The position numbers and the translations under genes were made by a program. Of a stretch of 64,000 nt of DNA, positions 1 through 64,000 are shown piece after piece (positions within the stretch are counted from its first letter, which is position 1; every line of letters begins with the position of its first letter). Source of the DNA: Deltaproteobacteria bacterium (GTDB lineage: Bacteria > Myxococcota > JACPTQ01); NCBI GenBank assembly GCA_016192705.1, contig JACPTQ010000066.1, positions 1 to 64,000 on the forward strand, read 5' to 3'. The notes under the pieces are model-generated. The model had not been told where the DNA came from. It did no database searches and worked only from the letters and a program-made list of their open reading frames with translations.

Positions 1-29
1 ACCGCTTAACCGGGGATTGGCGAATCATA

Positions 30-479
30 TCAGAATGTCGCGCGACGATAGAAGCGAACCACAAGCATAAGTGGCCGATGGTAAAAGCGAGAGTACGGCG
101 AACAGGCGGCGATGACACGTCCGGCGAGCCTGCGAAATGGGACGGAACGCCCGCGTCGCTCGAGCGACGTTGCGCGCCCGAGAACGAGCGAAGGCGCGAC
201 TCGCAACGCGCCGCCATCGCACGCGTCTCCCTTGACAACAAAACCGGCGCCGTCGATTCCAATGATGCGGTGGAGTTGCCGAATCCGGTCGTCGGCAATC
301 AGAACCACGTCGCCAACACGGAACGAAAGTTCACCACGCGCAAGCGGTTCGAGCCACACGCGATCCCCTTGCCGAATCCATGGCTCCATGCTCGTTCCCG
401 CGACGACGATCGAAGTTCTGTCCCCACGCCGCAGCGTTTCAAGAACAACCGATTCAATCGCCCGCTGGCTTTCATTCAT
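30..479 (-). CDS. S24/S26-type signal-peptidase-like serine protease
   Basis: The 149-residue product has the S26 box with nucleophile Ser30 in AGTSMEPWIRQGDRV, followed by GDVVLI, the LHRIIG segment (His70) and VVKGDA (Lys83). Family knowledge: such short LexA/SipW-like peptidases occur in RiPP clusters beside HprK-like kinases and PqqD proteins, where they may remove leader or signal peptides. It has no obvious N-terminal membrane helix; the C-terminus is moderately hydrophobic (LMLVVRFY). The start ATG at 479 is divergent from the kinase start at 505, leaving only about 25 bases, so promoters must lie inside the genes. Its role in precursor processing is inferred. Confidence 0.8.
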   Translation of the reverse strand: MNESQRAIESVVLETLRRGDRTSIVVAGTSMEPWIRQGDRVWLEPLARGELSFRVGDVVLIADDRIRQLHRIIGIDGAGFVVKGDACDGGALRVAPSLVLGRATSLERRGRSVPFRRLAGRVIAACSPYSRFYHRPLMLVVRFYRRATF

Positions 480-504
480 CGTTCGTTCATGTTACCGAAT
501 TGGA

Positions 505-1296
505 GTGGGCACGACCATCGTCGCAACCGACCTTCTCATCGGCGGCCTTGTCCACCGCGTCCCTTGGTCGCACGACGAAATCTCCGAAATCCTCGGCTCG
601 CATTATTTAGGCTTCGTCGCTCCCTTAACCGAATACGTCCCGGACGTGACGATTCGCCTCTCGTCCAACTTAGCGACTTCGCCCAACGAGCGCTTCCACG
701 ACGCGGCCGACGTACTGGACTGGTCCGGTCCGTTCGGAGCCGTTCGTCTCGACTTCGCACGTTCCGATTGCGCCCTCCTCTGCCTTAACCCGCAGCACAC
801 GTATTGGATTTTTCGGTTCATAACGGGCGCGCTTCTATCGCGCCACGCGGGTCTCCTCCTGCACGGCGCGGCGCTTGTCTTCAACGGCAGCGGTCACCTC
901 TATCTCGGACCCTCGGGCGCCGGGAAGTCGACCCTCGCCCGAGCCGTTGCCCTGCGCAAGGGCACGGTACTGGCCGATGACACGGTGATGGTTCGACTTG
1001 TCGATGGGCAGCCAGTGCTCTACGGGGCACCCTACACGGCGGAGGTAAAATGGATTGGTTGCGCGGCGTCTGCACCGCTCCGTTCGATACACCTTCTCGA
1101 TCGCACGGCGCCGCTCGGCCAGGTTCTTCTCTCGCCATCTCGTGCGACTTCCGTCCTCGTGCGGTCGCTATTTCTGAAGGTCGTCAGCGACCCGCTCAGA
1201 TCTAATTTTCTCGAGACCGCTAAACGACTCGCAGAATCGACCCCAATCGACCGCCTCTCTTACCGCCTCGACAATATCCCGTGGCCCCCGCCTTAA
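505..1296 (+). CDS. HPr-kinase-like ATPase, probable peptide kinase of the RiPP locus
   Basis: The 263-residue product has a P-loop GPSGAGKSTLA (residues 135-145), an upstream LLHGAAL with His120, and an acidic pair in LADDTV (158-159), the arrangement of the C-terminal HprK/Ser kinase domain. It lacks the N-terminal HPr-regulator domain. I chose GTG 505 because the open frame upstream (to 112) lies antisense to the S26 peptidase and reads as low-quality Arg/Ser-rich sequence. Related stand-alone kinases in lasso clusters (PadeK type) phosphorylate the C-terminal Ser of precursor peptides. Here the convergent neighbour encodes a peptide ending in a Ser/Thr-rich tail, so a peptide-kinase role is inferred. 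Confidence 0.75.
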   Translation: MGTTIVATDLLIGGLVHRVPWSHDEISEILGSHYLGFVAPLTEYVPDVTIRLSSNLATSPNERFHDAADVLDWSGPFGAVRLDFARSDCALLCLNPQHTYWIFRFITGALLSRHAGLLLHGAALVFNGSGHLYLGPSGAGKSTLARAVALRKGTVLADDTVMVRLVDGQPVLYGAPYTAEVKWIGCAASAPLRSIHLLDRTAPLGQVLLSPSRATSVLVRSLFLKVVSDPLRSNFLETAKRLAESTPIDRLSYRLDNIPWPPP

Positions 1297-1311
1297 CTCG
1301 AGACCGCCCGG

Positions 1312-1461
1312 CTACCCCGTACTTGGAGATGTTTGGCACTCCTCAAGGTCAATGCCGCAGTGACCGAGCACCACGAACTCGGTTTCGATTTTCTCTGTCA
1401 CAATCTCAGGCTTTTGCCACATCGGCCTCTCTACAATTCCGTCTTTCGTCTCAATATCCAT
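1312..1461 (-). CDS. Candidate RiPP precursor peptide, 49 aa
   Basis: ATG 1461 is preceded by a perfect AGGAGGG (1471-1465), which overlaps the TAG stop of the giant lipoprotein gene, so translation is probably coupled. The peptide has an acidic/basic leader carrying PMWQKPEIVTEKI (residues 13-25), the W/Y-x-K-P-E-hydrophobic pattern typical of leaders bound by PqqD-type domains. A short core follows with Cys35 and Cys42 in LGHCGIDLEEC and a tail containing Thr44, Ser45, Ser47 and Thr48. It is near PqqD, radical SAM/SPASM, HprK-like and S26 genes. The reading frame and ribosome site are visible; the RiPP role is inferred from context. The gene is easily missed by annotation pipelines. Confidence 0.75.
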   Translation of the reverse strand: MDIETKDGIVERPMWQKPEIVTEKIETEFVVLGHCGIDLEECQTSPSTG

Positions 1462-1465
1462 AATC

Positions 1466-1471
1466 CCTCCT
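1466..1471 (-). promoter_or_regulatory. Strong ribosome binding site of the precursor peptide
   Basis: AGGAGG on the minus strand lies four bases before ATG 1461. Its first base is within the TAG stop codon (1470-1472) of the upstream lipoprotein gene. It is one of the best Shine-Dalgarno matches in the window and supports a short coding sequence downstream. Confidence 0.75.
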
Positions 1472-4400
1472 AATACTTAACAAAAAACGACCCACTGCTC
1501 GCCGTCGTTGAAATCATGAAATCCCCAAATGGATCGTTATCCCAGCTAGTAACCTTCATCACCCATGTTCCGATCAACGATCCAACCGGGAACACCATCG
1601 TCACGTCTGGTTTCCCGCCGTTAACCACGCCGAACGGCACGCCGCCGTCCCCCGTCCCGTAATAAAAGAATGCGCCCCCCGCGTTGCCGCCAGCGAGCAG
1701 GTCGACTCGGCCGTCACCCGTAACATCGCCGACCCCGGCGAGACTCTGTCCCACGCTCCCCGCATCGCTTTCCGATCCAGCCAGCAAAAGGAGCGGCTGA
1801 TGCGTGTCGGACAGACAAAGCTCACTCGGCCAGGTGTTTCGCCCATAGACGATATAAATCCTGGCGTCGGCCCCTATCGCAAAATCGTCGCACGGCGTCG
1901 GGCTACAGGCTGCGCCAGAACTCCCCGAAACACGCCCGAGCCCTGCAATCGATTGCGCGAAATTCGGCACGTTGCCCCAGGTCGCCGCATAAGGCGCCTC
2001 GATACGAACGTCGGCTTGGTTGAGCGTGATTGTCGTGCCGACCATTGACGAAAACGACGATTTACCAAGGAAAACCCAGCCGCGGCCCGCATCCGCCGCC
2101 CCCCCGGACAGACTCGCAGACCGAATAAAGAAGTCTTGAATCCCGTCGCCGTTGACATCACCGATCGCCCCCGCGCCGAGGAACGAGCCGATTTCACTGA
2201 CGTTCGGCGCCCCTGGAGTACCGCAAACCGTCGCCGAGGTGTCGGTCCCGTTGATTGTGATCATCCCGCTGGGTCCGATGCGCGCAACAACGCCCGGGGA
2301 CGGCATCGGGGGCCGCTTGCATTCTGGAAGCGACGGGTTGCCGCCGCAGTCCCCTGCGTCGTGCGGTGAACGGGAGGGCCCAAGCCACAGAGACGCTTGT
2401 CCCGAGAATCCACCGTCCTTGGCCTTCGATTCGACGAAGAGCACGTCGGGGACTCCGTCGCCAGTGACGTCACCGAGGGGACGGACAAACAAGGTTCGGG
2501 CGTACGCCGTTTCGCTAAGCTGTGGATTCAAATCGAACCGTACCGGGCTTCCGGCGATGGCGGTCCCATTGGGACCGTATACAAGACCCGCGTCCGACCC
2601 GTAGTAGAGGAACGCCGTTCTCGTCGCTCCGACACCAGCGGTCGTGTTGTTGGTCGCTATCAGAAGGTCGTCGAATCCATCGCCGTCCATGTCGCCAGCA
2701 TTCGCAATCGACTGACCAAACTTTGTAAGCGTCGGGTCGACCCAGAGCGGTGCCGTCAGCGTCTGCATTCCGCCATCGTTGCCCCAAACGATGAAAACCG
2801 AGGCGTCGACCGTCGGATTCTGGTTGAACGCGATGTCGGTGTACCCATCGCCATTGAAATCGCCGGTCGCCATTCGCTGTCCCATGCCCAACGAGCCGGG
2901 ATCCGTCAACGGTCCGTAGACCCGGTCTTCGCGCAGCTGCGTGTTCACAGACACCACTTGGATCGGCGCCGACGTCGACCGGTTCCCCGCGGTGTCAGCG
3001 GCCTCCGTAGCGAAGCAGTACGTGCTTTCCAGGATGAGCCCCGTGACACTCGCGTCCGTTGGTGTTCCTCCAGCCAGAGGCGGCGCCTTCGGGAATCCCG
3101 AAATCGACGCGCCACCGTCGATAACACCAGCATCCTCGACAACAAACGGGCACAACGACCCAACCGCCATTCGCGACGACACCTTGATGTCGAACGACTG
3201 CGCCGTCCCCGACATCCCGTTATCGCCAGGATAGGTCCACGCGAGCGCGACCGTTCCCGCGCGCCGATTGACCGACGCGTCGAGCTGAACGTCCGTGGGC
3301 GCCGTGACGTCGACGTTGACCTGGCACTGCACCGACGCGGGGTTCCCAACGAGGTCCGTCACCGAGGCGGTGAGCGTCTGCGATCCCTCGCTGACGGTCA
3401 GAAGCGGCATGGTCACATAGGTCGATACAACCGTTCCCGTGCCGACGACCCCTTGCGTGCTCCCGGTGAGCGTTAGCGTTTGCCCATCTTCAATCCCTGG
3501 TGTCTGGAACTTGAAGACGTACTGCAATCCCGCCGTCCCGGAGCTGACGTCTGAATACTTGTTGAGCGTGACCGGCTGCGACGTGCAGACCGGGCTATCA
3601 AACACGGGATTGCCAGGCGCCGACACATCGACCGACCAATTCAAGAATGCGCTGTACCCGGCGTCTGCCGTTGAATCAACGACCCTGGCCTGGAAAGTTC
3701 CGATTTCCGCGTCGTTCAGAGTCAACGCGCCGATCCCCGCAAACGTAACCGCGCCTCCCGACAAGTTCCCGGTGGCGATCGCACCGCCATCCTTATAGAG
3801 CGTGACGCAGTTGTCCGAACACGACGTGTAGCTCGAGGAAACCTTGACGGAGACCGCGATCGTCCCTCCATCCACCGTGCCGCACCCAGTTCCGCCATAG
3901 ACGAGCGGTTGCGCGATTTCCGGGTTGCAGTTGTTCGGAGTCGAGCCCGTCGGCTTCACAAAGCTCACCGTCGGACCAGATCCCGTGACGGTCAAATCGT
4001 ACACGGCACTTGTTGTGCAGTTGCCGATCGTGTCGCACCCATACGCGACCAATTTATTCGGACCTGCCGACAAATTGACGCGCAGCACGTCCGGCGAACC
4101 GCCATCAAACACCTTTGATCCAACGGCACTGTAAGTCGTGCCGCCATTGGTCGATGAACGTATGGAGATGGTGCGTCCAGTTTCAATACTCGACGCCGAA
4201 AATACGACGTCGCTCTGGATCCCGGGCGCCGTAAGGTCAACATCGGATGTCGGCGAAGCCGGTCCCGTAACGGCGAACGCGGGGCCGACCGTGTCGATGG
4301 TCACATTGACCGGTGTGGATGTGCACGTGTTGCCGGAAAGGTCCGTCACTTGGATGGTCAGCGCGCTGTTCCCCTGGGCGAGCACGACCGGGATGTTGGG

Positions 4401-5120
4401 CGCCGCTCCACCGGTCATCGCTCCCGAGCCGATAACGCCGCCATCGTCGCGAACATATACGATTTGGCCGTTTTCAGCGCCCGTGACCGTCGACTGAACC
4501 GTGTAGCTCATCGACTGTCCGGCGTCGGTACAGCCACCGGGTGGTGATTCGTTGTCGGTGCATTTCAAGTAGCCCGCAGATGGCCGCGTGATGTAGCAAG
4601 TCGGAGCGGCCGTATCGACCGTGAACGACAGCGTCGCGCCACCCGAAATGGCGTTCCCATCACCCGTGCCGCACGCGTTATCGGTTCCGGCTGCAGACAG
4701 CGTGTGGGCGCCCGATTGGAGCGAAATCGGAACGGTTGCTGTTGCGCCGCTGAGGGGCGCCGATCCAACCGTCGTGCCAGCCTGCGGGTTTGTCGACTTG
4801 ATGCTGATCGTTTTGCCGCTCGCACTCGTGTCGGACAAGGTTACGGTGCATGAGGTCGACGTTTTGTTGATAACACCGCCGTCCATTTCGGGACAGACAA
4901 TCGAGGAAACCGTTGGCGGCACGGTGTCGAGCGTGACCTGCCGCGGATTGGCTGTTGTTCCCACATTTTGCGCCTGTGTTCGGTACCGCCCGCAGAAGGT
5001 GAATGCTCCCGCGTCGAGCGCCGTGCTGGACGAGCTCGACCGTCCCTCCGCTCGCCGTCGCGAGGAACCAACGGAACTCATGGGTAAGCGGCGCCGAGCC
5101 TGGATTCTTCGCGTTCGCAC
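1470..5120 (-). CDS. Giant Ig-repeat/FG-GAP lipoprotein, C-terminal part (after frameshift)
   Basis: This frame continues the protein that starts at 8580; the meaningful part begins near 5031. It holds further bacterial Ig-like repeats, each opening with a V(T)xDxxxP motif such as VTLDTVPPTVSSIVCP, FTVDTAAPTCYITRP and VNVDVTAPTDV. Next comes a fibronectin-like segment (GTVALAWTYPGD). The last 480 or so residues are an FG-GAP/integrin-type beta-propeller with five calcium loops: GDFNGDGYTD, GDMDGDGFDD, GDVTGDGVPD, GDVNGDGIQD and GDVTGDGRVD. The first 30 residues of this open frame (Arg/Ser-rich) are out-of-frame noise. The gene ends with TAG overlapping the ribosome site of the 49-aa peptide gene. 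Confidence 0.8.
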   Translation of the reverse strand: MRTRRIQARRRLPMSSVGSSRRRAEGRSSSSSTALDAGAFTFCGRYRTQAQNVGTTANPRQVTLDTVPPTVSSIVCPEMDGGVINKTSTSCTVTLSDTSASGKTISIKSTNPQAGTTVGSAPLSGATATVPISLQSGAHTLSAAGTDNACGTGDGNAISGGATLSFTVDTAAPTCYITRPSAGYLKCTDNESPPGGCTDAGQSMSYTVQSTVTGAENGQIVYVRDDGGVIGSGAMTGGAAPNIPVVLAQGNSALTIQVTDLSGNTCTSTPVNVTIDTVGPAFAVTGPASPTSDVDLTAPGIQSDVVFSASSIETGRTISIRSSTNGGTTYSAVGSKVFDGGSPDVLRVNLSAGPNKLVAYGCDTIGNCTTSAVYDLTVTGSGPTVSFVKPTGSTPNNCNPEIAQPLVYGGTGCGTVDGGTIAVSVKVSSSYTSCSDNCVTLYKDGGAIATGNLSGGAVTFAGIGALTLNDAEIGTFQARVVDSTADAGYSAFLNWSVDVSAPGNPVFDSPVCTSQPVTLNKYSDVSSGTAGLQYVFKFQTPGIEDGQTLTLTGSTQGVVGTGTVVSTYVTMPLLTVSEGSQTLTASVTDLVGNPASVQCQVNVDVTAPTDVQLDASVNRRAGTVALAWTYPGDNGMSGTAQSFDIKVSSRMAVGSLCPFVVEDAGVIDGGASISGFPKAPPLAGGTPTDASVTGLILESTYCFATEAADTAGNRSTSAPIQVVSVNTQLREDRVYGPLTDPGSLGMGQRMATGDFNGDGYTDIAFNQNPTVDASVFIVWGNDGGMQTLTAPLWVDPTLTKFGQSIANAGDMDGDGFDDLLIATNNTTAGVGATRTAFLYYGSDAGLVYGPNGTAIAGSPVRFDLNPQLSETAYARTLFVRPLGDVTGDGVPDVLFVESKAKDGGFSGQASLWLGPSRSPHDAGDCGGNPSLPECKRPPMPSPGVVARIGPSGMITINGTDTSATVCGTPGAPNVSEIGSFLGAGAIGDVNGDGIQDFFIRSASLSGGAADAGRGWVFLGKSSFSSMVGTTITLNQADVRIEAPYAATWGNVPNFAQSIAGLGRVSGSSGAACSPTPCDDFAIGADARIYIVYGRNTWPSELCLSDTHQPLLLLAGSESDAGSVGQSLAGVGDVTGDGRVDLLAGGNAGGAFFYYGTGDGGVPFGVVNGGKPDVTMVFPVGSLIGTWVMKVTSWDNDPFGDFMISTTASSGSFFVKY

Positions 5121-8100
5121 TGCAGTAGTAAGCCGGGGACGTCAACGGTGTGGTCCAGTCAATCGATGGCTCAGTCAAATTGATGGTGACACCGATCGCC
5201 GTCGACGCAGCATTCCCCGCCACGTCAGACGCCGAAGCCGACAAGATGACGACGCCCGAATCGGGCACGTTGAGGGCGACGTTTGCGAACGTGACCGTTG
5301 AGGCTCCGGCATCATTTACGGTCGCCGTTCCAACGAAGAGGTTTCCGCCGTCGGTCGACGTGCCATCGGTTTTCATGAGCGTCACTTGCCGACCCGGCTC
5401 TAGCCCCGAAACCGCGAGCGTTACATTCTCGTCAAATGTTCCATTCGTCGAGTTGTGGTCATCGCCCTTGACAAGGATTTGGTCGAGCGTCGGGTGTGTG
5501 AACGTGAGCGTCGGCGCCTTGCGATCAACGAGCACCGAAATCGGCGTTCCAGACGCGCCGGCATCAAGTCGATTCTTCGCTTCGACAAAAAGGACGCTTG
5601 CATTCTGATCGGGAAGCGTCACGCGCGCGAACAAAACACCGCCGTCCGACACTTCGACCTGTTCCGTGTAAATGAGGGGCGCGCCGCTGTCGGGTGATAC
5701 GGTGAGCTTCACCGATTGACCAACGTCAACCCCTGTAAGGGCCACAAACGCTGTCTGTTGGAAATCCGCCAGACCATCGATGTCACCCGCGTCCGCGTTG
5801 AAAACGGCACCATTCGGCGGCGAGACGATTGTGTAATTGGGGCCACCATCCCCGTAGGCGACGAGCGAGTAAGTCCGTGAGCGGCCCCCCGAGGTTGAAG
5901 TCGCAAACAGCTGATAGGCACCCTCCGTTGCGAGCGTGATCGCCGCCGTGGCGCTGCAAGCAACCGCGTTCGACGTCGAGCTTGGCCCCGTCGCGAAAAC
6001 CGTGCACCCCTCGCCGCCGCCCGCATCAGCAATCGAGAACGTCACCGCATGGCTCGGCCCCGAAGGCACCGCAAGCCCATCGACCGCTGCGACGCCCGCA
6101 AAGGTCGCGATCGACAACACCGGGAAAGGTCCGCCGTCCGACAGATCGACGTTGAGGGACATCTGGGTCGACGTGGCGTTTTTCGCGCAATCCGTAACCG
6201 TTGCGGTCAAGGGGTTGCCGCCGTGCGCCAACTCAACGTTCGTAAACGTCGCTTTTCCGTCCGCCCCGATGGCCAGCGGGCCCATGGCCAGGAAAGTCCC
6301 AACGCGCAGCGTCGCGAACGACGTCGTCGGCTCACCGCCATCCGTGCTGACAACGATTGTGTAGTGGAAACCACCATCGCCCGGCGTCGCATTGTCGGCC
6401 GCTGTGAGGCTCGCCGGCAGCGCCGTTCCATTCGCGCGCTCAAAGAGCGGCGTCGACGGTCCCGCGTCATCGTGCGTGAGCGCAATCGAAACACTCGCAT
6501 CGTTCCCCGCAAGGTCGACGACACTCGCCGACAAGTTGTTTAGCTGGTTTCCCGCAAGTGGCACGGACGTCACGCATGCGCCTCCGCTGTCATTGACAGT
6601 TCCTGTCGCGCCATTAACGGTCAGCGTGCGCCCCTCTTCCGCGGTCACGTTGAAACAAAGCGTCGGCGCTGCATTCGAAACGCACGACCCCGGAGCCGGT
6701 GACGTCATCGAAATTGTCGGCGTCGAGACGTCAACTGAAACCGCCACGGATTCGCTAAAATAAACCGCGTCGTTGGCATTACCGGGACTACCCACGACAA
6801 GCCGGAGCGTATGATTGCCCGGCGGAAGCGCGACGTTGCGCAGCGCCCCGCTGAAGGTGCCGCCGTCAATTTCGCAGTCTTGCGCGGCCGTTGTTGGGCA
6901 CGCCGATTTGTCACTCGAACAATCGCACTGCGAAACGCCACCATTGACAAGCAGGCGAACCTTCCGGCCCGACAGCGATCCAGCCGTGTACGGAACGTTG
7001 AGCTCAAGAAGATTTGGTGTGCCGCTCGGATCGAGGTCGTCCGACTTCTTGTACGCTTTTCCTGCGAGCGCCGACGAAATCGCGATGTAGGCCGTGAGCG
7101 GATCGTAGTTAAGGACGTAGTCGGTGGGCGAAGCGGTCGACGAGTAGGTCGATGCCGCGTTGCCGGTTGGATCGGTCGCGACGATGCGAATCCGGTTTTC
7201 GCCGACCGAAAGGGGCACGCACGGGAAAGAGTACGACTGCGAGCCGCCGGTCAGCGTTCGATATCCCGCGTCCCCATTCTCGGTACCCGCCGTTGGGAGC
7301 GAGCCTTTGAACAAGGTCACCGCTAGAACCTCGCCCGCCGACCCGCTCACGCTGGCCGAAATGTTGTAGCTCGCGCCCGCGTCAGCACACTCCGCGGGAA
7401 TCTTTGTGGGGTCGAGTGATGTCGTCCGCACGCCCTCCAGAGGGGTGACCATGGTTATCGTCGGCGATGTGATGTCGACCGAGACCGCCGACGTTGACGC
7501 GTCCGGCGTTTGCTGCCCAACAACGCACGCGACCAACGTGTGCGCGCCCTCGTTCAACGTCGTGTTCGAAAAGACCGCCGTGAAACCCGACGGGCCAGCA
7601 TCGACACCCGCAGACGCGGACGCTCCGGCATCGGCCGCCGTCACGCAGTTCGTCACGCCGCCGGTCGGGTCGACCCAGAGAAACGCGGTCCCCGGGCACC
7701 CGCTTGTGACGACGACGTCAAGTTGCAGCCCCGCGTCACCGCTCTTGTCGTCTTTCTTCCCAAGCTTTGCGTTGTTGGCTGGCGTGAGCGCGACGGTGCA
7801 GACGCCACTGACGGTCACGGTGATCTGCTTCGAGTAAGTTGTTTGTCCAACCGTTGCGGAAGCTGTGAGTGTATCCGTGCCATCCGGGAATGACGGAACG
7901 GGGCTCGCGAACGTCGCTTCAACGTAACTTCCTGAGAGCGCCGCAATCGCCGTGTAGGTCTGGCTGTAACTGAGGCCCACATTCGCGAGGACAAGTTGAA
8001 TCGTTTGGCCATCGCCAATGTTGCAAGCGCGAACCGTGATGCGCTTTTGAAGGAGCGGCGCGATCGGGTCTTCGTCGTCACCGGCTCCCGCATCACCCGA

Positions 8101-8580
8101 TGACGTCAACGTCGCGCCGTCCGACGGGGATACAAATGTGAGCCCCTCTTTCGCGCCAACTTGAACTGTCACTTGGTTCGCCGCGCTCGTCCCTTGAATG
8201 GCAACGGTTATCTTATAGTTCGTTGAATTCTCAGGAACCGTTACGCCGCCAAATGTAACGCAAGCGGCGTCCGACCCCGCATCTCCCGTGCAGGCGCCTG
8301 ATATATCTTTAACAATGACGGCGGTCGCATCATCGCCCAAATAGAGCGCCAGTTTTTGCCCGGCCGCTGCGCCCGTCACCTGAACCCGAATGTCGATTTG
8401 GATTCCCTGCAACGTCGCGTTCACGTCGTCGCAACCGTCTAGGATTCGTCCGCTGGAGGGCGACAGAATAACGACCGTCGGTGCACCCGGCTTGTCGTCC
8501 GAACACGAACAGGAGGGCGCACCGCCTCCGATAACAAGCGCCGTCAAGAGCGCCAACTTGGCCTTCACCGGTCGTCTCAT
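4678..8580 (-). CDS. Giant Ig-repeat lipoprotein, N-terminal part (before frameshift)
   Basis: ATG 8580 is chosen over the upstream in-frame ATG because it starts a lipoprotein signal (MRRPVKAKLALLTALVIGG, then Ala-Pro-Ser-Cys). After a short Cys/Asp-rich segment come about a dozen Ig-like domains of roughly 100 residues with recurring openings (VSVDITSPTITMVTP, VSVDVSTPTISMTSP, VLVDRKAPTLTFTHP, VTINLTEPSIDWTTP). The sense frame ends near 5031; the remaining residues to 4678 are out-of-frame. Joined with the 1470-5120 frame, the full protein would be about 2370 residues, an outer-membrane-anchored surface protein. It sits between the radical SAM gene and the precursor gene on the same strand. 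Confidence 0.8.
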   Translation of the reverse strand: MRRPVKAKLALLTALVIGGGAPSCSCSDDKPGAPTVVILSPSSGRILDGCDDVNATLQGIQIDIRVQVTGAAAGQKLALYLGDDATAVIVKDISGACTGDAGSDAACVTFGGVTVPENSTNYKITVAIQGTSAANQVTVQVGAKEGLTFVSPSDGATLTSSGDAGAGDDEDPIAPLLQKRITVRACNIGDGQTIQLVLANVGLSYSQTYTAIAALSGSYVEATFASPVPSFPDGTDTLTASATVGQTTYSKQITVTVSGVCTVALTPANNAKLGKKDDKSGDAGLQLDVVVTSGCPGTAFLWVDPTGGVTNCVTAADAGASASAGVDAGPSGFTAVFSNTTLNEGAHTLVACVVGQQTPDASTSAVSVDITSPTITMVTPLEGVRTTSLDPTKIPAECADAGASYNISASVSGSAGEVLAVTLFKGSLPTAGTENGDAGYRTLTGGSQSYSFPCVPLSVGENRIRIVATDPTGNAASTYSSTASPTDYVLNYDPLTAYIAISSALAGKAYKKSDDLDPSGTPNLLELNVPYTAGSLSGRKVRLLVNGGVSQCDCSSDKSACPTTAAQDCEIDGGTFSGALRNVALPPGNHTLRLVVGSPGNANDAVYFSESVAVSVDVSTPTISMTSPAPGSCVSNAAPTLCFNVTAEEGRTLTVNGATGTVNDSGGACVTSVPLAGNQLNNLSASVVDLAGNDASVSIALTHDDAGPSTPLFERANGTALPASLTAADNATPGDGGFHYTIVVSTDGGEPTTSFATLRVGTFLAMGPLAIGADGKATFTNVELAHGGNPLTATVTDCAKNATSTQMSLNVDLSDGGPFPVLSIATFAGVAAVDGLAVPSGPSHAVTFSIADAGGGEGCTVFATGPSSTSNAVACSATAAITLATEGAYQLFATSTSGGRSRTYSLVAYGDGGPNYTIVSPPNGAVFNADAGDIDGLADFQQTAFVALTGVDVGQSVKLTVSPDSGAPLIYTEQVEVSDGGVLFARVTLPDQNASVLFVEAKNRLDAGASGTPISVLVDRKAPTLTFTHPTLDQILVKGDDHNSTNGTFDENVTLAVSGLEPGRQVTLMKTDGTSTDGGNLFVGTATVNDAGASTVTFANVALNVPDSGVVILSASASDVAGNAASTAIGVTINLTEPSIDWTTPLTSPAYYCSANAKNPGSAPLTHEFRWFLATASGGTVELVQHGARRGSIHLLRAVPNTGAKCGNNSQSAAGHARHRAANGFLDCLSRNGRRCYQQNVDLMHRNLVRHECERQNDQHQVDKPAGWHDGWIGAPQRRNSNRSDFAPIGRPHAVCSRNR

Positions 8581-8634
8581 CCCATCACCCCACGAAAACA
8601 ACACTGGGCTTTATCCTCATCTTCATCCAGCCAC

Positions 8635-8732
8635 CTTAAAGGTCGGGTTCGGGCTCCGTTCCGTCGCCCTCCCCATTTTCGCCGCGCTGACGACCCACTG
8701 GGTCGTCAGCCATTGCGGCGAAAATTGGAAGC
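8635..8732 (+). repeat. Structured palindromic repeat, copy 1
   Basis: The element begins TTAAAGGTCGGGTTCGGGCTC, has a GGGC/GCCC hairpin, then an outer stem ATTTTCGCCGC (from 8685) paired with GCGGCGAAAAT (ending near 8727) that encloses a perfect inner hairpin GCTGACGACCCA / TGGGTCGTCAGC. The same architecture with different stem sequences recurs at 31344 and 62063. This copy covers the 3' end of the radical SAM gene, including its stop codon. Confidence 0.75.
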
Positions 8733-9775
8733 CGCCGCTTGTGCTCCTCGACGGCCAGCCGTTTGGCGTTCGATTGTTCGCACATCGACGCCGTCGGCGA
8801 AAGCAGCGTTTTTGTCACCTGCCATGAGTTCGCCATGCAAAAACTACAATACTTTGCGTTTTCGCACCGTTTGCAGTCTTCACGGTCCTTTCTCGCTATC
8901 TCGCGTATCTGCTTCAGAACGTCTGAACTCCTCCAAATATCAGCGAGCGGTCTTTGTCGAACATTGCCTGCCGAAAGGCCACCCATGAGCGCACACCCCT
9001 GAACATCGCCGATCGGGTTGATGTAAACGGTCGACCGCGCCGCGCCGCAATTGGCGCTGTCGTCAAATTTCGCGGCCGGCGCTTTGGCGAGCGCGTAGAG
9101 CGTCGACTCGTTCCACGGCTCGAGATAAACGTTCGGCAGCTCGCACGACGGTGTCGCCACGGAAAGCGTGTGCAGCTCGCCGCTGTAGGTCGGCTGGATC
9201 TGCGGCGAAATCTTGATCGGGATTTTTCGCGACTTGGCGAAGTCGGTGAGTTCTTTGGTGGAACCAAAATTGTATCGCGTCACGGGGCAGGCAAGCACAA
9301 CGCGAACGCCCGCCGCAACAAGAAGGTCGATGGCGTGAAGTGACTTTGCGTGCGAACCCGGAACGCGCGTAATTTTCTCGTGAACGCACGGGTCGATCGA
9401 ATAAAAGCTGATCTGCACTTCACTCACATGCCGCGCGAGCAGCATCGCAACGCGCGCTTCGTCGATGAAATTGCCGTGTGTGTAAAGCTTCGTGCAAAAC
9501 CGCAAGCGATCGGCGGCGGCAAGAATGTCGTCGAGGTCTTTTCGTAAAAAAACTTCGCCCCCTGAAAGCGTCAGGAAAAGTGTGCCGAGCGCCGCGAGGT
9601 CTTCGAGGACCTTGACCACTTCCACGGTCGACAACTCGGTGCCGCCGAATTGCGATGGGAGAATGCAGTGCTCGCAGATGAAGTTGCAGCGGTAGGTCGT
9701 ATCGATGTGCGCCGAGATCGGTACGTTGAGCGCACGCGCCTTCTGTGAGATGGCTTGGAGCGGCGTCATGGGCAT
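8636..9775 (-). CDS. Radical SAM/SPASM domain peptide-modifying enzyme
   Basis: The 379-residue product carries the radical SAM cluster motif CNFICEHC (Cys30, Cys34, Cys37) and the SAM-binding LSGGE (residues 70-74). Its SPASM domain has seven cysteines in canonical spacing (243, 261, 301, 304, 310, 313, 332). SPASM enzymes use extra 4Fe-4S clusters to install thioether or C-C crosslinks or to epimerise residues in RiPP precursors. It starts four bases after the PqqD gene, the usual coupling of leader-binding partner and enzyme. The last 31 or so residues (349-379, Glu/Gly/Pro-rich) are encoded by a palindromic repeat and are probably not part of the native fold. The substrate is inferred to be the 49-aa peptide. 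Confidence 0.9.
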   Translation of the reverse strand: MPMTPLQAISQKARALNVPISAHIDTTYRCNFICEHCILPSQFGGTELSTVEVVKVLEDLAALGTLFLTLSGGEVFLRKDLDDILAAADRLRFCTKLYTHGNFIDEARVAMLLARHVSEVQISFYSIDPCVHEKITRVPGSHAKSLHAIDLLVAAGVRVVLACPVTRYNFGSTKELTDFAKSRKIPIKISPQIQPTYSGELHTLSVATPSCELPNVYLEPWNESTLYALAKAPAAKFDDSANCGAARSTVYINPIGDVQGCALMGGLSAGNVRQRPLADIWRSSDVLKQIREIARKDREDCKRCENAKYCSFCMANSWQVTKTLLSPTASMCEQSNAKRLAVEEHKRRLPIFAAMADDPVGRQRGENGEGDGTEPEPDL

Positions 9776-9779
9776 CGGG

Positions 9780-10085
9780 TCACCCCCCTCCCTTCACCAG
9801 GACGCCCCGCGAGACCATCTCCGTCATGAGGTCGTCCACGTCTCGAAGAATCGCGTCGGGCGCCCCGCTAAACTCGGCCGTCAGCGTCGCCACAATCTCA
9901 TCGGTGGTCTTATCATTGAGCACAAGTTCCAAAATCCGCGTCGCAGTTCCGTTCAGGCGATGCGTCAATGCACCATCGCGCGTTATGAGAAAAGCTTCGC
10001 CGCCGATTTTCCGCCACGCGATGTCCGGGCTAAGTTCATAGCGACACCGACTCGCCGACGCTTGCGTTTTCTCACCCACCATCAT
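9780..10085 (-). CDS. PqqD-family RiPP leader-binding protein
   Basis: The 101-residue product matches the PqqD/RRE fold pattern: an N-terminal strand RYELSPDIAWRKIGGEAFLI, then LTHRLNGTATRILELVLNDKTTDEIVATLTAEF, and a C-terminal helix ending LMTEMVSRGVLVK. PqqD proteins bind the leader of a precursor peptide and present it to the radical SAM enzyme. The gene is immediately upstream of that enzyme. Two consecutive ATG codons (10085, 10082) could start it; GAAGG lies just upstream. It is not part of a PQQ operon: pqqA, pqqB and pqqC are absent. Confidence 0.85.
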   Translation of the reverse strand: MMVGEKTQASASRCRYELSPDIAWRKIGGEAFLITRDGALTHRLNGTATRILELVLNDKTTDEIVATLTAEFSGAPDAILRDVDDLMTEMVSRGVLVKGGG

Positions 10086-10517
10086 ACTCGACCTTCAGTA
10101 TTGCAAACGAACCCCTCAGATTCCAGTCGGAAACCCTTTGTTCCCCAGAAAGCGGAGGGGAGTCGCGTTGGTCGGGCAGGGTCTGGGTTCGCTCCGGCTC
10201 GCGGAAGTCCTCGGGTCTGATGTGACGTGCGAAACCGTGCAGCACCTATCAAACATTTTGAAGACCGCAATTCCATGATGTATCGGCACCTCATCCCCTG
10301 CGGACGCGAGCCGCCGCTCACCCAGCCCCTGTCCGACCCAACACCATCCCGCCGTTTTCCGGGAACGACACGGCAGAGGCTTGAGGGTGGACCGATCGCT
10401 CGCCGACACGCAGCGGTTGGGTTCTTCGCGGCGCCCTCAAGCCTAAGAATCGCCTCGCGGGTGCCTTGGCCACGGACTTGAGTCGAGTCGACCTGGTGTC
10501 GCGATCCAAGAGCCGAA
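10086..10517. other. Intergenic stretch without a recognised gene
   Basis: These 432 bases separate queA from the PqqD gene. Open frames here have poor composition and no convincing ribosome site. I saw no tRNA, terminator with a T-tract, or copy of the window's repeats. The promoter of the PqqD/radical SAM genes should be in this stretch on the minus strand, but I could not find a clear -35/-10 pair. Confidence 0.5.
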
Positions 10518-11546
10518 CTATAAAATAAGCATCGCGTCGCCATAGCTGTAAAACCGATACCCGTCCAAGATGGCGGCGTCGTACGCGCGGCGAACAAGGT
10601 CACGTCCGCCGAAGGCGTAAACGAGCGCGAGGAGCGTCGAGCGCGGCAAGTGGAAATTCGTAAGGAGCGCGTCGACCGTGCGAAAGGCGAATCCCGGGCG
10701 GATGAACAGCGTTGTTTCGGCTCCAGAGCAGGGCTGGACGCGGCCAGTCGCAGCTGCGGCCGACTCGAGGGCGCGAACGGTTGTCGTTCCGACGGCAACA
10801 ATGCGACCGCCAAGGGTTCGCGTTGTGTCGATCGCCGTGGCAACATCGGCCGGAATACTGAATCGTTCCAAGAGCATATGGTGGCCATCGAGCGATGGGG
10901 CGCGAATCGGAAGGAACGTGCCGGGACCGACGTGCAGAGTGACACAACTTATCTGTGGGCCTCGAGAGGCGATGCGTTCAATGAGCGCGGGCGTGAAATG
11001 AAGGCCAGCCGTGGGTGCGGCGACGGAGCCGTTTTCGCGCGCGTAGACCGTTTGGTAACCGGTGCGGTCGGATGGGGCGTCGGGGCGCGCGATGTAAGGC
11101 GGAAGCGGGATGTGTCCCACTCGTTCGAGCCAGGCGATGGGGTCGTTAGAAGGGTCAAGCGTCAGGCGGAAGAGGCCGTTGTCGAAGGGCGCGATGATGG
11201 TCGCCGTGCGGCTTTCCGGGAGTTGAAGTCGTGTGCCCGTGCGAAGGCGCTTGCCGCCCAGCATCGCGGTGACGATGGGCGACTCGGCGAAATCGCAAAA
11301 CAAAACTGAGACGGCGCCGCCGGAAGCGGCCTTGCGACCCTCGACGCGAGCGGGAAAAACGCGGCTGTCGTTCACAACGAGGCGGTCTGTTGGCGCGAGG
11401 AGGTCGTGAAGATCCCGGACGTGATGATGCGCAAGGCGGCCGGACCCGCGGTCGACGACAAGGAGGCGCGCGGAGTCGCGGGGGCTCGCGGGGTGCGCGG
11501 CGATGCGATCGGGCGGTAGGTCGTAGTCGAGTTCGTCGAGGCGCAT
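10518..11546 (-). CDS. queA: tRNA S-adenosylmethionine ribosyltransferase-isomerase QueA
   Basis: The 342-residue product matches QueA along its full usual length: MRLDELDYDLPPDRIA at the N-terminus, LVVNDSRVFPARV, GHIPLPPYI, the APTAGLHFTP motif, VTLHVGPGTF, and LLTNFHLPRSTLL near the C-terminus. QueA transfers and isomerises the ribosyl group of SAM onto 7-aminomethyl-7-deazaguanine at the tRNA wobble position to make epoxyqueuosine. It is a cytoplasmic enzyme. The gene is divergent from the kinase-like gene; no other queuosine gene is in the window. Confidence 0.97.
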   Translation of the reverse strand: MRLDELDYDLPPDRIAAHPASPRDSARLLVVDRGSGRLAHHHVRDLHDLLAPTDRLVVNDSRVFPARVEGRKAASGGAVSVLFCDFAESPIVTAMLGGKRLRTGTRLQLPESRTATIIAPFDNGLFRLTLDPSNDPIAWLERVGHIPLPPYIARPDAPSDRTGYQTVYARENGSVAAPTAGLHFTPALIERIASRGPQISCVTLHVGPGTFLPIRAPSLDGHHMLLERFSIPADVATAIDTTRTLGGRIVAVGTTTVRALESAAAATGRVQPCSGAETTLFIRPGFAFRTVDALLTNFHLPRSTLLALVYAFGGRDLVRRAYDAAILDGYRFYSYGDAMLIL

Positions 11547-11640
11547 GGCGCATCGGATTATAGCCTCACCGAGGCGTGTGATGATTGACTGTCAACTGTC
11601 GACTATCGCCTGCTGGCTGTCCTGTCGTATCTTCGCTCGC

Positions 11641-12654
11641 GTGGCGGTGCCGAAAATAAAGGTTGGATCGAAGCTCCCCGGGGATCGATGGACCGTTGAG
11701 GACTTGTTCGCCGAGGGGCGGCGCTATCGTCTGTACGCGGGCTCGGACGGACACCTCGACGGAAAGCGCGTCGCGATCAAGGTGCCGCGTGCGGTGGACG
11801 CTTGGGCAACCGCCGATTCGGCGCGGGCCGTGTTCGAGGTGGAGGGTGAGTTCTTGACCTGTCCGACGGCGCTCATCCCTGAGCCGCTTGATTTTCTCGA
11901 TGTGGACGGATGGCCAGTGCTCGTCACAGAGTTTATTTCGGGTGACCCGCTCGCTGCGCAAATCAAGGCGGGGCGTGAAATTGGGGTGGTTCGCGCGATC
12001 GCCGTCGTGCGCGAGCTCCTTGCGTTTGCGACCGAGATACGGGCGCGCGGCTTTGTCTTTGGCGATTTCTCGCCGGACCACGTGCTTTTGGGGCTCGACG
12101 ATGTGGTGCATGTCGTTGGCACGGGGAACGCCGTTCGCATAACTGAAGGCGATGCCCAACGAGACATCGTATCGCTGGGTCAGCTTCTTGCGACGCTGGC
12201 GCCGGACGCCCCGCCCGCAGTCGAACGGATTGCCGAGCGAGCCACCGCGGCCGAAGTGAACCTCGCCGACTTCGCGCGCGCCTTGGCATCGCTTAGAATC
12301 GAAGTTGCGCGTCCAGCTCCGGTTGTGCGAAAGCCGGTGTCGGTAGCGGAGGCGGGTGCGGGAGCGGTATCGGAGGCGGCAGCGGTTGCGGGCGCGGGTA
12401 CCGGTGCGGGACGCCGGCACGGGTTTTTTGGGGTCGGCACTCGTACGCGCGCTCATTTCGGGCGGGCATTCCGTTCGCGTACTCGCGCGACCACGTTCGG
12501 ATCGCCGCGCCCTTACAGGAATCGCGGTCGACATTGTCGAAGGCGACCTTCGCGACGCCGGCAGCCTCGCGCGTGCCGTTGCGGGCACCGACGTCGTTTT
12601 CCACGCGGCGGGCCTTTACGCGCTTTGGGTTCGCGACGAGTCCGAGTTTTTTGA
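11641..12654 (+). CDS. Protein-kinase-fold protein, probable pseudokinase; C-terminus unreliable
   Basis: The first 250 or so residues follow a Ser/Thr kinase fold: GKRVAIKVPRA resembles the VAIK strand with its lysine, VTEFISGDPL the hinge, and FVFGDFSPDHVLL the catalytic loop with its Asp. The DFG metal-binding Asp is missing (VVHVVGTGNA), so it may be a pseudokinase. Start GTG 11641 is chosen because the open frame before it lacks family resemblance. From about 12340 the frame enters Ala/Gly low complexity. After 12410 it reads Arg-rich shadow of the epimerase frame, so the true end is uncertain and a frameshift is likely near 12400. Confidence 0.6.
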   Translation: MAVPKIKVGSKLPGDRWTVEDLFAEGRRYRLYAGSDGHLDGKRVAIKVPRAVDAWATADSARAVFEVEGEFLTCPTALIPEPLDFLDVDGWPVLVTEFISGDPLAAQIKAGREIGVVRAIAVVRELLAFATEIRARGFVFGDFSPDHVLLGLDDVVHVVGTGNAVRITEGDAQRDIVSLGQLLATLAPDAPPAVERIAERATAAEVNLADFARALASLRIEVARPAPVVRKPVSVAEAGAGAVSEAAAVAGAGTGAGRRHGFFGVGTRTRAHFGRAFRSRTRATTFGSPRPYRNRGRHCRRRPSRRRQPRACRCGHRRRFPRGGPLRALGSRRVRVF

Positions 12655-13390
12655 CGTCAATGTGCGTGGTGCTGAGGCGCTCATGCGTGCCGCACGCGAC
12701 GCCCGAGTCTCGCGCATCGTTCACACGAGCACCACGGCGACGGTTGGCGTTGAAGCGAACGGCGCTCCGGCGACGGAAGAGACGCGCTTCAATCTCGCTG
12801 AGTACAACGAGCCGTACACCAACTCGAAACGCGAAGGGGAAGCGCGCGTGCTCGCCATGGCGAAAGATGGGTTGCCCGTCGTGGTCGTGAATCCGTCGGC
12901 GCCCGTCGGAGAGTGGGATTGGAAACCGACACCAACCGGCGAGCTGGTCGTGAAGTTTATGAAGCGCCAAATTCCGTTCTATTCGCAAGGCGGGCTGTCA
13001 CCGGTTGACGTCGCGGATGTCGTGCGCGGGCATCTGCTTGCGCTCGAGCGCGGGCGCGTGGGCGAGCGCTACATCTTGGCGGGCGAAGACATGACGTACA
13101 AAGAGATTTTCGAATCGCTTGCGGACGTGACGGGATTGCGGGCGCCGCTTCTTCCGGCTCCGCCCCCGCTCGTCAACGCGACGGGATGGGCGATGTCGGT
13201 TTTCTCGCGCGCGACGGGCCTTCGCGTTCCGCTCACGCAAGCGGCGGCGCGGCTTGCGTCGGTCAACATGTTCTTTTCGAGCGAGAAAGCGAAGCGCGAT
13301 CTCGGCTACACCATTTCACCGCTCCGTGGACGCGGCGGAGCACTTTCTCGCGCGTGCACCTGGTATCGCGGGAACGGGTACGTGAAGTAA
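12404..13390 (+). CDS. NAD-dependent epimerase, hopanoid-associated (HpnA-like), disturbed N-terminus
   Basis: The 328-residue extended SDR protein has GTGFLGSALVRAL, DIVEGDLRDAGSLARAV, VFHAAGLYALW and the TSTTATVG active-site region. The catalytic Tyr-x3-Lys (YTNSK) and VVVNPSAPVG follow, as in HpnA sugar epimerases. The expected first strand (a VLVTGGTG-type sequence) is replaced by RVPVRDAGTG, losing the first glycine of the nucleotide-binding motif. The start lies in Gly/Ala-coding low-complexity DNA that is shared with the preceding kinase-like frame. Start candidates are GTG 12404 or GTG 12356. The C-terminal PLRGRGG segment also looks locally out of frame. Sequence errors or decay are both possible. 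Confidence 0.75.
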   Translation: MRDAGTGFLGSALVRALISGGHSVRVLARPRSDRRALTGIAVDIVEGDLRDAGSLARAVAGTDVVFHAAGLYALWVRDESEFFDVNVRGAEALMRAARDARVSRIVHTSTTATVGVEANGAPATEETRFNLAEYNEPYTNSKREGEARVLAMAKDGLPVVVVNPSAPVGEWDWKPTPTGELVVKFMKRQIPFYSQGGLSPVDVADVVRGHLLALERGRVGERYILAGEDMTYKEIFESLADVTGLRAPLLPAPPPLVNATGWAMSVFSRATGLRVPLTQAAARLASVNMFFSSEKAKRDLGYTISPLRGRGGALSRACTWYRGNGYVK

Positions 13391-13392
13391 CC

Positions 13393-13983
13393 GTGCCGCT
13401 GTCCGAGCGATTCGATGAGGCGCTCGTGTTCGCGGCGCGGCTTCATGCTGAGCAAAAACGCAAGGGAACAAACATCCCGTACATCGCGCACCTTTTGTCG
13501 GTTGCGGCAATTGTGCTTGAAGACGGCGGCTCCGAGGACGAAGCGATCGCTGCCCTCTTGCACGATGCGGTCGAGGATCAGGGTGGCCGCGCAACGCGGA
13601 ACTTGATTCGGGAGAATTTTGGCGAGCGCGTCGCCGAGATTGTCGATGGCTGCACCGACGCTGTGGGGTTTCCAAAGCCGCCCTGGCGCGCACGCAAGGA
13701 GCGGTACGTCGCGCATATTCGCGAGGCGCCGCCTGACGTGCGTCGCGTATCGGCGGCCGACAAACTTCACAATGCGCGGGCGATTCTCGCCGACTATCGT
13801 GTGATCGGCGACGCCCTTTGGAAACGCTTTTCGGGAGGGAAAGACGGATCGCTTTGGTACTACCGCGCGCTCATCGACGCGTTTCGAACACACGCCCCAA
13901 CGCCCGTCGTCGACGAACTCGATCGCGTTGTGCGTGAAATTGAAGCCCTGAGCGAGATTCCGGCGACGTCACCGCGGCGATGA
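13393..13983 (+). CDS. HD-domain phosphohydrolase, RelA/SpoT hydrolase-like
   Basis: The 196-residue product has the HD signature: YIAHLLSVAAIVLEDG, then AIAALLHDAVEDQGG with the metal-binding His-Asp, and a later AADKLHNARAIL motif typical of SpoT-like small (p)ppGpp hydrolases and related HD enzymes. It has no synthetase domain, so it may be a small alarmone hydrolase (Mesh1-like) or another phosphohydrolase. GTG 13393 lies two bases after the epimerase stop. Its end overlaps the archease start by four bases (ATGA), indicating coupling. Confidence 0.85.
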   Translation: MPLSERFDEALVFAARLHAEQKRKGTNIPYIAHLLSVAAIVLEDGGSEDEAIAALLHDAVEDQGGRATRNLIRENFGERVAEIVDGCTDAVGFPKPPWRARKERYVAHIREAPPDVRRVSAADKLHNARAILADYRVIGDALWKRFSGGKDGSLWYYRALIDAFRTHAPTPVVDELDRVVREIEALSEIPATSPRR

Positions 13984-14396
13984 CTTTAGGAACGCACGAA
14001 CTCATCGATCACACCGGCGATCTCGCGATCCGCGTGACGGCGCCGTCGTTTGACGCGCTCCTTGAAACGGCCGCGCTGGCCTTGTTTGAGTTGCTGCTCG
14101 ACGATCGAACAACCGTCGACGCGCGAACGTCGGTCGATATCCCGATCGACAACGCCCAATCCGAAGAGGTGCGCCTGAAGGGTCTCCTGTCGGAACTGCT
14201 TTATCGCTTTGAAGTCGACCGGTTCGTTCTCGCAAACATCACCATTGAATCCGCGCTTGCGCATTGCATGGGTGAGCGCTTCGATCCCGCGCGACATTCC
14301 CGCACGCGGTCGATCAAGGCGGTCACGTATCATGGCCTCGCTGTCACGCGCGACGATGCGGGAGGTTGCTCGGCCGCGATCGTGTTCGATATTTGA
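13980..14396 (+). CDS. Archease (SHS2-fold RNA-ligase activator)
   Basis: The 138-residue product fits archease: HELIDHTGDLAIRVTAPSFDALLETAALALFELL at the start, RLKGLLSELLYRFEVDRFV in the middle and IKAVTYHGLAV near the end, including the Asp-containing HTGDLA metal site. Archease accelerates guanylylation and turnover of the RNA ligase RtcB in RNA repair. No rtcB is visible in this window, so its partner must be elsewhere. It is translationally coupled to the HD hydrolase upstream and convergent with the DJ-1 gene. Confidence 0.9.
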   Translation: MTLGTHELIDHTGDLAIRVTAPSFDALLETAALALFELLLDDRTTVDARTSVDIPIDNAQSEEVRLKGLLSELLYRFEVDRFVLANITIESALAHCMGERFDPARHSRTRSIKAVTYHGLAVTRDDAGGCSAAIVFDI

Positions 14397-14401
14397 TTGG
14401 C

Positions 14402-15157
14402 TTATCGCGCTTCCAAGAGATGCAGAAAGCGTCGCGTAAACAAATAGGCATCGCCCGGCCAGCGCGCTGAGATGTAGCGTCCGTCTTCGACAGCAAACGC
14501 GGGGGTGTCGTCGTCCGCGGTTCCACGCGCCATCATCGTTCGCGGGCCGCGCACGAACTGGGTTGCTGGCGCATCGAGCGCCGCGCGCACCTCGTCTTCG
14601 ACATAGGCGGGGTACGTGCGAAAGTATCGACCGCGCCGCCAAAACGTTGCGAGGTATGCGTTTCGCTCCATATATTTTGGGAGGCAGGTCGTTTGTGAGC
14701 CGGCGATAACGCTTTTGCCGGTATTGGGATCCGACGTTCGCGCGAGCACGAGAACGCCATGGCAAATCGCGGCGATGGGTCGATCGAGCGTCCAAAACGC
14801 GGCGACTTTCGATTGGAGCACCCGGCTCTCTAGGTATTGCTTCATCCCGGGCGCGTGGCCGCCGGGGAGAATGAGCCCGTCGAAGGCGTCGGGATCGATC
14901 TCGGACCAGGCGATGGTCTTCGCCCACGAGGGCGATTCGGTCAGTTCGCGGTAAAATTCTTTCGGCTCTGGCGCGGCGCCGAGCTGACCAAACACAACAC
15001 CGGACAAAAGAAGCGGATCGGCCGCGGGGACTGTTCCCGCGCGCTCGGTTGCGAAAACCACGCAGTGCCCAGCGCGCGTCAACAGGCGCCACGGCACGGC
15101 AACTTCCGTGACGTCGAAGTCGCGGTCGGGCAAGGGGATAAGAACGATTTTCGCCAT
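14402..15157 (-). CDS. DJ-1/PfpI family protein
   Basis: The 251-residue product shows the DJ-1/PfpI glutamine-amidotransferase-like fold: MAKIVLIPLPDRDFDVTEVAVPW, DGLILPGGHAPGMKQYL, and the nucleophile elbow AAICHGVLVLAR with its Cys. Members are glyoxalases, chaperones or proteases; the exact activity cannot be told. ATG 15157 is preferred over an upstream ATG at 15250 because the extra residues would overlap the dipeptidase gene. It lies 13 bases behind the dipeptidase gene in an ftsK-dipeptidase-DJ-1 row. Confidence 0.88.
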   Translation of the reverse strand: MAKIVLIPLPDRDFDVTEVAVPWRLLTRAGHCVVFATERAGTVPAADPLLLSGVVFGQLGAAPEPKEFYRELTESPSWAKTIAWSEIDPDAFDGLILPGGHAPGMKQYLESRVLQSKVAAFWTLDRPIAAICHGVLVLARTSDPNTGKSVIAGSQTTCLPKYMERNAYLATFWRRGRYFRTYPAYVEDEVRAALDAPATQFVRGPRTMMARGTADDDTPAFAVEDGRYISARWPGDAYLFTRRFLHLLEAR

Positions 15158-15170
15158 GCGGGATGTGTGA

Positions 15171-16196
15171 TTAAGGACCGGCCGCTGGCATTGGGTCAAG
15201 GCGCTCAAGGACGCGAAGGACATTTTTTTGGAAGATGCGCGAGATGTCATCCGCGGAAAAGCCGGACTTGCGCAGCGCCGTACGAAGTTTTTTGAACGAC
15301 GCGGCGTTCGGAAGGCCGGTCGGCGTCACAATCATCCCGTCGTAATCGCTTCCGATGGCGATGGCGTCGATCCCGGCGACGCGCTTCATGTGCGCAAGTT
15401 GCAGAACGATGTCGGCGAGTGAGGCGCGGCCGCGACGACCGCAACGGACGTGCGGCCCATGGAACGTCAGGCCGACGACTCCGCCACGCGACGCGATGAG
15501 GCGAAGGCTGTCGTCGGTCAAGTTGCGGTGATGGCGGCAAAGTGCGCGGCTTGCGGTGTGCGATGCGATGGGAGGTTGACGCGAGATCCGTGTGACATCG
15601 CGAAGCGTCGCGGCGCTCGCGTGCGCGGTGTCGATGAGAACGCCGAGCTCGTCGGCCAGTGCGACGAGCCGTTCGCCGAGCTTTGTCAGCCCGCGTCCGT
15701 TTTCGCCGCGGGTCCTCCTCGCCGCTTCATCAACATCGCTCTCGGCAAAGGCGTTTGAATTCGTCCAGGTGAGGCCGAGCGCGACAAGGCCGCGGGCGCG
15801 CCAAACACGAAGTCGTTCGGGATCGTCGCCGAGCGCGTGCGCACCCTCGATTGCGAGAAGCGCAACACGTTTCCCGGCCGCCCAGGCCGCGCGAATCTCC
15901 GCGGCGTTTCGCGCTTGCACAACCGCTCCCTTTGTTTCAGCGAGCATCCGCTTGAAGGCAGCGTACGCCCGCTCGGCGTACGAAACGTGGTCGCGCGCCC
16001 GTGCTGGGACCCAGATCGCAAAGAACGCCGCACCGACGTCGCCGGCGGCCATCGTCGCAAGATTGACGTCGGCCGCGCGTCCTCTGAGACGCCGCCCGTG
16101 TGCGAACACCTGGTGAACTGTGTCGACGTGCAGATCGATGAGAGTCGCGTCGTTTGCGGCAAGGGCGAAGCAAAGCGCGGTCCAGATTGGCATCAA
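15171..16196 (-). CDS. Membrane dipeptidase (peptidase family M19)
   Basis: The 341-residue product carries the M19 zinc-ligand motifs: DLHVDTVHQ (His23, Asp25), LLAIEGAHAL with the bridging Glu, IASHTASRAL, CRHHRNLTDD and AIGSDYDG. It resembles renal dipeptidase, which hydrolyses dipeptides including those with D-residues. A short hydrophobic N-terminus (IWTALCFALAAN) may be an export signal, so location is uncertain. Its ATG overlaps the ftsK stop by four bases. Confidence 0.93.
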   Translation of the reverse strand: MMPIWTALCFALAANDATLIDLHVDTVHQVFAHGRRLRGRAADVNLATMAAGDVGAAFFAIWVPARARDHVSYAERAYAAFKRMLAETKGAVVQARNAAEIRAAWAAGKRVALLAIEGAHALGDDPERLRVWRARGLVALGLTWTNSNAFAESDVDEAARRTRGENGRGLTKLGERLVALADELGVLIDTAHASAATLRDVTRISRQPPIASHTASRALCRHHRNLTDDSLRLIASRGGVVGLTFHGPHVRCGRRGRASLADIVLQLAHMKRVAGIDAIAIGSDYDGMIVTPTGLPNAASFKKLRTALRKSGFSADDISRIFQKNVLRVLERLDPMPAAGP

Positions 16197-18736
16197 GCGC
16201 CAAGCGGCGGAATGAGAACCTCGCGCGGCTTTCCGGCGACCGTCGGCGGACCGACGATGCCGATGCGCTCCATGATGTCCATGATCTTTGCGGCGCGGCT
16301 ATAACCCAGCGAAAACTTTCGCTGAAGGAGCGACGTCGAAACGACGCGATTGTCGGCGGCAAACGCCACACAAGCATCGTACATGTCGTCCTTATCCTCG
16401 TCGGAAAGTTCCTCGGTTTCCGATTCGAGTTTCGTCTCAAGAATTGTCGTGTCGTAGTCGGGCGCGCCTTGGCGCTTGAGCGACTCGACGATCTGTTTGA
16501 TTTCGTCTTCCGTGACGAGCGCGCCGTGAACGCGGAGCAGATCGCTTTTTCCGGGCGGAATAAACAGCATGTCGCCGTTGCCGAGCAGCTTTTCGGCGCC
16601 CATGCCGCCGAGGATGGTGCGCGAGTCTTCTTTGCTCGTCACCTTGAACGACACCCGCGCTGGGAAATTTGCTTTTATAACGCCCGTTATAACATCGACC
16701 GATGGCCGTTGCGTCGCGACGATGAGGTGAATGCCGGCGGCCCGCGCGAGTTGCGCAAGCCGGCAAATGCAGCTCTCGACGTCTTTCGACGCGACCATCA
16801 TGAGGTCAGCGAGCTCGTCGATAACGATCACGATGTAAGGCAGCTTCTTCGGGATCGGTTTGGGAGCGGGCGCCGCGCTGTCCGCCTCCTCAGCGAGGGT
16901 CGCGTGTGCCGATGGGGCGCTCTGGTCGAGTCGCTTCACGATGACGCGGCGACTCGGCGATTCGACGACCGCCGGCGCTTCGGGCAAACCAGCCGCGAGC
17001 TTCTCGACGCGCTTATTGAATCCCGTGATGTGCCGAACGCCATATTCCGACAGGAGCTGATACCTTCGCCCCATCTCCTCCACAGCCCATCTGAGCGCAA
17101 CCGCCGCCTTCTTCGGATCGGTGACAACGGGCAGCAAGAGATGCGGAATGCCGTCGTAGAGCGACAGTTCCAGCATTTTCGGGTCGACCATGATCATGCG
17201 AACTTCGTCGGGCGTCGCGTTCATGAGGACGCTAACTATCATCGAATTAATCGACACCGATTTCCCACTGCCCGTTGCGCCGGCGACAAGAAGGTGCGGC
17301 ATGCGCGCGAGATCCGCGACGACGGCGTCTCCAGCGATGTCCTTCCCAAACGCCAGCGACAACTTTGATCCGGAGCGGAATGCGCTGTGGCCGATGATCT
17401 CGCGCAAGAAAACCGTCTCGCGCCGCGCGTTCGGCACCTCGATTCCAACGACACCCTTCCCCGGAATCGGCGCAACGATTCGCACGCGTTCGGCCTCAAG
17501 CGCAAGCGCGAGGTCGTCAGACAAACTCGTAATGCGCGAGAGTTTTAAGCCTGGCGCAGGCGCGAACTCATACATCGTGACGACGGGGCCCGGGTGAATC
17601 TCACGAACCTCGCCCTCAACGCGGTAGTCGCGCAGTTTCGCCTCGAGCCGACGCGCGTTCGCAAGGAGCGCCTCGCGGTCGATTTCGAGCGTCCCGGGCG
17701 GTGGTTCATCGAGAAGTGAGACTGCGGGGAGCGTATAGGGACCACCGCGTAGATCGAGCGGCAACACCGTCTGCTCACCGTCGTCCCGCGCGGCGTTGCG
17801 ATGGGTCGTTGGCTCGACGATGGTGGGCGAAGGCCGCTCGACCGGCTCCGACGCGACGACATCCGCTTCGGTGACTTCAAGCGTTGGCTCGCGCGGTCCG
17901 CCTTCGACTGGCGCCGCCGAATTCGGTTCCGGCTCAAGGTCGGCCGGCTCACCCCACGTAAACACTTCATCGCCTCCCGCCTCACCATCCGCGAGCGCCT
18001 CGGTTTTCTTTCGTCGACGCGGCTTGGCGGCGCTGGATGGTTCTTCGCCATCGGCCGGCGAATCCGCGATTGCATCAGGCGCCAGCGACCCCATTACGAA
18101 AGCGCCGCCACCCTCGCCGCCCTCAACAATCGCCGGAACGGTTACGGGCCGAGAAATCTCGCCCCGAATGCCGCGCGCAAATCCGTGAATCGCCGTCACC
18201 GTCCGCGAAACCGCTTTCCATGTTCCCGTCGCCAGCTCTCGGGGTGATAACCGCAAAACAAGAAACAGCGCGGAAACCAGGACTGCAACAAGCACAATCG
18301 CCGACCCGGCGTACGAAAGGAGATCGCGCGCCGCTCCGCCGACCGTTCTCCCAAGAAGGCCGCCGGGAAGAAACGGGCCGTCCCATTCGTGGAGCGCGAG
18401 CTCAAAGAGCGCCGAGACCGACACGACGCCCAAGAGCGCCCCGACGGTTCGACTCGTGGCGCCGTGAACGTGGATGCCGCGAACCATCATCACCGCGATA
18501 ACGACCGCCGCCACAACCCCAAGGTACGCGCCCCACCCGACCGCCTGGTACAGCAGATCCGCAAGCACGGCGCCGACGACGCCAACCCAGTTTTGTATCG
18601 GTCCTTCGCCCGCACTGTTCACCGACGGATCGGTCGGGTGATACGTGACAAGCAGCAGGAAAAGCAAGACGGCGGTTGCCGCGAACAAAAACGCGACAAG
18701 ATCTCGCACACGGGACGTCAACGTCCTTCCGGCCAT
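16193..18736 (-). CDS. ftsK: DNA translocase FtsK/SpoIIIE
   Basis: The 847-residue protein begins with membrane helices (LVAFLFAATAVLLFLLLVTY and three or more further segments to about residue 190). An Asp/Glu/Pro-rich linker follows, then the motor with Walker A GATGSGKSVSINSMI, Walker B IVIDELADLMM, and ATQRPSVDVITG. The C-terminal gamma winged-helix domain (TSLLQRKFSLGYSRAAKIMDIME) reads polar DNA sequences. FtsK pumps chromosome ends through the septum and activates dimer resolution. ATG 18736 gives the usual FtsK N-terminus. A strong promoter ends seven bases upstream, suggesting a leaderless transcript. A dipeptidase and a DJ-1 gene follow closely. Confidence 0.97.
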   Translation of the reverse strand: MAGRTLTSRVRDLVAFLFAATAVLLFLLLVTYHPTDPSVNSAGEGPIQNWVGVVGAVLADLLYQAVGWGAYLGVVAAVVIAVMMVRGIHVHGATSRTVGALLGVVSVSALFELALHEWDGPFLPGGLLGRTVGGAARDLLSYAGSAIVLVAVLVSALFLVLRLSPRELATGTWKAVSRTVTAIHGFARGIRGEISRPVTVPAIVEGGEGGGAFVMGSLAPDAIADSPADGEEPSSAAKPRRRKKTEALADGEAGGDEVFTWGEPADLEPEPNSAAPVEGGPREPTLEVTEADVVASEPVERPSPTIVEPTTHRNAARDDGEQTVLPLDLRGGPYTLPAVSLLDEPPPGTLEIDREALLANARRLEAKLRDYRVEGEVREIHPGPVVTMYEFAPAPGLKLSRITSLSDDLALALEAERVRIVAPIPGKGVVGIEVPNARRETVFLREIIGHSAFRSGSKLSLAFGKDIAGDAVVADLARMPHLLVAGATGSGKSVSINSMIVSVLMNATPDEVRMIMVDPKMLELSLYDGIPHLLLPVVTDPKKAAVALRWAVEEMGRRYQLLSEYGVRHITGFNKRVEKLAAGLPEAPAVVESPSRRVIVKRLDQSAPSAHATLAEEADSAAPAPKPIPKKLPYIVIVIDELADLMMVASKDVESCICRLAQLARAAGIHLIVATQRPSVDVITGVIKANFPARVSFKVTSKEDSRTILGGMGAEKLLGNGDMLFIPPGKSDLLRVHGALVTEDEIKQIVESLKRQGAPDYDTTILETKLESETEELSDEDKDDMYDACVAFAADNRVVSTSLLQRKFSLGYSRAAKIMDIMERIGIVGPPTVAGKPREVLIPPLGA

Positions 18737-18743
18737 CGTCCCA

Positions 18744-18772
18744 TATATAAGGATGGGCCGGCCAAACGTCAA
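18744..18772 (-). promoter_or_regulatory. Sigma-70-type promoter of ftsK
   Basis: On the minus strand, TTGACG (18772-18767) and TATATA (18749-18744) are separated by exactly 17 bases. The predicted transcription start falls within a base or two of the ftsK ATG at 18736, so no room is left for a ribosome binding site. Confidence 0.6.
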
Positions 18773-18848
18773 AATTTCCCCTGATAAAAATATGCTCATC
18801 ATAAGTTCGACGCTCGTGTAAAATGAGCCGTTGATGGCGGCCGGGGCG

Positions 18849-19349
18849 ATGAGAACCCGTAGAATCAAGCTTCCCCCGCAGATTTGCGCCGCGGTTTTTG
18901 CAGCGACGCTCCTCCTGTCTTGCGTGCAACGGTTCACGCCGGTATCCCAGGTTGCTGCGCCAAGCGCTTCGGTCGACGCCGCCAAGTCAAGTTACAACAA
19001 GATAGCGCTACCGAAGATGACTCGGATCGACCTCGTGGTCATGATGAGTGCCGACGGGTTGACGCTGAGCACTTCAATGGGCGACGTGGCAACTGGATGC
19101 GCTGCGTTGGGAAAGGGGCCAACGGTTCAGATGGTCGGCTCAAAGTTCGAATTCGTTGCGCTGCAGGTGTGCGCGCGGCGGATTCGTGACGCCAATCCTC
19201 ACCTTGTAACTGAGCGGCAGGTTCGTTTGGCGGCGGACGCTGACACCCGATACGACGATGTGATTCGTGCGATGGACGCACTCAGGGGCGATACCATCGG
19301 CTCGTTGTTCCCACATGTCGTGTTTTTGGTGTCGCGCGCGGATCGATAG
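18849..19349 (+). CDS. Lipoprotein with ExbD/TolR-like periplasmic domain
   Basis: The 166-residue product starts with a lipoprotein signal (ICAAVFAATLLLSC). The rest resembles the periplasmic domain of ExbD/TolR: IDLVVMMSADGLTLS, then RQVRLAADADTRYDDVIRAMDALRG and FPHVVFLV, the strand-helix-strand dimer fold. Classical ExbD has an N-terminal transmembrane helix with an ion-path Asp; here that helix is replaced by a lipid anchor, so it cannot take part in proton conduction. ATG 18849 is preferred over 18831. It is divergent from ftsK. Confidence 0.6.
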   Translation: MRTRRIKLPPQICAAVFAATLLLSCVQRFTPVSQVAAPSASVDAAKSSYNKIALPKMTRIDLVVMMSADGLTLSTSMGDVATGCAALGKGPTVQMVGSKFEFVALQVCARRIRDANPHLVTERQVRLAADADTRYDDVIRAMDALRGDTIGSLFPHVVFLVSRADR

Positions 19350-19421
19350 CGCTTTTTCTGAAGGCAGGTTCGCAGTTGGTGCAACGGGCGATTCCAGTCT
19401 GGGACGCAAATGAGGGTTCTT

Positions 19422-20231
19422 TTATTCGCGCGCGGAAGCGATATCGAGTTCGGGGGTTTCGCCCAAAAGCGCGTCGAGCTCGCGAAGCGCCGCCTCGGAG
19501 CCGGTGATGCCGTCGACAAGCCGATCGACGTCGGCGTTCAAGGCGCGCGGATCGCGGATTGTCATCGACGACTCGTTCAAAAGTCGGAGAATGTCCTCGA
19601 TCGTTTCGATTTGCGTCTCGAGAATCTCACGGTTTTCGCCGGCGTGGTCGATCTTCGCGAGCCGCGCCTTAACGATCTCTAGGCGCCGCGCCTTCGACTC
19701 ACGCACGCGCTCCGACACGGTCTGCATCTCAAGCTCGATCTCCGCGATTTCGTCCGCAAGGTCGTCGCGCCGCACCGCTTTAAGGAGTCGCTCGTAATGG
19801 CTGAGTCCGACAAGCATTTTTAGGTAACCGTCGACGAGCTCTTCGAGGCGCGCGAGCGTCGGTTCCATCGTCGCTTTCGTTTCGGGGTCTGCGTTCGAGA
19901 AGCTGCGCCGAATCTGATCGGCGAGCGCACGTATCTCAACAAACTTTCCGCGATCCGCGAGCGTTAACCCGGCAACCGTTGCGTTGACGCGCGCCTCCTT
20001 TTCGGCGCGAGCGGCGGCCTCAAATTTCGCATCGACGCGGCGGCGAAACGGCGAGACGCTCGGGACAACCGACAAATAGAGCGCTTCGACCGAAGCCGCG
20101 GCGACGAGCGGAATCCAAAGCCCCGTCACAGCGCCGACGACGGTTGCCCCAACGACGGCCCCAAGCGATGCCCAGTGTTTCGGGCTCTTGAGCGCTTCCT
20201 TAAAGTAACTGGGGCCCGATTTCGAAGTCAC
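19422..20231 (-). CDS. Coiled-coil membrane protein of unknown function
   Basis: The 269-residue product has two close hydrophobic segments near residues 22-55 (LGAVVGATVVGAVTGLWIPLVAAA). A long charged, mostly helical cytoplasmic part follows, with heptad-like stretches such as DLADEIAEIELEMQTVSERVRESKA. I do not recognise a family. Its start overlaps the stop of the MBL-fold nuclease gene by four bases, so the two are co-translated. The context gives no clear function. Confidence 0.75.
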   Translation of the reverse strand: MTSKSGPSYFKEALKSPKHWASLGAVVGATVVGAVTGLWIPLVAAASVEALYLSVVPSVSPFRRRVDAKFEAAARAEKEARVNATVAGLTLADRGKFVEIRALADQIRRSFSNADPETKATMEPTLARLEELVDGYLKMLVGLSHYERLLKAVRRDDLADEIAEIELEMQTVSERVRESKARRLEIVKARLAKIDHAGENREILETQIETIEDILRLLNESSMTIRDPRALNADVDRLVDGITGSEAALRELDALLGETPELDIASARE

Positions 20232-21256
20232 GCGAACATCTCAAGTTGTTTGGGCGGAATGAGCGGCGCCGCGTCGAACCCCTCGGCCCGGAGTGCGCGC
20301 GAAAAGTCTTCGCAAAAGCCGTGCATCACGAAAACGCGCTTCGGCGCAACCGCCCGAACGTAACTCATCAGCCCATCAAAGTCCGCGTGATCCGAAAGCG
20401 GAATCGCCTCGTCGACTTTCATTCGATAGCGCGTCGATGCGTCGACCGCCCACCCTGTGACGGCGGCGACCTTCACGCCGTGCGTCGCCGTGTCGATCGT
20501 GCGTCCGCCTCGACGCCCACCCGGTGGAATGATGACGGCCTCGCCGCGCGCGGCTCGCCCCGCGAGGGCCTTGCAGAGCGGGATGTCGACGCCCATCTCG
20601 CGGTAGATTTCTACGATTTCGTAGGCCGCACGATGCGCCCGCGTGGGAATCCCCGCATCGCCCAGAATGCGCGCCACCTCCTGTGCCTTGCCGAGAGAAT
20701 ACGCGAGAAACGCGGGTGTCTCGCCGCGGGCAAGCGTGTCGGTCGCAAAACGGGCGACGGCGGCTTCGACCTCCTCGCGCGCCGGGAATTTATACCGCGG
20801 ATGACCGAACGTGCTTTCGATGACGAGCACGTCGCATTTGCGCGTCTCATGTGGTTCACACGTGCGGTTCGGCGCGACGTTGAGGTCGCCCGTGTAGACG
20901 AGCTGCTCGCCGCCGAGCGAAACACGGATTTGCGCGGAGCCAAGGACGTGACCAGCCGAGAAAAGCTCGATCGTCATTCCGCCGATTGAGAAAACGCGGC
21001 CGAACGGTGAGACGAGCGCGGCGGTCTCGCCAATTCGATGACGAACAAGGCGCGCGGTCGCCGGCGTCGCAAGGATTTTGCGGTGGGGTGCGAGATGATC
21101 GACATGCGCGTGGCTCACGAACGACAAGTCGCGGGCGCGAACGGAATCGAACCAAAGCACGGTTCCAACGAGGTGAAGGCCGCGCCGATACTCAAGCGCC
21201 AAGCGCGAATCACTTGCGCTGCCCAACGCGGACCCTCGTCCAGCTGCAGTCATCAC
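20228..21256 (-). CDS. MBL-fold exonuclease, CPSF73/mRNA-3'-end-processing-like
   Basis: The 342-residue product has the metallo-beta-lactamase motif FVSHAHVDHLAPH (HxHxDH), LFSAGHVLGSAQI, YTGDLNV, ESTFGHP, and the beta-CASP features AYSLGKAQEVARIL and PLSDHADFDGLM, ending with FVMHGFCEDF. This is the pattern of bacterial and archaeal CPSF73-like RNA nucleases and of the putative exonuclease often paired with a DNA ligase; no ligase is adjacent here. Cytoplasmic, two-zinc catalysis expected. Confidence 0.88.
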   Translation of the reverse strand: MMTAAGRGSALGSASDSRLALEYRRGLHLVGTVLWFDSVRARDLSFVSHAHVDHLAPHRKILATPATARLVRHRIGETAALVSPFGRVFSIGGMTIELFSAGHVLGSAQIRVSLGGEQLVYTGDLNVAPNRTCEPHETRKCDVLVIESTFGHPRYKFPAREEVEAAVARFATDTLARGETPAFLAYSLGKAQEVARILGDAGIPTRAHRAAYEIVEIYREMGVDIPLCKALAGRAARGEAVIIPPGGRRGGRTIDTATHGVKVAAVTGWAVDASTRYRMKVDEAIPLSDHADFDGLMSYVRAVAPKRVFVMHGFCEDFSRALRAEGFDAAPLIPPKQLEMFA

Positions 21257-21356
21257 GGGCGCATCATGGAGCCTTCGAAAAAAAATGACAAGGAGCGGAT
21301 TGACAGGTCGTCGTACGGGTCCCTATCCTCTGATCGCCGGGAAGAGGAGCGGTCAA

Positions 21357-22559
21357 TTGACAACGGACATTCTTCTCATTGAAAGCAACGAAGAAACAGT
21401 TGGCGCGCTTCGCACAGCGCTTTCGGAGTTCGACGTGGCGCTCCGCGTCGTGCCGGATGGAACGCGCGGTATCATCGAGGCTGAGAAGCAAAAGCCGACG
21501 GCCATTCTGCTCGGACTTGAATTGCCGCCCAAGAATTACGGCTACGTCGTCTGTCAGCGACTCAAGAAATCTGACGTGACGAGCGCCGTGCCCCTCATTC
21601 TGTTGTACGCGTCGGCAACTGAAACCGACATCGATCGCCACCGCACGCTTCGACATCGGGCCGACGCTTACCTCAAGAAGCCGTTTGCGGACGCACAGGT
21701 GGTGAGCGCTCTCGACCAACTCCTTGGGTCGTTGCCGCGACGCGCGAGCGTTCTGGCGGACGCGCCACGCGACGTGGTTCCAGGAAACGGAAATCCAGGA
21801 TCTCCGTCCGCGGTTGAAGTCACGCTCCATGACGACGACATTCTGTTTGACGAGGATCCTCCGTTTGTCGCGCCATCCGCTGAATCGCCATCGGCATCCA
21901 GCGCCGCGCCACGCGATGTGTCGATCGATCTCGCGGACGATTTGATCGCCGATCTCGATTCAGTTTTTCCGGCCGAAGCGGCGCCCAAACCGCAACCGCT
22001 CAAATCGTCGGCGCCGGCAAATGTCACTGTCCGCGGCGTTTCGCGCGTTCCCGAGGCGGCCGTCGGCAAAGTGGAGGAGAAGTCCTCCAGAGATGCCGTC
22101 GACTTGAAGAGTGAAGTCGAGCGCCTGACGCGCGTGGCCGAAACGCTTCGCGATGAGCTCGATGCGGCGCGAGTTCAAGCGGGCAACGAGCTCGACGAAG
22201 CGAAGAAGCGCATCGCGACGCTCGAGGCCGCGGTCGGTGAAGCCGAAAGAAAGAGCGCGGAGGCGGCCCAAGCGCTGGACGCAGAACGGGCGCGCAGTGT
22301 TTCAGCCGCGACGAGAGTCGACGAGCTGACGGCGCGTGTCGCGGAGCTTGAACGCGAAGTTGCGTCGCGCGACGCATCGATTGCGGCCTTGCGCGCGGAT
22401 GCCGAAAAAGCTGAACCCGAGATTCAGAGGTTGCGGGCGGCCGTCGATGCGGCGACAACGAGCGTCGGCGACATGCAAGCGAAATTGGACCGTGCGCTCC
22501 AGGTCCGCGAGCGAATGCGCCGAGCCGTCGATATCTTAAAGACGCTCACCGACGACTAA
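21357..22559 (+). CDS. FrzS-like pseudo-receiver protein with coiled-coil tail
   Basis: TTG 21357 follows GAGGAGCGG at a proper distance and gives a 400-residue protein. Residues 3-120 form a receiver fold (DILLIESNEETVGALRTAL, YGYVVCQRLKKSDVTSAVPLILL, HRADAYLKKPF). The phosphoacceptor Asp position is Gly53 (AILLGLELPP) and the acidic pair is absent, so it is a pseudo-receiver. An Asp/Pro/Ala-rich linker with repeated APRDV motifs is followed by a coiled coil (about 235-395) ending VRERMRRAVDILKTLTDD. The layout resembles Myxococcus FrzS, a polar motility protein. Its stop shares bases with the convergent lipoprotein's stop. Confidence 0.8.
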   Translation: MTTDILLIESNEETVGALRTALSEFDVALRVVPDGTRGIIEAEKQKPTAILLGLELPPKNYGYVVCQRLKKSDVTSAVPLILLYASATETDIDRHRTLRHRADAYLKKPFADAQVVSALDQLLGSLPRRASVLADAPRDVVPGNGNPGSPSAVEVTLHDDDILFDEDPPFVAPSAESPSASSAAPRDVSIDLADDLIADLDSVFPAEAAPKPQPLKSSAPANVTVRGVSRVPEAAVGKVEEKSSRDAVDLKSEVERLTRVAETLRDELDAARVQAGNELDEAKKRIATLEAAVGEAERKSAEAAQALDAERARSVSAATRVDELTARVAELEREVASRDASIAALRADAEKAEPEIQRLRAAVDAATTSVGDMQAKLDRALQVRERMRRAVDILKTLTDD

Positions 22560-24751
22560 GGTGCGAGCTTGATAAGCTGGAAGCGCGTGCGCCCGTCGGC
22601 CCGGCGCGCGGCCGGCGACCAATCAAACGCGCGAACCTGCGTCGATATGACGATTGAGCGATCTCGGCCGACGGCCAAGCGAACGGGAACTGTCAACGAA
22701 TTCTGGACGACGGCACCAAGTCGTATTGACCAGTGATGCTCGCCACGCGGTCCGTACTTTGCGGCGTAGAGGGTCGGCAAGTAGGGCCACGCTTCGTCCG
22801 CGGGAATTAAGTCGCCTCCCAAACTCGTCGCGCCCTGAACAAGCCCAGCAACCACAATTTCTCCATCATCGTCGATGACAACGGACGGTCCCGCGTGGGC
22901 ACCCGGATAAACGACGCTTTGCCCGAAGTTCCCCATCGTTCGCGCCCAAACCAAGCTCCCGCCATCACCAGAGTATTTCGCAAGGAGACTTAATCGATTT
23001 GCCTGCGATGGGTTCACGAACATTTTTCCGCCGACGTCAACCGAGCCTAACGCGGTCCCGGTGACAACAAGATCCCCGTCCGGGTCCGACGCTATAGTGG
23101 AGGCGAACGACGAAAGCCAGCTTGGCCAGACGACGCCCCAGCCGAATGCCCCGGTTTCGCGATACCTTGCAACGAAGCCATGGATGCCAAAAAGCCGAAC
23201 TCCGCCGTCGTCGTAAAACGAGATTTCGCCTTGCATGCTCCCGGCAACTGACACCTCGCCTCGGCGCCCAATAGAAACACCGCGCGTCACGGTCCGTACA
23301 AGAAACCAATCACGCGGTGCAAACCAGTGTTCCCATAGCCACGTTCCGTCGTCCGAAAACTCCGCCAAAAACGTGTTCTGCCGCAGAATACTCGGGCTCA
23401 CAACGCCGGTCAGCGCGATCTTTCCGGCGCTTCCAATGGCAATTCCTTCGGGCCAATCATTGGAAGGTCCGCCGATCGCCTTCATCCAGACCGGCGCACC
23501 CGCAGGCGTGAACTTTCCGAAGACGATGTCCGTCCCGCCGTCACTTACGAAGCGTGCGCCTGGAATCCCGGCGATCGACAACTCGCCCGAAAACGGCAGC
23601 GCAACATAGATGTTCCGATTGGAATCGACGGCGACCGTCGAGACGCCCTCGCAAGCCGCGGCGACGTGGCACGGCCGCACCGCGACACCCGCATCGCTCA
23701 CGAACGAGCGCGCCCAAGAAAGCTCACCGTTCTCAGTGAACTTCGCGAGGAGGCCGGCCGACCGCGGAGATCTGGTGCCGGCGTCGTCGAGCTCGATCGC
23801 GCCAACAAAAGAGCCGCCCACAATCGATGCACCGTCGCCATCGACGGCGAGTCCGTGCGGACGAAACGCCCCGAGGAATTCGCGCAGCCAAATAACCCCC
23901 AACGATCGAAACGATGCGGTCACAACGCGCGGCGCCGCCATCGTCACCCGACAGCGCCCAGCGTCCTCTTCGCAGACGCCCGTCCACCCCAGAAACCGGC
24001 TCCCAACGCCCGGCTCCGCCCGCAACGTCACGACTTCATCGGGCGCAAAGACGCCGCGGCACGTTGCTCCACAACGAATCCCCTCTGGCCGCGAGACAAC
24101 TTCGCCCTCCGCAATCGGCGCTCCCGGCGATCGCGCGAGCAATTCACGCCGCACCACGAGCTCGAATCCAAACGCGGCCGCAACGTGCTTGGGTCCGTTC
24201 ATCGTGATCTCGCAACGCCCCGCATCCTCGCAATCGCCTGACCAGCCGCGAAATTCGCTTCCCCGCGATGGAACGGCAGCGAGATTCACCTTCCCCCCAT
24301 CCGGGAACAGCGCGTTGCATTGTGTCCCACAGTAGATGCCCGGCGGCTCCGAATAGATGGTCCCGCCGACCGGAGGTGCGACCGTCAGCCGCTGTCCCGT
24401 CCGTATGGGTCCGGGCGCGAGCGAAAAGTGGGCACGAACCACTGTGTCGTCCGCGAGGTCGACCGTACAATCCAGAAGCCCAACGCAACCGCCAATCCAG
24501 CCGTCAAAGCGGGAACCCTCACGCGCCGATGCCCGCAACGACACGCTCGTCCCCTTTGAAAAGGCGCGCGAACAGTGAACACCGCAGTCGATGCCGTCTT
24601 CCTCGGGCCCCGACGCCGATTGGATCGAGCCGAAACCTGGCCCGTCCCGAATAACGGTCAAGATTGCGGTCGGCGACTCACCCGGCGCAGCAGGTGTTCC
24701 CGCACAACCGATCCCTGAGCCAATGAACGCGATTCGCAGGGCGCGCTTCAC
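22556..24751 (-). CDS. Lipoprotein with three Cys-bearing InlB-like repeats and a beta-propeller
   Basis: The 731-residue product has a lipoprotein signal (MKRALRIAFIGSGIGC) and then three repeats of about 80 residues (to about residue 275). Each has GIxCGxxC, an aromatic-Gly-Trp turn (FDGWIGGC, FRGWSGDC, FLGWTGVC) and a further Cys, as in divergent InlB B-repeats. Residues 280-730 hold SBBP-like propeller blades of the type DGDLVVTGTALGSVDVGG. The protein is probably surface-anchored. It overlaps the upstream paralogue (24748-27111) by four bases; both have the same architecture, so they arose by tandem duplication. Confidence 0.85.
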   Translation of the reverse strand: MKRALRIAFIGSGIGCAGTPAAPGESPTAILTVIRDGPGFGSIQSASGPEEDGIDCGVHCSRAFSKGTSVSLRASAREGSRFDGWIGGCVGLLDCTVDLADDTVVRAHFSLAPGPIRTGQRLTVAPPVGGTIYSEPPGIYCGTQCNALFPDGGKVNLAAVPSRGSEFRGWSGDCEDAGRCEITMNGPKHVAAAFGFELVVRRELLARSPGAPIAEGEVVSRPEGIRCGATCRGVFAPDEVVTLRAEPGVGSRFLGWTGVCEEDAGRCRVTMAAPRVVTASFRSLGVIWLREFLGAFRPHGLAVDGDGASIVGGSFVGAIELDDAGTRSPRSAGLLAKFTENGELSWARSFVSDAGVAVRPCHVAAACEGVSTVAVDSNRNIYVALPFSGELSIAGIPGARFVSDGGTDIVFGKFTPAGAPVWMKAIGGPSNDWPEGIAIGSAGKIALTGVVSPSILRQNTFLAEFSDDGTWLWEHWFAPRDWFLVRTVTRGVSIGRRGEVSVAGSMQGEISFYDDGGVRLFGIHGFVARYRETGAFGWGVVWPSWLSSFASTIASDPDGDLVVTGTALGSVDVGGKMFVNPSQANRLSLLAKYSGDGGSLVWARTMGNFGQSVVYPGAHAGPSVVIDDDGEIVVAGLVQGATSLGGDLIPADEAWPYLPTLYAAKYGPRGEHHWSIRLGAVVQNSLTVPVRLAVGRDRSIVISTQVRAFDWSPAARRADGRTRFQLIKLAP

Positions 24752-27111
24752 GGCGCGAACTTGAGAAGCACGACGTTAGGCGAATCGGTCGACGGCCCGG
24801 CGTTCGGACCCGCGCCAAAATCGACTGGGTAAAAAATGTCGGCGAGCGCCCAGATTTCGTCGCTGGGCCCCGTTGCAACGGACGCGAGCCAACCCCACGC
24901 GTAGTAATTGTGGGGAGGAGCGAACGGCCCCTGTTTGAATCGCTGAGCCCACTTAAGCGACCCATCGGACCCGTATTTCGCCAGAAAAAAGTCGGGTGGA
25001 TAGCTGTAAGCCGACGTGCTCTCAAGCAGTTTCCCGCCAAAGTCGACCGTCCCCCAGAAAACCCCGCTCAAAATCAAATTGTTCTGGCGATCGACCGCAA
25101 GCCCGCCCAGATTCTGCGTGCTCGCCGCTTCAGTGGCCGGCGCGCCGATGTTCTTTGCCCATTGAAGTGTCCCGTCTGGTCCGGCGTACTGCACCAGGAA
25201 GATGTGTGATCGGTTCCACGGTGCAACCACGGTCCCTCCGCCCAAATCGGCCCAGTGCACGAAAGACCCGCCCACAACCGGATGCCCGTTCTCGCCGACG
25301 GCGACCGAAACAGTGTGGTCGTTGCTGCCGCCGCCAATCTGTTTCGACCAAAGGTGCGCGCCGGTCGCGGAGTATTTCGCGATGAATCCGTCGGAATAAT
25401 AGTAGGTGCCTATCGGCGTAAGGCGCCCGCCGCCCAAATCGATCCCGTACGAAAACGTCCCAACGACAAAGATATTGCCAGCTCCATCGATCGCGACATC
25501 GCGACTCCACCCCGACCCTCCGCTTGCGTCGACCGAAAACTGCTTTGACCACAACGGCGCACCGTCTTTCGATATCTTGGCGACATACGGAGCCCACCCA
25601 TTCGACCCATTTCGTAACTCGCCCCCACCAAAATCGATGGTCGGGCTGTAGAAACCTCCCGTGATGACCACGTTGCCTTCGCGGTCAACCGCAAGCCCTT
25701 GTGCGGTATCCACGTTACTTCCGCCGTAGCGCCGTGACCAGACGTGTTGCCCAGCTGAAGAGAATTTCGCAACGAAGATGTCGAAGGTCGGCGCACCCCC
25801 TTGCGCCGCGGGCCCCCGCGCGCTGATCAGCGCATCGGACGGGGCGCCGCCGATGTTCATTTCACCGATGAACTCTCCGGCCACAACGACAGCCCCGGTG
25901 CTGTCGACCACGACCCTCCAAGCCGATTCGCACGGCGGGTGTTGCGTGGAATAGTAGTATGGATAGTAGTAGTAATTGTAGTAGCCGTAGGGGTAAGTTG
26001 GACAATAGTAATTGTAAGGTATTGCCCCTCCATCGCTTCCAAAAGATTTCGACCAAATCGTAGCGCCCGACGACGAGAATTTCGCGATAAAGGCGTCTTC
26101 GGCGCCGTTGCTTCGGAGGAGACCGCCACCAAAGTCGATCGTGTTCGAGAATGTTCCCGAGATAACGGCGGCCCCCGAAGGGTCAGAAGCGGCCGACGCC
26201 CCCCAAGCCGATCCCGGAAATCCGAAGCGCCGTTCCCAGGCGAGACCCGTTCGGGTGAACTGCGCCGTAAGGCGATGCGACTCGTCGATCGCGATGGTGC
26301 ACGGAGATCGAGTGCCCGTGCAGGTGCAAGCGGGCGGCGCGCAGGCGCCAAGCCAACCGCTAAAGATCGTCCCCAAGTCGGCGCGCGCGGTGAGCGTGAC
26401 AACGACGTCGTGCGGAAACGCCGCGGTGCAGGCCGGGCCGCAGTTGATCCCCGCGGGATCGGACGTCACCGTCCCCGTGCCTCCCGGATCGCTGGCGTTA
26501 CGACCGATTCGACGCGGAACGACCGTCAGGGTTGGGCCGAAGTTTGCCTCAACTTGCTTCGGCCCATCAACGGTCAACGTGCAGTTCTGCGCGGTTCCAG
26601 AGCATGCGCCCGACCATCCTGTAAAGGCGCCACCATTCTCTGCGAGAGCCGTGAGCGTGACCTCCGCGCCTTCGTCAAACGTCGCGACGCAAAGCGCCCC
26701 GCAGTAAATCCCCGTCGGGCTCGAAGCGACAACGCCACCCGGCGAAGTAACAACGGTTACCGCGTGGCCAGTCCCCGGGGCCGTGCGTCGAAAACGCGCA
26801 ACGACGTTTGTGTCGCCCCTCTGCTCGAAAACGCAGCGCGCCGTCCCTTCGCACGGTCCCGACCACCCGTCAAAGACGGACCCGAGGTCAGCCGACGCGG
26901 AAAGCGTCACGGTTCGGCCAATGCGAAAGAGCACGGAGCACGTCGAGCCGCAGTAAACGGCGTCCGGCTGCGACGTCACGAGGCCGCTCCCGCTCCCCGA
27001 GCGCGTGACCGAGACACTCGCATACTCAAGGACGGCGCCATCGGCCGGCGCTTCGTCTGGAGGCGTCGAGCTACACGCGATCGCGACGAGAAACAGAATA
27101 CCTTTTCGCAT
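24748..27111 (-). CDS. Lipoprotein with three Cys-bearing InlB-like repeats and a beta-propeller, Tyr-rich insert
   Basis: The 787-residue paralogue of the next gene starts at ATG 27111 (ribosome site GAGGG) with the lipoprotein signal MRKGILFLVAIAC. Three divergent InlB-type repeats follow (VYCGSTC...FDGWSGPC, IYCGALC...FTGWSGAC, INCGPAC...FSGWLGAC), then propeller blades such as NIFVVGTFSYGIDLGGG. A blade loop contains a Tyr-rich insert (about 15 Tyr in 25 residues, encoded by 25951-26024) that is absent from the paralogue and lies in AT-rich TAG-type repeats. Surface exposure is inferred. Confidence 0.85.
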   Translation of the reverse strand: MRKGILFLVAIACSSTPPDEAPADGAVLEYASVSVTRSGSGSGLVTSQPDAVYCGSTCSVLFRIGRTVTLSASADLGSVFDGWSGPCEGTARCVFEQRGDTNVVARFRRTAPGTGHAVTVVTSPGGVVASSPTGIYCGALCVATFDEGAEVTLTALAENGGAFTGWSGACSGTAQNCTLTVDGPKQVEANFGPTLTVVPRRIGRNASDPGGTGTVTSDPAGINCGPACTAAFPHDVVVTLTARADLGTIFSGWLGACAPPACTCTGTRSPCTIAIDESHRLTAQFTRTGLAWERRFGFPGSAWGASAASDPSGAAVISGTFSNTIDFGGGLLRSNGAEDAFIAKFSSSGATIWSKSFGSDGGAIPYNYYCPTYPYGYYNYYYYPYYYSTQHPPCESAWRVVVDSTGAVVVAGEFIGEMNIGGAPSDALISARGPAAQGGAPTFDIFVAKFSSAGQHVWSRRYGGSNVDTAQGLAVDREGNVVITGGFYSPTIDFGGGELRNGSNGWAPYVAKISKDGAPLWSKQFSVDASGGSGWSRDVAIDGAGNIFVVGTFSYGIDLGGGRLTPIGTYYYSDGFIAKYSATGAHLWSKQIGGGSNDHTVSVAVGENGHPVVGGSFVHWADLGGGTVVAPWNRSHIFLVQYAGPDGTLQWAKNIGAPATEAASTQNLGGLAVDRQNNLILSGVFWGTVDFGGKLLESTSAYSYPPDFFLAKYGSDGSLKWAQRFKQGPFAPPHNYYAWGWLASVATGPSDEIWALADIFYPVDFGAGPNAGPSTDSPNVVLLKFAP
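25951..26024. repeat. AT-rich TAG/TAT microsatellite inside a propeller blade
   Basis: Imperfect tandem AGTAGT/GTAATTGT triplets stand out from the GC-rich surroundings. On the coding (minus) strand they read almost only TAC and TAT tyrosine codons with some Asn and Pro. Confidence 0.6.
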
Positions 27112-27251
27112 CGCCACCCTCTTAGGTTCGATCCCGGATTCCCGTAACCTATTCTCCTCTCTCACCCAGGAGACGGTTCGACGACGTCGTTGTTGCAAAG
27201 AAATCGATCGCAACACGAGATCGGGGATCGATTCTGTTTGTTGAACGCGTT

Positions 27252-27995
27252 TTAGGGCGCGCAGTTCGCGTCGATGTTCCGCACAAAAGACTCAAAAAAC
27301 TCAGCGCCAGCCTCGGCACCCAGGAATGCGCCTTTCACCGGCCGGAGCGTCGATAAGATTTCTACGTAGCGCGCCAGAAACCGCGCCGCCAACGGCCGAT
27401 ACGACCAATGCCACCGCTCCTCGCCATATCCATGCGCGAACTTTCCGCCGTTTCGCGTCCCGGGCGCTCCCCGATACGGCTGGCAAAACCCGAACCGCGA
27501 CGCGTTCTTTTCGAGCCATTCGTAAACGGGGCGCCCCTTCGCGCTCGTCCACGCCGCATCGACGAGGCAATCGCCGCCACAGTTCGGGTGCCCGAGATCG
27601 ACATCGGTCCCCCAATGGTGCCGACTCGTCCCCGGCATCGACGACCACTGCAAAATTCGCAGCGCGCGCGCGCGATCGTCCGTGGCCCCCGGTTCCTTCC
27701 GCCATTTTCGTTCCCAAATGGTTTTTTGATCCGCAAATGTCCGCGTCGCCGACGGAACCCAAAGGCGAATCTTCGCTTCTTTCCACGCTGCGTCCGCCAT
27801 TTCCCGATAGCGCTTCGCCACTTCGCCCCGCAAGCACTTTCCATTACCCAGCGACACGAATCCCGCACGCCCACACGCCCGCGAAAACTTTCCGAGCAGG
27901 TCGTTCGCCGAAATCTCCACGTCGCCAGCGTTCGCCTGCGATCCGGCCACGAAGCCGACCAACAACAAGATTGCGCTCCATCGATTCATGCCCAC
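27252..27995 (-). CDS. D-Ala-D-Ala carboxypeptidase-like peptidase (VanY/M15B, LAS family)
   Basis: The 247-residue product has a cleavable signal (AILLLVGFVAGSQANA) and the LAS metallopeptidase motifs: VPSATRTFADQ, MPGTSRHHWGTDVDL (His and Asp zinc ligands) and GYGEERWHWSY (catalytic Glu and last His). Such enzymes trim D-amino-acid termini of peptidoglycan stem peptides in the periplasm. It contains extra Cys pairs (NCGGDC) that could be disulfides. It lies upstream of the InlB-repeat lipoproteins with a 140-base gap. Confidence 0.88.
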   Translation of the reverse strand: MGMNRWSAILLLVGFVAGSQANAGDVEISANDLLGKFSRACGRAGFVSLGNGKCLRGEVAKRYREMADAAWKEAKIRLWVPSATRTFADQKTIWERKWRKEPGATDDRARALRILQWSSMPGTSRHHWGTDVDLGHPNCGGDCLVDAAWTSAKGRPVYEWLEKNASRFGFCQPYRGAPGTRNGGKFAHGYGEERWHWSYRPLAARFLARYVEILSTLRPVKGAFLGAEAGAEFFESFVRNIDANCAP

Positions 27996-28031
27996 TTAGA
28001 CGGCCGCGACGCTCCGAATATTCATCCGGGC

Positions 28032-29189
28032 CTACGACCCGTATTTTTCCTTTTGAAGGACGCGCTTTCGCGCCGCCGTTTGAACAACGTTTGAAATGTT
28101 CTTACTTTTCGCGAGAATCTTGAGATGGTCGTCGCGGAGCGTCTGCAAGAACTGCAGAGCAAACGGAAGTGGCGTCTTCGGATTGGTCGCGAGATTCCAG
28201 CGCACCTGATAGTTCTTTGTCCACTCGCGGTTTTTCGAAATGTACCGAATCACGTCGTCAATGAGCGACTTGTTCGCGGACAGCACGACAATTTCGTTCT
28301 CCGTCATGCGCGGATTCTTCACGGCCGCACTCGCGATGAGGCGATTGGATTCGCGGATGAGTTTTCCACGAACCTCTTTGTTTCCCAACTGCGCATACCG
28401 AATCTTTTGCGAAATGTTCATCGACAAAAGCAGCTTCGTGACCGACGCCACCTTCTCCGTGTTTTCGCCCTCTTCCTTCTCGTCCTCGTCAAACAAGCTT
28501 CGCGTATCATCGGCCGACAGCCGAATGTAACCGCCACTCGCCGCCGCAACTTCGGCCGGCGCTTCGGTCTCGACCGGCAACGCGACCTCAATCGGCGCCG
28601 TCGCGGGAACCCCTTTCTCCGTTTTCAAAACGCCGAGCGCCTCAGCCGCCTCCTGAAACGCCGGTATGCCGTCGACGATGACGCCATTTCGAACCGCAAA
28701 ATCGATCACGCGATCGACGGTCGACATCCGCGTGCCCTTGTTGAAATAAAGCCCCTCGATGATCTTCGGGTGTCTCAAGAGTCGCGCCTGATTCTCGGCG
28801 ATGATTTCGAGCTCGCGCTCTTTGCACGTCGTCGCGAGATACGCAAACGTCTCGTCGTGCGTCGCGGGGTTCAAAAGCACTTTCTCAACGAGCCCCGGCA
28901 CCTTGGGCCCCCGCGCGCGCGCGATATGGTCGAGCACCTGCGGTGGCAACGCCGTGCTTGCAACGCCCATAACGATTTTGTCGGGGATTCCCGCGAGCGT
29001 TGCTTTCGCAGCCGCGGCGACCCCAGCGTCGGCGTCGTACATCAAAAGGTACGCAACCTTAACGAGCTCGCCGGGCGGCATGGGGGCGAGCCCCTTGGCC
29101 GCCATCATCTTGAAGGGCACCGGCGATTTCGGGTCGCAGTGCTTTCTGAGCGCGTCCGGAATCTCCGTTAGGGTAAAGGTTACCTGCAA
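28032..29189 (-). CDS. Conserved cytoplasmic protein of unknown function, two helical halves
   Basis: The 385-residue product is helical and lacks a signal peptide. Its N-terminal half (YLLMYDADAGVAAAAKATLAGIPD) resembles HEAT/DUF2336-like repeats. A Glu/Asp-rich linker (DEDEKEEGENTEKV) leads to a Lys/Arg-rich C-terminal half (LLLSMNISQKIRYAQLGNKE, LRDDHLKILAKSKNISNVV). I do not recognise a named family. It begins two bases after the stop of the EF-G-like gene, so the pair is co-transcribed, which hints at a translation- or GTPase-related role. Confidence 0.75.
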   Translation of the reverse strand: MQVTFTLTEIPDALRKHCDPKSPVPFKMMAAKGLAPMPPGELVKVAYLLMYDADAGVAAAAKATLAGIPDKIVMGVASTALPPQVLDHIARARGPKVPGLVEKVLLNPATHDETFAYLATTCKERELEIIAENQARLLRHPKIIEGLYFNKGTRMSTVDRVIDFAVRNGVIVDGIPAFQEAAEALGVLKTEKGVPATAPIEVALPVETEAPAEVAAASGGYIRLSADDTRSLFDEDEKEEGENTEKVASVTKLLLSMNISQKIRYAQLGNKEVRGKLIRESNRLIASAAVKNPRMTENEIVVLSANKSLIDDVIRYISKNREWTKNYQVRWNLATNPKTPLPFALQFLQTLRDDHLKILAKSKNISNVVQTAARKRVLQKEKYGS

Positions 29190-29191
29190 AT

Positions 29192-31303
29192 TTATTCGTC
29201 CTCTTCCTCTTCTTCGCCCTTATACGCCGCGACGATCTTATGCGCCTCATCCGGCGGAACCTCTTCGTTGTGCGACCAATGCATCGTGAAACCGCCCTGA
29301 CCGCTCGTCATCGAACGCAAATCCGCCGCATACCGCTGCACCTTTGAAAGCGGCACCGTCGCCTTGATGACCGACGATTTCCCGACGGTCTCGTACCCCG
29401 CGACCTTCCCGCGCCGACTCGACAAATCGCCGATGATGTCGCCCATAAACTGCTCGGGCACTGTGATTTCCATCGACACGATCGGCTCGAGCAGGCACGG
29501 CTTCGCTTGCTTGAAGACCGCCTGAAACCCTTTGCGCCCCGCGATCTGAAACGCGATGTCGCTCGAATCGACGTCGTGGTACTTGCCGTCGAAGCACGTC
29601 ACGCGCACATCAACGACCGGATACCCCGCGATGACGCCGTCCGCCATGCGCTTCACGATCCCCTTCTCGACCGACGGAATAAACTGCCGCGGGATCGATC
29701 CGCCGACGATCGCGTCGACGTATTCAAACCCACCGCTCCGCGGCATCGGCTCAACGCGCAAGTAACACACCCCAAACTGCCCGCGACCGCCCGACTGTTT
29801 CTTGTGCTTCCCCTCGCCTTCCGCCTTCCCTTTGCACGTCTCTTTGTACGGCACCTTCGGCACCGTCAAATCGACGTCCACCTTGAATTTCCGCTTAAGC
29901 TTCTCGGCGTGCGTCTCGACGTGCACCTGCCCGAGCCCCGACAAAAGCATCTCTTTCGTCTGCTCATCGCGCGTCACGCGCAACGTAAAATCTTCCTCGC
30001 ACAAGCGATGAAGCGCCGCGCCGATCTTGTCCTCGTCGCCTTTCGACTTCGCGTGAATCGCATACGAGATAACGGGTGGCGGCGCCTCAATGAGCGGATA
30101 CGTGACGACGTGCTTATCGTCGACGACGAGCGTGTCGCCGGTCTGCGTCTCCTTGAGCTTCGCAACCGCGATGATGTCGCCCGCGCCCGCTTCGTCGGTC
30201 GGCTCGAGTTTTGAGCCAAGCATCAAGTTGAGTTGCCCGATCCGCTCCTTCGATTTTCGCGTCGCGTTGTATAGGTCGGAATCGCTCTTCAGCACCCCCG
30301 AAAAGATGCGCATCACGGACAACTTGCCGACCGCGCTGTCGAGCGTCTTGAACACCAAGGCCGACATCGGGTCTGACTCGCTTCGCGCGCGTTCAACGTC
30401 CGCGCCATCGGCCGCGCGTCCTGCAAGCGTCGCGCGATCACCCGGCGACGGGAACGACGTCGCGATGAGGTCGACGAGCTGCGCAACGCCGACGTTCTTA
30501 CTCCCCGAGCCGCACAAGACCGGAATCACAAGCCCCGTCGCGATCGCCTTCTGGAGACCCTGGTTAATCTCGTCTTCAGACAAGTCGCCGCCCTCGAGGT
30601 ATTTTTCGATGAGCTTGTCGTCGGCTTCCGCGATGCGTTCGATAACAGCGCTTCGCGCCGCGGCAACGGCGTCTTTCATCGCCGCCGGAACGTCGATTGC
30701 GGTTGCCGTTCCCGATCCATCGACCGCGTACTTGTACGCCTTGAGCGACAAGAGGTCGACGACGCCTTCAAACGTTTCGGCTTGTCCCATCGGCATCTGC
30801 AGCGCGACCGTGCGCGGAACTTCTTTCCCATCAACGAATCCAATCGTTTTGTGAATGTCGGCGAGGCACGTCTCAAAGTTCGCGCGCTCGCGATCCATTT
30901 TCGTGACGAACACGACGCGCGGAACTTTCAAATCCTCGGCGTACCCCGCGAGCCGCTCCGTCATGATTTCAACGCCGTGTGGCGCCGACACAACGATCAC
31001 CGCTGCATCGGCAACGACGAGGCAGTTTCGCGTGTCTGGAAAAAAATCTTTCTCGCCCGGCGTATCGAGAATCGTGAAGTGGCGCTTCTTCCACTCGAAG
31101 TGCCCGTACGCACTGGATATCGTGAGGCGGCGTCGCTTTTCTTCGGGCTCGTAATCGAACGTCGACGATTCGTTGTCGGTCGCCCCGAGCCGCGTCGTCG
31201 CCTTCGCTGAGAAAAGGCACGCCTCGGCCAGCGATGTTTTCCCGACACCCTGGTGGGCCACGATGGCAACATTCCTCACGTCCTTTTGCGCGAATTTCCT
31301 CAC
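29192..31303 (-). CDS. Elongation factor G-like GTPase (divergent EF-G paralogue)
   Basis: The 703-residue product has the five-domain EF-G layout: P-loop AHQGVGKTSL (16-25), domain II, and a domain III motif SGLGQVHVETH. Domain IV follows (QSGGRGQFGVCYLRVEP; YHDVDSSDIAFQIAGRKGF), then domain V (EITVPEQFMGDIIGDLSSRRGKV). The switch II DTPGH is DTPGEKDF, with catalytic His replaced by Glu84, and NKxD is TKMD (134-137). It ends in an acidic EEEEEDE tail. These changes fit the non-canonical EF-G-like subfamily rather than the main translocase, so GTP hydrolysis and function may differ. Confidence 0.9.
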   Translation of the reverse strand: MRKFAQKDVRNVAIVAHQGVGKTSLAEACLFSAKATTRLGATDNESSTFDYEPEEKRRRLTISSAYGHFEWKKRHFTILDTPGEKDFFPDTRNCLVVADAAVIVVSAPHGVEIMTERLAGYAEDLKVPRVVFVTKMDRERANFETCLADIHKTIGFVDGKEVPRTVALQMPMGQAETFEGVVDLLSLKAYKYAVDGSGTATAIDVPAAMKDAVAAARSAVIERIAEADDKLIEKYLEGGDLSEDEINQGLQKAIATGLVIPVLCGSGSKNVGVAQLVDLIATSFPSPGDRATLAGRAADGADVERARSESDPMSALVFKTLDSAVGKLSVMRIFSGVLKSDSDLYNATRKSKERIGQLNLMLGSKLEPTDEAGAGDIIAVAKLKETQTGDTLVVDDKHVVTYPLIEAPPPVISYAIHAKSKGDEDKIGAALHRLCEEDFTLRVTRDEQTKEMLLSGLGQVHVETHAEKLKRKFKVDVDLTVPKVPYKETCKGKAEGEGKHKKQSGGRGQFGVCYLRVEPMPRSGGFEYVDAIVGGSIPRQFIPSVEKGIVKRMADGVIAGYPVVDVRVTCFDGKYHDVDSSDIAFQIAGRKGFQAVFKQAKPCLLEPIVSMEITVPEQFMGDIIGDLSSRRGKVAGYETVGKSSVIKATVPLSKVQRYAADLRSMTSGQGGFTMHWSHNEEVPPDEAHKIVAAYKGEEEEEDE

Positions 31304-31343
31304 GAAACACCCCTTTCCGTTTCAGAAACAAATGAGCCGACGG

Positions 31344-31438
31344 GCTTAAAGGTGGGGTTCGCGCTCTGCAAGCAGGCGCTCCCCATTTTGCTCGCGCACT
31401 CAAGCCACTGGCTTTCGTGCCAAAGGCTCGCAAAATTA
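31344..31438 (+). repeat. Structured palindromic repeat, copy 2
   Basis: It begins TTAAAGGTGGGGTTCGCGCTC. Hairpin GCGC-CTGC/GCAG-GCGC follows, then the outer stem ATTTTGCTCGC paired with a GCGAGC-type partner (GGCTCGCAAAATT), enclosing the inner hairpin AAGCCA/TGGCTT. Compared with copy 1 the stem bases differ on both sides, so pairing is kept. It lies between the divergent EF-G-like and lipoprotein genes. Confidence 0.7.
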
Positions 31439-31586
31439 CCGCGCGCGCGAATCCGCGTCAACCCTCGGAATCTGACGAGGTGCCGGTTTACAGGTTCGAG
31501 TCCGCACCAAGGAGATGCATCGACGCGCGTCGGTGTCAAACCGTTACCGTAGCCTGCCGGGACCCGACACGTTACGATGCTTGCCG

Positions 31587-32657
31587 ATGCGCAAGATGAT
31601 TCCCGTTTCCCTTCTCGCGATGATCGCGTGTACGAAGGAACCGGCGCCGTCTGCTCAAGCCACCCGAGATTTCAGCGAGTCCCGGCCCAGGGTGCGGGAA
31701 GCCGCGATTGACCCAAAAAACGTGGAGATCGCGCGCCGCGCGGTCGAGAGCGCGCGAAACCTCGTGCCGTATCGACGTGACGGCTGGAGCCCAGCCCAAG
31801 GCGCACCGGTTCTCTACCGCGTTTCGAGCGGTGGTTGGCATCTCGGCACGATCGATCGCGCTGAGGATGTTCGTTACCGCATTGAGGCGAAGCGCCACCG
31901 CTTGGATCGCTGGCTCGGACCGTTCGACGTCGGGCCGCCGCCCGAACTGGCCGACCCGGCCCCTCGGCCAGACGACGTCGTGCTGGTCCGGGGCCGTGGC
32001 GATGCTGAGTGGAGCGTTGGCCACGTAACGGCCGTGAACGGCGATCGCGTGCGCGTCCTCTTGGCCTCGGCCGAGACCCACGACATCGCGCGGGCCGATC
32101 TGGTGCGACTCGTCCCGCGTCAGAACGCGTGGCTGCCACCCTACACTCCAAAGACGATGACTATGCTCAGTCGATCGATGACAATGGCCGAGTTCTTGAG
32201 CGAGATGGGCGTGACCCGTTTCGACTTCCACCCGCACGCGGACAAAACAATCAAGTGGTACGCCGGCAGTCGCCGCATCGCGGACGCGCGTTACCGGATC
32301 ATTCTGTCTTGGGGCCCGTACCGGAAGTACACGATGGGGTGGGCCGTTGATGCGTTCGCTCGAAATGACTTCCCGGTGGTGCCAAAGCAGGATCCCGCGG
32401 AGCAAGCGGTGTACACGAACGTTCTCGAGGACGCGGCCTGGGAGCACGCCGCGCGCATTGCGGAACGTATCAGCGCCGATTTTTTCTATCGCGCAGGAAC
32501 CCTCTTCGTCGCGGTGAGCAACTTCCGTTTGCTCGTGCCGAAATCGGAGCTTGAAACGCGCGACATGAGCACGCACTCACGAGCCATCCTTGCTGAGAGT
32601 GCCGCCCCGAAGGACAGACCTGCTCCTCCACGGATTACTGACAAACGACCGCGTTAA
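31587..32657 (+). CDS. Lipoprotein of unknown function
   Basis: The 356-residue product starts with MRKMIPVSLLAMIAC, a lipoprotein signal; the open frame upstream to 31515 lacks support. The middle contains two SH3/Tudor-like strands (GAPVLYRVSSGGWHLGTIDR; DDVVLVRGRGDAEWSVGHV), both of the form 'value, Trp, GxV/I', suggesting duplicated small barrels. The C-terminal half (TRFDFHPHADKTIKWYAGS) is unrecognised. Its end overlaps the convergent DAG-linker lipoprotein by 23 bases. Confidence 0.75.
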   Translation: MRKMIPVSLLAMIACTKEPAPSAQATRDFSESRPRVREAAIDPKNVEIARRAVESARNLVPYRRDGWSPAQGAPVLYRVSSGGWHLGTIDRAEDVRYRIEAKRHRLDRWLGPFDVGPPPELADPAPRPDDVVLVRGRGDAEWSVGHVTAVNGDRVRVLLASAETHDIARADLVRLVPRQNAWLPPYTPKTMTMLSRSMTMAEFLSEMGVTRFDFHPHADKTIKWYAGSRRIADARYRIILSWGPYRKYTMGWAVDAFARNDFPVVPKQDPAEQAVYTNVLEDAAWEHAARIAERISADFFYRAGTLFVAVSNFRLLVPKSELETRDMSTHSRAILAESAAPKDRPAPPRITDKRPR

Positions 32658-34566
32658 AGAAAATGCTGTTCGGCGACGCGTTGCCGTGCCACGCGATCCC
32701 CCACTCGCGACGCAGCGAACTCCAGTCGATGCTCGGCTTCGCCCGTACGGTGGAGCCGGTTGGTCCCGAAACGCGCGTCCTCGTCGCGGCACAGGTGGTC
32801 GCATCGGAATCGCCTCGATGAACCAGGCAGAACCGGATTTCTGAGTCGGCCGCCATACCTGGGTTGAAGCCCCACGCGACCCCGTAATCGCCGTTCGTCG
32901 CAACGGCGATCGTTGGGTCGATGATCAATGCGGCTGTCACAGTTGAGTCGAGGATGATCGGACCCGCGACCGTGGTGCCCGACGTGTTGACACGAGCGAA
33001 GCGCACAAATTCCGAGCCGCTCGTTCCCTGAATATAAACAAGGCCGAACTCATTCGCGACCGGATTCCATGCGATGGTCGCCGACCCCGGCGGTGGCGGT
33101 CCGGACGCGCCAACTGAAGCTGACGCAAACCCTGAGCCGCCATCGCTGATACGTCCGACTTTCGTGATGGGCGGTGAATCTTGCTCGTAGGCGATGCCGT
33201 ACTCGGAGACGAAGGACGCCCATGCAAGAAAGCGGCTCCCACCGAAGCTGTTCACGCCGCCGTCGACCGGCTTCGTCTCGGAGTTCGGCACTAGGCCAAG
33301 TGTCACGTCTTGCTGAAGTCGCGCAAAATAGAAGAAGGCGTTGGAAAGGTAAGCCACTCCGTAGTCGCTTCCGTTCCAATCAACAGCAGCGCCGTGAAAC
33401 GAATCTGCTCCCCCACAGGCGCCCTGCTGGCAACTCACCTGGCGCGTCGAATTCGGAACGATGCTGAAACCGCCCGTAAAAGCCCTCATAAACACGGGTC
33501 CGATTAAATTCCCATGGTTTGTTCCACCAATGAGGAGGAGCAGGTACCGCGAGTTTGAGTTGTCCCAAAAGAGCTCGGGACTTGTCGGATAGTAGCCGGC
33601 GTCAGAAACGGCGAGCTCCGTGACGAGGGTGGCCCCTTCGATGAGGCCTGCGTCGCTGATGCCAACAAACTCAAGGCCGAGGATCTTCGAATCCGTCGCG
33701 GGCGACGTGACGTCGGCTTGATAGGCGACGGCCCACTTCCCCGATGCCGAAGCCCAACGGAGTGATGGCGCCTGGCAGCCAGATCCTTGCGAGCACCCAG
33801 CGTCGGTGAGAAGCCAGTCGTTCGCGGACGCTCGGAGAGCGATGCCCGTGCACGCCGGCCCCGCGTCAACCCCGGCGTCCGCGCCTGCATCTGGACCTGC
33901 ATCCGCGCCCGTACCGGCGTCCGCTCCCGCATCCGCGCCCGTTCCAGCGTCTTCTCCCGCATCGGCGCCCGCGTCAGCGCCGGCATCCGTTCCTGTCCCC
34001 GCATCCTCAATGAAGGGGCCCGCGTCGACTCCCGCGTCCGGGTTGTAGCAAAGGTCCGGCCGAAGGCACGTCAACACGATTTCAACGCTTCGTTGTGCCG
34101 GCCCAAATTGGATGCCAGCGTCGCTCGTGTCCCGGTCCTGAGAACCCTCCGCGACGGTCGTATAACGGCCCGCGACAAGGCGCCCAACCACCCGAAAACT
34201 CTCCGTAATCGTACCGGTGACCCAAACGCCCCAGCGCGGCTGGGCACCAAACGGATTCGACAAAACGCGAAGCCGCCATTCGAGTTTTGGGTCGGCGTCG
34301 AACTGCGCGATATCCTGCTCCGCGTCGAACCCCTCCTCGGTCTTCCCCCGAAGTGGCCCGCCCGACACCGAAAACAATCCGCCATCGGCCGTGCTCAATT
34401 CGTCGACAATGACGTCGACCTTGAGATCCGTCTGCGCCGAGAAATCGGGAGGCAACACGAGTCGCACATAAACCGATTGATTCGTGAGGCCCACCCGCTC
34501 GGTGCACGAGACGAACATCATCGTCGCGACGGCCGCGGCCACAATTCGGAAACGCCGCGACATCAT
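32635..34566 (-). CDS. Lipoprotein: unnamed N-terminal domain, DAG-repeat linker, beta-propeller-like C-terminus
   Basis: The 643-residue product has a signal ending MMFVSC. Residues 25-180 form a domain also found twice in the 779-aa protein at 59227-61566 (VDVIVDEL, LEWRLRVLSNPFG, IQFGPAQRSVEIVLTC). A linker of Asp-Ala-Gly repeats (about 185-240) follows. The rest contains repeated motifs (EYGIAYE, EFGLVYIQ, DYGVAWGF, EWGIAWHG) spaced about 50-80 residues, consistent with propeller blades. It overlaps the upstream gene by four bases. Confidence 0.8.
   Translation of the reverse strand: MMSRRFRIVAAAVATMMFVSCTERVGLTNQSVYVRLVLPPDFSAQTDLKVDVIVDELSTADGGLFSVSGGPLRGKTEEGFDAEQDIAQFDADPKLEWRLRVLSNPFGAQPRWGVWVTGTITESFRVVGRLVAGRYTTVAEGSQDRDTSDAGIQFGPAQRSVEIVLTCLRPDLCYNPDAGVDAGPFIEDAGTGTDAGADAGADAGEDAGTGADAGADAGTGADAGPDAGADAGVDAGPACTGIALRASANDWLLTDAGCSQGSGCQAPSLRWASASGKWAVAYQADVTSPATDSKILGLEFVGISDAGLIEGATLVTELAVSDAGYYPTSPELFWDNSNSRYLLLLIGGTNHGNLIGPVFMRAFTGGFSIVPNSTRQVSCQQGACGGADSFHGAAVDWNGSDYGVAYLSNAFFYFARLQQDVTLGLVPNSETKPVDGGVNSFGGSRFLAWASFVSEYGIAYEQDSPPITKVGRISDGGSGFASASVGASGPPPPGSATIAWNPVANEFGLVYIQGTSGSEFVRFARVNTSGTTVAGPIILDSTVTAALIIDPTIAVATNGDYGVAWGFNPGMAADSEIRFCLVHRGDSDATTCAATRTRVSGPTGSTVRAKPSIDWSSLRREWGIAWHGNASPNSIFFNAVVCQ
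33862..34010. repeat. Tandem DAG-coding repeat
   Basis: Imperfect 12-base units around GCATCCGCGCCC encode Asp-Ala-Gly-Ala/Thr/Pro linkers on the minus strand. Units differ at third codon positions, so this is an old, selected protein linker rather than a fresh expansion. Confidence 0.7.
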
Positions 34567-36035
34567 GGGCCGACCACGAATCCGCGGTTAAACGTCTCTG
34601 TCTTCTTGAGCATGATCGGCAGCGCGACGCCGGCGGCGGCGACCGTCCCGACGGCTGTCCAAAACCACCACTTCTTCAAGACCGACACCTCGGGCGGCAA
34701 ATTCGGGAGCATCAACGGCAAAACGATCGGTGGTCCCGCTTGCGTCGGGGGCGGCGGCGGCGCTTTCGCGACCTTCTGGACCTTTGCGTAGCGGTTTTTG
34801 AACGGCGCCAAGATCGCCGGGTCTTCCTTCGCCTCTTTCATGAGGTGTTCCGCACGCAAAAGCCGCTCGTTGATCTGATAAAGGTAGTTGTCGATTTCAA
34901 ACGGCTCAAGGACCAGGCGAAATTCGTTAAGCGAAAAAAGGAGGAGATCCAGCTCCTTACGGATGTGAAGCGCCTCCTCGTCCTTCGCGTCGTTCTTTTT
35001 CGCGAGCATCGTTTTAATCCGTTCCTCGCGCCAATTCATGAGGCTCCGCTCGAGGTTTTTCTCGGTCGCCGTGATGTACGGGTCTTCGTTAATGAGCGCG
35101 CCGAGCCCCTTAAGCGTCGCAAGCGCAAGCTCGGGGCTGCCTTGCTCAATATGTTTGTCGATGTTCGCGACGGCACTCCGAAGTGGCGTGTCGGTCTTGG
35201 GGTATCGTTTGTACCGCGTGATGTTAATGACGACGTACGGTAAACCCGTGAACTCCTCCTCGTTCGCAATCGAAACGAGCCGGTTTCCGCGCAGCTTCAG
35301 CGTTTTGAAAAGGACGTGCGGTTTCAGATGTCGATATTTTGGCGGCGCGTTCGCGGGGGGCACCGCAATGAGGACGTGGCGTCCGGCGGCAAAAAGGAGA
35401 TCCGGCTTGTCGCGGTAAATCCGGTCAGCCGGAAACATGGTCGTGCCGTACGTCCACGATTTCGCCCGAAACCCAAAGATCGACGAAAACATGTTCATCC
35501 CCTGCTCGACGCCGACGTACTTCATCGGGTTGATCCGCTTGAGCGCGTCGCCCGCTGGCCCCTGAAGTTGCGCCTTCAAAAACGTGCTTTCTGCGGCCGG
35601 CACAGCCGTGAAGTGAAAATTGAGCGTCACGTTTTCACCGCGGTACAAAAACGGCTCGAGCGCGACGAGATTGTCGAAGTTCAAAAACGCGTACTCGCCA
35701 ACGCTCTTCCGCGTATCGAGAACCGTTTTGATCGTGCGCCCTTCCCCGAGAACACCGGTGATTTCGAAGCCGAGTGCGACGTCGGCGCCGAGCATCCCCG
35801 GCAAGTCGCGAAAGAATACGCTGTCGATCGAAATCGCAACGTAGTTCAAGTTCGTGTTGATCGCCGTCGTCGCGAGCTCGTTCGCTTCCCACGTCGACAG
35901 CTCGAGCTTCGCGCCCGTCGAACGAAACGCGATGTGGTTTTTCCAGTCGACCGTCGAGCGGCACGCACCCGTTCCCGCAACAAACGTGAGCGCCAGCGCG
36001 GAACCGGCGAGCCGTCGTCCGTAAATCGTCGCCAT
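34563..36035 (-). CDS. Lipoprotein with C-terminal membrane helix, unknown function
   Basis: The 490-residue product has a lipoprotein signal (ALALTFVAGTGAC), a beta-rich N-terminal half (VAISIDSVFFRDLPG), and a helical, charged region (DEEALHIRKELDLLLFSLNEF). A proline stretch (APPPPPTQAG) and one hydrophobic helix near the end (WFWTAVGTVAAAGVALPI) follow. Lipid anchor and C-terminal helix together could bridge outer and inner membranes across the periplasm; that is inference. No family recognised. Coupled to the next gene by a four-base overlap. Confidence 0.75.
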   Translation of the reverse strand: MATIYGRRLAGSALALTFVAGTGACRSTVDWKNHIAFRSTGAKLELSTWEANELATTAINTNLNYVAISIDSVFFRDLPGMLGADVALGFEITGVLGEGRTIKTVLDTRKSVGEYAFLNFDNLVALEPFLYRGENVTLNFHFTAVPAAESTFLKAQLQGPAGDALKRINPMKYVGVEQGMNMFSSIFGFRAKSWTYGTTMFPADRIYRDKPDLLFAAGRHVLIAVPPANAPPKYRHLKPHVLFKTLKLRGNRLVSIANEEEFTGLPYVVINITRYKRYPKTDTPLRSAVANIDKHIEQGSPELALATLKGLGALINEDPYITATEKNLERSLMNWREERIKTMLAKKNDAKDEEALHIRKELDLLLFSLNEFRLVLEPFEIDNYLYQINERLLRAEHLMKEAKEDPAILAPFKNRYAKVQKVAKAPPPPPTQAGPPIVLPLMLPNLPPEVSVLKKWWFWTAVGTVAAAGVALPIMLKKTETFNRGFVVGP

Positions 36036-36086
36036 GCAAAAGAGTACCGTGCCGACCAGCGCTTGTCGAACTTTGCGCGAGCCGAC

Positions 36087-36668
36087 TTAGTTGCGGTACG
36101 CCTTCTGCTCTTCCATCTTCAGAATCTCGACGGGGTTCAGCCACTTGAAGGCTTCCATGAACGCCTGTTGCCCACGCCAAATCGCGCTGAACGCGGCCGC
36201 GATGCGCCGTCGCACTTCGGCCGTGAACGCGACTTTCTGGTCCTTGAGCATCTTGATCACCCGCGTCAGGTACTCGAATAACCCGCGCCCATTCGCTGGA
36301 ACCGAACGTTGCTGCGACTGGATTCGCGTCGCCTCACGCTGTGCGGCCGTCTGCACGCATCGCTCGCGCGCGCCTCGCACGCTGCTCGTACACCGCGTAA
36401 TGCTCTGCGTGCAATTCGCTTTCCCTCGACACCCATACACCGCCTTCTTTTGGTCGGCGCAATTCCACGCGGAGCCGTCGGGGCACAAACACTCCGGGTC
36501 TTTCGGGCAGATGCGGCAAATGCACTGGCGCCGTGCATCGCGACACTTCGCAAAGTCTCTCAGAAACGTCGACTGGCACGCCTCATCCGCGCGCGCCTCC
36601 GTTGAGGCACCCATCGCGAACACCACCGCGATCGCCCCCAAAGTCGCAATTGTTCCCAATCGCTTCAT
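36087..36668 (-). CDS. Small secreted Cys-rich protein
   Basis: The 193-residue product has a cleavable signal (TLGAIAVVFAMGASTEARA) and a Cys-rich first half (CRDARRQCICRICPKDPECLCP, then CADQKKAVYGCRGKANC) with about 14 cysteines, suggesting disulfides or metal binding. The C-terminal half is an amphipathic helix bundle (EYLTRVIKMLKDQKVAF). ATG 36668 follows AGGAAG and gives the only sensible signal peptide. No family recognised. It sits between two other exported-protein genes. Confidence 0.75.
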   Translation of the reverse strand: MKRLGTIATLGAIAVVFAMGASTEARADEACQSTFLRDFAKCRDARRQCICRICPKDPECLCPDGSAWNCADQKKAVYGCRGKANCTQSITRCTSSVRGARERCVQTAAQREATRIQSQQRSVPANGRGLFEYLTRVIKMLKDQKVAFTAEVRRRIAAAFSAIWRGQQAFMEAFKWLNPVEILKMEEQKAYRN

Positions 36669-36706
36669 GTTGCTTCCTCCCATTCCTCCAAAAAACCGTC
36701 TCGCGC

Positions 36707-37810
36707 TCATTTACACTCCTGCGCCGCCGTGCCCGAGCGCATGGACTCTTGAACGTACTGAGCCGTCACATCCGTAATATGCACCTTGCCCTTCGAGAGA
36801 TCTATGGTGCGCTTCCCAATCTTCACCGCATTCCGCCCGACCTTCGTTCCGATTCTGAACCACGTCGACGGATTGATCACGCCCGCGACCTTGGAGGCCC
36901 ACCGCGCAATCGACGCCGGAATCGACGCGCCGCCCGACACGAAGCCCATCAGCACATCGAAGAGTATGCCGCCCATATAATTGCAGCCTTGCTTCCACCC
37001 TTCCGAGATGAGGATGTCCATCAGTACCTTGTCGCGGATGAGCGCCCTGACGCATCGCGTTAGCTTTTGAACGCCCTTTCCAACGTATGTGAAAACCGAG
37101 CACGCCAGCGCCGCACCCGGATTACGGCGAATGAGGCCATTACACGGGGCTCTCGTCCCCTCGCCGATGATTCCGACCAACATCGCACCAATGTCGCGGA
37201 AGAAATCTGGGATCGCACAGGCGAACCCGCTCACGAGCTGCGTGACACACGTCCCCGCTGGATTCCATGCGATCTTCGCTGCCTCGTGTACCGGAAGCGC
37301 GTTCCCGAGCACGCGTCCCGCGACATCGATAAGGTCGCCACACTTGAGTTGCCGAAGAGCGTCAAGCGCCTCGCGCCCAAAGTTCTGCTTCTCTTTTGCG
37401 CCCTGCGCCTTTGCGCCGATGATCGAGACGTTGGCGCCTTCCCAATCGTCGAGCGCCACTTGCCAACCCATGATGAGGCGGTTCCCTTGGCGCAAGGGTC
37501 GGCGATTCACCGCGCTTAAGCAGCGGTCAACGAACCGCTTCGACATGTCAAGGCTTTGGCGAGACAGCGCGTTGGGCGCGTCGAGCATGCCCAGCTCATC
37601 GCGAATCTTCATGCACGCGAGTCGTACCGCTGAACCACCGCACTGTATGATCTGCGCGTCGGTGCGCGCATTTGGGCAGAGTGTTCGCATCCGTTGCTTC
37701 TCTTTCGGCTGGAGCGTTACCCGCTGAGCGTGCGCTTTTTCGGCAAAGAGCGGCACGGCCAGCACGCCCAACGAAACCAACATTGAGAACAACGTGCGAC
37801 TTCGCGCCAT
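36707..37810 (-). CDS. Secreted protein of unknown function with conserved cysteines
   Basis: The 367-residue product starts at ATG 37810 (ribosome site GGAGG) with signal MARSRTLFSMLVSLGVLAVPLFAEKAHA. Ten or more cysteines are scattered through the mature part, with hydrophobic helices around 200-300 (PDFFRDIGAMLVGIIGEG, LFDVLMGFVSGGASI). This helical Cys profile plus the adjoining Cys-rich gene suggest a disulfide-stabilised periplasmic pair. No family recognised. Confidence 0.72.
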   Translation of the reverse strand: MARSRTLFSMLVSLGVLAVPLFAEKAHAQRVTLQPKEKQRMRTLCPNARTDAQIIQCGGSAVRLACMKIRDELGMLDAPNALSRQSLDMSKRFVDRCLSAVNRRPLRQGNRLIMGWQVALDDWEGANVSIIGAKAQGAKEKQNFGREALDALRQLKCGDLIDVAGRVLGNALPVHEAAKIAWNPAGTCVTQLVSGFACAIPDFFRDIGAMLVGIIGEGTRAPCNGLIRRNPGAALACSVFTYVGKGVQKLTRCVRALIRDKVLMDILISEGWKQGCNYMGGILFDVLMGFVSGGASIPASIARWASKVAGVINPSTWFRIGTKVGRNAVKIGKRTIDLSKGKVHITDVTAQYVQESMRSGTAAQECK

Positions 37811-37942
37811 GGAGCCTCCAGTTTTTCTTTTCAACCAATTAGACGATGCCATGCGGGACTTATTCAATCAATTTTGTCGGGTGTGTAGGCGTTTGTGGGA
37901 TGGCGTGACGGCCGCACGCGCGTTCTGGTATATCGGCGTGCC

Positions 37943-39079
37943 ATGACGATCGACGTAACCCAAGTTGAAACCGCGCGCGACCGCGCCGATTTTTTGCGAC
38001 TGCCGCACATCCTCTATAGAAGCGACCCGCACTGGATCGCCCCGCTCACGATGGAGCGACGCGATTTTATCAACCCGCGCAAGAATCCTTTTTTTACGTA
38101 CGGCGAGGCGGCGCTTTTCGTCGCGCGACGCGGGCGCGAAGTCGTGGGGCGCGTGAGCGCGCACGTGAACAGCGAGCACGATAAACTCTACAAAGACGAC
38201 ATGGGTTTTTTTGGGTTCTTTGAGGCCGCGGACGATCCAGATGTCGCGAGGGCGCTCATCGCGCGGGCCGAGGCGTGGCTCTCTGCGAAGGGGCGAAAGG
38301 CAATGCGCGGGCCGATCTCGTTTACGATGAACGACGAAGTCGGTGTCCTCATCGACGGATTCGACACGCCCCCGTTCGTGCTCATGGCGCATTCGCTGCC
38401 GTACTACCCGAAACTTCTCGAGGCGTGCGGGCTCGCCAAAGCCAAAGACCTTTACGCGTGGCGATACATTTCGGCCGAAAAGCCGGCCGAAAAGGCCGTC
38501 GCAATCGCCGAGCTCGCACGCAAGACCGAGGGCCTTGTGCTTCGCGATGTCGACATGAAAAACTTCTTGCGAGACCTTCGGATTATTCTCGACATCTTCA
38601 ACGATGTGTGGCGACTCAACTGGGGTTTCGTGCCACTCACCGAAGCCGAAATTCAGAAGACGGCGAAAGACTTGAAAATGATCCTCGAGCCGCGCCTCGC
38701 GATCATCGCCGAGTGGAAAGGTGAGCCGATCGCGATTTCAATTGCGATTCCCAACATCAACGAAGCGCTCGCTGGGCTCGATGGGAAGCTTTTTCCGTTT
38801 GGCCTTTTGCGCCTGCTCTGGCGCATCAAAGTGCGCGGGTTAAAATCGTCGCGGCTTGCGCTCCTCGGCATTAAGCGCAGCTACCGTGGGCAAGGGTTTG
38901 GCGGACGCGGGCTTGCTCCTCTCCTTTATACCGAGATGCATTTGCGGTCACAAAAGCTCGGGCACTGGGGCGGCGAGCTCGGGTGGACGCTCGAAGACAA
39001 CGACCGGATCAACGTTGGCATCGAGTTCATGGGCGGCAAAGTTTACAAAAAGTATCGCGTGTTTCAAAAGGCGATTTGA
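37943..39079 (+). CDS. GNAT-fold acetyltransferase-like protein (YghO-like)
   Basis: The 378-residue product resembles YghO-type proteins with a GNAT fold. It has FLRLPHILYRSDPHWIAPL near the N-terminus, MRGPISFTMNDEVGVLIDGF in the middle, and a C-terminal acetyl-CoA-site-like loop (KRSYRGQGFGGRGLAPLL) before GWTLEDNDRINVGIEFMGGK. The substrate is unknown. ATG 37943 avoids overlap with the divergent secreted-protein gene. Its TGA overlaps the next ATG (TGATG), coupling it to the sugar epimerase. Confidence 0.85.
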   Translation: MTIDVTQVETARDRADFLRLPHILYRSDPHWIAPLTMERRDFINPRKNPFFTYGEAALFVARRGREVVGRVSAHVNSEHDKLYKDDMGFFGFFEAADDPDVARALIARAEAWLSAKGRKAMRGPISFTMNDEVGVLIDGFDTPPFVLMAHSLPYYPKLLEACGLAKAKDLYAWRYISAEKPAEKAVAIAELARKTEGLVLRDVDMKNFLRDLRIILDIFNDVWRLNWGFVPLTEAEIQKTAKDLKMILEPRLAIIAEWKGEPIAISIAIPNINEALAGLDGKLFPFGLLRLLWRIKVRGLKSSRLALLGIKRSYRGQGFGGRGLAPLLYTEMHLRSQKLGHWGGELGWTLEDNDRINVGIEFMGGKVYKKYRVFQKAI

Positions 39080-40062
39080 TGAAAGTTTTGTTAACAGGGG
39101 GAAGCGGATTTTTGGGGTCGCACATCGCTGAAGAGCTTGTTGCGGCCGGGCACACGATTCGCGCGCTCGCGCGGAAGACGAGTCGCGTCGATGATTTGAA
39201 GCGGCTCGGCGCCGAAATCGCGCTGGGTGACGCGGGTGATGTTGAATCGCTTAAGGCGGCCGTACGTGGCGTTGACGCGGTCGTCCACAACGCGGGGCTC
39301 ACGAAGGCGCGATCGCTCGACGAGTTTGAGGCGGTAAACGGGCAAGGAACGCGAAACGTTGTCGAAGCGGTGCGCGCGGAGAACCCCGGCGTCTCGCGCG
39401 TCTTGTACGTGTCGAGCATCGCGGCGCACGGACCATCGCCCGACGGTCACCTCCGCGACGAAGACGAACCCGCAACGCCCGTATCTTATTATGGGCGCTC
39501 AAAACTATCGGGGGAGGAGGCGATTCGCGCGCTCGCGGGCGTCGTCCCGTTTTCGATTGTGCGGCCGCCCATCATTTACGGTCCACGCGACAAAGACGTC
39601 TTAACGATGTTCAAAGCCGTCAAGCGCGGGATCATCCTCGATGTCGGGCCGAAAGGTGGAAAGGTGTCGGCGGTTTATGCGCCCGATGCCGCGCGCGCGA
39701 TTGGCCGCGTGCTCGTCACGCCGGCCGCAGCGAACAAAACCTACTTCATCGGGGACGGCAACACCTACGGCATCGTCGAGATGGGGCGCGCGATGGCGGC
39801 GGCGCTCGGGGGGTTAAAGCCGATGCGGCTCCCGATCCCTACGTGGTTCGTGGCTTTCGCGGCGCGCATGGCCGCTCTCTTTGGCGCGTTTTCGAAGGCT
39901 CCGAAGATTTTTACGCCGGACAAGGTCGCCGAGATGAAGCAACGGTTTTGGGTTTTCTCGGCGGACCGCCTCGCGCGCGACGTTGGTTACCGCGCGGAGC
40001 ACAACTTCACGCGCGGCGCCGAAAAGACCATCGCCTGGTACCGCGATAACAAGTGGCTATAG
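39079..40062 (+). CDS. NAD-dependent epimerase/dehydratase (extended SDR)
   Basis: The 327-residue product has an intact Rossmann motif MKVLLTGGSGFLGSHIAEEL, VDAVVHNAGLTKARS, the SSIAAHGPS catalytic Ser region, YYGRSKLSGEE (Tyr-x3-Lys), and IVRPPIIYGPRD. It belongs to the sugar epimerase/3-beta-HSD-like SDR group. Unlike the epimerase at 12404-13390, its nucleotide-binding N-terminus is complete, which makes it a useful internal comparison. It is translationally coupled to the GNAT gene and convergent with arsC. Confidence 0.92.
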   Translation: MKVLLTGGSGFLGSHIAEELVAAGHTIRALARKTSRVDDLKRLGAEIALGDAGDVESLKAAVRGVDAVVHNAGLTKARSLDEFEAVNGQGTRNVVEAVRAENPGVSRVLYVSSIAAHGPSPDGHLRDEDEPATPVSYYGRSKLSGEEAIRALAGVVPFSIVRPPIIYGPRDKDVLTMFKAVKRGIILDVGPKGGKVSAVYAPDAARAIGRVLVTPAAANKTYFIGDGNTYGIVEMGRAMAAALGGLKPMRLPIPTWFVAFAARMAALFGAFSKAPKIFTPDKVAEMKQRFWVFSADRLARDVGYRAEHNFTRGAEKTIAWYRDNKWL

Positions 40063-40098
40063 CTCAATAGATTTTATTCAATAGAAGACTCACCATGT

Positions 40099-40521
40099 CT
40101 ACCTTCTGCGCGCAAGGCCTTCGACGCGGCGGCGAATTTCATCACGTGTGGCGCGGAATGCGTTAAGACGCTCTTCGGCTGATCCCATGACGGCGCCTGG
40201 GTCCGGCAACGCCCACGACTCGCGCGCGATGGGCCGCGGAACCACTGGGCACTCCTCCTCGGCGCAAAGCGCGACGATCAGATCGATCTGTTCGAGCGGC
40301 ACGTCGGCGATGCTCTTTGACCAATGCCCCGCGATGTCGATCCCAACTTCGTTCATCACGGCGATCGCATCGCGGCTCACGCGCGCCGGTCGCGATCCCG
40401 CACTCCACACGGCCACCTCCGGCGGCAGCAGCTTTCGCCCCCACCCTTCGGCCATCTGACTTCGCGCGGCGTTCGCGACACAAACAAAAAGAACACCGCG
40501 CGCGCGTTTTTCAGAAGTCAT
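40099..40521 (-). CDS. Arsenate reductase-like low-molecular-weight phosphatase
   Basis: The 140-residue product has the P-loop VLFVCVANAARSQMAEGWG (C-x2-N-x2-R-S-Q), a ALCAEEECPVVP segment with two cysteines as in thioredoxin-coupled ArsC, and SWALPDPGAV with the catalytic Asp-Pro. It should reduce arsenate to arsenite or act as a related phosphatase. ATG 40521 lies inside the end of the FadL gene (11-base overlap), so it is translated after it. No arsB or arsR is seen nearby. Confidence 0.85.
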   Translation of the reverse strand: MTSEKRARGVLFVCVANAARSQMAEGWGRKLLPPEVAVWSAGSRPARVSRDAIAVMNEVGIDIAGHWSKSIADVPLEQIDLIVALCAEEECPVVPRPIARESWALPDPGAVMGSAEERLNAFRATRDEIRRRVEGLARRR

Positions 40522-41860
40522 GACGGAGCCCCGCGACAAAGTTAAAAATGAATCCAGAGGCGGAGTGATCGCCGACCGGGTCGTTCGGATCGGTTTTTGT
40601 CGCCGACCGGCGCGGCAACACGGTGAACTGAAACCCAAGGTCGATGGCCACCGGCCGCTTCGTCGCCTCAAACGGATCGGGGAACGTAAACCCGGCGCCG
40701 AACGAGACGACGTGCGCGTTGGCGTCGATGTAATTCGACTGCGGCGCCGTCTGACGCGGAATCATCGTCGCCCGATAAAAATACCCCGCGCGCAGTTGCA
40801 CAACGGAGCTGAGGTCGTACTCAACACCGACCCGCGGAACGAGAACGTTGTACGCACTGACGGGCGCGTCGGCCGTGGACAGGTTGAGCAAATCCTGCAG
40901 GCCGAATTTTGCGATGATATCGCCCGACAAGTTTACGCCGAACTTAATCGACGGGTCGGGCGCGTACTTCCAGAGCGCGAGTGTCAAGTCCGCCGAAAAC
41001 CGAAGCCGTCGCGAGGGGAGATCGTACGACGCACCGAAATTGATCTGATGGGGCGTGTAGTGAACGATGCCGCGCACGTCGAGGTCGATTGTTCCGATCC
41101 CTTCGAGCGTGAGGCTCACGGGCAGCCGAAAATCGAGCTCCAGCGCGGCTCTGTAACTGAGACCGAGCTTCAGTTTCCCCTTCGCTTGGTCGTCGAAGAC
41201 GACCGACGCAAGTCCCGCCGTAAGTGAGGTATTCGCCGCGATCTTAAGGTCGATGTCGTTTTGCGTGATAAGGCGATTCACAACGTCAACCGAAACGCGC
41301 GCGTTTCCCGGCGCTTCGGCGAGCGTGTGAAACCCGATGCCGAGCGAAATCTGGTCGACGATGCGGGCCGCGAGGCCAACGAGCACCTGAATCTTGTCGG
41401 GGTACGACGTGAAAAGATACCAATGCGGCGTTGTCGGCGTAATCGACTGAATGCGAATGATGCTCGACGTCGGCAAGTAAATCGCGATGCCGAGCGCAAA
41501 TCGATAGTCGATTTTGTAGCCGAGCGGAAACATGAAGCCGAGCGACAGTCCACCGTAGCTCGGCGCTTGCGCGTTCGCGACGGTGCTGTCCTCTTTGAAG
41601 CGATCAATCGAAAGCGACGGCTTGGTAAAGTGGTAGCTGAGTCCCGCGCGCACACGCTTCGCATACGGCAAAAGCGCGGGGTTGTAATAGGTCGCCGTGT
41701 AGTCGTCGGCCGCGGCGGTCATTGCGTTCCCGAGTGCGGTGCCACGCGCCTCGAACCCATAGAGGTCAAAGACGGCGGCGCGCGACGCGGCTGGAACGCT
41801 AAGGCCCGCAAACAAGAATGAGGCGACCGCCAATCGCCGCGTGGGCGTCACGTCGCGCAA
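40511..41860 (-). CDS. OmpP1/FadL-family outer-membrane transporter
   Basis: The up to 449-residue product has a signal peptide (LAVASFLFAGLSVPAASRA) and the FadL hallmark near the N-terminus: FDLYGFEARGTALGNAMTAAADDYTATYYNPALLPY. Alternating beta strands follow and it ends with an aromatic (FVAGLRHDF), typical of outer-membrane barrels. Such porins carry hydrophobic compounds. The start codon is TTG 41860 or GTG 41854; no ATG fits. It overlaps the upstream lipoprotein stop by about 13 bases or fewer. Confidence 0.88.
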   Translation of the reverse strand: MRDVTPTRRLAVASFLFAGLSVPAASRAAVFDLYGFEARGTALGNAMTAAADDYTATYYNPALLPYAKRVRAGLSYHFTKPSLSIDRFKEDSTVANAQAPSYGGLSLGFMFPLGYKIDYRFALGIAIYLPTSSIIRIQSITPTTPHWYLFTSYPDKIQVLVGLAARIVDQISLGIGFHTLAEAPGNARVSVDVVNRLITQNDIDLKIAANTSLTAGLASVVFDDQAKGKLKLGLSYRAALELDFRLPVSLTLEGIGTIDLDVRGIVHYTPHQINFGASYDLPSRRLRFSADLTLALWKYAPDPSIKFGVNLSGDIIAKFGLQDLLNLSTADAPVSAYNVLVPRVGVEYDLSSVVQLRAGYFYRATMIPRQTAPQSNYIDANAHVVSFGAGFTFPDPFEATKRPVAIDLGFQFTVLPRRSATKTDPNDPVGDHSASGFIFNFVAGLRHDF

Positions 41861-43047
41861 CCTTTAGACAGGTACTTGAGAAGTGTCATCAGTTCCTCGA
41901 ACGCCGTTTTCCCGTCGGGACCACGAATCGTGATGAGATCGATGAGGGCCGGGATGATGGCCGAGATGCGGCTTTGCTCGAGTATCGTCGCGACGATGTC
42001 CACGAGAATCGCGTATTTGTCGAGGTTTTGGCGAAGATAGTCCGCGATGGCCGCGACGGCGCCGAGAATCTTTCCATCGGGGTCAAGCGCGACGAACGCG
42101 TTCACGGCGCCCGTGACGTCTTTGAACTTGATCTCGTCGAGCGCGAGGAGATCGAAAATCGCGCCGAACAGAATGGCGCCGCCGGTGTCTTTCGTTTGGT
42201 GGCACGCGAGCAAACTCTTGAGGGGCGTGAGAATCGACGCCTGCGCGAGAAGATTCTCGCCGAGCGCCATGAGGTCCGACCACGGCGGCTTCGTGATGTC
42301 GATGATGGGCAGGGATGAAAGCACGCTGCGAATCGTCGCGAAGGTGCTCGCGACGGTGTCGGTCGTTGAGGACTGAATGTACGAAAAGATCGACGACAAA
42401 AGCGCGATGAATCCGTCGCGCCCGATGCAGCCGGCCGCGGCCGGATCGCAGTTGCCAAACTGAAAGTTGTCGAGAAGCTGGTTAAAGGTCGCGTCGGCCG
42501 TGAGATCGGCGATGAGCGTGAGAAGCTGTCGAAAGTTCGGGGCGCGGAGGATGTTTGAGACGAGCGCGAGCAGGTCGCGACCGTCGCAACCACGAAGCAT
42601 CGTTCCGATGAGCGTCGTAACGTTGTAATGCGTGATGTTGTTGGGCGCCGCGAGAAGACCAGCGATGTATCGGAGCGCGCCCTCGAGGAGTGGCAAAAGC
42701 GGTTTGTAGGCTGGCGAGTCGCCGATCGTGGTGAGCGTCGAGACAACGTTTTCGATCGGCGTGTTCTTCGCGATGTCGAGAAAGACGCCGATGAGCGCGG
42801 CGAGACGGCCTGACGGGTACGACGGATTCGCGGGCTGCACGAGCTCTCGGTCGATGACGACGCTCAGCGCAGGGAAATTAACGCCGCCGTCGGAAATCTG
42901 GTTGAGCGTCACGAGAATCTGCGGCACGGAGGGGCAGTTCTTCGCTGGGAGTTGAACCGCGGGCGCCGTCGCGTCGCCAGCGCCGCAGTCGAGAAAAGAC
43001 GCGGCGACGAGTGTGGCGATGAGGAGCTGCGGGGTACGGCTTTTCAT
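41848..43047 (-). CDS. Helical lipoprotein of unknown function upstream of FadL porin
   Basis: The 399-residue product begins MKSRTPQLLIATLVAASFLDC, a lipoprotein signal. The mature part is mostly alpha-helical with repeated Leu/Ile-rich units of about 40-45 residues (PLLEGALRYIAGLLAAPNN, LLALVSNILRAPNFRQLL, FIALLSSIFSYIQS, LVDIVATILEQSRISAI), suggesting an ARM-like helical repeat. An alternative start is ATG 43080. Co-translation with the FadL-like porin suggests a shared transport or envelope role. Confidence 0.75.
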   Translation of the reverse strand: MKSRTPQLLIATLVAASFLDCGAGDATAPAVQLPAKNCPSVPQILVTLNQISDGGVNFPALSVVIDRELVQPANPSYPSGRLAALIGVFLDIAKNTPIENVVSTLTTIGDSPAYKPLLPLLEGALRYIAGLLAAPNNITHYNVTTLIGTMLRGCDGRDLLALVSNILRAPNFRQLLTLIADLTADATFNQLLDNFQFGNCDPAAAGCIGRDGFIALLSSIFSYIQSSTTDTVASTFATIRSVLSSLPIIDITKPPWSDLMALGENLLAQASILTPLKSLLACHQTKDTGGAILFGAIFDLLALDEIKFKDVTGAVNAFVALDPDGKILGAVAAIADYLRQNLDKYAILVDIVATILEQSRISAIIPALIDLITIRGPDGKTAFEELMTLLKYLSKGCAT

Positions 43048-43167
43048 GGCGATAAACAAGGAAAGATACCGTTTCGTCATGCCAGGTGTCAAATCGGGCG
43101 CGGTATCCAAAATTTCTCAATAAAACTGGCAAAGAATGTGTGCAAATGGTCGCTCAAAACTTTCCTA

Positions 43168-43196
43168 TTGCCACACGTCGGGAAATGTCGTATAAC
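43168..43196 (+). promoter_or_regulatory. Sigma-70-type promoter of the Cys-rich poly-Gly lipoprotein
   Basis: TTGCCA (43168-43173) and TATAAC (43191-43196) are spaced by exactly 17 bases in a 285-base intergenic region, giving an untranslated leader of about 130 bases before ATG 43333. Confidence 0.6.
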
Positions 43197-43332
43197 GGTG
43201 CTTTCGAGCCTACGCGAGGCTTGGTCCCTTTTCGGTGTCATACGTGGTGCTTCGAGGGGACGCGGTCGCGGGTGGTCGGTCGAAAGGTTGATGCCGCAAG
43301 GCACGAGAGGACGAACGAGGAGGAAGACAAAA

Positions 43333-44565
43333 ATGAGGCGTAAACAACTTGGAGCGCTGACCACTCTGCTCGCGGGTCTCGGACTCGTGGCGCAGGTGGG
43401 CTGCGGAAGCAACAACAGCAACCCAACCACATCGTGTAACCCGCCCAACACCGTCGTGGGCAATCGCTGCGTTCCGCAGTCGCCGCCAGTAGACGCGGGC
43501 GGCGGAGGCGGTGGTGGCGGCGGAGGAGGCGGAGGCGGTGGTGGTGGTGGAACCGTTATCGATGCGGGCGGCGGAGGCGGCGGCAGCACGAAGACGTGCG
43601 CGCAAGTTTACTCGTGCGCGACGCAGTGTACCGACGGTGCGTGCGTGACGAGCTGCGCAAGTGGCACATCGTCAACGGACGCGCAGAGGTGGAACACGCT
43701 TTACGCGTGCGCCGCGCAGCGCGGATGTGAAATCAACAACGCGAGCTGCTGGTCGTCGAACTGCGGTAACGAAATGTCGGCGTGCGGCGTTCAGGTTCAG
43801 ACGCCGCCGGACGCGGGCAGCATAACGCCGGTTAACGCGCGCAACTGCATCGAGCTCGAGAGCTGCCTGGGCGATTGCCAGGACGACTCGGTCACCGACC
43901 CGCAGGCCTGCGCGAGCGATTGCGAGCAACAGTCGACGCAAGAGGCGGCGACGAAGTTGAACGCCTTTTATCAGTGCGCAGAGCAAAACTGCATCGTGGA
44001 CGGCGGCGCCGTGCCGGATGTTCGTGGCTGCATCACGACGAACTGCTCGGCGCAACAGCAAGCGTGCACGAGCGATGACCCACACACGGGAACACTGTCG
44101 TGCCAAGCTGTTTACATTTGCGCGAACCTTTGCGACGAAACCGACATTCACTGCGGAAGCGACTGCTTCTTGAAGATTAACGATGTCGGCAAGCAGCAAC
44201 TCGAGGCGATGAGCGCGTGCTACACGGCTCGCAACTGCCGCGACTTCGCGTGCGTGCGCCAGTACTGCTCGGCGGAAATGACGACGTGCGGAATTCTCGG
44301 GACGGCGAACTGCTCGACGACGCTGAATTGCATCCAGCAGGCGGCGAATGCGCAGGACGACAACCAGATCTACGTTTGCTTCTTTAGCGGGACCGCTGCG
44401 GCTCAGGACGGTGTCAACAACTTCTACCGTTGCATCAACCAGTTCAATTGCCGCAACCAAGCGTGCGTCACGCAGAACTGCTCGGCGCAACTCTCGGCGT
44501 GCCAAAACAACACGCCACCCCCGGCCACTGACGCTGGCAGCAGCACGCCAGACGCTGGTCCTTAA
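43333..44565 (+). CDS. Cys-rich lipoprotein with poly-Gly linkers
   Basis: The 410-residue product starts at ATG 43333 behind GAGGAGGAAG and has lipoprotein signal LTTLLAGLGLVAQVGC. Two glycine runs (about 18 and 6 Gly) separated by VIDA form a flexible stalk. Four Cys-rich modules of about 70-80 residues then follow, each ending in a C-x(3)-C-x(6-7)-C type pattern (CVRQYCSAEMTTC, CVTQNCSAQLSAC, CITTNCSAQQQAC, CWSSNCGNEMSAC). The tail has a short DAG motif. Probably a surface or periplasmic disulfide-rich protein; a terminator follows the gene. Confidence 0.85.
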   Translation: MRRKQLGALTTLLAGLGLVAQVGCGSNNSNPTTSCNPPNTVVGNRCVPQSPPVDAGGGGGGGGGGGGGGGGGGTVIDAGGGGGGSTKTCAQVYSCATQCTDGACVTSCASGTSSTDAQRWNTLYACAAQRGCEINNASCWSSNCGNEMSACGVQVQTPPDAGSITPVNARNCIELESCLGDCQDDSVTDPQACASDCEQQSTQEAATKLNAFYQCAEQNCIVDGGAVPDVRGCITTNCSAQQQACTSDDPHTGTLSCQAVYICANLCDETDIHCGSDCFLKINDVGKQQLEAMSACYTARNCRDFACVRQYCSAEMTTCGILGTANCSTTLNCIQQAANAQDDNQIYVCFFSGTAAAQDGVNNFYRCINQFNCRNQACVTQNCSAQLSACQNNTPPPATDAGSSTPDAGP

Positions 44566-44588
44566 TCGCGCCAATTGACGAGGCGCAT

Positions 44589-44612
44589 GGGGCCTCGAAC
44601 CTCCGAGGCCCC
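44589..44612 (+). terminator. Hairpin terminator after the Cys-rich lipoprotein
   Basis: A nine-base perfect stem GGGGCCTCG / CGAGGCCCC with a six-base loop is followed by a pyrimidine-rich tract (CCTCCTCCTTCCTTCTC). It lies 24 bases after the gene's stop. Confidence 0.6.
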
Positions 44613-44695
44613 CCTCCTCCTTCCTTCTCACTTCGTTTTCCCACCCAGCCGAATTATCCCCAGCCGCTCCGCCATTTCCGCGTAAAGTTGCCTAA

Positions 44696-45391
44696 ATGGA
44701 GTCGATCAGCTATCTACGAGGACAATCCTTGAAGCCACGTGTCCTCATCGGTTTCGTTCTCAGCGCGCTCGGAGCGTGGCTTGCGATGCCCACTGGCGTC
44801 GCGCACGCCGCCGAGGACACCGTTCGCGTGATCCAGCCAAAACCGTTTGTTCGCCAAGGTCGCTTCGCGATCGCGCCCATGCTCGGATTGTCGCTCAATG
44901 ACCCCTACATCCAGCACGTCTTTGTCGGGGCATCGGCGACGTACCATATCACTGAGCTGTTTGCGGTCGGCGCAACGGCCGACTACGCGTTGAGTGCGAC
45001 AACGAAGCTCACGGACGCGCTCCTAGAAAAACTCAACGTCAGAACCGCCCTATCGCCGATCGACTTCATGGCGGCTGCGAATTTTGAATACACCCCCATC
45101 TACGGGAAATTTGCGCTCGTCAATCGTGTCGCGATCCATTGGGACGTTGGCGTCTCCCTGGGCCTCGGAGCGATTCGAACAACCGCAACGGGCTATCATT
45201 TCATGGCGCAGCTCGGCGCCGCGCTTCGATTCCACCTGACGCGATGGCTCACGCTTTCGTTTGAAGTTCGCGACCATCTCTTTAGTGAATCCCTTACGGT
45301 GTCTGGACAAGCTGCCGGTGGATTCGCGCAGACTTTCGTTTTTAGAACTGGGCTCGGCGTTTTCATGCCGTTTGATTTCGCAACCGAATGA
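44696..45391 (+). CDS. Outer-membrane beta-barrel protein, first of a pair
   Basis: The 231-residue product has a signal sequence (VLIGFVLSALGAWLAMPTGVAHA) and amphipathic strands typical of the Myxococcales-type outer-membrane beta-barrel family: FAIAPMLGLSLNDPYIQHVFVGASATYHI, FEYTPIYGKFALV, VGVSLGLGAI, ending TGLGVFMPFDF. ATG 44696 leaves a long n-region; TTG 44729 (LKPRVLIGF) is an alternative start. Its stop overlaps the paralogous next gene by four bases. Confidence 0.82.
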   Translation: MESISYLRGQSLKPRVLIGFVLSALGAWLAMPTGVAHAAEDTVRVIQPKPFVRQGRFAIAPMLGLSLNDPYIQHVFVGASATYHITELFAVGATADYALSATTKLTDALLEKLNVRTALSPIDFMAAANFEYTPIYGKFALVNRVAIHWDVGVSLGLGAIRTTATGYHFMAQLGAALRFHLTRWLTLSFEVRDHLFSESLTVSGQAAGGFAQTFVFRTGLGVFMPFDFATE

Positions 45392-46038
45392 ACCGCGTCG
45401 TCAAAAGGCTCGCGTTGCTCATTTTCCTCGTCGCGGCCGTTGGTCAATCTTCGCCTGTCGTCGCGCAAGGATCAGGAGAAGTTCCGCGCGACATCATTCG
45501 CGCGCGCCTGTACTCGCTGCAGGGCCGGCACGAGCTCCGACCCTTGTTTGGCGTTGGACTGTCCGACTCGTACCGACGCGACTGGCTGTTTGGCGTTGCG
45601 TACTCGGGTCATCTCTCGGACGACATCGCTCTTTCTGTTCGCGCGTTTTACGCCGCGGGAGTGGAAACCGCGCTGACCGATGCGATTCGAACGGTCGACC
45701 CGGCGTTGGGTGGCACGCTCGCGCTCAACAAGCTTCAGCTTCTCGCGACCAGCGAGTTTGAGTGGTTCCCGATTTACGGCAAGATCGTCCTATTTGGAAA
45801 AGCTCAAATTCACTACGAGACATCGCTTGCAGTTGGCGTCGGCGCTTCGCGTTCCGATGGGGCTGGTTTCGATTTTGCGTGGTCGCTGGGCATCGCCACG
45901 CGTTTCTTCTTCACGAAGCGAATTGGCCTCGAACTTGGGTTGCGCGATTTCATTCTTCAAAGGGTCGATCCCGCGACTGGGCACAAAACGGCTTTTCACA
46001 ATTTTGTGTTCGCGGTCGGTCCGACCTTCTTCTTGTAG
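45388..46038 (+). CDS. Outer-membrane beta-barrel protein, second of a pair
   Basis: The 216-residue paralogue of the preceding gene has a signal (LALLIFLVAAVGQSSPVVAQ) and the same landmarks: LRPLFGVGLSDSYRRDWLFGVAYSGHL, FEWFPIYGKIVLF, SLAVGVGASRSDGAG, and the aromatic end FAVGPTFFL. Tandem copies of this barrel family are usual in Myxococcota. Function unknown, possibly structural or adhesion-related. Confidence 0.82.
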   Translation: MNRVVKRLALLIFLVAAVGQSSPVVAQGSGEVPRDIIRARLYSLQGRHELRPLFGVGLSDSYRRDWLFGVAYSGHLSDDIALSVRAFYAAGVETALTDAIRTVDPALGGTLALNKLQLLATSEFEWFPIYGKIVLFGKAQIHYETSLAVGVGASRSDGAGFDFAWSLGIATRFFFTKRIGLELGLRDFILQRVDPATGHKTAFHNFVFAVGPTFFL

Positions 46039-46044
46039 CTGCCG

Positions 46045-47238
46045 ATGGCGCCGCCCAAAGATCCACCCGACCGTGACAGCATCGTTTGGAGTGACGATGG
46101 CGACGCCGAAGAAAACGGCGCTCAGGTTAATTTCGTCGATGAAAGCCCTGATCCGCCTGCGGGTGAAAACAGAAATATCATCACGCTCCGCGAAACTTCG
46201 GCGGGTGTGGCCCAGAGCGACGGGGCCGCGACCCCCGCGGATGGGTTGGCCAAAAACGTCGGGTTGATTACGCGTGGACAGATGGCGCGTGCGCGCGACG
46301 GCCTCGCGGTTCTCGCACGGGCGTTTCCAGACGATGTCGAGGTCACGGTCGCGCTGGCCGCCGCAGCGGCCGCGTGCGGGGATGACGTGACCTTCGTCGC
46401 GAAACGAAAACGATTCCGCGCCGATTGGGTCGCGGGACACCGACCCCCCGGGATCCTCTCGTTTCTTGTTCGCGCGCTTTCGACCGACCACCCGTCGCTG
46501 ACGCACGCCGCATCCGCGCTCGGCGTCGATGTGGGTGACGTTGCCATCGGCCCGCTTTTGAACATCGTCGAACGCGAAACCGGTGTACCGGGCGCCGCCG
46601 TGGCCCGCGCACTCGCGGCCCTTGGTGTGGAGCGGGCTCGGTCGAGACTTCTCACGACCGCGAGCGACGCATCCGCATGGGGGAGATTCGATGCGCTTGA
46701 GGCCTTAGGGAAGCTCGGCGATTCGCGCGGCATCGCGCTGTTGCTTGAACAGACCGTCAGCCCCCATGCACCCCTTCGCGCGAAGGCTGCGTGCGCGCTT
46801 GGCGGTGCGGGCGACCGCGACGTGGCCGACAGCCTTCTTGGGCTTACGCTCGACACCGACGAATCGGTGCGACGGTCAGCGGCGCTGGCCCTCGGCGAAC
46901 TTGGGGCGAACCAATTCGTATTTCCGCTCCGACGCCTGCTGTCGGATCCGAGCGAATGGGTGCGCGTCGCCGCGGCCGGTGCGCTCGCGGCACTCGACGA
47001 CACCGATGGAATCCCAACGCTTTTGGCATCCCTGCGACCCGATGCGCCGACCGATGTTCGTTTGGCCGGAGGTTTTCTCGCGCGCGTCCACCGCAATCGC
47101 CCGTCCGTCGCATCGCATTTCGTCTCACATCGGGTTCTTGCCGACGCCCCATCGCCCGACGTCATCGCTCGCATCGACGCCGATTTTTCGCTCGCGCGAA
47201 TCCGCTGGCGGCGCTGGTTTGCGCCTAAAGAGAGCTGA
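46045..47238 (+). CDS. HEAT-repeat protein
   Basis: The 397-residue product has an acidic, disordered N-terminus and, from about residue 180, PBS-lyase/HEAT repeats: RFDALEALGKLGDSRGIALLL, RAKAACALGGAGDRDVADSLL, RRSAALALGELGANQFVFPL, RVAAAGALAALDDTDGIPTLL. These mediate protein-protein contacts. No signal peptide. It starts six bases after the second barrel gene and overlaps dapB convergently by 14 bases. Confidence 0.85.
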   Translation: MAPPKDPPDRDSIVWSDDGDAEENGAQVNFVDESPDPPAGENRNIITLRETSAGVAQSDGAATPADGLAKNVGLITRGQMARARDGLAVLARAFPDDVEVTVALAAAAAACGDDVTFVAKRKRFRADWVAGHRPPGILSFLVRALSTDHPSLTHAASALGVDVGDVAIGPLLNIVERETGVPGAAVARALAALGVERARSRLLTTASDASAWGRFDALEALGKLGDSRGIALLLEQTVSPHAPLRAKAACALGGAGDRDVADSLLGLTLDTDESVRRSAALALGELGANQFVFPLRRLLSDPSEWVRVAAAGALAALDDTDGIPTLLASLRPDAPTDVRLAGGFLARVHRNRPSVASHFVSHRVLADAPSPDVIARIDADFSLARIRWRRWFAPKES

Positions 47239-47983
47239 AACCTAGAACATCACGCATCGAGTAATACCCCGGCGTTCGCCCCGCGACCCAGATGGCCGCT
47301 CGAACGGCGCCGCGCGCAAACGTGTCTCGCGTGTGCGCCCGATGAATGACCTCAATGCGTTCGCCATTCCCAACAAAGAAAACCGTGTGGTCGCCAACGA
47401 TGTCACCCGCCCGCACCGCCTGGATCCCGATCTCGCGTCGCGGCCGCTCACCAATCACGCCGTGCCGCTCGTAACGCGCGTCCTTGGCCAAATCGCGCCC
47501 CGTGGCCTCCGCAACCGCGCGCGCAAGCGCCAGCGCCGTTCCCGACGGTGCGTCCTTCTTGAGACGATGGTGCGCCTCAACGATTTCGATATCGTAGGCG
47601 TCGCCGAGACGTTTCGCGATTTCGGCGACCGTCGCAAGGAGAACGTTGACGCCGACCGACATGTTCGCCGCATGCACAACGGGACGATCCTTCGCGAGCG
47701 GCAGCAGCTCAGTTAGTTCCGCGGGCGCGTGCCCCGTCGTTCCGATGACAAGCGCCGTCTTTGAGCCGCGAAGGTCGCGGGCAACCGCGAGCGTTCCCGC
47801 GGGCGACGAGAAATCGATGACCACGTCACATGCCTCGCGAAACGCCGCGGGCGCGCCGAAACCAACGTCAACTTCCGCTGCGAGCTCGACTTCCGGTGAC
47901 TCCTGAACAACCGCGGCGATCGCACGCCCCATCCGGCCGAGCGCACCGTTGATGCCCACGCGAATTGGCTTGGCCCCGCTCAT
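47225..47983 (-). CDS. dapB: 4-hydroxy-tetrahydrodipicolinate reductase
   Basis: The 252-residue product has the NAD(P)-binding VGINGALGRMGRAI, VIGTTGHAPAEL, ANMSVGVNVLL, and the substrate signature EAHHRLKKDAPSGTA with catalytic His and Lys. It reduces the DapA product in lysine and diaminopimelate synthesis. It is the last gene of an argH-lptM-lysA-dapA-dapB run and overlaps dapA by four bases. Confidence 0.97.
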   Translation of the reverse strand: MSGAKPIRVGINGALGRMGRAIAAVVQESPEVELAAEVDVGFGAPAAFREACDVVIDFSSPAGTLAVARDLRGSKTALVIGTTGHAPAELTELLPLAKDRPVVHAANMSVGVNVLLATVAEIAKRLGDAYDIEIVEAHHRLKKDAPSGTALALARAVAEATGRDLAKDARYERHGVIGERPRREIGIQAVRAGDIVGDHTVFFVGNGERIEVIHRAHTRDTFARGAVRAAIWVAGRTPGYYSMRDVLGFSSL

Positions 47984-48864
47984 GAAAGAAGGCCCAACCC
48001 GCGCATCGCGCCGACGACCTTCTCACGCACAGACGCCGAAACGGGCGTAAGGGGTAATCGGATTTCATCTCCCGCACGCCCGAGCGCCGCGACCGCTGCC
48101 TTCACGGGAATCGGGTTCGCCTCAAGAAAGAGCGCGCGATGAAGCGGCAACAAGCGGTCGTGGAGCCGCCGCGCCTCAGTCCACTCGCCTCGCGCGATGT
48201 GGTCCCAAAGCGACGCCATTTCCCGCGGTGCGACGTTGGACGTAACGCTTATCGCGCCGCGCCCGCCCACCGAACAAAACGGCAAATAGGTGAAATCATC
48301 ACCCGAGAGCAACGTCAAACGATCGCCCACCAGCGCGCGAATTTCGGAGGCTCGCCGCATGTCACCCGTTGCTTCTTTGATCGCAATCACGTTCGGATTC
48401 TCGGCGAGCCGCGCCACCGTCTCGGGCAGAAGATCGGCGACGGTTCGACCCGGAACGTTATACAGAATCGCCGGGAATACGGCGTCGTTCACGATCCGCG
48501 TGAAATGCTGGTACAGCCCCTCTTGCGTCGGCTTATTGTAATACGGCACCACAAGCAACGCGGCGTCGGCGCCGGCCGCTTTCGCCCGCTTCGTCCGCTC
48601 AATCGCTTCGGCCGTGTTGTTCCCGCCGGTTCCCGCGACAACCGGAACGCGCCCGCCTGTCTCCGCCACCACAATCTCGACGACCCGCGCCGCCTCCGAC
48701 GCCGACAGCGTGGGCGATTCGCCCGTCGTGCCAACCGCGACGAGCCCATCGATCCCCGCTTCGATTTGCCAGTTCACGAGACCGCGAAGCGCCGCCTCAT
48801 CGATCGCCCCACTCTTGAACGGCGTCACAAGCGCCGTCAGTGTTCCTTCAAAAACCTTTTTCAT
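47980..48864 (-). CDS. dapA: 4-hydroxy-tetrahydrodipicolinate synthase
   Basis: The 294-residue product contains [28 protein letters not shown], and the Schiff-base lysine in [13 protein letters not shown], the DapA signatures. It condenses pyruvate with aspartate semialdehyde, the committed step to lysine and peptidoglycan diaminopimelate. It overlaps lysA and dapB by four bases on each side. Confidence 0.97.
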
Positions 48865-50108
48865 TTCACCTCACCTCGAATCAAATCCTCGAACGTTTCA
48901 CGCGTCCGAACAATTTCGTACGACGCGCCCGAAACAAGGACCTCGGCCGGTCGCGGACGCGCATTATAGTTGGACGACATGACAAACCCATAGGCGCCGG
49001 CGCTCATCATCGCGATAAGATCGCCCGCCGCAAACTCTGGCAGCTCGCGGTCCTGTGCCAAGAAATCGCCGCTCTCACAAACGGGGCCCACCAAATCCGC
49101 GACAGAACGCGGCGCCGAGACCAGTGCCTCACGAATTGCGCGAACCTCGTGGTACGACTTGTAAAGCGACGGTCGAATCAGATCGTTCATCGCTCCGTCG
49201 CAAATGATGAAACGCTTTGCTTCGCCGCGCTTATTGTAAAGGACACGCGTCAAGAGTACGCCCGCGTTCCCAACGATGACGCGCCCCGGCTCGAAAACCA
49301 GCATGAGCCCGAGGTCGCCGAGCTCTTTGAGAAGACGCGCCGCGTATTCGCTCGGATGCGGGGGCTCCTCGTCTTTGTATGGAATGCCGAGACCACCGCC
49401 AAGATCGAGGTAACGAATGCGATGCCCGTCCGCCGCGAGCTCCGCGAGCAACGCGCGGAGTCGTTTGGCGGCCGCAAGAAACGGATCGACTTCGGTCAAT
49501 TGTGAGCCGATGTGGCAATCGAGCCCGACGACGTCGAGATGAGTGAGGCCGCGCGCCACACGGTAGACACGTCGCGCCTCTCCGTACGCGACGCCGAATT
49601 TTGATTTCTTGAGGCCTGTCGCAATGTAGGGGTGTGTCTTCGGATCGACGTCCGGGTTAACGCGAATGCTGATCGGCGCGCGCTTTCCAACGCGAGCCGC
49701 GACGCGATCGATTGCGCGGAGCTCATCCTCGGACTCGACGTTGAACATGAGGATGCCTTCGGAAAGCGCATACGCGATTTCATCTTCGGTCTTCCCGACC
49801 CCGCTGTAGACGATTTTGTCGGCCGGAACACCCGCCTTCCGAGCCCGATAAAGTTCGCCGCCCGAAACAATATCCGCACCGCTCCCAAGCGCCGCGAAAA
49901 GGCGAAGAACTTCCAAATTCGAATTTGCCTTCATCGCGAAACACGTCACATGCGGCGTCCCCGCGAACGCGCCGTCAAAGGCGTGAAAATGCCTCTCCAT
50001 TGTCGCGCGACTGTACACGTACGTCGGCGTCCCAACTTCATCCGCAATGCGTGCGAGCGGGACCTCCTCACACGACAACTCGCCGTTTCGATATTGAAAA
50101 TGATTCAC
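48861..50108 (-). CDS. lysA: Diaminopimelate decarboxylase
   Basis: The 415-residue fold-type III PLP enzyme has [14 protein letters not shown] (PLP lysine), VDCH-like [39 protein letters not shown], and the C-terminal [16 protein letters not shown] with the Cys that binds substrate. It makes L-lysine from meso-diaminopimelate. Placed between the LptM-like lipoprotein and dapA, each with four-base overlap. Confidence 0.96.
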
Positions 50109-50464
50109 TTGGTGCTCTCCTCAAACTCAATCGACTTCTCAAACTTCTCTCCGGCCGTCGTCACCGCGACAACCGTAAACCGTTGCCGACCGCCCGCCTT
50201 TTCGCGCAATTCCACTTCGCGTGTTGTTCCATCGGTCACGAGGACGAGCCGCCCCTCTGGGCAATCCACGCCGCGACGCGTGACCGTAAACCGTGCGAAC
50301 CTCGGGAACATCGCACGCACCCACCATTCTCCATTAACGCGACGTGCGCGAATCGACAGCCGCTCGTCTGCCGAGTCGTTCGTCGGTAGAGGCGGCAGCG
50401 GCGGCGCCTTCACTCCGCACGCAAGCGCTCCCATGATGGCAAAGGCGAAAATCCCCCGCAGCAT
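50105..50464 (-). CDS. Small lipoprotein, LptM/YifL-like N-terminus
   Basis: The 119-residue product has a lipoprotein signal ([13 protein letters not shown]) followed by [11 protein letters not shown], matching the CGxKGPLxxP start of LptM-type lipoproteins that often lie next to lysA and assist LptD maturation. It is longer than LptM and carries a C-terminal fibronectin-like strand pattern ([20 protein letters not shown]). It sits between argH and lysA, the classic place. The LptM role is inferred. Confidence 0.75.
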
Positions 50465-50466
50465 GC

Positions 50467-51822
50467 CTAAGCCTTATCAGACCTCGCGCCGACCCGCCAT
50501 TCGGATTCGCGCGCGACCAGCCCCCGCACGCGATCGATCGATGTCGCGAGGTGGCGCCGCCTGACCGACCGAGCCGGGTCTAGGATTACATCGACCTCGC
50601 TGGCCGTGAGGCCCGGAACCGCGAATCGCGTCGATCGACCCGTTTCAGCCGTGCGAACGGCTCGGCCCACCGTTTCGTGCGCCTTGCGGAACGGTACGCC
50701 TCGCAGAACCAACGCCTCCGCGAGATCGGTTGCGAGAAGCGCCGGATCGCGCGCGGCGTCGCGCATACGATCCACGCGAACGGTCAAGCTCTCAAAAACA
50801 ACCTGGAGGCATTCAACCGATGCCAGCGTTGAATCAAACGCGTCGAAACACGCCTCTTTGTCTTCTTGAAGATCGCGGTTGTAGGCGAGCGGAAGCCCTT
50901 TTTGCAACGTTAAGAGCGCCACATGCGCGCCGATAACCCGCGCCGCCTTTCCGCGCACGAGCTCCGCGACGTCCGGGTTTCGTTTTTGCGGCATGAGACT
51001 CGAACCCGTCGTCACGGCGTCGCTCATGGCGACGAAGCCGAACTCGGTCGTTGACCAAAGCACGAGATCCTCGCCGATTCGCGAGAGATGAACCGCCAAA
51101 ATGGCGAGCGCGCCCACAAACTCTGCGACGAAATCGCGATCCGAAACCGCATCAATCGAGTTTTCGAGCGTGCCCGAAAACCCAAGCGCACGCGCGGTCG
51201 ACGCCCGCGTTATTGGAAGCGTGGTCCCGGCGATCGCGCCCGCGCCAAGCGGCGATCGGTTGGCTCGACCCGCCGCGTCGCGAATGCGCTCGCGGTCTCG
51301 AAGCAGCATCTCCGCGTACCCGAGAACAACGTGCGCGAAAGTGACCGGTTGCGCGCGTTGCAGATGCGTGTACCCGGGCATAATCGCGTCAACGTTTCGC
51401 GCAGCGAGTTTCGCGAGTGACCGGACCAAGGCCCGCAACTCCGCGAGGAGAGCGGTCGCCGCGTCCTGCATCCAAAGCCGAAGATCGGTTGAGACGAGAT
51501 CGTTGCGGCTCCGCGCTGTGTGCAGCTTGTCGGCTGCGGCTCCGACACGCTCGCGAAGCCAATGTTCAACATGCGTGTGGATATCTTCGAGCGATTCATC
51601 AAAAACAAGTTTTCGCGCTTCGCCGTCCCGACGAATCGATGCGACCCCGCGCCGAATCGCGGCCAGGTCTTTCGCAGAAATGAGTCCGCGCGCCCGGAGC
51701 ATCGCGGCATGCGCGTCGGCAACGCGCAAATCCGCATCAAGGAGCCGCCAATCGAACGAAATCGATTCTGTGAATCGCTGAACGCGCGGGTCGGGCGGTG
51801 CGTCAAATCGCCCGCCCCACAT
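50467..51822 (-). CDS. argH: Argininosuccinate lyase
   Basis: The 451-residue product starts MWGGRFDAPPDPRVQRFTES and has the fumarase-superfamily signature GSSLMPQKRNPDVAEL plus TARSRNDLVSTDLRLW and GYTHLQRAQPVTFAH. It splits argininosuccinate into arginine and fumarate. ATG 51822 matches the family start; the longer frame overlaps the upstream beta-helix gene. No argG is nearby. Confidence 0.97.
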   Translation of the reverse strand: MWGGRFDAPPDPRVQRFTESISFDWRLLDADLRVADAHAAMLRARGLISAKDLAAIRRGVASIRRDGEARKLVFDESLEDIHTHVEHWLRERVGAAADKLHTARSRNDLVSTDLRLWMQDAATALLAELRALVRSLAKLAARNVDAIMPGYTHLQRAQPVTFAHVVLGYAEMLLRDRERIRDAAGRANRSPLGAGAIAGTTLPITRASTARALGFSGTLENSIDAVSDRDFVAEFVGALAILAVHLSRIGEDLVLWSTTEFGFVAMSDAVTTGSSLMPQKRNPDVAELVRGKAARVIGAHVALLTLQKGLPLAYNRDLQEDKEACFDAFDSTLASVECLQVVFESLTVRVDRMRDAARDPALLATDLAEALVLRGVPFRKAHETVGRAVRTAETGRSTRFAVPGLTASEVDVILDPARSVRRRHLATSIDRVRGLVARESEWRVGARSDKA

Positions 51823-51830
51823 TCGGTGCT

Positions 51831-53435
51831 TTATTGGCAAGGGTTGCGGTCCCCGAGCCGATTCGCGCGAAACGCGACATCGGTGAGCGTGACGATCGCG
51901 GCGCACGCCGCCATCATGCCAAGCCGCTCACTCGCTTCGATGGCCGACGACGACATCTCGATCTTCGAATCGGCCGCGACAAACACCCCATTCCCGGCCG
52001 ACCCAGAAATCGTCACGCGCGCCGCCGTCACTTCCGCCGCCCGCGCCGCAATCCCGTCGCCCACGCCCATGGCCGCATCAAACCGCGTCGAATCAAACCG
52101 CGAATCGACAACACGCGCCCGCGCCATTATCGCGAGCAACCCAACACCCAGGTTTCCACGCGTCGTCACATTCGCGATCGAGACCGCCTCATATTCCGCG
52201 GGCAGCTCCGTGATCATCACGCCCGGACCGTCATTCGCCTCGATCGTGTCGCCATCGACAACGGCCGTCGCTTTGTGAAGGCCGATTCCTCCCCCAGCAT
52301 TCGCGGTCAGCCGATTCCCCTTTGTTTCAATCTTCGCGTAGAGTGCATAGACCCCAAACCCCAAAAGCCCGCTCGAATCGAGCTTCGTCGCACTCACATC
52401 GTTCTCTTCGATGCGCACGCCGATCGCGCCGTACACCGAAATTCCCGACGCCCCCGCGCGCGCGATCGTGTTCTTGCGCAGGATCGTCACCCCGCTCGGA
52501 GTCTGCACGCTGATTGCGCGATCGGTGGTATCTGCGAAGTCGTTCTCTTCAAGGGTAGCGACACCATTGACGATCGTAACGCCGTTTTCGCCACCGATGA
52601 TCCGGTTCTTCCGCACGATTGCGTCGCCACCCGACCCGAGCATCACCGCGGTTGAAAGCGATCGAAACGAATTTCCCTCGACAACCGCCTTCGCCTCACC
52701 GATGAACACACCGACCTGCGTGATGTGGGTTGGCCGTGGCAAATCGATCTCGTTGTCCGCGATACGCACCGCGCTCGCGCTCGACGCCGCGATTCCGCTC
52801 TGCCCAAGCGTCACGCGATTCGCGACGACGTCCCCTTTAACGCCGCGCAAGTAAATCGCGCGCCCCTCATTCGCCACGAAGTCGGACGACCGCACGTCGA
52901 TTTCACCGCCCTCCATAAAAACGCCGTGCCCATCCTGCGCCAAGCCGCGCGTCGCCCGAACGGCGCACCCCAACATCGTCAACTTGCCGCCCTTCGCCGA
53001 AACGCCGACGCCCCCCGCTCCCTCGACCGCGACGCCATCCAGCGTCAGCCGCGCCCCATTCGCGATGACACCCGGCTCGCCACCCTTCACCGTGAGGTTC
53101 GAGATGACGGCACCATCCACTGCACCGACGCGAATCGCGCGCACGACGACGCCCGCGCGATCGACTCCCGTAACGGTGACGGCGCGATCGACAGCGACCT
53201 CCTCAAGATAATTTCCGGCCGACAAAACCACGACGCCCCCCTCGCGCACCGCTTGAATCGCGGGGGCGATTTGCGCGAACGGTCGCGCGAGCGTACCATT
53301 CCCGTCGCTCGCCATCTCTGACACATAAACGACTTCCGGCGCCAGGGCAGCCGCTCCGCCCTTCCCATTCCCGCCGCAACCGACGCCCATCACAAGAGCC
53401 ACGCTCCAACGAAACGATTTTGGTACTGCGGTCAT
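51831..53435 (-). CDS. Right-handed parallel beta-helix lipoprotein
   Basis: The 534-residue product has a lipoprotein signal (FRWSVALVMGVGC). It opens with the DUF1565-like segment DGNGTLARPFAQIAPAIQAVREGGVVVLSAGNYLEEV, followed by about 18 beta-helix coils with Asn/Gly turns (VEGNSFRSL, VRKNRIIGG, LEENDFADT, LRKNTIARA, IEENDVSAT). Such helices often bind or cleave polysaccharide; no catalytic residues can be assigned. It overlaps the upstream TIG-protein gene by four bases. Confidence 0.85.
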   Translation of the reverse strand: MTAVPKSFRWSVALVMGVGCGGNGKGGAAALAPEVVYVSEMASDGNGTLARPFAQIAPAIQAVREGGVVVLSAGNYLEEVAVDRAVTVTGVDRAGVVVRAIRVGAVDGAVISNLTVKGGEPGVIANGARLTLDGVAVEGAGGVGVSAKGGKLTMLGCAVRATRGLAQDGHGVFMEGGEIDVRSSDFVANEGRAIYLRGVKGDVVANRVTLGQSGIAASSASAVRIADNEIDLPRPTHITQVGVFIGEAKAVVEGNSFRSLSTAVMLGSGGDAIVRKNRIIGGENGVTIVNGVATLEENDFADTTDRAISVQTPSGVTILRKNTIARAGASGISVYGAIGVRIEENDVSATKLDSSGLLGFGVYALYAKIETKGNRLTANAGGGIGLHKATAVVDGDTIEANDGPGVMITELPAEYEAVSIANVTTRGNLGVGLLAIMARARVVDSRFDSTRFDAAMGVGDGIAARAAEVTAARVTISGSAGNGVFVAADSKIEMSSSAIEASERLGMMAACAAIVTLTDVAFRANRLGDRNPCQ

Positions 53436-54874
53436 GAGTTTCGCCGACGTCGCTCCTTGACCCAGACCCACGCCACCAACAAAAGTGCCAGCAACGCGAA
53501 CCCCGCGAGCTCGCTCGTCGGCGTCACCGAGCACCCGCCCGCGGGCGATCCGCTCACGAGCACTTCAAAACCCCCAAAGAGAGTTCCTTTCTCGCCATTC
53601 GAATTCGCTACCGTCACGTCGTACCGCGCCGCTGGCAGCCCCGCTGGTATCGTCGCCGTGATCACCGTGCCCCCCTGAACACGAACCGCCAGAAGCGCCT
53701 GAAGGCCAATCGACACCGTCGCGCCCGCGCGAAAATTCAACCCGAGGATGACGACATCGGTCGCCTCGTCGCTCGCACGTCGGCCAGGTGTCACCTGTTT
53801 CACAACCGGTGCCGTGCCCCCAGCACCAATCGCGACGGTGTACGCCCGCGCAACGCGCGCCTCGCGCCCATCGGGATTTCGCACCACAACGTCGTACGCA
53901 CCGACCGCTCGACCCCTGGGCAGCGTCCCCCGAATCACCGTCGTCGCTTCCACGGTAACGCCCGTAAGCGCCGTCTCGCCAACCTGAACCATCGCGCCTG
54001 TCGCGAACCTCGTTCCGAAAATCGAAACGCGCTGATCGGCGTCGGGCGGTCCCGATGACGGAATAATCTCGGTGATTGTCGGCGCATCGATGGTCGTTGT
54101 TGGCGGCGACCCCGCATCGACCGTCCCACCGCCACCACCACCGCCTCCTCCTCCGCCGCCCGCGCCAGCGTCAGCCGTCCCGCCGCCGCCTCCACCGCCA
54201 CCATTCGCCGTTTCGATTTCGACGCGCAACAAAAAATCGCCCGTTACGCCCGTCGACGCCGCCGTCCACCATTTCTTCTGTGACCCCGGTGGCCCGCCGT
54301 AAACAAAATTCTTGCCCGCCGTGAGCGCCGTATCGACGCCCAAAATCGGGTCGTTTCCGTTCCCCGTGTGCATCACGCAATCGGCGCCGCCTTCGAGGCG
54401 AAGCCCCACGCGAATCGCACCGCTCTGGATGTTCACCGCAATCGGAACATCGGGTGTCTCAAGGTCGATCGCCTGTGGTGCGGGAGCCGAGACGAGCTCA
54501 AAATGAACTTCGTTGTCCCCCGGCAACGCGCCCGTATCGAGGAGCGGCGCAACACCCGGATCGACTTGCCCGTTGTCTGGCCAAATGAGGACGCTGAAAA
54601 AACCGCACTCCGTTCCCGCGTACATTGGGTTGTCGGGAAAGATCGCGACAACGCGTTTCACCTTGAATGGATAGTCGGCCGGATCGGCCTGAAAAACCGC
54701 GGCGTAAATCTCGCCGGGCGCAAGCGAAAGCGCGCTCCCCGAAAAGTTCACGGGCGGTTGCAGGTTGTCGTTTTGGAGGGTTTTGACGGCGGCTGAAGAA
54801 AGAGAAGAAAAAGAAAAGAGAAGAGTAACCACAGAGGTACGGAAGCACAGAGACTTCACTGACGCTAAGATCAT
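53432..54874 (-). CDS. Exported IPT/TIG-domain protein with MYXO-CTERM-like sorting tail
   Basis: The 480-residue product has a signal-like N-terminus. A beta-sandwich region (about 30-220) is followed by two glycine runs with DAG spacers and two IPT/TIG domains (PTITEIIPSSGPPDADQRVSIFGTRF; APVVKQVTPGRRASDEATDVVILGLNF). The C-terminus is GGCSVTP, a hydrophobic helix (LAGFALLALLLVAWVWV) and KERRRR, like Cys-containing MYXO-CTERM sorting signals. The first codons are encoded by an ACCACAGAG-type repeat. Its ATG overlaps the aminotransferase stop. Confidence 0.82.
   Translation of the reverse strand: MILASVKSLCFRTSVVTLLFSFSSLSSAAVKTLQNDNLQPPVNFSGSALSLAPGEIYAAVFQADPADYPFKVKRVVAIFPDNPMYAGTECGFFSVLIWPDNGQVDPGVAPLLDTGALPGDNEVHFELVSAPAPQAIDLETPDVPIAVNIQSGAIRVGLRLEGGADCVMHTGNGNDPILGVDTALTAGKNFVYGGPPGSQKKWWTAASTGVTGDFLLRVEIETANGGGGGGGGTADAGAGGGGGGGGGGGGTVDAGSPPTTTIDAPTITEIIPSSGPPDADQRVSIFGTRFATGAMVQVGETALTGVTVEATTVIRGTLPRGRAVGAYDVVVRNPDGREARVARAYTVAIGAGGTAPVVKQVTPGRRASDEATDVVILGLNFRAGATVSIGLQALLAVRVQGGTVITATIPAGLPAARYDVTVANSNGEKGTLFGGFEVLVSGSPAGGCSVTPTSELAGFALLALLLVAWVWVKERRRRNS
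54827..54854 (+). repeat. ACCACAGAG-type dispersed repeat, copy A
   Basis: AACCACAGAG followed by AAGCACAGAGAC matches a degenerate unit recurring at 58216 and, inverted, at 58294. This copy is within the 5' end of the TIG-protein gene and encodes part of its signal peptide on the minus strand. Confidence 0.6.
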
Positions 54875-56184
54875 TTTGCTGCCTCCCTAATTGCGCCGTC
54901 GAGCGCATCGATGACGGTGTCAGCGTCGTCTTTCGTCACGCAAAGTGGCGGCTTGATGCGAATCACGTTGCCCGCTTGCGCCCCTTTGCCAACGAGCACG
55001 CCGCGCTCTTTGCACGCCTCCATCACGCGTGCCGTTTCTTTCGCCGCCGGTTCACGCGATTCGCGACTCTTCACGAATTCGACGCCCAGCATGAGCCCTT
55101 TGCCACGCACATCCCCGACGAGCGGATGCTTGACCTTGAGTTGCACGAGCTTCTCCTTCAAATAGCCGCCCACGGTCGCCGCGTTTTCCTTGTAACCGCG
55201 CGCTTCGATCGTTTCGATCGTCGCCAAAACTTGCGTCGTCGTGACCGGATTCCCGCCGTACGTCGAAAAGTGCGAGAGCTGCCGCATCGGCTCCGCAACT
55301 TCGCTCGTCGTCACGACACCACCGGCCGGCGCGCCGTTCCCAAGCCCCTTCGCCATGGTGATGATGTCGGGTTTAACGCCCCACTGCTCGATCCCAAACC
55401 ACTTTCCGCCCGTTCGCCCAAACCCAGTTTGCACTTCGTCCGAAACGTAGAGCCCGCCATATTTCTTCACGATGTCGTACACCTTCGGGAAGTACTCCTT
55501 CGGTGGGTCGATGACGCCGCCATTCCCCTGAATCGGCTCCGCGATGTACGCCGCAATCTTCCCGGCCGTCGAATATTTCACCGCATCCTCCACTTGGTCG
55601 GCGCACGCCACGCCGCAAGTGGGGTATTCTAGCTTAAGTGGACACTGGTAACAATACGCCGACGGCACGAGCTTTGCGCCGTACGAATACGGCATCGAAT
55701 GTCGCCATGTCGATTGTCCCGTGAGCCCCATTGAAAACAGCGTTCGCCCGTGAAACGAGTGGTAGAGCGCGACAAACTCGTGCGACTTGGTGTACGCCTT
55801 CGCCAAAATCCCCATGAGCTCGTTCGCTTCGGTCCCGCTGTTCGTAAAGAAGCACTTCTGCATTTTCGGATTCGCATCTTTCGCAATCGTCGCAAGCTTC
55901 TCGGCCGCGCGAACAACCGGCTCCGTCAAATAGAGCGACGTGATGTGCTGAAGCTGCTCCGACTGCGCCATCGTCCGCTTCAAAATATCCGGATGACAAT
56001 GCCCCGCGCTGATCGTCACGACCGCGCCAAATGCATCGAGGTACCGCTTTCCCGTGTGGTCGAATACAAACTGCATCTCCCCCTTTACGATGTGCAGCGG
56101 CTTCTCGTAATAAGTCGACGTTCCCGGCAAAAGGTACTTTTCGCGCAGCGCCAAAATCTCTTCAGGCGAAAGATGCTTCGACAT
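54871..56184 (-). CDS. Class III aminotransferase, AGXT2/beta-alanine-pyruvate-like
   Basis: The 437-residue PLP enzyme has FFTNSGTEANELMGILAKAYT, SFHGRTLFSMGLTG, YIAEPIQGNGGVIDPPKEYF, DEVQTGFGRTG and the PLP lysine in IITMAKGLGNGAPAGG. Its closest appearance is alanine-glyoxylate aminotransferase 2 / beta-alanine aminotransferases. The nearby ureidopropionase-like hydrolase releases beta-amino acids, so transamination of beta-alanine is a reasonable inference. Confidence 0.93.
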   Translation of the reverse strand: MSKHLSPEEILALREKYLLPGTSTYYEKPLHIVKGEMQFVFDHTGKRYLDAFGAVVTISAGHCHPDILKRTMAQSEQLQHITSLYLTEPVVRAAEKLATIAKDANPKMQKCFFTNSGTEANELMGILAKAYTKSHEFVALYHSFHGRTLFSMGLTGQSTWRHSMPYSYGAKLVPSAYCYQCPLKLEYPTCGVACADQVEDAVKYSTAGKIAAYIAEPIQGNGGVIDPPKEYFPKVYDIVKKYGGLYVSDEVQTGFGRTGGKWFGIEQWGVKPDIITMAKGLGNGAPAGGVVTTSEVAEPMRQLSHFSTYGGNPVTTTQVLATIETIEARGYKENAATVGGYLKEKLVQLKVKHPLVGDVRGKGLMLGVEFVKSRESREPAAKETARVMEACKERGVLVGKGAQAGNVIRIKPPLCVTKDDADTVIDALDGAIREAAK

Positions 56185-56192
56185 GTTTCCTC

Positions 56193-56594
56193 TCAGTTCT
56201 TCAAATACGCTTCTGGGTCTTTCTCAAAATCCTTGATGCACGCCTTGCAGCAAAATCGAATCGTCTTCCCCTTGTACGCAAGCTCCGCGGGCTTCATTCC
56301 ACCCGACCCGATCTCTTCGCCGCTCACCGGGCACGTCTTAACGCCGTCGCCTTTGGCCTTCGACCCACGCGCAGCTCCCGATGGCGATGCCGCCGTTGGT
56401 GCGGCCGGCGCATCAACCCGCGCGGGCGCTGGTGGCTGAGCCGTCGGTTCTACCCGTGCCGGTACTGCCGCGGGACGCGCAGGCTCAACGGGTCGCGCAT
56501 CTACGCGCGGAGTGGGCGCCGCTGGCGGCGCGTCCTTCTTGCACGCTGCGAACAACCCAACGACCATCAAACAAAGCCCTGCTATCTTCTTCAT
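56193..56594 (-). CDS. Lipoprotein with YHS/TRASH-like metal-binding domain
   Basis: The 133-residue product has signal LCLMVVGLFAAC, a Pro/Ala linker with repeated ARVD/APA units (about 20-85), and a C-terminal CPVSGEEI...YKGKTIRFCCKACIKDFEKDPEAYL. This last part has the Cys, CC and C spacing of YHS/TRASH domains that bind Cu, Zn or heavy metals. Probably an envelope metal-binding protein. Starts within the end of the upstream lipoprotein gene. Confidence 0.85.
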   Translation of the reverse strand: MKKIAGLCLMVVGLFAACKKDAPPAAPTPRVDARPVEPARPAAVPARVEPTAQPPAPARVDAPAAPTAASPSGAARGSKAKGDGVKTCPVSGEEIGSGGMKPAELAYKGKTIRFCCKACIKDFEKDPEAYLKN

Positions 56595-57259
56595 CGTTCG
56601 TCCTCCTTCGTAGACTCCTCAATCGCCGCGAGCTCCCACGTGGTCGTGTTCGTAACGCCGTGCCGCAAGGCCGTGACCTCGCGACGCACGATCCCAACGC
56701 CCTTTGCGAACACCATGCGGTCCTCGATTCGCATCCGGTTGGCGCCCTCGGGGCGTTCGTCCCGCCGAAACGAGAGTTCGACCGTTACGCTGAATCTCGC
56801 CATCGGAACCACCGTCTCAACGATCGCGACCGCACCCAAAAGCGTCGACGTCACCGCTGGGAAAATCGTGTAACGCGGCCATGACAGCTGGTCGCCCACC
56901 TCAATCCCCTTTGAGGCCGAATAAAAAACGCCGCTTAACCCCGCGCGCGCCATGAGTCTGTTCTCGGCAACAAGCGCGATCTCGCCCCGCTTCACCTCCG
57001 TGACGACAAACGCTTTTCGCAGTTCCGTGGAGGCGCCGCCCGTATCGCTATTTTTCTCCCGCACAACGTAAACGTACCTTCGCCCGAGCTTCTTGAACGC
57101 ATAATCGGCCGCGCGAAACTCCACCGCCGCGCACGACGCGCTCTCGAGATTTGCGCTGCAGACAGGCCCCGCCGCGCCCGGCGCCGCGACCTTGCTCGCC
57201 GGACATGCCGCCCCGACCAGGAACACGAAACGAAACCACCTGTTAGAAGTTGGCTGCAT
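56591..57259 (-). CDS. Lipoprotein of unknown function
   Basis: The 222-residue product has signal WFRFVFLVGAAC and a mature beta-rich part (RRYVYVVREKNSD, KAFVVTEVKRGEIALVAENRLM, RFSVTVELSFRRDE) resembling a small lipocalin-like or DUF sandwich, not recognised. It is preceded by nine bases and followed by a four-base overlap within the long operon. Confidence 0.75.
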   Translation of the reverse strand: MQPTSNRWFRFVFLVGAACPASKVAAPGAAGPVCSANLESASCAAVEFRAADYAFKKLGRRYVYVVREKNSDTGGASTELRKAFVVTEVKRGEIALVAENRLMARAGLSGVFYSASKGIEVGDQLSWPRYTIFPAVTSTLLGAVAIVETVVPMARFSVTVELSFRRDERPEGANRMRIEDRMVFAKGVGIVRREVTALRHGVTNTTTWELAAIEESTKEDER

Positions 57260-57268
57260 TTGTCTTTA

Positions 57269-58135
<867 letters not shown>

Positions 58136-58215
58136 CGGTTTCCTCCCAGAAAAGACGCGAAAAATTATCAGCGGATCTTCGAAAAGTCAACGGGAAGAAG
58201 GGGAAAAGATCAGAG

Positions 58216-58234
58216 CAACCACAGAGTCACGGAG
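58216..58234 (+). repeat. ACCACAGAG-type dispersed repeat, copy B
   Basis: CAACCACAGAGTCACGGAG forms the left arm of an imperfect inverted repeat with copy C, 60 bases away, in the gap upstream of the amidohydrolase gene. Confidence 0.6.
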
Positions 58235-58293
58235 TTCGAGAGTTCGGAAGAGAAAAGGTTTCATAAACTAATCCCCTCCTCTTAACTCGCTAA

Positions 58294-58312
58294 CTCTGTG
58301 TCTCTGTGGTTT
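58294..58312 (-). repeat. ACCACAGAG-type dispersed repeat, copy C (inverted)
   Basis: On the minus strand this reads AACCACAGAGACACAGAG, inverted relative to copy B. The pair could form a hairpin between the VOC-protein gene and the amidohydrolase gene and may act as a transcription barrier. Confidence 0.6.
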
Positions 58313-58328
58313 CTCTCCGTCTGTTGAT

Positions 58329-59111
58329 CTAGCTTTGCTGCCCTTTGAAGAACGCGATCGGCGCGCCCGTCGGGTCAGCGATGATCGCGAAGCGGCCGAC
58401 GTTCGGGATATCGGTCGGCGGCACGAGCGTTGTCGCACCCAGCTTCGTCGCGCGCGTGTTGCTCTCATCAACGTTGTCGACCTTGACGTACGACAGCCAG
58501 TAGGCGCGATTCCCCCAGTTCGGCTGCAGCTTGCAAAGCCCCGCGGTATCGAGGTCGCCACGCGAAACGATGCGGTACGTTCCCATCGGGCCCATGTCCA
58601 TGTCCTTCGAACCCCAGCCGGTCAGCGACTTGTAAAACTCCGTCGCGCCGTCGAGGTCGGTCGTCATCAATTCGTACCAGCAAAACGTCCCCGTCGCCGG
58701 CATCCCCGTTGGCTCGGGATAGTTAAACCCCTGGGCCGATTCGTACCCCGCAATCACCGCGCCCTGCGGATCCGCGACAACCGCGAATCGCCCCACTTCC
58801 TTCGAAATCAGCGTCGGCGCGACAACCACGGTCCCCTTGGCCGCGGTCACCTGCTTCACCCACGCATCGACGTTTTCTACGCCCAAGTACGGCAGCCACG
58901 CGCTCGGCGCGCCCGGCGCCTTTTGCGCTTCGATGCCGCCCAGCCCTTCGTTGCCCAGCTTAATCATGTTGTACGTACCGCCGCCGACGGGGAACTGTTC
59001 AACCTTCCAGTTAAAAAGCTCCGTGTAAAACGCCGTCGCGCGCTTCACATCGGTCGTAAGACAATCGTTCCACACAAAGCGGCCGGTCTTCGGTCTATTC
59101 GGTGTCGTCAT
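58329..59111 (-). CDS. VOC-family (glyoxalase/bleomycin-resistance) protein, two domains
   Basis: The 260-residue product is a fused pair of VOC halves: FVWNDCLTTDVKRATAFYTELFNWKVEQ with VGRFAVVADPQGAVIAGYES, and FCWYELMTTDLDGATEFYKSLTGW with VGRFAIIADPTGAPIAFFKG. It resembles hydroxylase-like VOC proteins of actinomycetes and myxobacteria; metal-ligand positions and substrate cannot be assigned. No signal peptide. It stands alone between repeats and the next lipoprotein gene. Confidence 0.9.
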   Translation of the reverse strand: MTTPNRPKTGRFVWNDCLTTDVKRATAFYTELFNWKVEQFPVGGGTYNMIKLGNEGLGGIEAQKAPGAPSAWLPYLGVENVDAWVKQVTAAKGTVVVAPTLISKEVGRFAVVADPQGAVIAGYESAQGFNYPEPTGMPATGTFCWYELMTTDLDGATEFYKSLTGWGSKDMDMGPMGTYRIVSRGDLDTAGLCKLQPNWGNRAYWLSYVKVDNVDESNTRATKLGATTLVPPTDIPNVGRFAIIADPTGAPIAFFKGQQS

Positions 59112-59226
59112 CGCTTTTCCTCCTTGCGAGAGTTGAGGTTTAAGGTTCGAAACAGGCGTCGAGGGATACCACGGCCCTTCGGCCGCGACAAGGCAGCCGG
59201 CGAGTTAATTTGGAACTGGGCGTTTC

Positions 59227-61566
59227 TTACGGCGACAAAAACCCGACGCGCACCTCGCCACCAACCTCAAACGCAACGACGATTCGGCCATCGGGCGCGC
59301 TCGCGACCGAGCCGGAACTGGCCGGCGACAGCGTGGAACTGAAAACGTTGACCGGGCTCTCCCAGCCGGCGCCGCCGTCGTACCGTGAAACCCAAAATCC
59401 CGTTCCCACTTCCCACCAGAGAACGTACGCGATACCCGTTGTCGACACAGCGAGATCAGGACCGAGCGGTGCGCCCGTGATGTCGATCGTCGACGCGGTG
59501 CCCCACGTTGTTCCTCCGTCCCCCACCGTCCGCGACGCGACGATATCGCCAAGACCCGCATCTCCCAGCGTCTTCCATGCCGCGTACGCATTCCCCCAAG
59601 GGTCGAACGCCGCAAGCGCCGAGCTCATGTTGACCGAACCATCTTCAATCGGGACTCCTGGCCGCCACCCCGCGTCCCAGCCGGCATCGGCGACGAAGCG
59701 CGACGACCAGACGCGCTGCCGACCGCCACCATCGAAAACCGCGGCGACAACAAACGCGTTCCCTTCCGAATCAACCGCGAGCCCAGGGCCCTGACCCGAT
59801 TCGACGGGGACCGCGATCCCAGTTTGATTTTTCGCCGTCCAGCCACTCGCGGATGCCAATCGGCTCGCCCATACACCCGAAGGGAATCCGCCCGCCCACG
59901 CGACTAAGACGTTCCCAACCGCGTCAACTCCCATCCGTTGGCCAACGGCCGACGAGATCTCGAGCGTCGTCGATACCGTCCAAGTGCCGCTGTCAGGAAC
60001 GTAGCGCCTCGAACGAAGCTCGTTGAACGACGTGAGCCAGGTCACGACCATTATGCCCGTCGGCGTCGCGACCACCCGCGGCTTGGCGTGCGAATACGCC
60101 GTGTCGCCCTCAACGAGCCCCGCGTCGTCCCAACGCGCCGTGAGCGCAGCGTAACGATTCGCCCAAAGGAGGTTGCTTGACGTTCCACCTTGATGCTGCG
60201 ACCAGACTGCCGTCGCGTTTCCAGCCGAGTCGATGGCGACCACCGGCTGACCTGCGTCACCCGGCGCGAATTCGACGAGCTGCGATCCCAGCCAGCCGCC
60301 GCCATCCACGAACCGGGCCGCGTAGATACTCCCCTCCTGCACGTAAACCGCGACGAGATTTCCAGCCGGATCAACGGCGACGCTGGGCGAGTGCGCGACC
60401 GGTTGCCCGCCCGCGTCGATCGAAATGACGACCGACTGAAACGTTGGGCCGAGAGGCCCTGCATCTGGTCCGGCGTCGGGCCCCGCATCCGGCCCGGCGT
60501 CGAGACCTGCATCAACGACTCCCGCGTCAACATTCCCACAGAGCGCCGGCGTCACGCACGAAAACGTGAGCGCAACGGATCGCGCCGATGGCCCAAACGA
60601 AATCGCCCCGCCGTCCGTATCGGTCAACGCGAGTCCTGTTCCGACAAGAACCGTGCCCCCATCGCGCCACAACCGCCCACGCACCGCGAACGTCCCGATC
60701 CACGAGCCGCCCGCAACGCTCATCGACCACGTCGATTGCCACGTCGATTGCCCGCCATCAAAAGGATTCGCGAGCAACCGAATCAAGTATTCGTTTTTAC
60801 CGTCCTGGTCGGTGTCGCCGATTTGTCGTTCGTACGGCACGCCATCGTTCGTGACGCCGGTCACCGTCGCCGACGCTTCCGAAAAAAGCGCCGCGCCGCC
60901 ATCAAGTTCGTCGAGATAGATGTCGACGCGATCGAGAGACTTGATCGCCGCCTGCGTCATGTCGGTCGGCAACGCAAGAACCGTCGTCACGACGTCGACG
61001 TAAACCGCCGCGTCGGGATCGCCAGCATCATAGCTTGCCGGCGGACAAACTGACGGCTCGCACGTGAATTTGAGCGTCACGTTTCGGGCGCGCGGGCCAA
61101 ACTGAATCGCCTCGTTCGCGTCGTCAACGGTCGCGACCGCCGTCGCAAGGAGCGCCGTTCCGTCGCCCAGAAAAACCGCGGCGCGCGCGTTGAACGTCCC
61201 GATATCGGACGGCCCATAAAAACTCGTCATCCACGAGCGCGCATACCCAAACGGATTTCTTCGCACGCGAAAGAAGAATTCGTAGCGCCCGTCGCCATCG
61301 ACGTCGGCTGTTTGGCTTTCGTAGGCGAGGCCCGCTTCCGTCGTACCGAAGGCAAGCGCGGTTTCGGTTGCGAAAAGGCCCGTCGTTCCTGGCTCGTCGA
61401 GATAGAGGTCGACGCGACCGATTCTCTCGATGACGTTGGTTGCGAGCGTCGTCGGCAGTTGGAAATTGATGAAGAGGGTCCGCGACGTGTCGACGGTGCT
61501 CGAAGAACAGGCGGCCCCGAGGGGAAGAAGCCCCCAGAAAACCGTGAGCCGGCGCTTCATCGACAC
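59227..61566 (-). CDS. Lipoprotein: two copies of an unnamed domain, DAG linker, beta-propeller-like region
   Basis: The 779-residue product has signal MSMKRRLTVFWGLLPLGAAC. Residues 25-170 and 180-340 are two copies of the domain also found at 32635-34566: RVDLYLDEPG / RVDIYLDELD, DVDGDGRYEFFFRVRRNPFG / DTDQDGKNEYLIRLLANPFD, IQFGPRARNVTLKFTC / ISFGPSARSVALTFSC. A DAG linker (about 350-370) leads to eight or so repeats with the pattern GNxxxVW (NLVAVYVQ, NATAVWSQ, NVLVAWAG, NAYAAWKT), compatible with propeller blades. A surface or periplasmic protein, function unknown. Confidence 0.83.
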   Translation of the reverse strand: MSMKRRLTVFWGLLPLGAACSSSTVDTSRTLFINFQLPTTLATNVIERIGRVDLYLDEPGTTGLFATETALAFGTTEAGLAYESQTADVDGDGRYEFFFRVRRNPFGYARSWMTSFYGPSDIGTFNARAAVFLGDGTALLATAVATVDDANEAIQFGPRARNVTLKFTCEPSVCPPASYDAGDPDAAVYVDVVTTVLALPTDMTQAAIKSLDRVDIYLDELDGGAALFSEASATVTGVTNDGVPYERQIGDTDQDGKNEYLIRLLANPFDGGQSTWQSTWSMSVAGGSWIGTFAVRGRLWRDGGTVLVGTGLALTDTDGGAISFGPSARSVALTFSCVTPALCGNVDAGVVDAGLDAGPDAGPDAGPDAGPLGPTFQSVVISIDAGGQPVAHSPSVAVDPAGNLVAVYVQEGSIYAARFVDGGGWLGSQLVEFAPGDAGQPVVAIDSAGNATAVWSQHQGGTSSNLLWANRYAALTARWDDAGLVEGDTAYSHAKPRVVATPTGIMVVTWLTSFNELRSRRYVPDSGTWTVSTTLEISSAVGQRMGVDAVGNVLVAWAGGFPSGVWASRLASASGWTAKNQTGIAVPVESGQGPGLAVDSEGNAFVVAAVFDGGGRQRVWSSRFVADAGWDAGWRPGVPIEDGSVNMSSALAAFDPWGNAYAAWKTLGDAGLGDIVASRTVGDGGTTWGTASTIDITGAPLGPDLAVSTTGIAYVLWWEVGTGFWVSRYDGGAGWESPVNVFSSTLSPASSGSVASAPDGRIVVAFEVGGEVRVGFLSP

Positions 61567-61701
61567 CTCCTTATAAGGTGGCTGGCCAAACCCCGCCCGT
61601 CAAGGCGCTGGACTCGATCGCCATTTTGCGGAGGTTTAATTTTAATAGCATCTTATGAGTATAAGTATCGCGGGTCCGCAGAGGCAGACACAGAAATCGA
61701 A

Positions 61702-61995
61702 TCATGGTGACGGTTCGTCGTCGTACGGGGCGCGACGAGCGAGGCGAATGAGTGCGTCGACGAGGTGCCAAATGCCGACGGCCATCGCAGATGCGAGCGC
61801 GGCGCCGACGACATACATTGAATAGGTGAAGACGTCGGCGAAAATTCCCAAGAGCGACGGGGCATGCGTAAGGCGCGCGACGACCCAGCCGAGCGACGAG
61901 AGCGCTGCAACGAGAACAAACGCGCAGACGACGATCGCCGCCCAAACCCACTTCGACCATTCGCGCCAAGAGCGCCCGTGAGAGGTTTGCGACAT
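61702..61995 (-). CDS. Small two-helix membrane protein
   Basis: The 97-residue product starts at ATG 61995 (MSQTSHGRSWREW) and has two hydrophobic helices (WVWAAIVVCAFVLVAALSSLGWVV and YSMYVVGAALASAMAVGIWHLV) and a short charged tail. Upstream codons in the same frame overlap a palindromic repeat and are excluded. No family recognised. Confidence 0.65.
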   Translation of the reverse strand: MSQTSHGRSWREWSKWVWAAIVVCAFVLVAALSSLGWVVARLTHAPSLLGIFADVFTYSMYVVGAALASAMAVGIWHLVDALIRLARRAPYDDEPSP

Positions 61996-62062
61996 AAGCC
62001 GCGAATTATAACGATCGGGGTCCGCTTTGTCACCACTGGCTTTCTCACCATTGCGGCGAAAA

Positions 62063-62155
62063 TAAAGGTGGGGTTCGCCCTCCGTCTCCGTCGGGCTCCC
62101 CATTTTCGCCGCGCGCGAAAGCCACTGGCTTTCTCACCATTGCGGCGAAAATTGG
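62063..62155 (+). repeat. Structured palindromic repeat, copy 3
   Basis: TAAAGGTGGGGTTCGCCCTC is followed by a GCCC/GGGC hairpin, the outer stem ATTTTCGCCGC / GCGGCGAAAAT, and the inner hairpin GAAAGCCA/TGGCTTTC. The last 31 bases (62122-62152) are also present immediately before the element (62033-62063), giving a direct duplication. It lies between the divergent small membrane protein and VWA lipoprotein genes. Confidence 0.72.
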
Positions 62156-62199
62156 CATAGAAGGTGCTCCGTATATCCTTGGGAGAACAGCAAACGTCG

Positions 62200-64000
62200 A
62201 TGAACATCGAGTCTTTTGCACAAGGCGCGAGCCGAGATGTCACAACTTTGACGATTTGTGGGGTCTGCCGTTCCCAAAGTCGACGGTCGTTCACCACCTT
62301 GATGTCGCACGGCGCGATGGGCCTTTTGGCGCTCCCCTTGATTGCTGCGCTCGGTTGCTCTGAGAAAACGGCCGCGCCCCCGGAAACGGCCGACAACGAC
62401 GACACGTGCGCGCAGGCTGAACTGCGTCTCACCGCGGCCGAACTCGAGACAATTTCATACGGCGTCGAGCGACAGGGTTCGTTTGCACACCCGCGGCGCT
62501 GGTCGTTTGCGGCCGAAGCAGGCGACGTGGTTGAGGCAACGCTCACACCAAATAACCAGGCGGCCCGCGGCGCGCTCGACCTTTTTCCGCCGCAAATCGC
62601 CGCGCCCCAGGCCGACCCGACGTCGATCGCCGAGGTTGTCGCGCGCGGGGTCGAGGAAATGGCGAGCGGCCGAACGGTCGTCGTCGTGCGGTTTTCCATT
62701 CCAGCGCCGGGCATTTACACGCTTCTCCCGCGACGCTGCGTCGGCGCCGACGAGAATTCGTTTTATCGATTGAAACTTTCGTGCGCGGGCGGCGGGTGCA
62801 CAACGCGAACGTGCCCGCAACTTTGCGCCGAAGGCGAAAAGCGTTGCACGGGCTCAAACACGGAAAGGTGCGAAGTTCTGGCGTCGGGCTGCTTCGGTTG
62901 GGTTTTTGACCAGGATTGCGCGGCTGCAAACGCGGTCTGCATGAACAACCACTGTGAACCGTGCCTCCAATGTGACCCGAATCTTCGTCAGTGCTCGGGA
63001 CGTTCGATTCAGGCGTGCCGCGAAATAGCGCCCGGGTGCCGGTCGTGGGTGGGCATTGAAGATTGCGACCCGGGGCTTGAATGCAAGACCGGCGTTTGCG
63101 TGCCGGCCGGCGTCAACAACTGCGAATACCCGAACGTCATGATCATGCTCGACCAGTCGGGGAGCATGGGAGACCTCATTACGGTTGTCGGCGGCCAAGT
63201 CTCGAGTTTGACCCGGAACAAAATGGACATCGCAAAAGAGGCGATCACACAGATTGTGCGCGCGCGTGAGACCAAGCTGTCGTTCGGCCTCATGTCGTTT
63301 CCGCACGGGACGCGCGCCGGCGGCTCGTGGGATTATTGTTCGCCGGGAAGCATCTTCGTCGATCCGGGGCTTAACCACGCTGACGAGGTTGTTGCGGCGC
63401 TGGATCAAATCGATCCGAACGGAGCAACGCCTATCGCTGGTGCATTACAGTTTACCGGAGCGCAGTCGACGCTCCACTACACGCCATGGCGAAGCTTCTT
63501 GTTGTTGCTCACGGACGGTGAGGAGACGTGCTCGGGCGACGAAGTGCGCCGCACCGTGCCGGTCCAGCGCGCAGCCGAGCTCGCCGACGCGGGGATTTCA
63601 ACGTTTGTCATTGGGTTCGGGCGTGACGTCGATCCGTCCGTGTTGAACAAGATTGCGGTCGTCGGCGGAACTGCGCGCACCGGGTGCAACCCCAACTCGA
63701 GCAACTCGCAGGCGGCGGACAACTGTTACTATCAGGCCGAAGACACGGCGGGATTGACCTCGGCGCTTGATGCCATCACGGGATCGATCACGGTCGAGAT
63801 TTGTGACGGGCTAGACAACAACTGCAACGGTGAGGTCGACGAAAACCTTTTCAGGCCGTGCGCAACATCGTGCGGCGCGGGCCGTGAGAAGTGCATCTGG
63901 GGGAAGTGGTTTAGTTGCGATGCACCGATGCCGGACGATGCCGGGGTTTGCCCGGTCGTTGCGGTTGATGGTGGCGCCACCGAAGATGCGGGTGGCGATT
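62200..64000 (+). CDS. VWA-domain lipoprotein with MopE-type metal-binding motif (cut by window end)
   Basis: At least 600 residues; no stop before the window end. From ATG 62200 the N-terminus has SRRSFTT before the hydrophobic stretch LLALPLIAALGC, a Tat-like lipoprotein signal; ATG 62302 is the alternative start. A Cys-rich region (about 200-310) with CxxCxxxxxQC-type clusters precedes a von Willebrand A domain: MIMLDQSGSMG (MIDAS), NGATPIAGAL and LLLLTDGEETC. After it, ICDGLDNNCNGEVDENL is a MopE-like putative metal-binding motif. Probably a surface-exposed metal-dependent adhesion protein. An upstream GGGAG is 14 bases from ATG 62200. Confidence 0.85.
   Translation, partial: MNIESFAQGASRDVTTLTICGVCRSQSRRSFTTLMSHGAMGLLALPLIAALGCSEKTAAPPETADNDDTCAQAELRLTAAELETISYGVERQGSFAHPRRWSFAAEAGDVVEATLTPNNQAARGALDLFPPQIAAPQADPTSIAEVVARGVEEMASGRTVVVVRFSIPAPGIYTLLPRRCVGADENSFYRLKLSCAGGGCTTRTCPQLCAEGEKRCTGSNTERCEVLASGCFGWVFDQDCAAANAVCMNNHCEPCLQCDPNLRQCSGRSIQACREIAPGCRSWVGIEDCDPGLECKTGVCVPAGVNNCEYPNVMIMLDQSGSMGDLITVVGGQVSSLTRNKMDIAKEAITQIVRARETKLSFGLMSFPHGTRAGGSWDYCSPGSIFVDPGLNHADEVVAALDQIDPNGATPIAGALQFTGAQSTLHYTPWRSFLLLLTDGEETCSGDEVRRTVPVQRAAELADAGISTFVIGFGRDVDPSVLNKIAVVGGTARTGCNPNSSNSQAADNCYYQAEDTAGLTSALDAITGSITVEICDGLDNNCNGEVDENLFRPCATSCGAGREKCIWGKWFSCDAPMPDDAGVCPVVAVDGGATEDAGGD

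Follow-up and report, generated by a model that had tools for sequence, protein, structure and literature searches.

The start of contig JACPTQ010000066.1, where the window (the whole 64,000-nucleotide stretch analysed here) begins, holds a locus that is cut by the contig edge at base 1 and whose features are collected in Table 1. A sequence-only reading had recognised five of them (PqqD, the SPASM radical SAM enzyme, the peptide, the HprK-like kinase, and the S26 peptidase), and all five were recovered at the same positions, as was the strong ribosome site ascribed to the peptide frame at 1312–1461 (AGGAGG, just before the ATG). That reading took the locus for a stand-alone natural-product cluster, which overlooked both the giant lipoprotein gene that fills most of the interval between the radical SAM and precursor genes and the frameshift this gene carries. 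Only 8 nt separate the end of the giant gene from the peptide gene, and the kinase gene is convergent with the latter. The PqqD protein is the only one in this genome (single genome match). No RNA element was matched by Rfam in the first 20 kb of the window, and a scan for LSGG(Q/E/M) plus Walker A patterns found no ABC exporter in the same 20 kb, of a locus cut by the contig start, or in 21 related loci.

Table 1. Coordinates and properties of features at the locus
Feature	Position	Strand	Details
PqqD-type RiPP recognition element (RRE)	9780..10085	-	101 aa; PF05402 44.5 bits vs cut-off 23.4
Radical SAM/SPASM maturase	8636..9775	-	379 aa; PF04055 59.3 bits, PF13186 41.7 bits
Giant lipoprotein	1470..8604	-	~2,370 aa read across frame change
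FG-GAP beta-propeller, C-terminal domain of the giant	1470..3062	-	PF01839/PF13517
Shine-Dalgarno AGGAGG of the peptide gene	1466..1471	-	Touches the giant's stop codon; just before the peptide ATG
Precursor peptide MDIETKDGIVERPMWQKPEIVTEKIETEFVVLGHCGIDLEECQTSPSTG	1312..1461	-	49 aa
RRE-binding motif W15-x-x-P18 of the precursor	1408..1419	-	Pro invariant in precursor alignment; [Y/W]xxP as in LPP/lasso RREs (PMC13381572)
Predicted 22-aa core EFVVLGHCGIDLEECQTSPSTG	1315..1380	-	After putative cleavage K-I-E-T27|E28
HprK-like kinase	505..1296	+	263 aa, GTG start; H, GPSGAGKST, DD catalytic motifs
S26-like archaeal-type (Ser-His-Asp) peptidase, predicted leader peptidase	30..479	-	149 aa

Predicted modifying enzymes and precursor peptide

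In many loci, a [Y/W]xxP peptide is surrounded by RRE, SPASM, HprK, and S26 genes, and the enzyme set including the radical SAM enzyme was found in several phyla. The query mattered for the GTDB scan: a single radical SAM protein returned no relatives, whereas an alignment did. The kinase alignment proved too weakly conserved to serve as a query. Among 18 relatives, the CxxxCxxC motif of the radical SAM enzyme and most SPASM cysteines are invariant or nearly so, and the closest solved structures are those of SkfB and PqqE. A dispersed repeat covers the last ~33 codons of the radical SAM gene. The kinase scored below its Pfam cut-off (PF07475, 22.7 vs 33.3); Foldseek, run on its AlphaFold2 model (pLDDT 85), matched the PEPCK/HPr-kinase fold (E 2.5e-9 for PEPCK and 3e-6 for HprK), and its His, P-loop GPSGAGKST, and DD (Asp) are conserved in relatives. 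The S26-like peptidase was also below its Pfam cut-off (20.4 vs 22.9), with TIGR02228 as the best model (34.1 bits, below the cut-off of 51.85). Its Ser30, Met31, His70, and Asp85 are conserved in relatives, Ser30/His70/Asp85 being the triad.

Members of the precursor family recur at the corresponding position across many homologous loci and have [Y/W]xxP leaders; with the 49-codon frame conserved in this way, the earlier view of a RiPP-type maturation locus with a genuine precursor has held. The W-x-K-P-E-I leader motif singled out by that reading is present, but it is an instance of the [Y/W]xxP motif that generically serves for RRE binding. Of 50 radical-SAM-type peptides, nearly all place the first Cys 18–21 residues past the aromatic residue of the motif; the few that do not carry an additional Cys within the motif or have a core that is shifted or poor in Cys. 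The window's peptide has two core cysteines (Cys35 and Cys42), no Tyr, and a C-terminal Gly. Its putative cleavage site is placed by analogy with the FET| of linear polyphosphorylated peptides (LPP, see below) and the FE(R/T) of relatives. A C-terminal Ser is strongly enriched in the radical-SAM-type peptides (37 of 50, vs a background of 7.5%) and occurs in none of 20 peptides of other types, which also have HprK, implying that this residue tracks the SPASM subtype and not the kinase. The C-terminal Ser was considered as an HprK phosphorylation site, as in paeninodin, and dropped, given its absence from the other HprK-bearing types and the Gly that ends the window's peptide; a C-terminal phosphoserine is not claimed here.

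Pairing of the peptide with a giant lipoprotein

The protein encoded just before the peptide comprises a lipoprotein-like signal, Ig-like domains (a stalk), and a C-terminal FG-GAP propeller. The AF2 model of this propeller, of moderate confidence (pLDDT 68), is similar to integrin-alpha propellers (Foldseek E 2.8e-8). The giant is a distinct family, defined by this C-terminal propeller. A profile search matched it once in each of 62 genomes, out of 195 for the phylum, and a simple rule detected a lipoprotein-like signal in 19 of 23 giants. In the window, the gene has its probable start at the ATG at 8580 and is read in two overlapping open frames (8604–4678 and 5120–1470), with a frameshift, or an error of assembly, around 5,000–5,050; the pair may therefore be broken or misassembled in this genome.

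The peptide gene lies between -10 and +46 nt from the giant's stop in most window-type loci and in all tabulated loci of the type that lacks the radical SAM enzyme (type D); in one locus (L101) the distance is 132 nt. The association was tested prospectively on 27 newly found giants, which were identified without using the enzymes. A YxxP peptide was immediately downstream in 25 of them (24 automatically, one by inspection), vs a background of at most 54 of 2,207 ORFs (≤2.4%), many of which are true precursors. The giant-peptide pair is kept in about a dozen bacterial families, and in six loci (L212, L214, L217, L219, L226, and L239) the ~4 kb downstream of the pair yielded none of the HprK, S26, and radical SAM genes. 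The giant is absent from type B loci, which have another radical SAM subtype and where the same kind of peptide has the radical SAM gene on one side and HprK on the other. Comparative genomics shows the giant to be the peptide's most constant neighbor. Such retention across families suggests that the peptide is a working partner of a surface protein and not a free antibiotic-like product, although co-transcription of the two genes is not in itself proof of interaction. We found no report of the pairing in open-access papers, subscription papers being mostly outside this coverage.

Relation to described peptide systems

The sequence-only reading knew of no such combination lacking a lasso cyclase, a claim not borne out in view of LPP, a Bacillota family published in May 2026 with the lpp cluster of Paenibacillus alginolyticus (PMC13381572). 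The LPP core set consists of an RRE, an HprK-like kinase, an archaeal-type signal-peptidase-like S26 leader peptidase, and a [Y/W]xxP precursor, with no cyclase; experimentally, the three proteins phosphorylate the precursor and cleave it after F-E-T (F-3 E-2 T-1) (PMC13381572). The leader consensus is YxxPxVLxHQxIxFETxxS, a core Ser is polyphosphorylated, and the cluster includes an MsbA-like transporter and an NTP transferase (PMC13381572). Our locus has in common with LPP a discrete RRE, an HprK-like kinase with its catalytic residues, an archaeal-type Ser/His/Asp S26 peptidase, a [Y/W]xxP leader, (F/I)-E-T before the core, and a core set in which no cyclase was noticed. However, of the full leader consensus only W15xxP18 and (I)ET are common to both, and no counterpart of the MsbA-like transporter was seen in the scanned regions. 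Window-type loci also differ from LPP in the added SPASM radical SAM enzyme, the cysteines in the cores, the giant lipoprotein upstream, and hosts that are not Bacillota. By gene content, the locus is an LPP-like core with a predicted radical SAM enzyme added, a combination that recurs in several phyla and is less new than had been claimed.

Paeninodin-type lasso clusters and the bsf lasso cluster of Bradymonas (kinase BsfK) also have an RRE, an HprK-like kinase whose catalytic residues are the same, and a [Y/W]xxP leader. In contrast to these, our locus has an S26 peptidase and a radical SAM enzyme in place of the lasso leader protease; B2 (PF13471) was not found in the cluster, with weak matches on other contigs only, and membership among the lasso peptides was rejected on this feature. 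The PqqD plus SPASM radical SAM logic is common to PQQ (PqqA/D/E) and sactipeptide maturases (SkfB), and the locus has the sactipeptide/ranthipeptide feature of a SPASM radical SAM enzyme with an RRE, together with two core cysteines. Unlike PQQ and SkfB, it has a kinase and an S26 peptidase and no PqqA-type Glu/Tyr substrate. PQQ membership was rejected on the Tyr-less peptide and equivalog scores (PqqE 105.6 vs 381, PqqD 24.2 vs 46), and mycofactocin membership on the equivalog radical SAM score (121.5 vs a cut-off of 265). NCBIfam also names two cassettes of PqqD-like and other modification proteins, SynChlorMet (ScmC, ScmD, ScmE/F) and HPr-rel-A. The window's PqqD, kinase, and radical SAM enzyme matched these models weakly, all far below curated cut-offs (for HPr-rel-A, HprK_rel_A 23.9 vs 200 and PqqD_rel_X 14.4 vs 35).

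Proposed maturation and role of the peptide

We consider it likely that the locus matures a ribosomal peptide in RiPP fashion and that this peptide works with the giant surface lipoprotein whose gene directly precedes its own. PqqD would bind the leader at W15-x-x-P18 and offer the peptide to the enzymes. Of these, the SPASM enzyme may alter the core, with a thioether at Cys35 and/or Cys42 as the likeliest change, and the HprK-like kinase may phosphorylate a hydroxyl residue, for which the Thr44-Ser45-Ser47-Thr48 tail is the probable location. The S26 peptidase would remove the leader, probably after Ile-Glu-Thr27, and the mature peptide of ~22 residues, once exported, may act outside the cell at the propeller head of the giant, as its ligand, a subunit of it, or a decoration. 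Maturation and partnership are suggested by the recurring enzyme set with its catalytic residues kept, the LPP precedent, the nearly fixed Cys spacing, the adjacency of the giant, the prospective test, and the lipoprotein signals. Against this reading stand the lack of an ABC transporter near the loci checked, the frameshift in the giant here, and the giant-less type B loci. A small peptide of this kind has an analog in QhpC, the small subunit of quinohemoprotein amine dehydrogenase, which is modified by a radical SAM enzyme, cleaved from its leader, and built into a larger extracytoplasmic protein as a subunit (QhpD/QhpE system). We use it as an analogy for how the giant-peptide system could work and claim no homology. 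A broader proposal, somewhat less likely than not, is a module of two genes throughout the phylum: each giant FG-GAP/Ig surface lipoprotein would be coupled in translation to a small RRE-leader peptide of its own, and the accompanying set of modifying enzymes would depend on the lineage (none seen nearby; HprK+S26; HprK+S26+radical SAM). RiPP chemistry would then serve to make a permanent ligand or subunit for a surface propeller protein and not a diffusible natural product.

The peptide might instead be a free-standing LPP-like RiPP, a secreted phosphorylated and thioether-containing signal or antimicrobial, with the giant merely an immunity factor, receptor, or co-transcribed surface gene. 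The functional match of the enzymes to LPP and the type B loci, where the same enzyme set occurs without the giant, agree with this idea, which we nevertheless hold to be rather unlikely, as the pair is kept where the enzyme genes were not found in the ~4 kb downstream and no transporter was seen nearby. Persistence of the pair without nearby enzymes would also fit a small protein that serves the giant in a chaperone-like or regulatory role, its core unmodified and the enzymes having another target; the conserved RRE-binding motif, the nearly fixed first Cys of radical-SAM-type peptides, and the published action of RRE/HprK/S26 sets on such peptides (PMC13381572) make this improbable. A degenerate or incomplete paeninodin-like lasso cluster is very improbable despite the common RRE, kinase, and leader and the FG-GAP protein at the border of the kinase-bearing bsf cluster (PMC10368454), since the leader protease is missing from the window contig, no lasso cyclase was noticed (without a profile search) at the locus or in relatives, and radical SAM and S26 genes are conserved instead.

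What LPP and paeninodin peptides do biologically is not known (PMC13381572). The pairing places cousins of these peptides, with and without a radical SAM enzyme, gene against gene with one surface-protein family, and so offers a concrete hypothesis, that the giant lipoprotein includes the modified peptide or binds it as a ligand. It also gives new meaning to the FG-GAP gene beside the bsf cluster, whose product had been judged "presumably not involved" (PMC10368454). The large group without the radical SAM enzyme comprises genomes of 9–13 Mb from one family, apparently Myxococcaceae-like. This family should include cultivable species, in which the role of the peptide would be open to genetic testing.

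Gene order and repeats at the locus

Every gene that the sequence-only reading had placed at this locus was found (see table), and the 49-codon peptide is real, with [Y/W]xxP relatives at homologous loci. The locus is cut at its S26 end, since the window, the first 64 kb of a 122-kb contig (genome of 5.2 Mb in 88 contigs), starts at contig base 1. The interval also holds a giant gene of ~2,370 codons encoding Big_13 Ig-like domains and FG-GAP repeats.

Genes of the peptide locus
Feature	Position	Strand	Remark
PqqD	10085-9780	minus	
Radical SAM/SPASM	9775-8636	minus	
Giant gene	8604-1470	minus	
49-codon peptide gene	1461-1312	minus	
HprK-like gene	505-1296	plus	convergent with peptide gene
S26	479-30	minus	

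Spacing is tight enough for PqqD, the radical SAM gene, the giant gene and the peptide gene, all on the minus strand, to be a single operon; the peptide gene's Shine-Dalgarno sequence (AGGAGG) touches the giant's stop codon, with 8 nt between the two genes. The HprK-like and S26 sequences scored under Pfam cut-offs and kept their catalytic residues, and the HprK identity of the former was confirmed by its modelled fold. It retains the His, P-loop and Asp-Asp residues needed by BsfK, the lasso HprK-like kinase of a Bradymonas strain (PMC10368454).

At its 3' end the radical SAM gene runs for ~33 codons (8640-8735) through a dispersed ~90-bp hairpin repeat with ~40 copies in the genome, so insertion of the repeat may have overwritten the native end of the gene. 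The intergenic stretch upstream of PqqD (10165-10450) belongs to a ~280-bp family (~40 copies, ~74% identity in the genome) with no match in Rfam.

Relatives of the precursor and of its maturation genes

A search with the radical SAM protein found homologues in 24 of 58 same-phylum genomes (this genome counted), surrounded by HprK, S26, often PqqD, and short ORFs that encode [Y/W]xxP leaders. Related gene sets also occur in Solibacteraceae, Elusimicrobia, Omnitrophota, Nitrospirae, Chloroflexota, Aminicenantes, Verrucomicrobia and Desulfobulbaceae. The radical-SAM-type peptides, picked partly by hand, form two subtypes: type A, which is window-like (YxKPxIxxExxFE(R/T)xxLxC), and type B (YxPPxIxxvxixxEEAvlxxCK...GS; order PqqD-radical SAM-peptide-HprK-S26). 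The first Cys stands 18-21 residues after the aromatic residue in nearly all of them. Of the phylum's 195 genomes, 17 (this one included) had matches to a profile of type A peptides, mostly at these loci. Counting kin sequences as independent, 37 of 50 radical-SAM-type precursors (loci L060-L163) end in Ser (27/39 after reduction at 50% identity), versus 7.5% of other ORFs and 0/20 peptides of other types. At one locus (L092), which has three radical SAM genes, several WSKPELIVLVRG peptides occur, every one ending in Ser. Another (L181 9469-9985, minus strand, genome G022) has two extra type A precursors in tandem, both ending in Ser; maturation genes were absent from the fetched 15 kb.

The claim that the enzyme combination was undescribed was only partly right, because linear polyphosphorylated peptides (LPP) share the RiPP recognition element (RRE), HprK-like kinase, archaeal-type S26 leader peptidase with Ser/His/Asp, and [Y/W]xxP leader (Popov et al. 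2026, PMC13381572). Added here are a SPASM enzyme and a pair of core cysteines, and the peptide departs from the full LPP leader consensus. The LPP precursor is cut after F-E-T and its core Ser3 carries phosphate (PMC13381572); the window peptide has I-E-T at the comparable position, giving a predicted 22-aa core, EFVVLGHCGIDLEECQTSPSTG. Novelty moves from the enzyme combination to the way in which a modified-peptide precursor and a giant surface lipoprotein are conserved as a pair.

Pairing of the giant lipoprotein with the peptide

At window-type loci, the gene immediately upstream of the peptide gene encodes a giant (~2,000-2,800 aa) that shares the Ig-like and FG-GAP domains of the window giant; in L180 and L076 the giant is truncated by the contig end. 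Myxococcaceae-like genomes hold the pair without a radical SAM gene (PqqD-giant-peptide-HprK-S26). The window giant bears a lipoprotein-like signal and is frameshifted near 5,000-5,050, so its function in this one genome is uncertain; complete genes of relatives are one open frame. With a profile of the C-terminal propeller, 62 of 195 genomes each gave a single match (E ~1e-54 or better, nearly all full-length), with generic FG-GAP proteins far lower as partial matches of ~170 aa.

For a prospective test, ~4 kb downstream was fetched for 27 giants found by routes other than HprK. A K/R-rich [YWF]xxP peptide followed 25 of them (24 by automatic rule, L224 by inspection), starting -32 to +28 nt from the giant's stop, frequently with a 4-nt overlap; none was found in that stretch behind the giants of L222 and L236. 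The automatic rule matched 54 of 2,207 other ORFs, about half of these being genuine precursors that follow a radical SAM or other maturation gene; both tests used one motif definition, chosen after earlier loci had been seen. HprK, S26 and radical SAM genes were not found in the ~4 kb downstream at several prospective loci. Given this pairing and these loci without nearby enzymes, the giant-peptide pair is the most conserved unit, and the enzymes vary. Behind ten giants (L212, L214, L217-L219, L224, L226, L227, L238, L239) the YxxP peptide is Cys-rich, in several cases with more than one core Cys; no gene for HprK, S26 or a radical SAM enzyme turned up in the downstream sequence fetched there.

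In a third arrangement, also Myxococcaceae-like (L186-L189, L200, L202), a ~1,030-aa BamB-like (PQQ_2) propeller protein replaces the giant, in the order S26-PqqD-propeller protein-peptide-HprK, with the peptide YxxPAILWEQPFVALAQxSxCxIPGESECxP. The BamB-like protein is a second large secreted propeller protein, likewise encoded beside a YxxP peptide.

Predicted maturation and role of the peptide

The RiPP reading gains partial support from a conserved precursor with maturation genes; modification and cleavage are its predicted part. From the genes, residues, conservation and adjacency observed, we infer that the RRE would capture the peptide through WxxP, thioether or other radical chemistry may act at Cys35/Cys42, the TSPST tail may be phosphorylated, and the peptide would be cut after Thr27. 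An ABC pattern scan of the first 20 kb of the window and 21 related loci revealed no transporter nearby. The giant would be an exported lipoprotein whose propeller faces outward, and this propeller may have the peptide as a ligand or subunit. Its model (moderate confidence, pLDDT 68) resembles integrin-alpha heads, which bind peptide ligands jointly with a beta subunit. QhpC of quinohemoprotein amine dehydrogenase is a modified, leader-cleaved peptide acting as a subunit, and would be an analogue of the window peptide in role rather than a proposed homologue.

Follow-up and report, generated by a model that had tools for sequence, protein, structure and literature searches.

The window (the whole stretch of 64,000 nucleotides analysed here) opens with a RiPP gene set that is both real and recurrent and that adds a radical SAM protein and a giant lipoprotein to the theme known from LPP and paeninodin. 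The genes, their joint recurrence, intact catalytic residues and a conserved C-terminal Ser/Thr in relatives are observed directly, and many other bacteria have related gene sets. We read the locus as probably of the phosphorylated, RRE-guided RiPP kind, with the PqqD, radical SAM, kinase and S26 proteins acting on a 49-aa peptide.

Genes of the locus and the HprK-like kinase

On the minus strand, the order is PqqD, radical SAM/SPASM, giant Ig-like/FG-GAP gene and 49-aa peptide. The kinase, located on the plus strand, opposes them and stands back to back with the S26-type gene. The features are as follows.

30-479, minus strand: S26/archaeal-type signal-peptidase-like protein, 149 aa, candidate for leader removal (TIGR02228, Pfam S26, SM..LHR..GD motif)
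505-1296, plus strand: HprK-like peptide kinase, start codon uncertain (catalytic residues and spacing as in BsfK)
1312-1461, minus strand: precursor peptide, 49 aa, stop codon included (precursor profile built without the window; ribosome site)
1402-1419, minus strand: W15-x-x-P18-x-I20, candidate RRE-binding leader motif (fits [Y/W]xxPx[L/V/I/A/F/Y] and the family alignment)
1336-1359, minus strand: Cys35 and Cys42 (C-x6-C), putative target of the radical SAM, with predicted chemistry (spacing and position in relatives)
1315-1332, minus strand: tail T44 S45 P46 S47 T48 G49, candidate phosphorylation segment (Ser/Thr placement, termini of relatives)
1466-1471, minus strand: AGGAGG, ribosome site for the peptide, which overlaps the stop codon of the giant gene (sequence inspection)
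1470-8604, minus strand, in frames 4678-8604 and 1470-5120: giant Ig-like (Big_13) and FG-GAP lipoprotein gene, frameshifted (Pfam, giants in relatives, lipobox-like N terminus)
8636-9775, minus strand: radical SAM/SPASM protein, 379 aa (PF04055, PF13186)
9780-10085, minus strand: PqqD-family RRE, 101 aa (PF05402)

The window starts with base 1 of contig C58 in its genome, with the contig edge beside the S26 gene, so further genes of the cluster may be missing. The gene after PqqD is queA-like, and the 10 ORFs scanned at 10.5-24.75 kb (the other side being the contig edge) include no transporter, NTP transferase or lasso enzymes. Neither lasso cyclase nor B2 protease was found in the cluster or these 10 neighbouring ORFs, within the limit set by the contig edge at position 1.

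The PqqD-family RRE scores over the PF05402 cut-off (44.5 bits), and no other PqqD was found in the genome (5.2 Mb, 96.65% complete). The radical SAM/SPASM protein (PF04055, 7e-16; PF13186, 1.4e-10) is mycofactocin/PqqE-like, with scores below the family cut-offs. It is the one close radical SAM in this genome, the second match being weak (6.9e-11); as a single query against the genome contigs it found nothing. Since the sole PqqD and the sole close radical SAM of the genome are located here, and a true HprK elsewhere (contig C52, 230 bits), the gene set very likely serves the 49-aa peptide. The single copies also support a shared role of radical SAM and kinase at this locus, in line with the sequence-only reading. 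The S26 protein matches TIGR02228 (sigpep_I_arch) at E 2.2e-8, below the cut-off, and Pfam S26 at 5.5e-4; within its SM..LHR..GD motif, Ser30, His70 and Asp84 were assigned by inspection. The analogous LppS uses S29/H68/D93, according to the available part of PMC13381572.

A quick radical SAM tree groups the window with L170, L065, L111 and L112 (SH-aLRT 81), within a nine-member set supported at 95. The giant gene lies directly upstream of the peptide in all four, and L065, L111 and L112 have the kinase on the other strand, as does the window. Their peptides end in QGS, AVT, GQT and FQS, respectively. The 12-kb stretch of L170 has radical SAM, S26, giant gene and the QGS-ending peptide, and no kinase.

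The kinase keeps its P-loop and acidic pair, as had been noted from the sequence. The P-loop GPSGAGKST (907-933) comprises residues 135-143 counted from GTG 505, a start codon that is uncertain and has no clear ribosome site; H120 is encoded at 862-864 and Asp158-Asp159 at 976-981. By our own mapping, H120-G135-G138-G140-K141-S142-D158-D159 correspond, at identical spacing, to the proven BsfK residues H148-G163-G166-G168-K169-S170-D186-D187 (given in the available text of PMC10368454). His120, Ser137, Gly140, Lys141, Thr143 and Pro176 are invariant in 31/31 kinase rows, and Gly135, Gly138 and Asp158 nearly so. An AlphaFold2 model (mean pLDDT 82) matches PEPCK and HprK/P structures.

Assignment to described families was rejected. 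Identity as an HPr kinase/phosphorylase falls short at 22.4 bits for TIGR00679 (cut-off 240) and 22.7 bits for Pfam Hpr_kinase_C (PF07475, cut-off 33.3), and membership in HprK_rel_A/B at scores that are all under the cut-offs (3.4e-6 for NCBIfam HprK_rel_B). The kinase had also been described as lacking an HPr-binding N-terminal half, which is doubtful. About 100 residues precede His120, in part at low confidence in the model (residues 55-91). The C-terminal catalytic domain of HprK/P binds HPr, so a missing N-terminal domain says little about HPr; the construct in 1kkl (“HprK/P in complex with HPr”, short chains) we take to be that domain. In the kinase tree, the paeninodin-type kinases form a separate clade (98/96) and the window kinase has no supported position, so its site preference is not readable from relatives. 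The kinase of L129, a Myxococcales contig, is identical to that of G131, which belongs to the window's phylum, Myxococcota.

Precursor peptides and their C-terminal residues

A profile of 20 homologous precursors from other genomes, window excluded, ranked the 49-aa peptide first among 1441 window ORFs of at least 20 aa (E 0.0013, runner-up 0.57), which makes it more than a chance ORF. AGGAGG sits four bases ahead of its ATG. Used as a single query against 58 genomes, the peptide gave no credible homologue (the best other match had E 0.09), so its homology is visible only through the family profile; loci L039 and L040, fetched from this search, contain none of the four genes at profile threshold. 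A differently built profile, A3, gave 0 matches to the peptide on the window genome at E 0.01. Judged from these comparisons, the link to the precursor family is real but weak.

W15xxPxI20 fits [Y/W]xxPx[I], the motif found in leaders of RRE-guided RiPPs; the available text of PMC13381572 describes [Y/W]xxPx as bound by discrete lasso and LPP RREs. The C-x6-C spacing is that of L065 and L112, and the position of the first Cys is common to the window peptide and most radical-SAM-linked precursors. The peptide is convergent with the kinase and contains Thr44, Ser45, Ser47 and Thr48, as previously stated, and it ends in SPSTG, with Gly as the terminal residue. Its other hydroxyl residues are Thr5, before the motif, and Thr22 and Thr27 (positions 8 and 13, with Trp as 1). 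No Ser/Thr lies between Thr27 and Thr44, and beyond Thr27 only the tail has any. Any phosphorylation of the core would therefore have to be in the tail, unless the leader ends before Thr27.

In relatives, precursors were detected by motif or by profile. The last residue of radical-SAM-linked precursors is Ser (20) or Thr (2) in 22/28, window not counted (21/26 without L063, whose precursor is 3.7 kb from the kinase, and L170). The exceptions are Tyr (L050), Leu (L063), Pro (L074), Ala (L088), Gly (L127) and Cys (L132). Precursors without radical SAM have a terminal Ser/Thr in 3/18, a class that includes L055 and L126, with no radical SAM on the stretch (a contig end in L055) and peptides that look like the radical-SAM type. 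With divergent or split radical SAM, the count is 1/6. The difference between 22/28 and 3/18 gives a Fisher value of 5.5e-5, kinship uncorrected; counted by lineage, 11/15 are in majority Ser/Thr-ending. Profiles that included tail columns found nine of the 28 precursors, eight of them Ser/Thr-ending, and 14 of the 19 found by motif alone end likewise.

Residues just before the last one are not enriched. Ser/Thr occurs at -2 to -6 in 5, 2, 3, 3 and 2 of 28 precursors, and in 2 to 9 of 28 across -2 to -12; its share in the 20 residues before the C-terminal one is 0.138. A Ser/Thr-rich tail was rejected as a conserved feature; what is conserved is one C-terminal hydroxyl residue. The proposed alignment of tails thus supports the end residue and not the positions preceding it.

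Another site differs between the classes. At positions 19-21 (motif Tyr as 1), approximately the place of the LPP site, Ser/Thr is present in 15/18 precursors without radical SAM vs 12/28 radical-SAM-linked ones. The window peptide has none there.

The tail table does not include L114 (weak kinase, without radical SAM; ends SSS), L154/L165 (giant, stretch cut, no kinase; end QSV), L155 and L163 (end PAG and AAG; no full set found), L157 and L161 (end HTS and VSS; no set found), further L080 peptides, and lasso or LPP precursors of L128, L133, L134 and L136.

In paeninodin-type lasso peptides, the kinases PadeK, ThcoK and PsmK use the C-terminal Ser of the precursor, and published C-terminal kinases require it, according to the available parts of two reviews (PMC9266682, PMC8498205). 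For the family studied here, C-terminal Ser phosphorylation of this type is likely. The window peptide lacks the terminal Ser, so at residue level Ser47/Thr48 is only a good guess here. The suggestion of precursor phosphorylation in the sequence-only reading is upheld for the precursor as substrate, by recurrence, the separate HprK and published work; a Ser/Thr-rich tail as a conserved trait is not, and the window peptide ends in Gly. We consider phosphorylation of the precursor itself to be well favoured, and its placement in the tail only slightly so.

Recurrence of the gene set and the giant lipoprotein gene

We annotated 100 sequences, window included, drawn from 195 genomes belonging to the phylum, from 15 named-organism loci and from seven stretches obtained via the peptide profile. 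Most were chosen for the presence of the kinase, and counts do not represent frequencies in nature. The kinase reaches at least 60 bits in 84 sequences (window included), of which 61 have PqqD, 63 the S26 protein and 24 all four genes. Kinase and a radical SAM of at least 200 bits are combined in 34 sequences including the window, and no precursor was found in 6 of these 34. Their pairing had been put forward as new; 33 other fetched loci hold both. Organisms with related loci include Nitrospirota, Planctomycetota, Chloroflexota and Bacillota. The gene set is not described in the literature on HprK/HPr kinase, FG-GAP, or Myxococcota with RiPP/radical SAM, as far as it was within reach (most subscription papers are outside it).

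Several variants accompany this pattern. Eight Myxococcota loci (L048, L049, L052, L053, L054, L056, L057, L060) have PqqD - giant lipoprotein - peptide - kinase - S26 runs without radical SAM, and most of their peptides, which follow the pattern RSEKILVPDLFTPS, look like LPP precursors. In L080 and L113, one kinase is surrounded by two or three radical SAM genes; L080 contains several “KPELIVLVRG” peptides, and further peptides of this locus end in VAS and NPS. A divergent radical SAM subfamily (78-124 bits) occurs with the kinase in L047, L064, L077, L078 and L106, where tails are of the YGPxRexPRR type and the giant FG-GAP gene precedes the peptide in 5/5. Together with L065, where the radical SAM is broken into two frames, they were treated as a separate class.

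The giant Ig/FG-GAP surface lipoprotein is a regular partner of the peptide locus. Scored as an ORF of more than 900 aa with FG-GAP motifs, it lies directly upstream of the precursor on the same strand in 24/52 relatives, at a gap of -25 to 77 bases (15 in the window). Big_13 and FG-GAP make-up is common to four giants scanned, and a lipobox-like signal is found at the N terminus of several. The window giant is split over two frames overlapping at 4678-5120, and relatives have one ORF; the split is either a frameshift or an assembly error. Of the 24 other giants, frame 1473-5120 matches 12 (E up to 1.1e-8) and frame 4678-8604 none at 1e-3.

Proposed processing, rival readings and known systems

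In the processing we propose, PqqD would bind the W15xxPxI20 leader and hand the peptide to two enzymes that modify it. One, the radical SAM/SPASM protein, would act on the Cys-containing middle, probably at Cys35/Cys42; the other, the HprK-like kinase, would phosphorylate a hydroxyl of the tail, most likely on Ser47 or Thr48. As regards radical SAM RiPPs of the sactipeptide/ranthipeptide type, the locus shows the SPASM enzyme and the Cys residues, and a thioether or other cross-link would be a prediction. The S26 archaeal-type peptidase would then remove the leader. We infer the modified residues, the order of steps and the action of both enzymes on the window peptide in the organism. Points against this scheme are the terminal Gly of the window peptide, the unplaced kinase, the frameshifted giant and the miss by profile A3.

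The kinase could instead modify a Ser/Thr near the leader-core junction, as LppK and BsfK do on core residue 3 (available parts of PMC13381572 and PMC10368454), and Ser/Thr in relatives without radical SAM is placed at 19-21, as in the LPP motif. In the window peptide only Thr27 would qualify, earlier than these positions and inside the likely leader, and radical-SAM-linked precursors have such a residue in fewer than half of cases, which makes this site unlikely here. HPr or another protein, such as the giant lipoprotein, would be the substrate if the peptide neighbourhood were incidental. Membership of the kinase in the HprK superfamily fits this; HPr was nevertheless rejected because the genome carries its separate HprK, and most relatives have a precursor gene next to the kinase, whether or not the giant is there, so that we rate such a substrate as very improbable. 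From this neighbourhood, the genome's own HprK and the published related kinases, the kinase very probably acts on the peptide precursor, not on HPr.

The frameshifted giant may also mean that the locus is decaying, or that the assembly is wrong there. A decaying or rewired locus, in which the terminal Ser is lost and the kinase no longer modifies the peptide, would agree with the two overlapping frames, with Gly where most relatives have Ser/Thr, and with the contig start at the S26 gene. Yet the reading frames of kinase, radical SAM, PqqD, S26 and peptide are uninterrupted and their motifs intact, and a terminal Gly after Thr is also present in L127 (VTG), whose stretch has all but the S26 protein; decay is accordingly a doubtful explanation. 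Kinase action on the tail of the precursor remains our preferred reading.

Among described systems, the lpp cluster of Paenibacillus alginolyticus comprises an RRE, a kinase, an S26 leader peptidase and a [Y/W]xxP precursor, together with an NTP transferase and an MsbA-like transporter; its precursor motif is YxxPxVLxHQxIxFETxxS, with phosphorylated Ser, and LppK refuses Thr at its site (PMC13381572, available part). The window locus is similar in its discrete RRE, HprK-like kinase, archaeal-type S26 peptidase, [Y/W]xxPx leader and in that no lasso cyclase was seen. It differs by the radical SAM and the giant Ig/FG-GAP lipoprotein, by a peptide with W..P.I and without FETxxS or Ser at core position 3, and by no NTP transferase or MsbA-like transporter seen in the ORFs scanned up to the contig edge. 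The terms radical SAM, rSAM, SPASM and Myxococc are absent from the main text of PMC13381572. LPP-type precursors at L128 and L133 adjoin kinases found by the same kinase profile; in both, one from a Bacillus and one from a Paenibacillus, a single stretch carries LPP-type as well as lasso-type precursors, each paired with a kinase of its own.

With the paeninodin type, the locus shares an HprK-like kinase, a PqqD-type RRE and, in most relatives, the conserved C-terminal Ser, whereas no B2 protease or lasso cyclase was seen and the window peptide ends in Gly. BsfK acts on core Ser3 of the bsf lasso peptide of Bradymonas sediminis, and an FG-GAP repeat protein that borders this cluster is presumed unrelated there (PMC10368454, available part), the one mention of such a neighbour that we found in print. 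Like the window locus, bsf thus has kinase residues at equal spacing and an FG-GAP neighbour; unlike it, bsf is a lasso cluster with its site at core Ser3. In phospeptin, a lanthipeptide-type domain carries out the phosphorylation, and the peptide is unrelated to the window system (PMC9259500, available part).

The kinase-like ScmC matches 15/31 kinases of the set weakly. SynChlorMet membership was rejected, as matches to ScmC (TIGR04249) and ScmE/ScmF (TIGR04250/1) are all far below the NCBIfam cut-offs, and SynChlorMet is not named in the literature searched. In this cassette, whose make-up beyond the model names we presume, ScmC is joined with radical SAM proteins, so the pairing idea is not wholly new.

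Tentatively, and with more doubt than trust, we suggest a widespread system in which a small peptide is radical-modified and end-phosphorylated, and made together with a giant lipoprotein that may display, anchor or sense it. Two layouts would differ in their use of the phosphate, with Ser/Thr just after the leader in the absence of radical SAM and a C-terminal Ser in its presence. Should both enzymes modify one precursor, the products would form a class of natural products in which radical peptide chemistry is combined with phosphorylation. The terminal Ser with radical SAM, vs its absence without, offers a direct test of site choice by HprK-like peptide kinases, and the frequent giant FG-GAP neighbour gives a first handle on the role of phosphorylated RiPPs.
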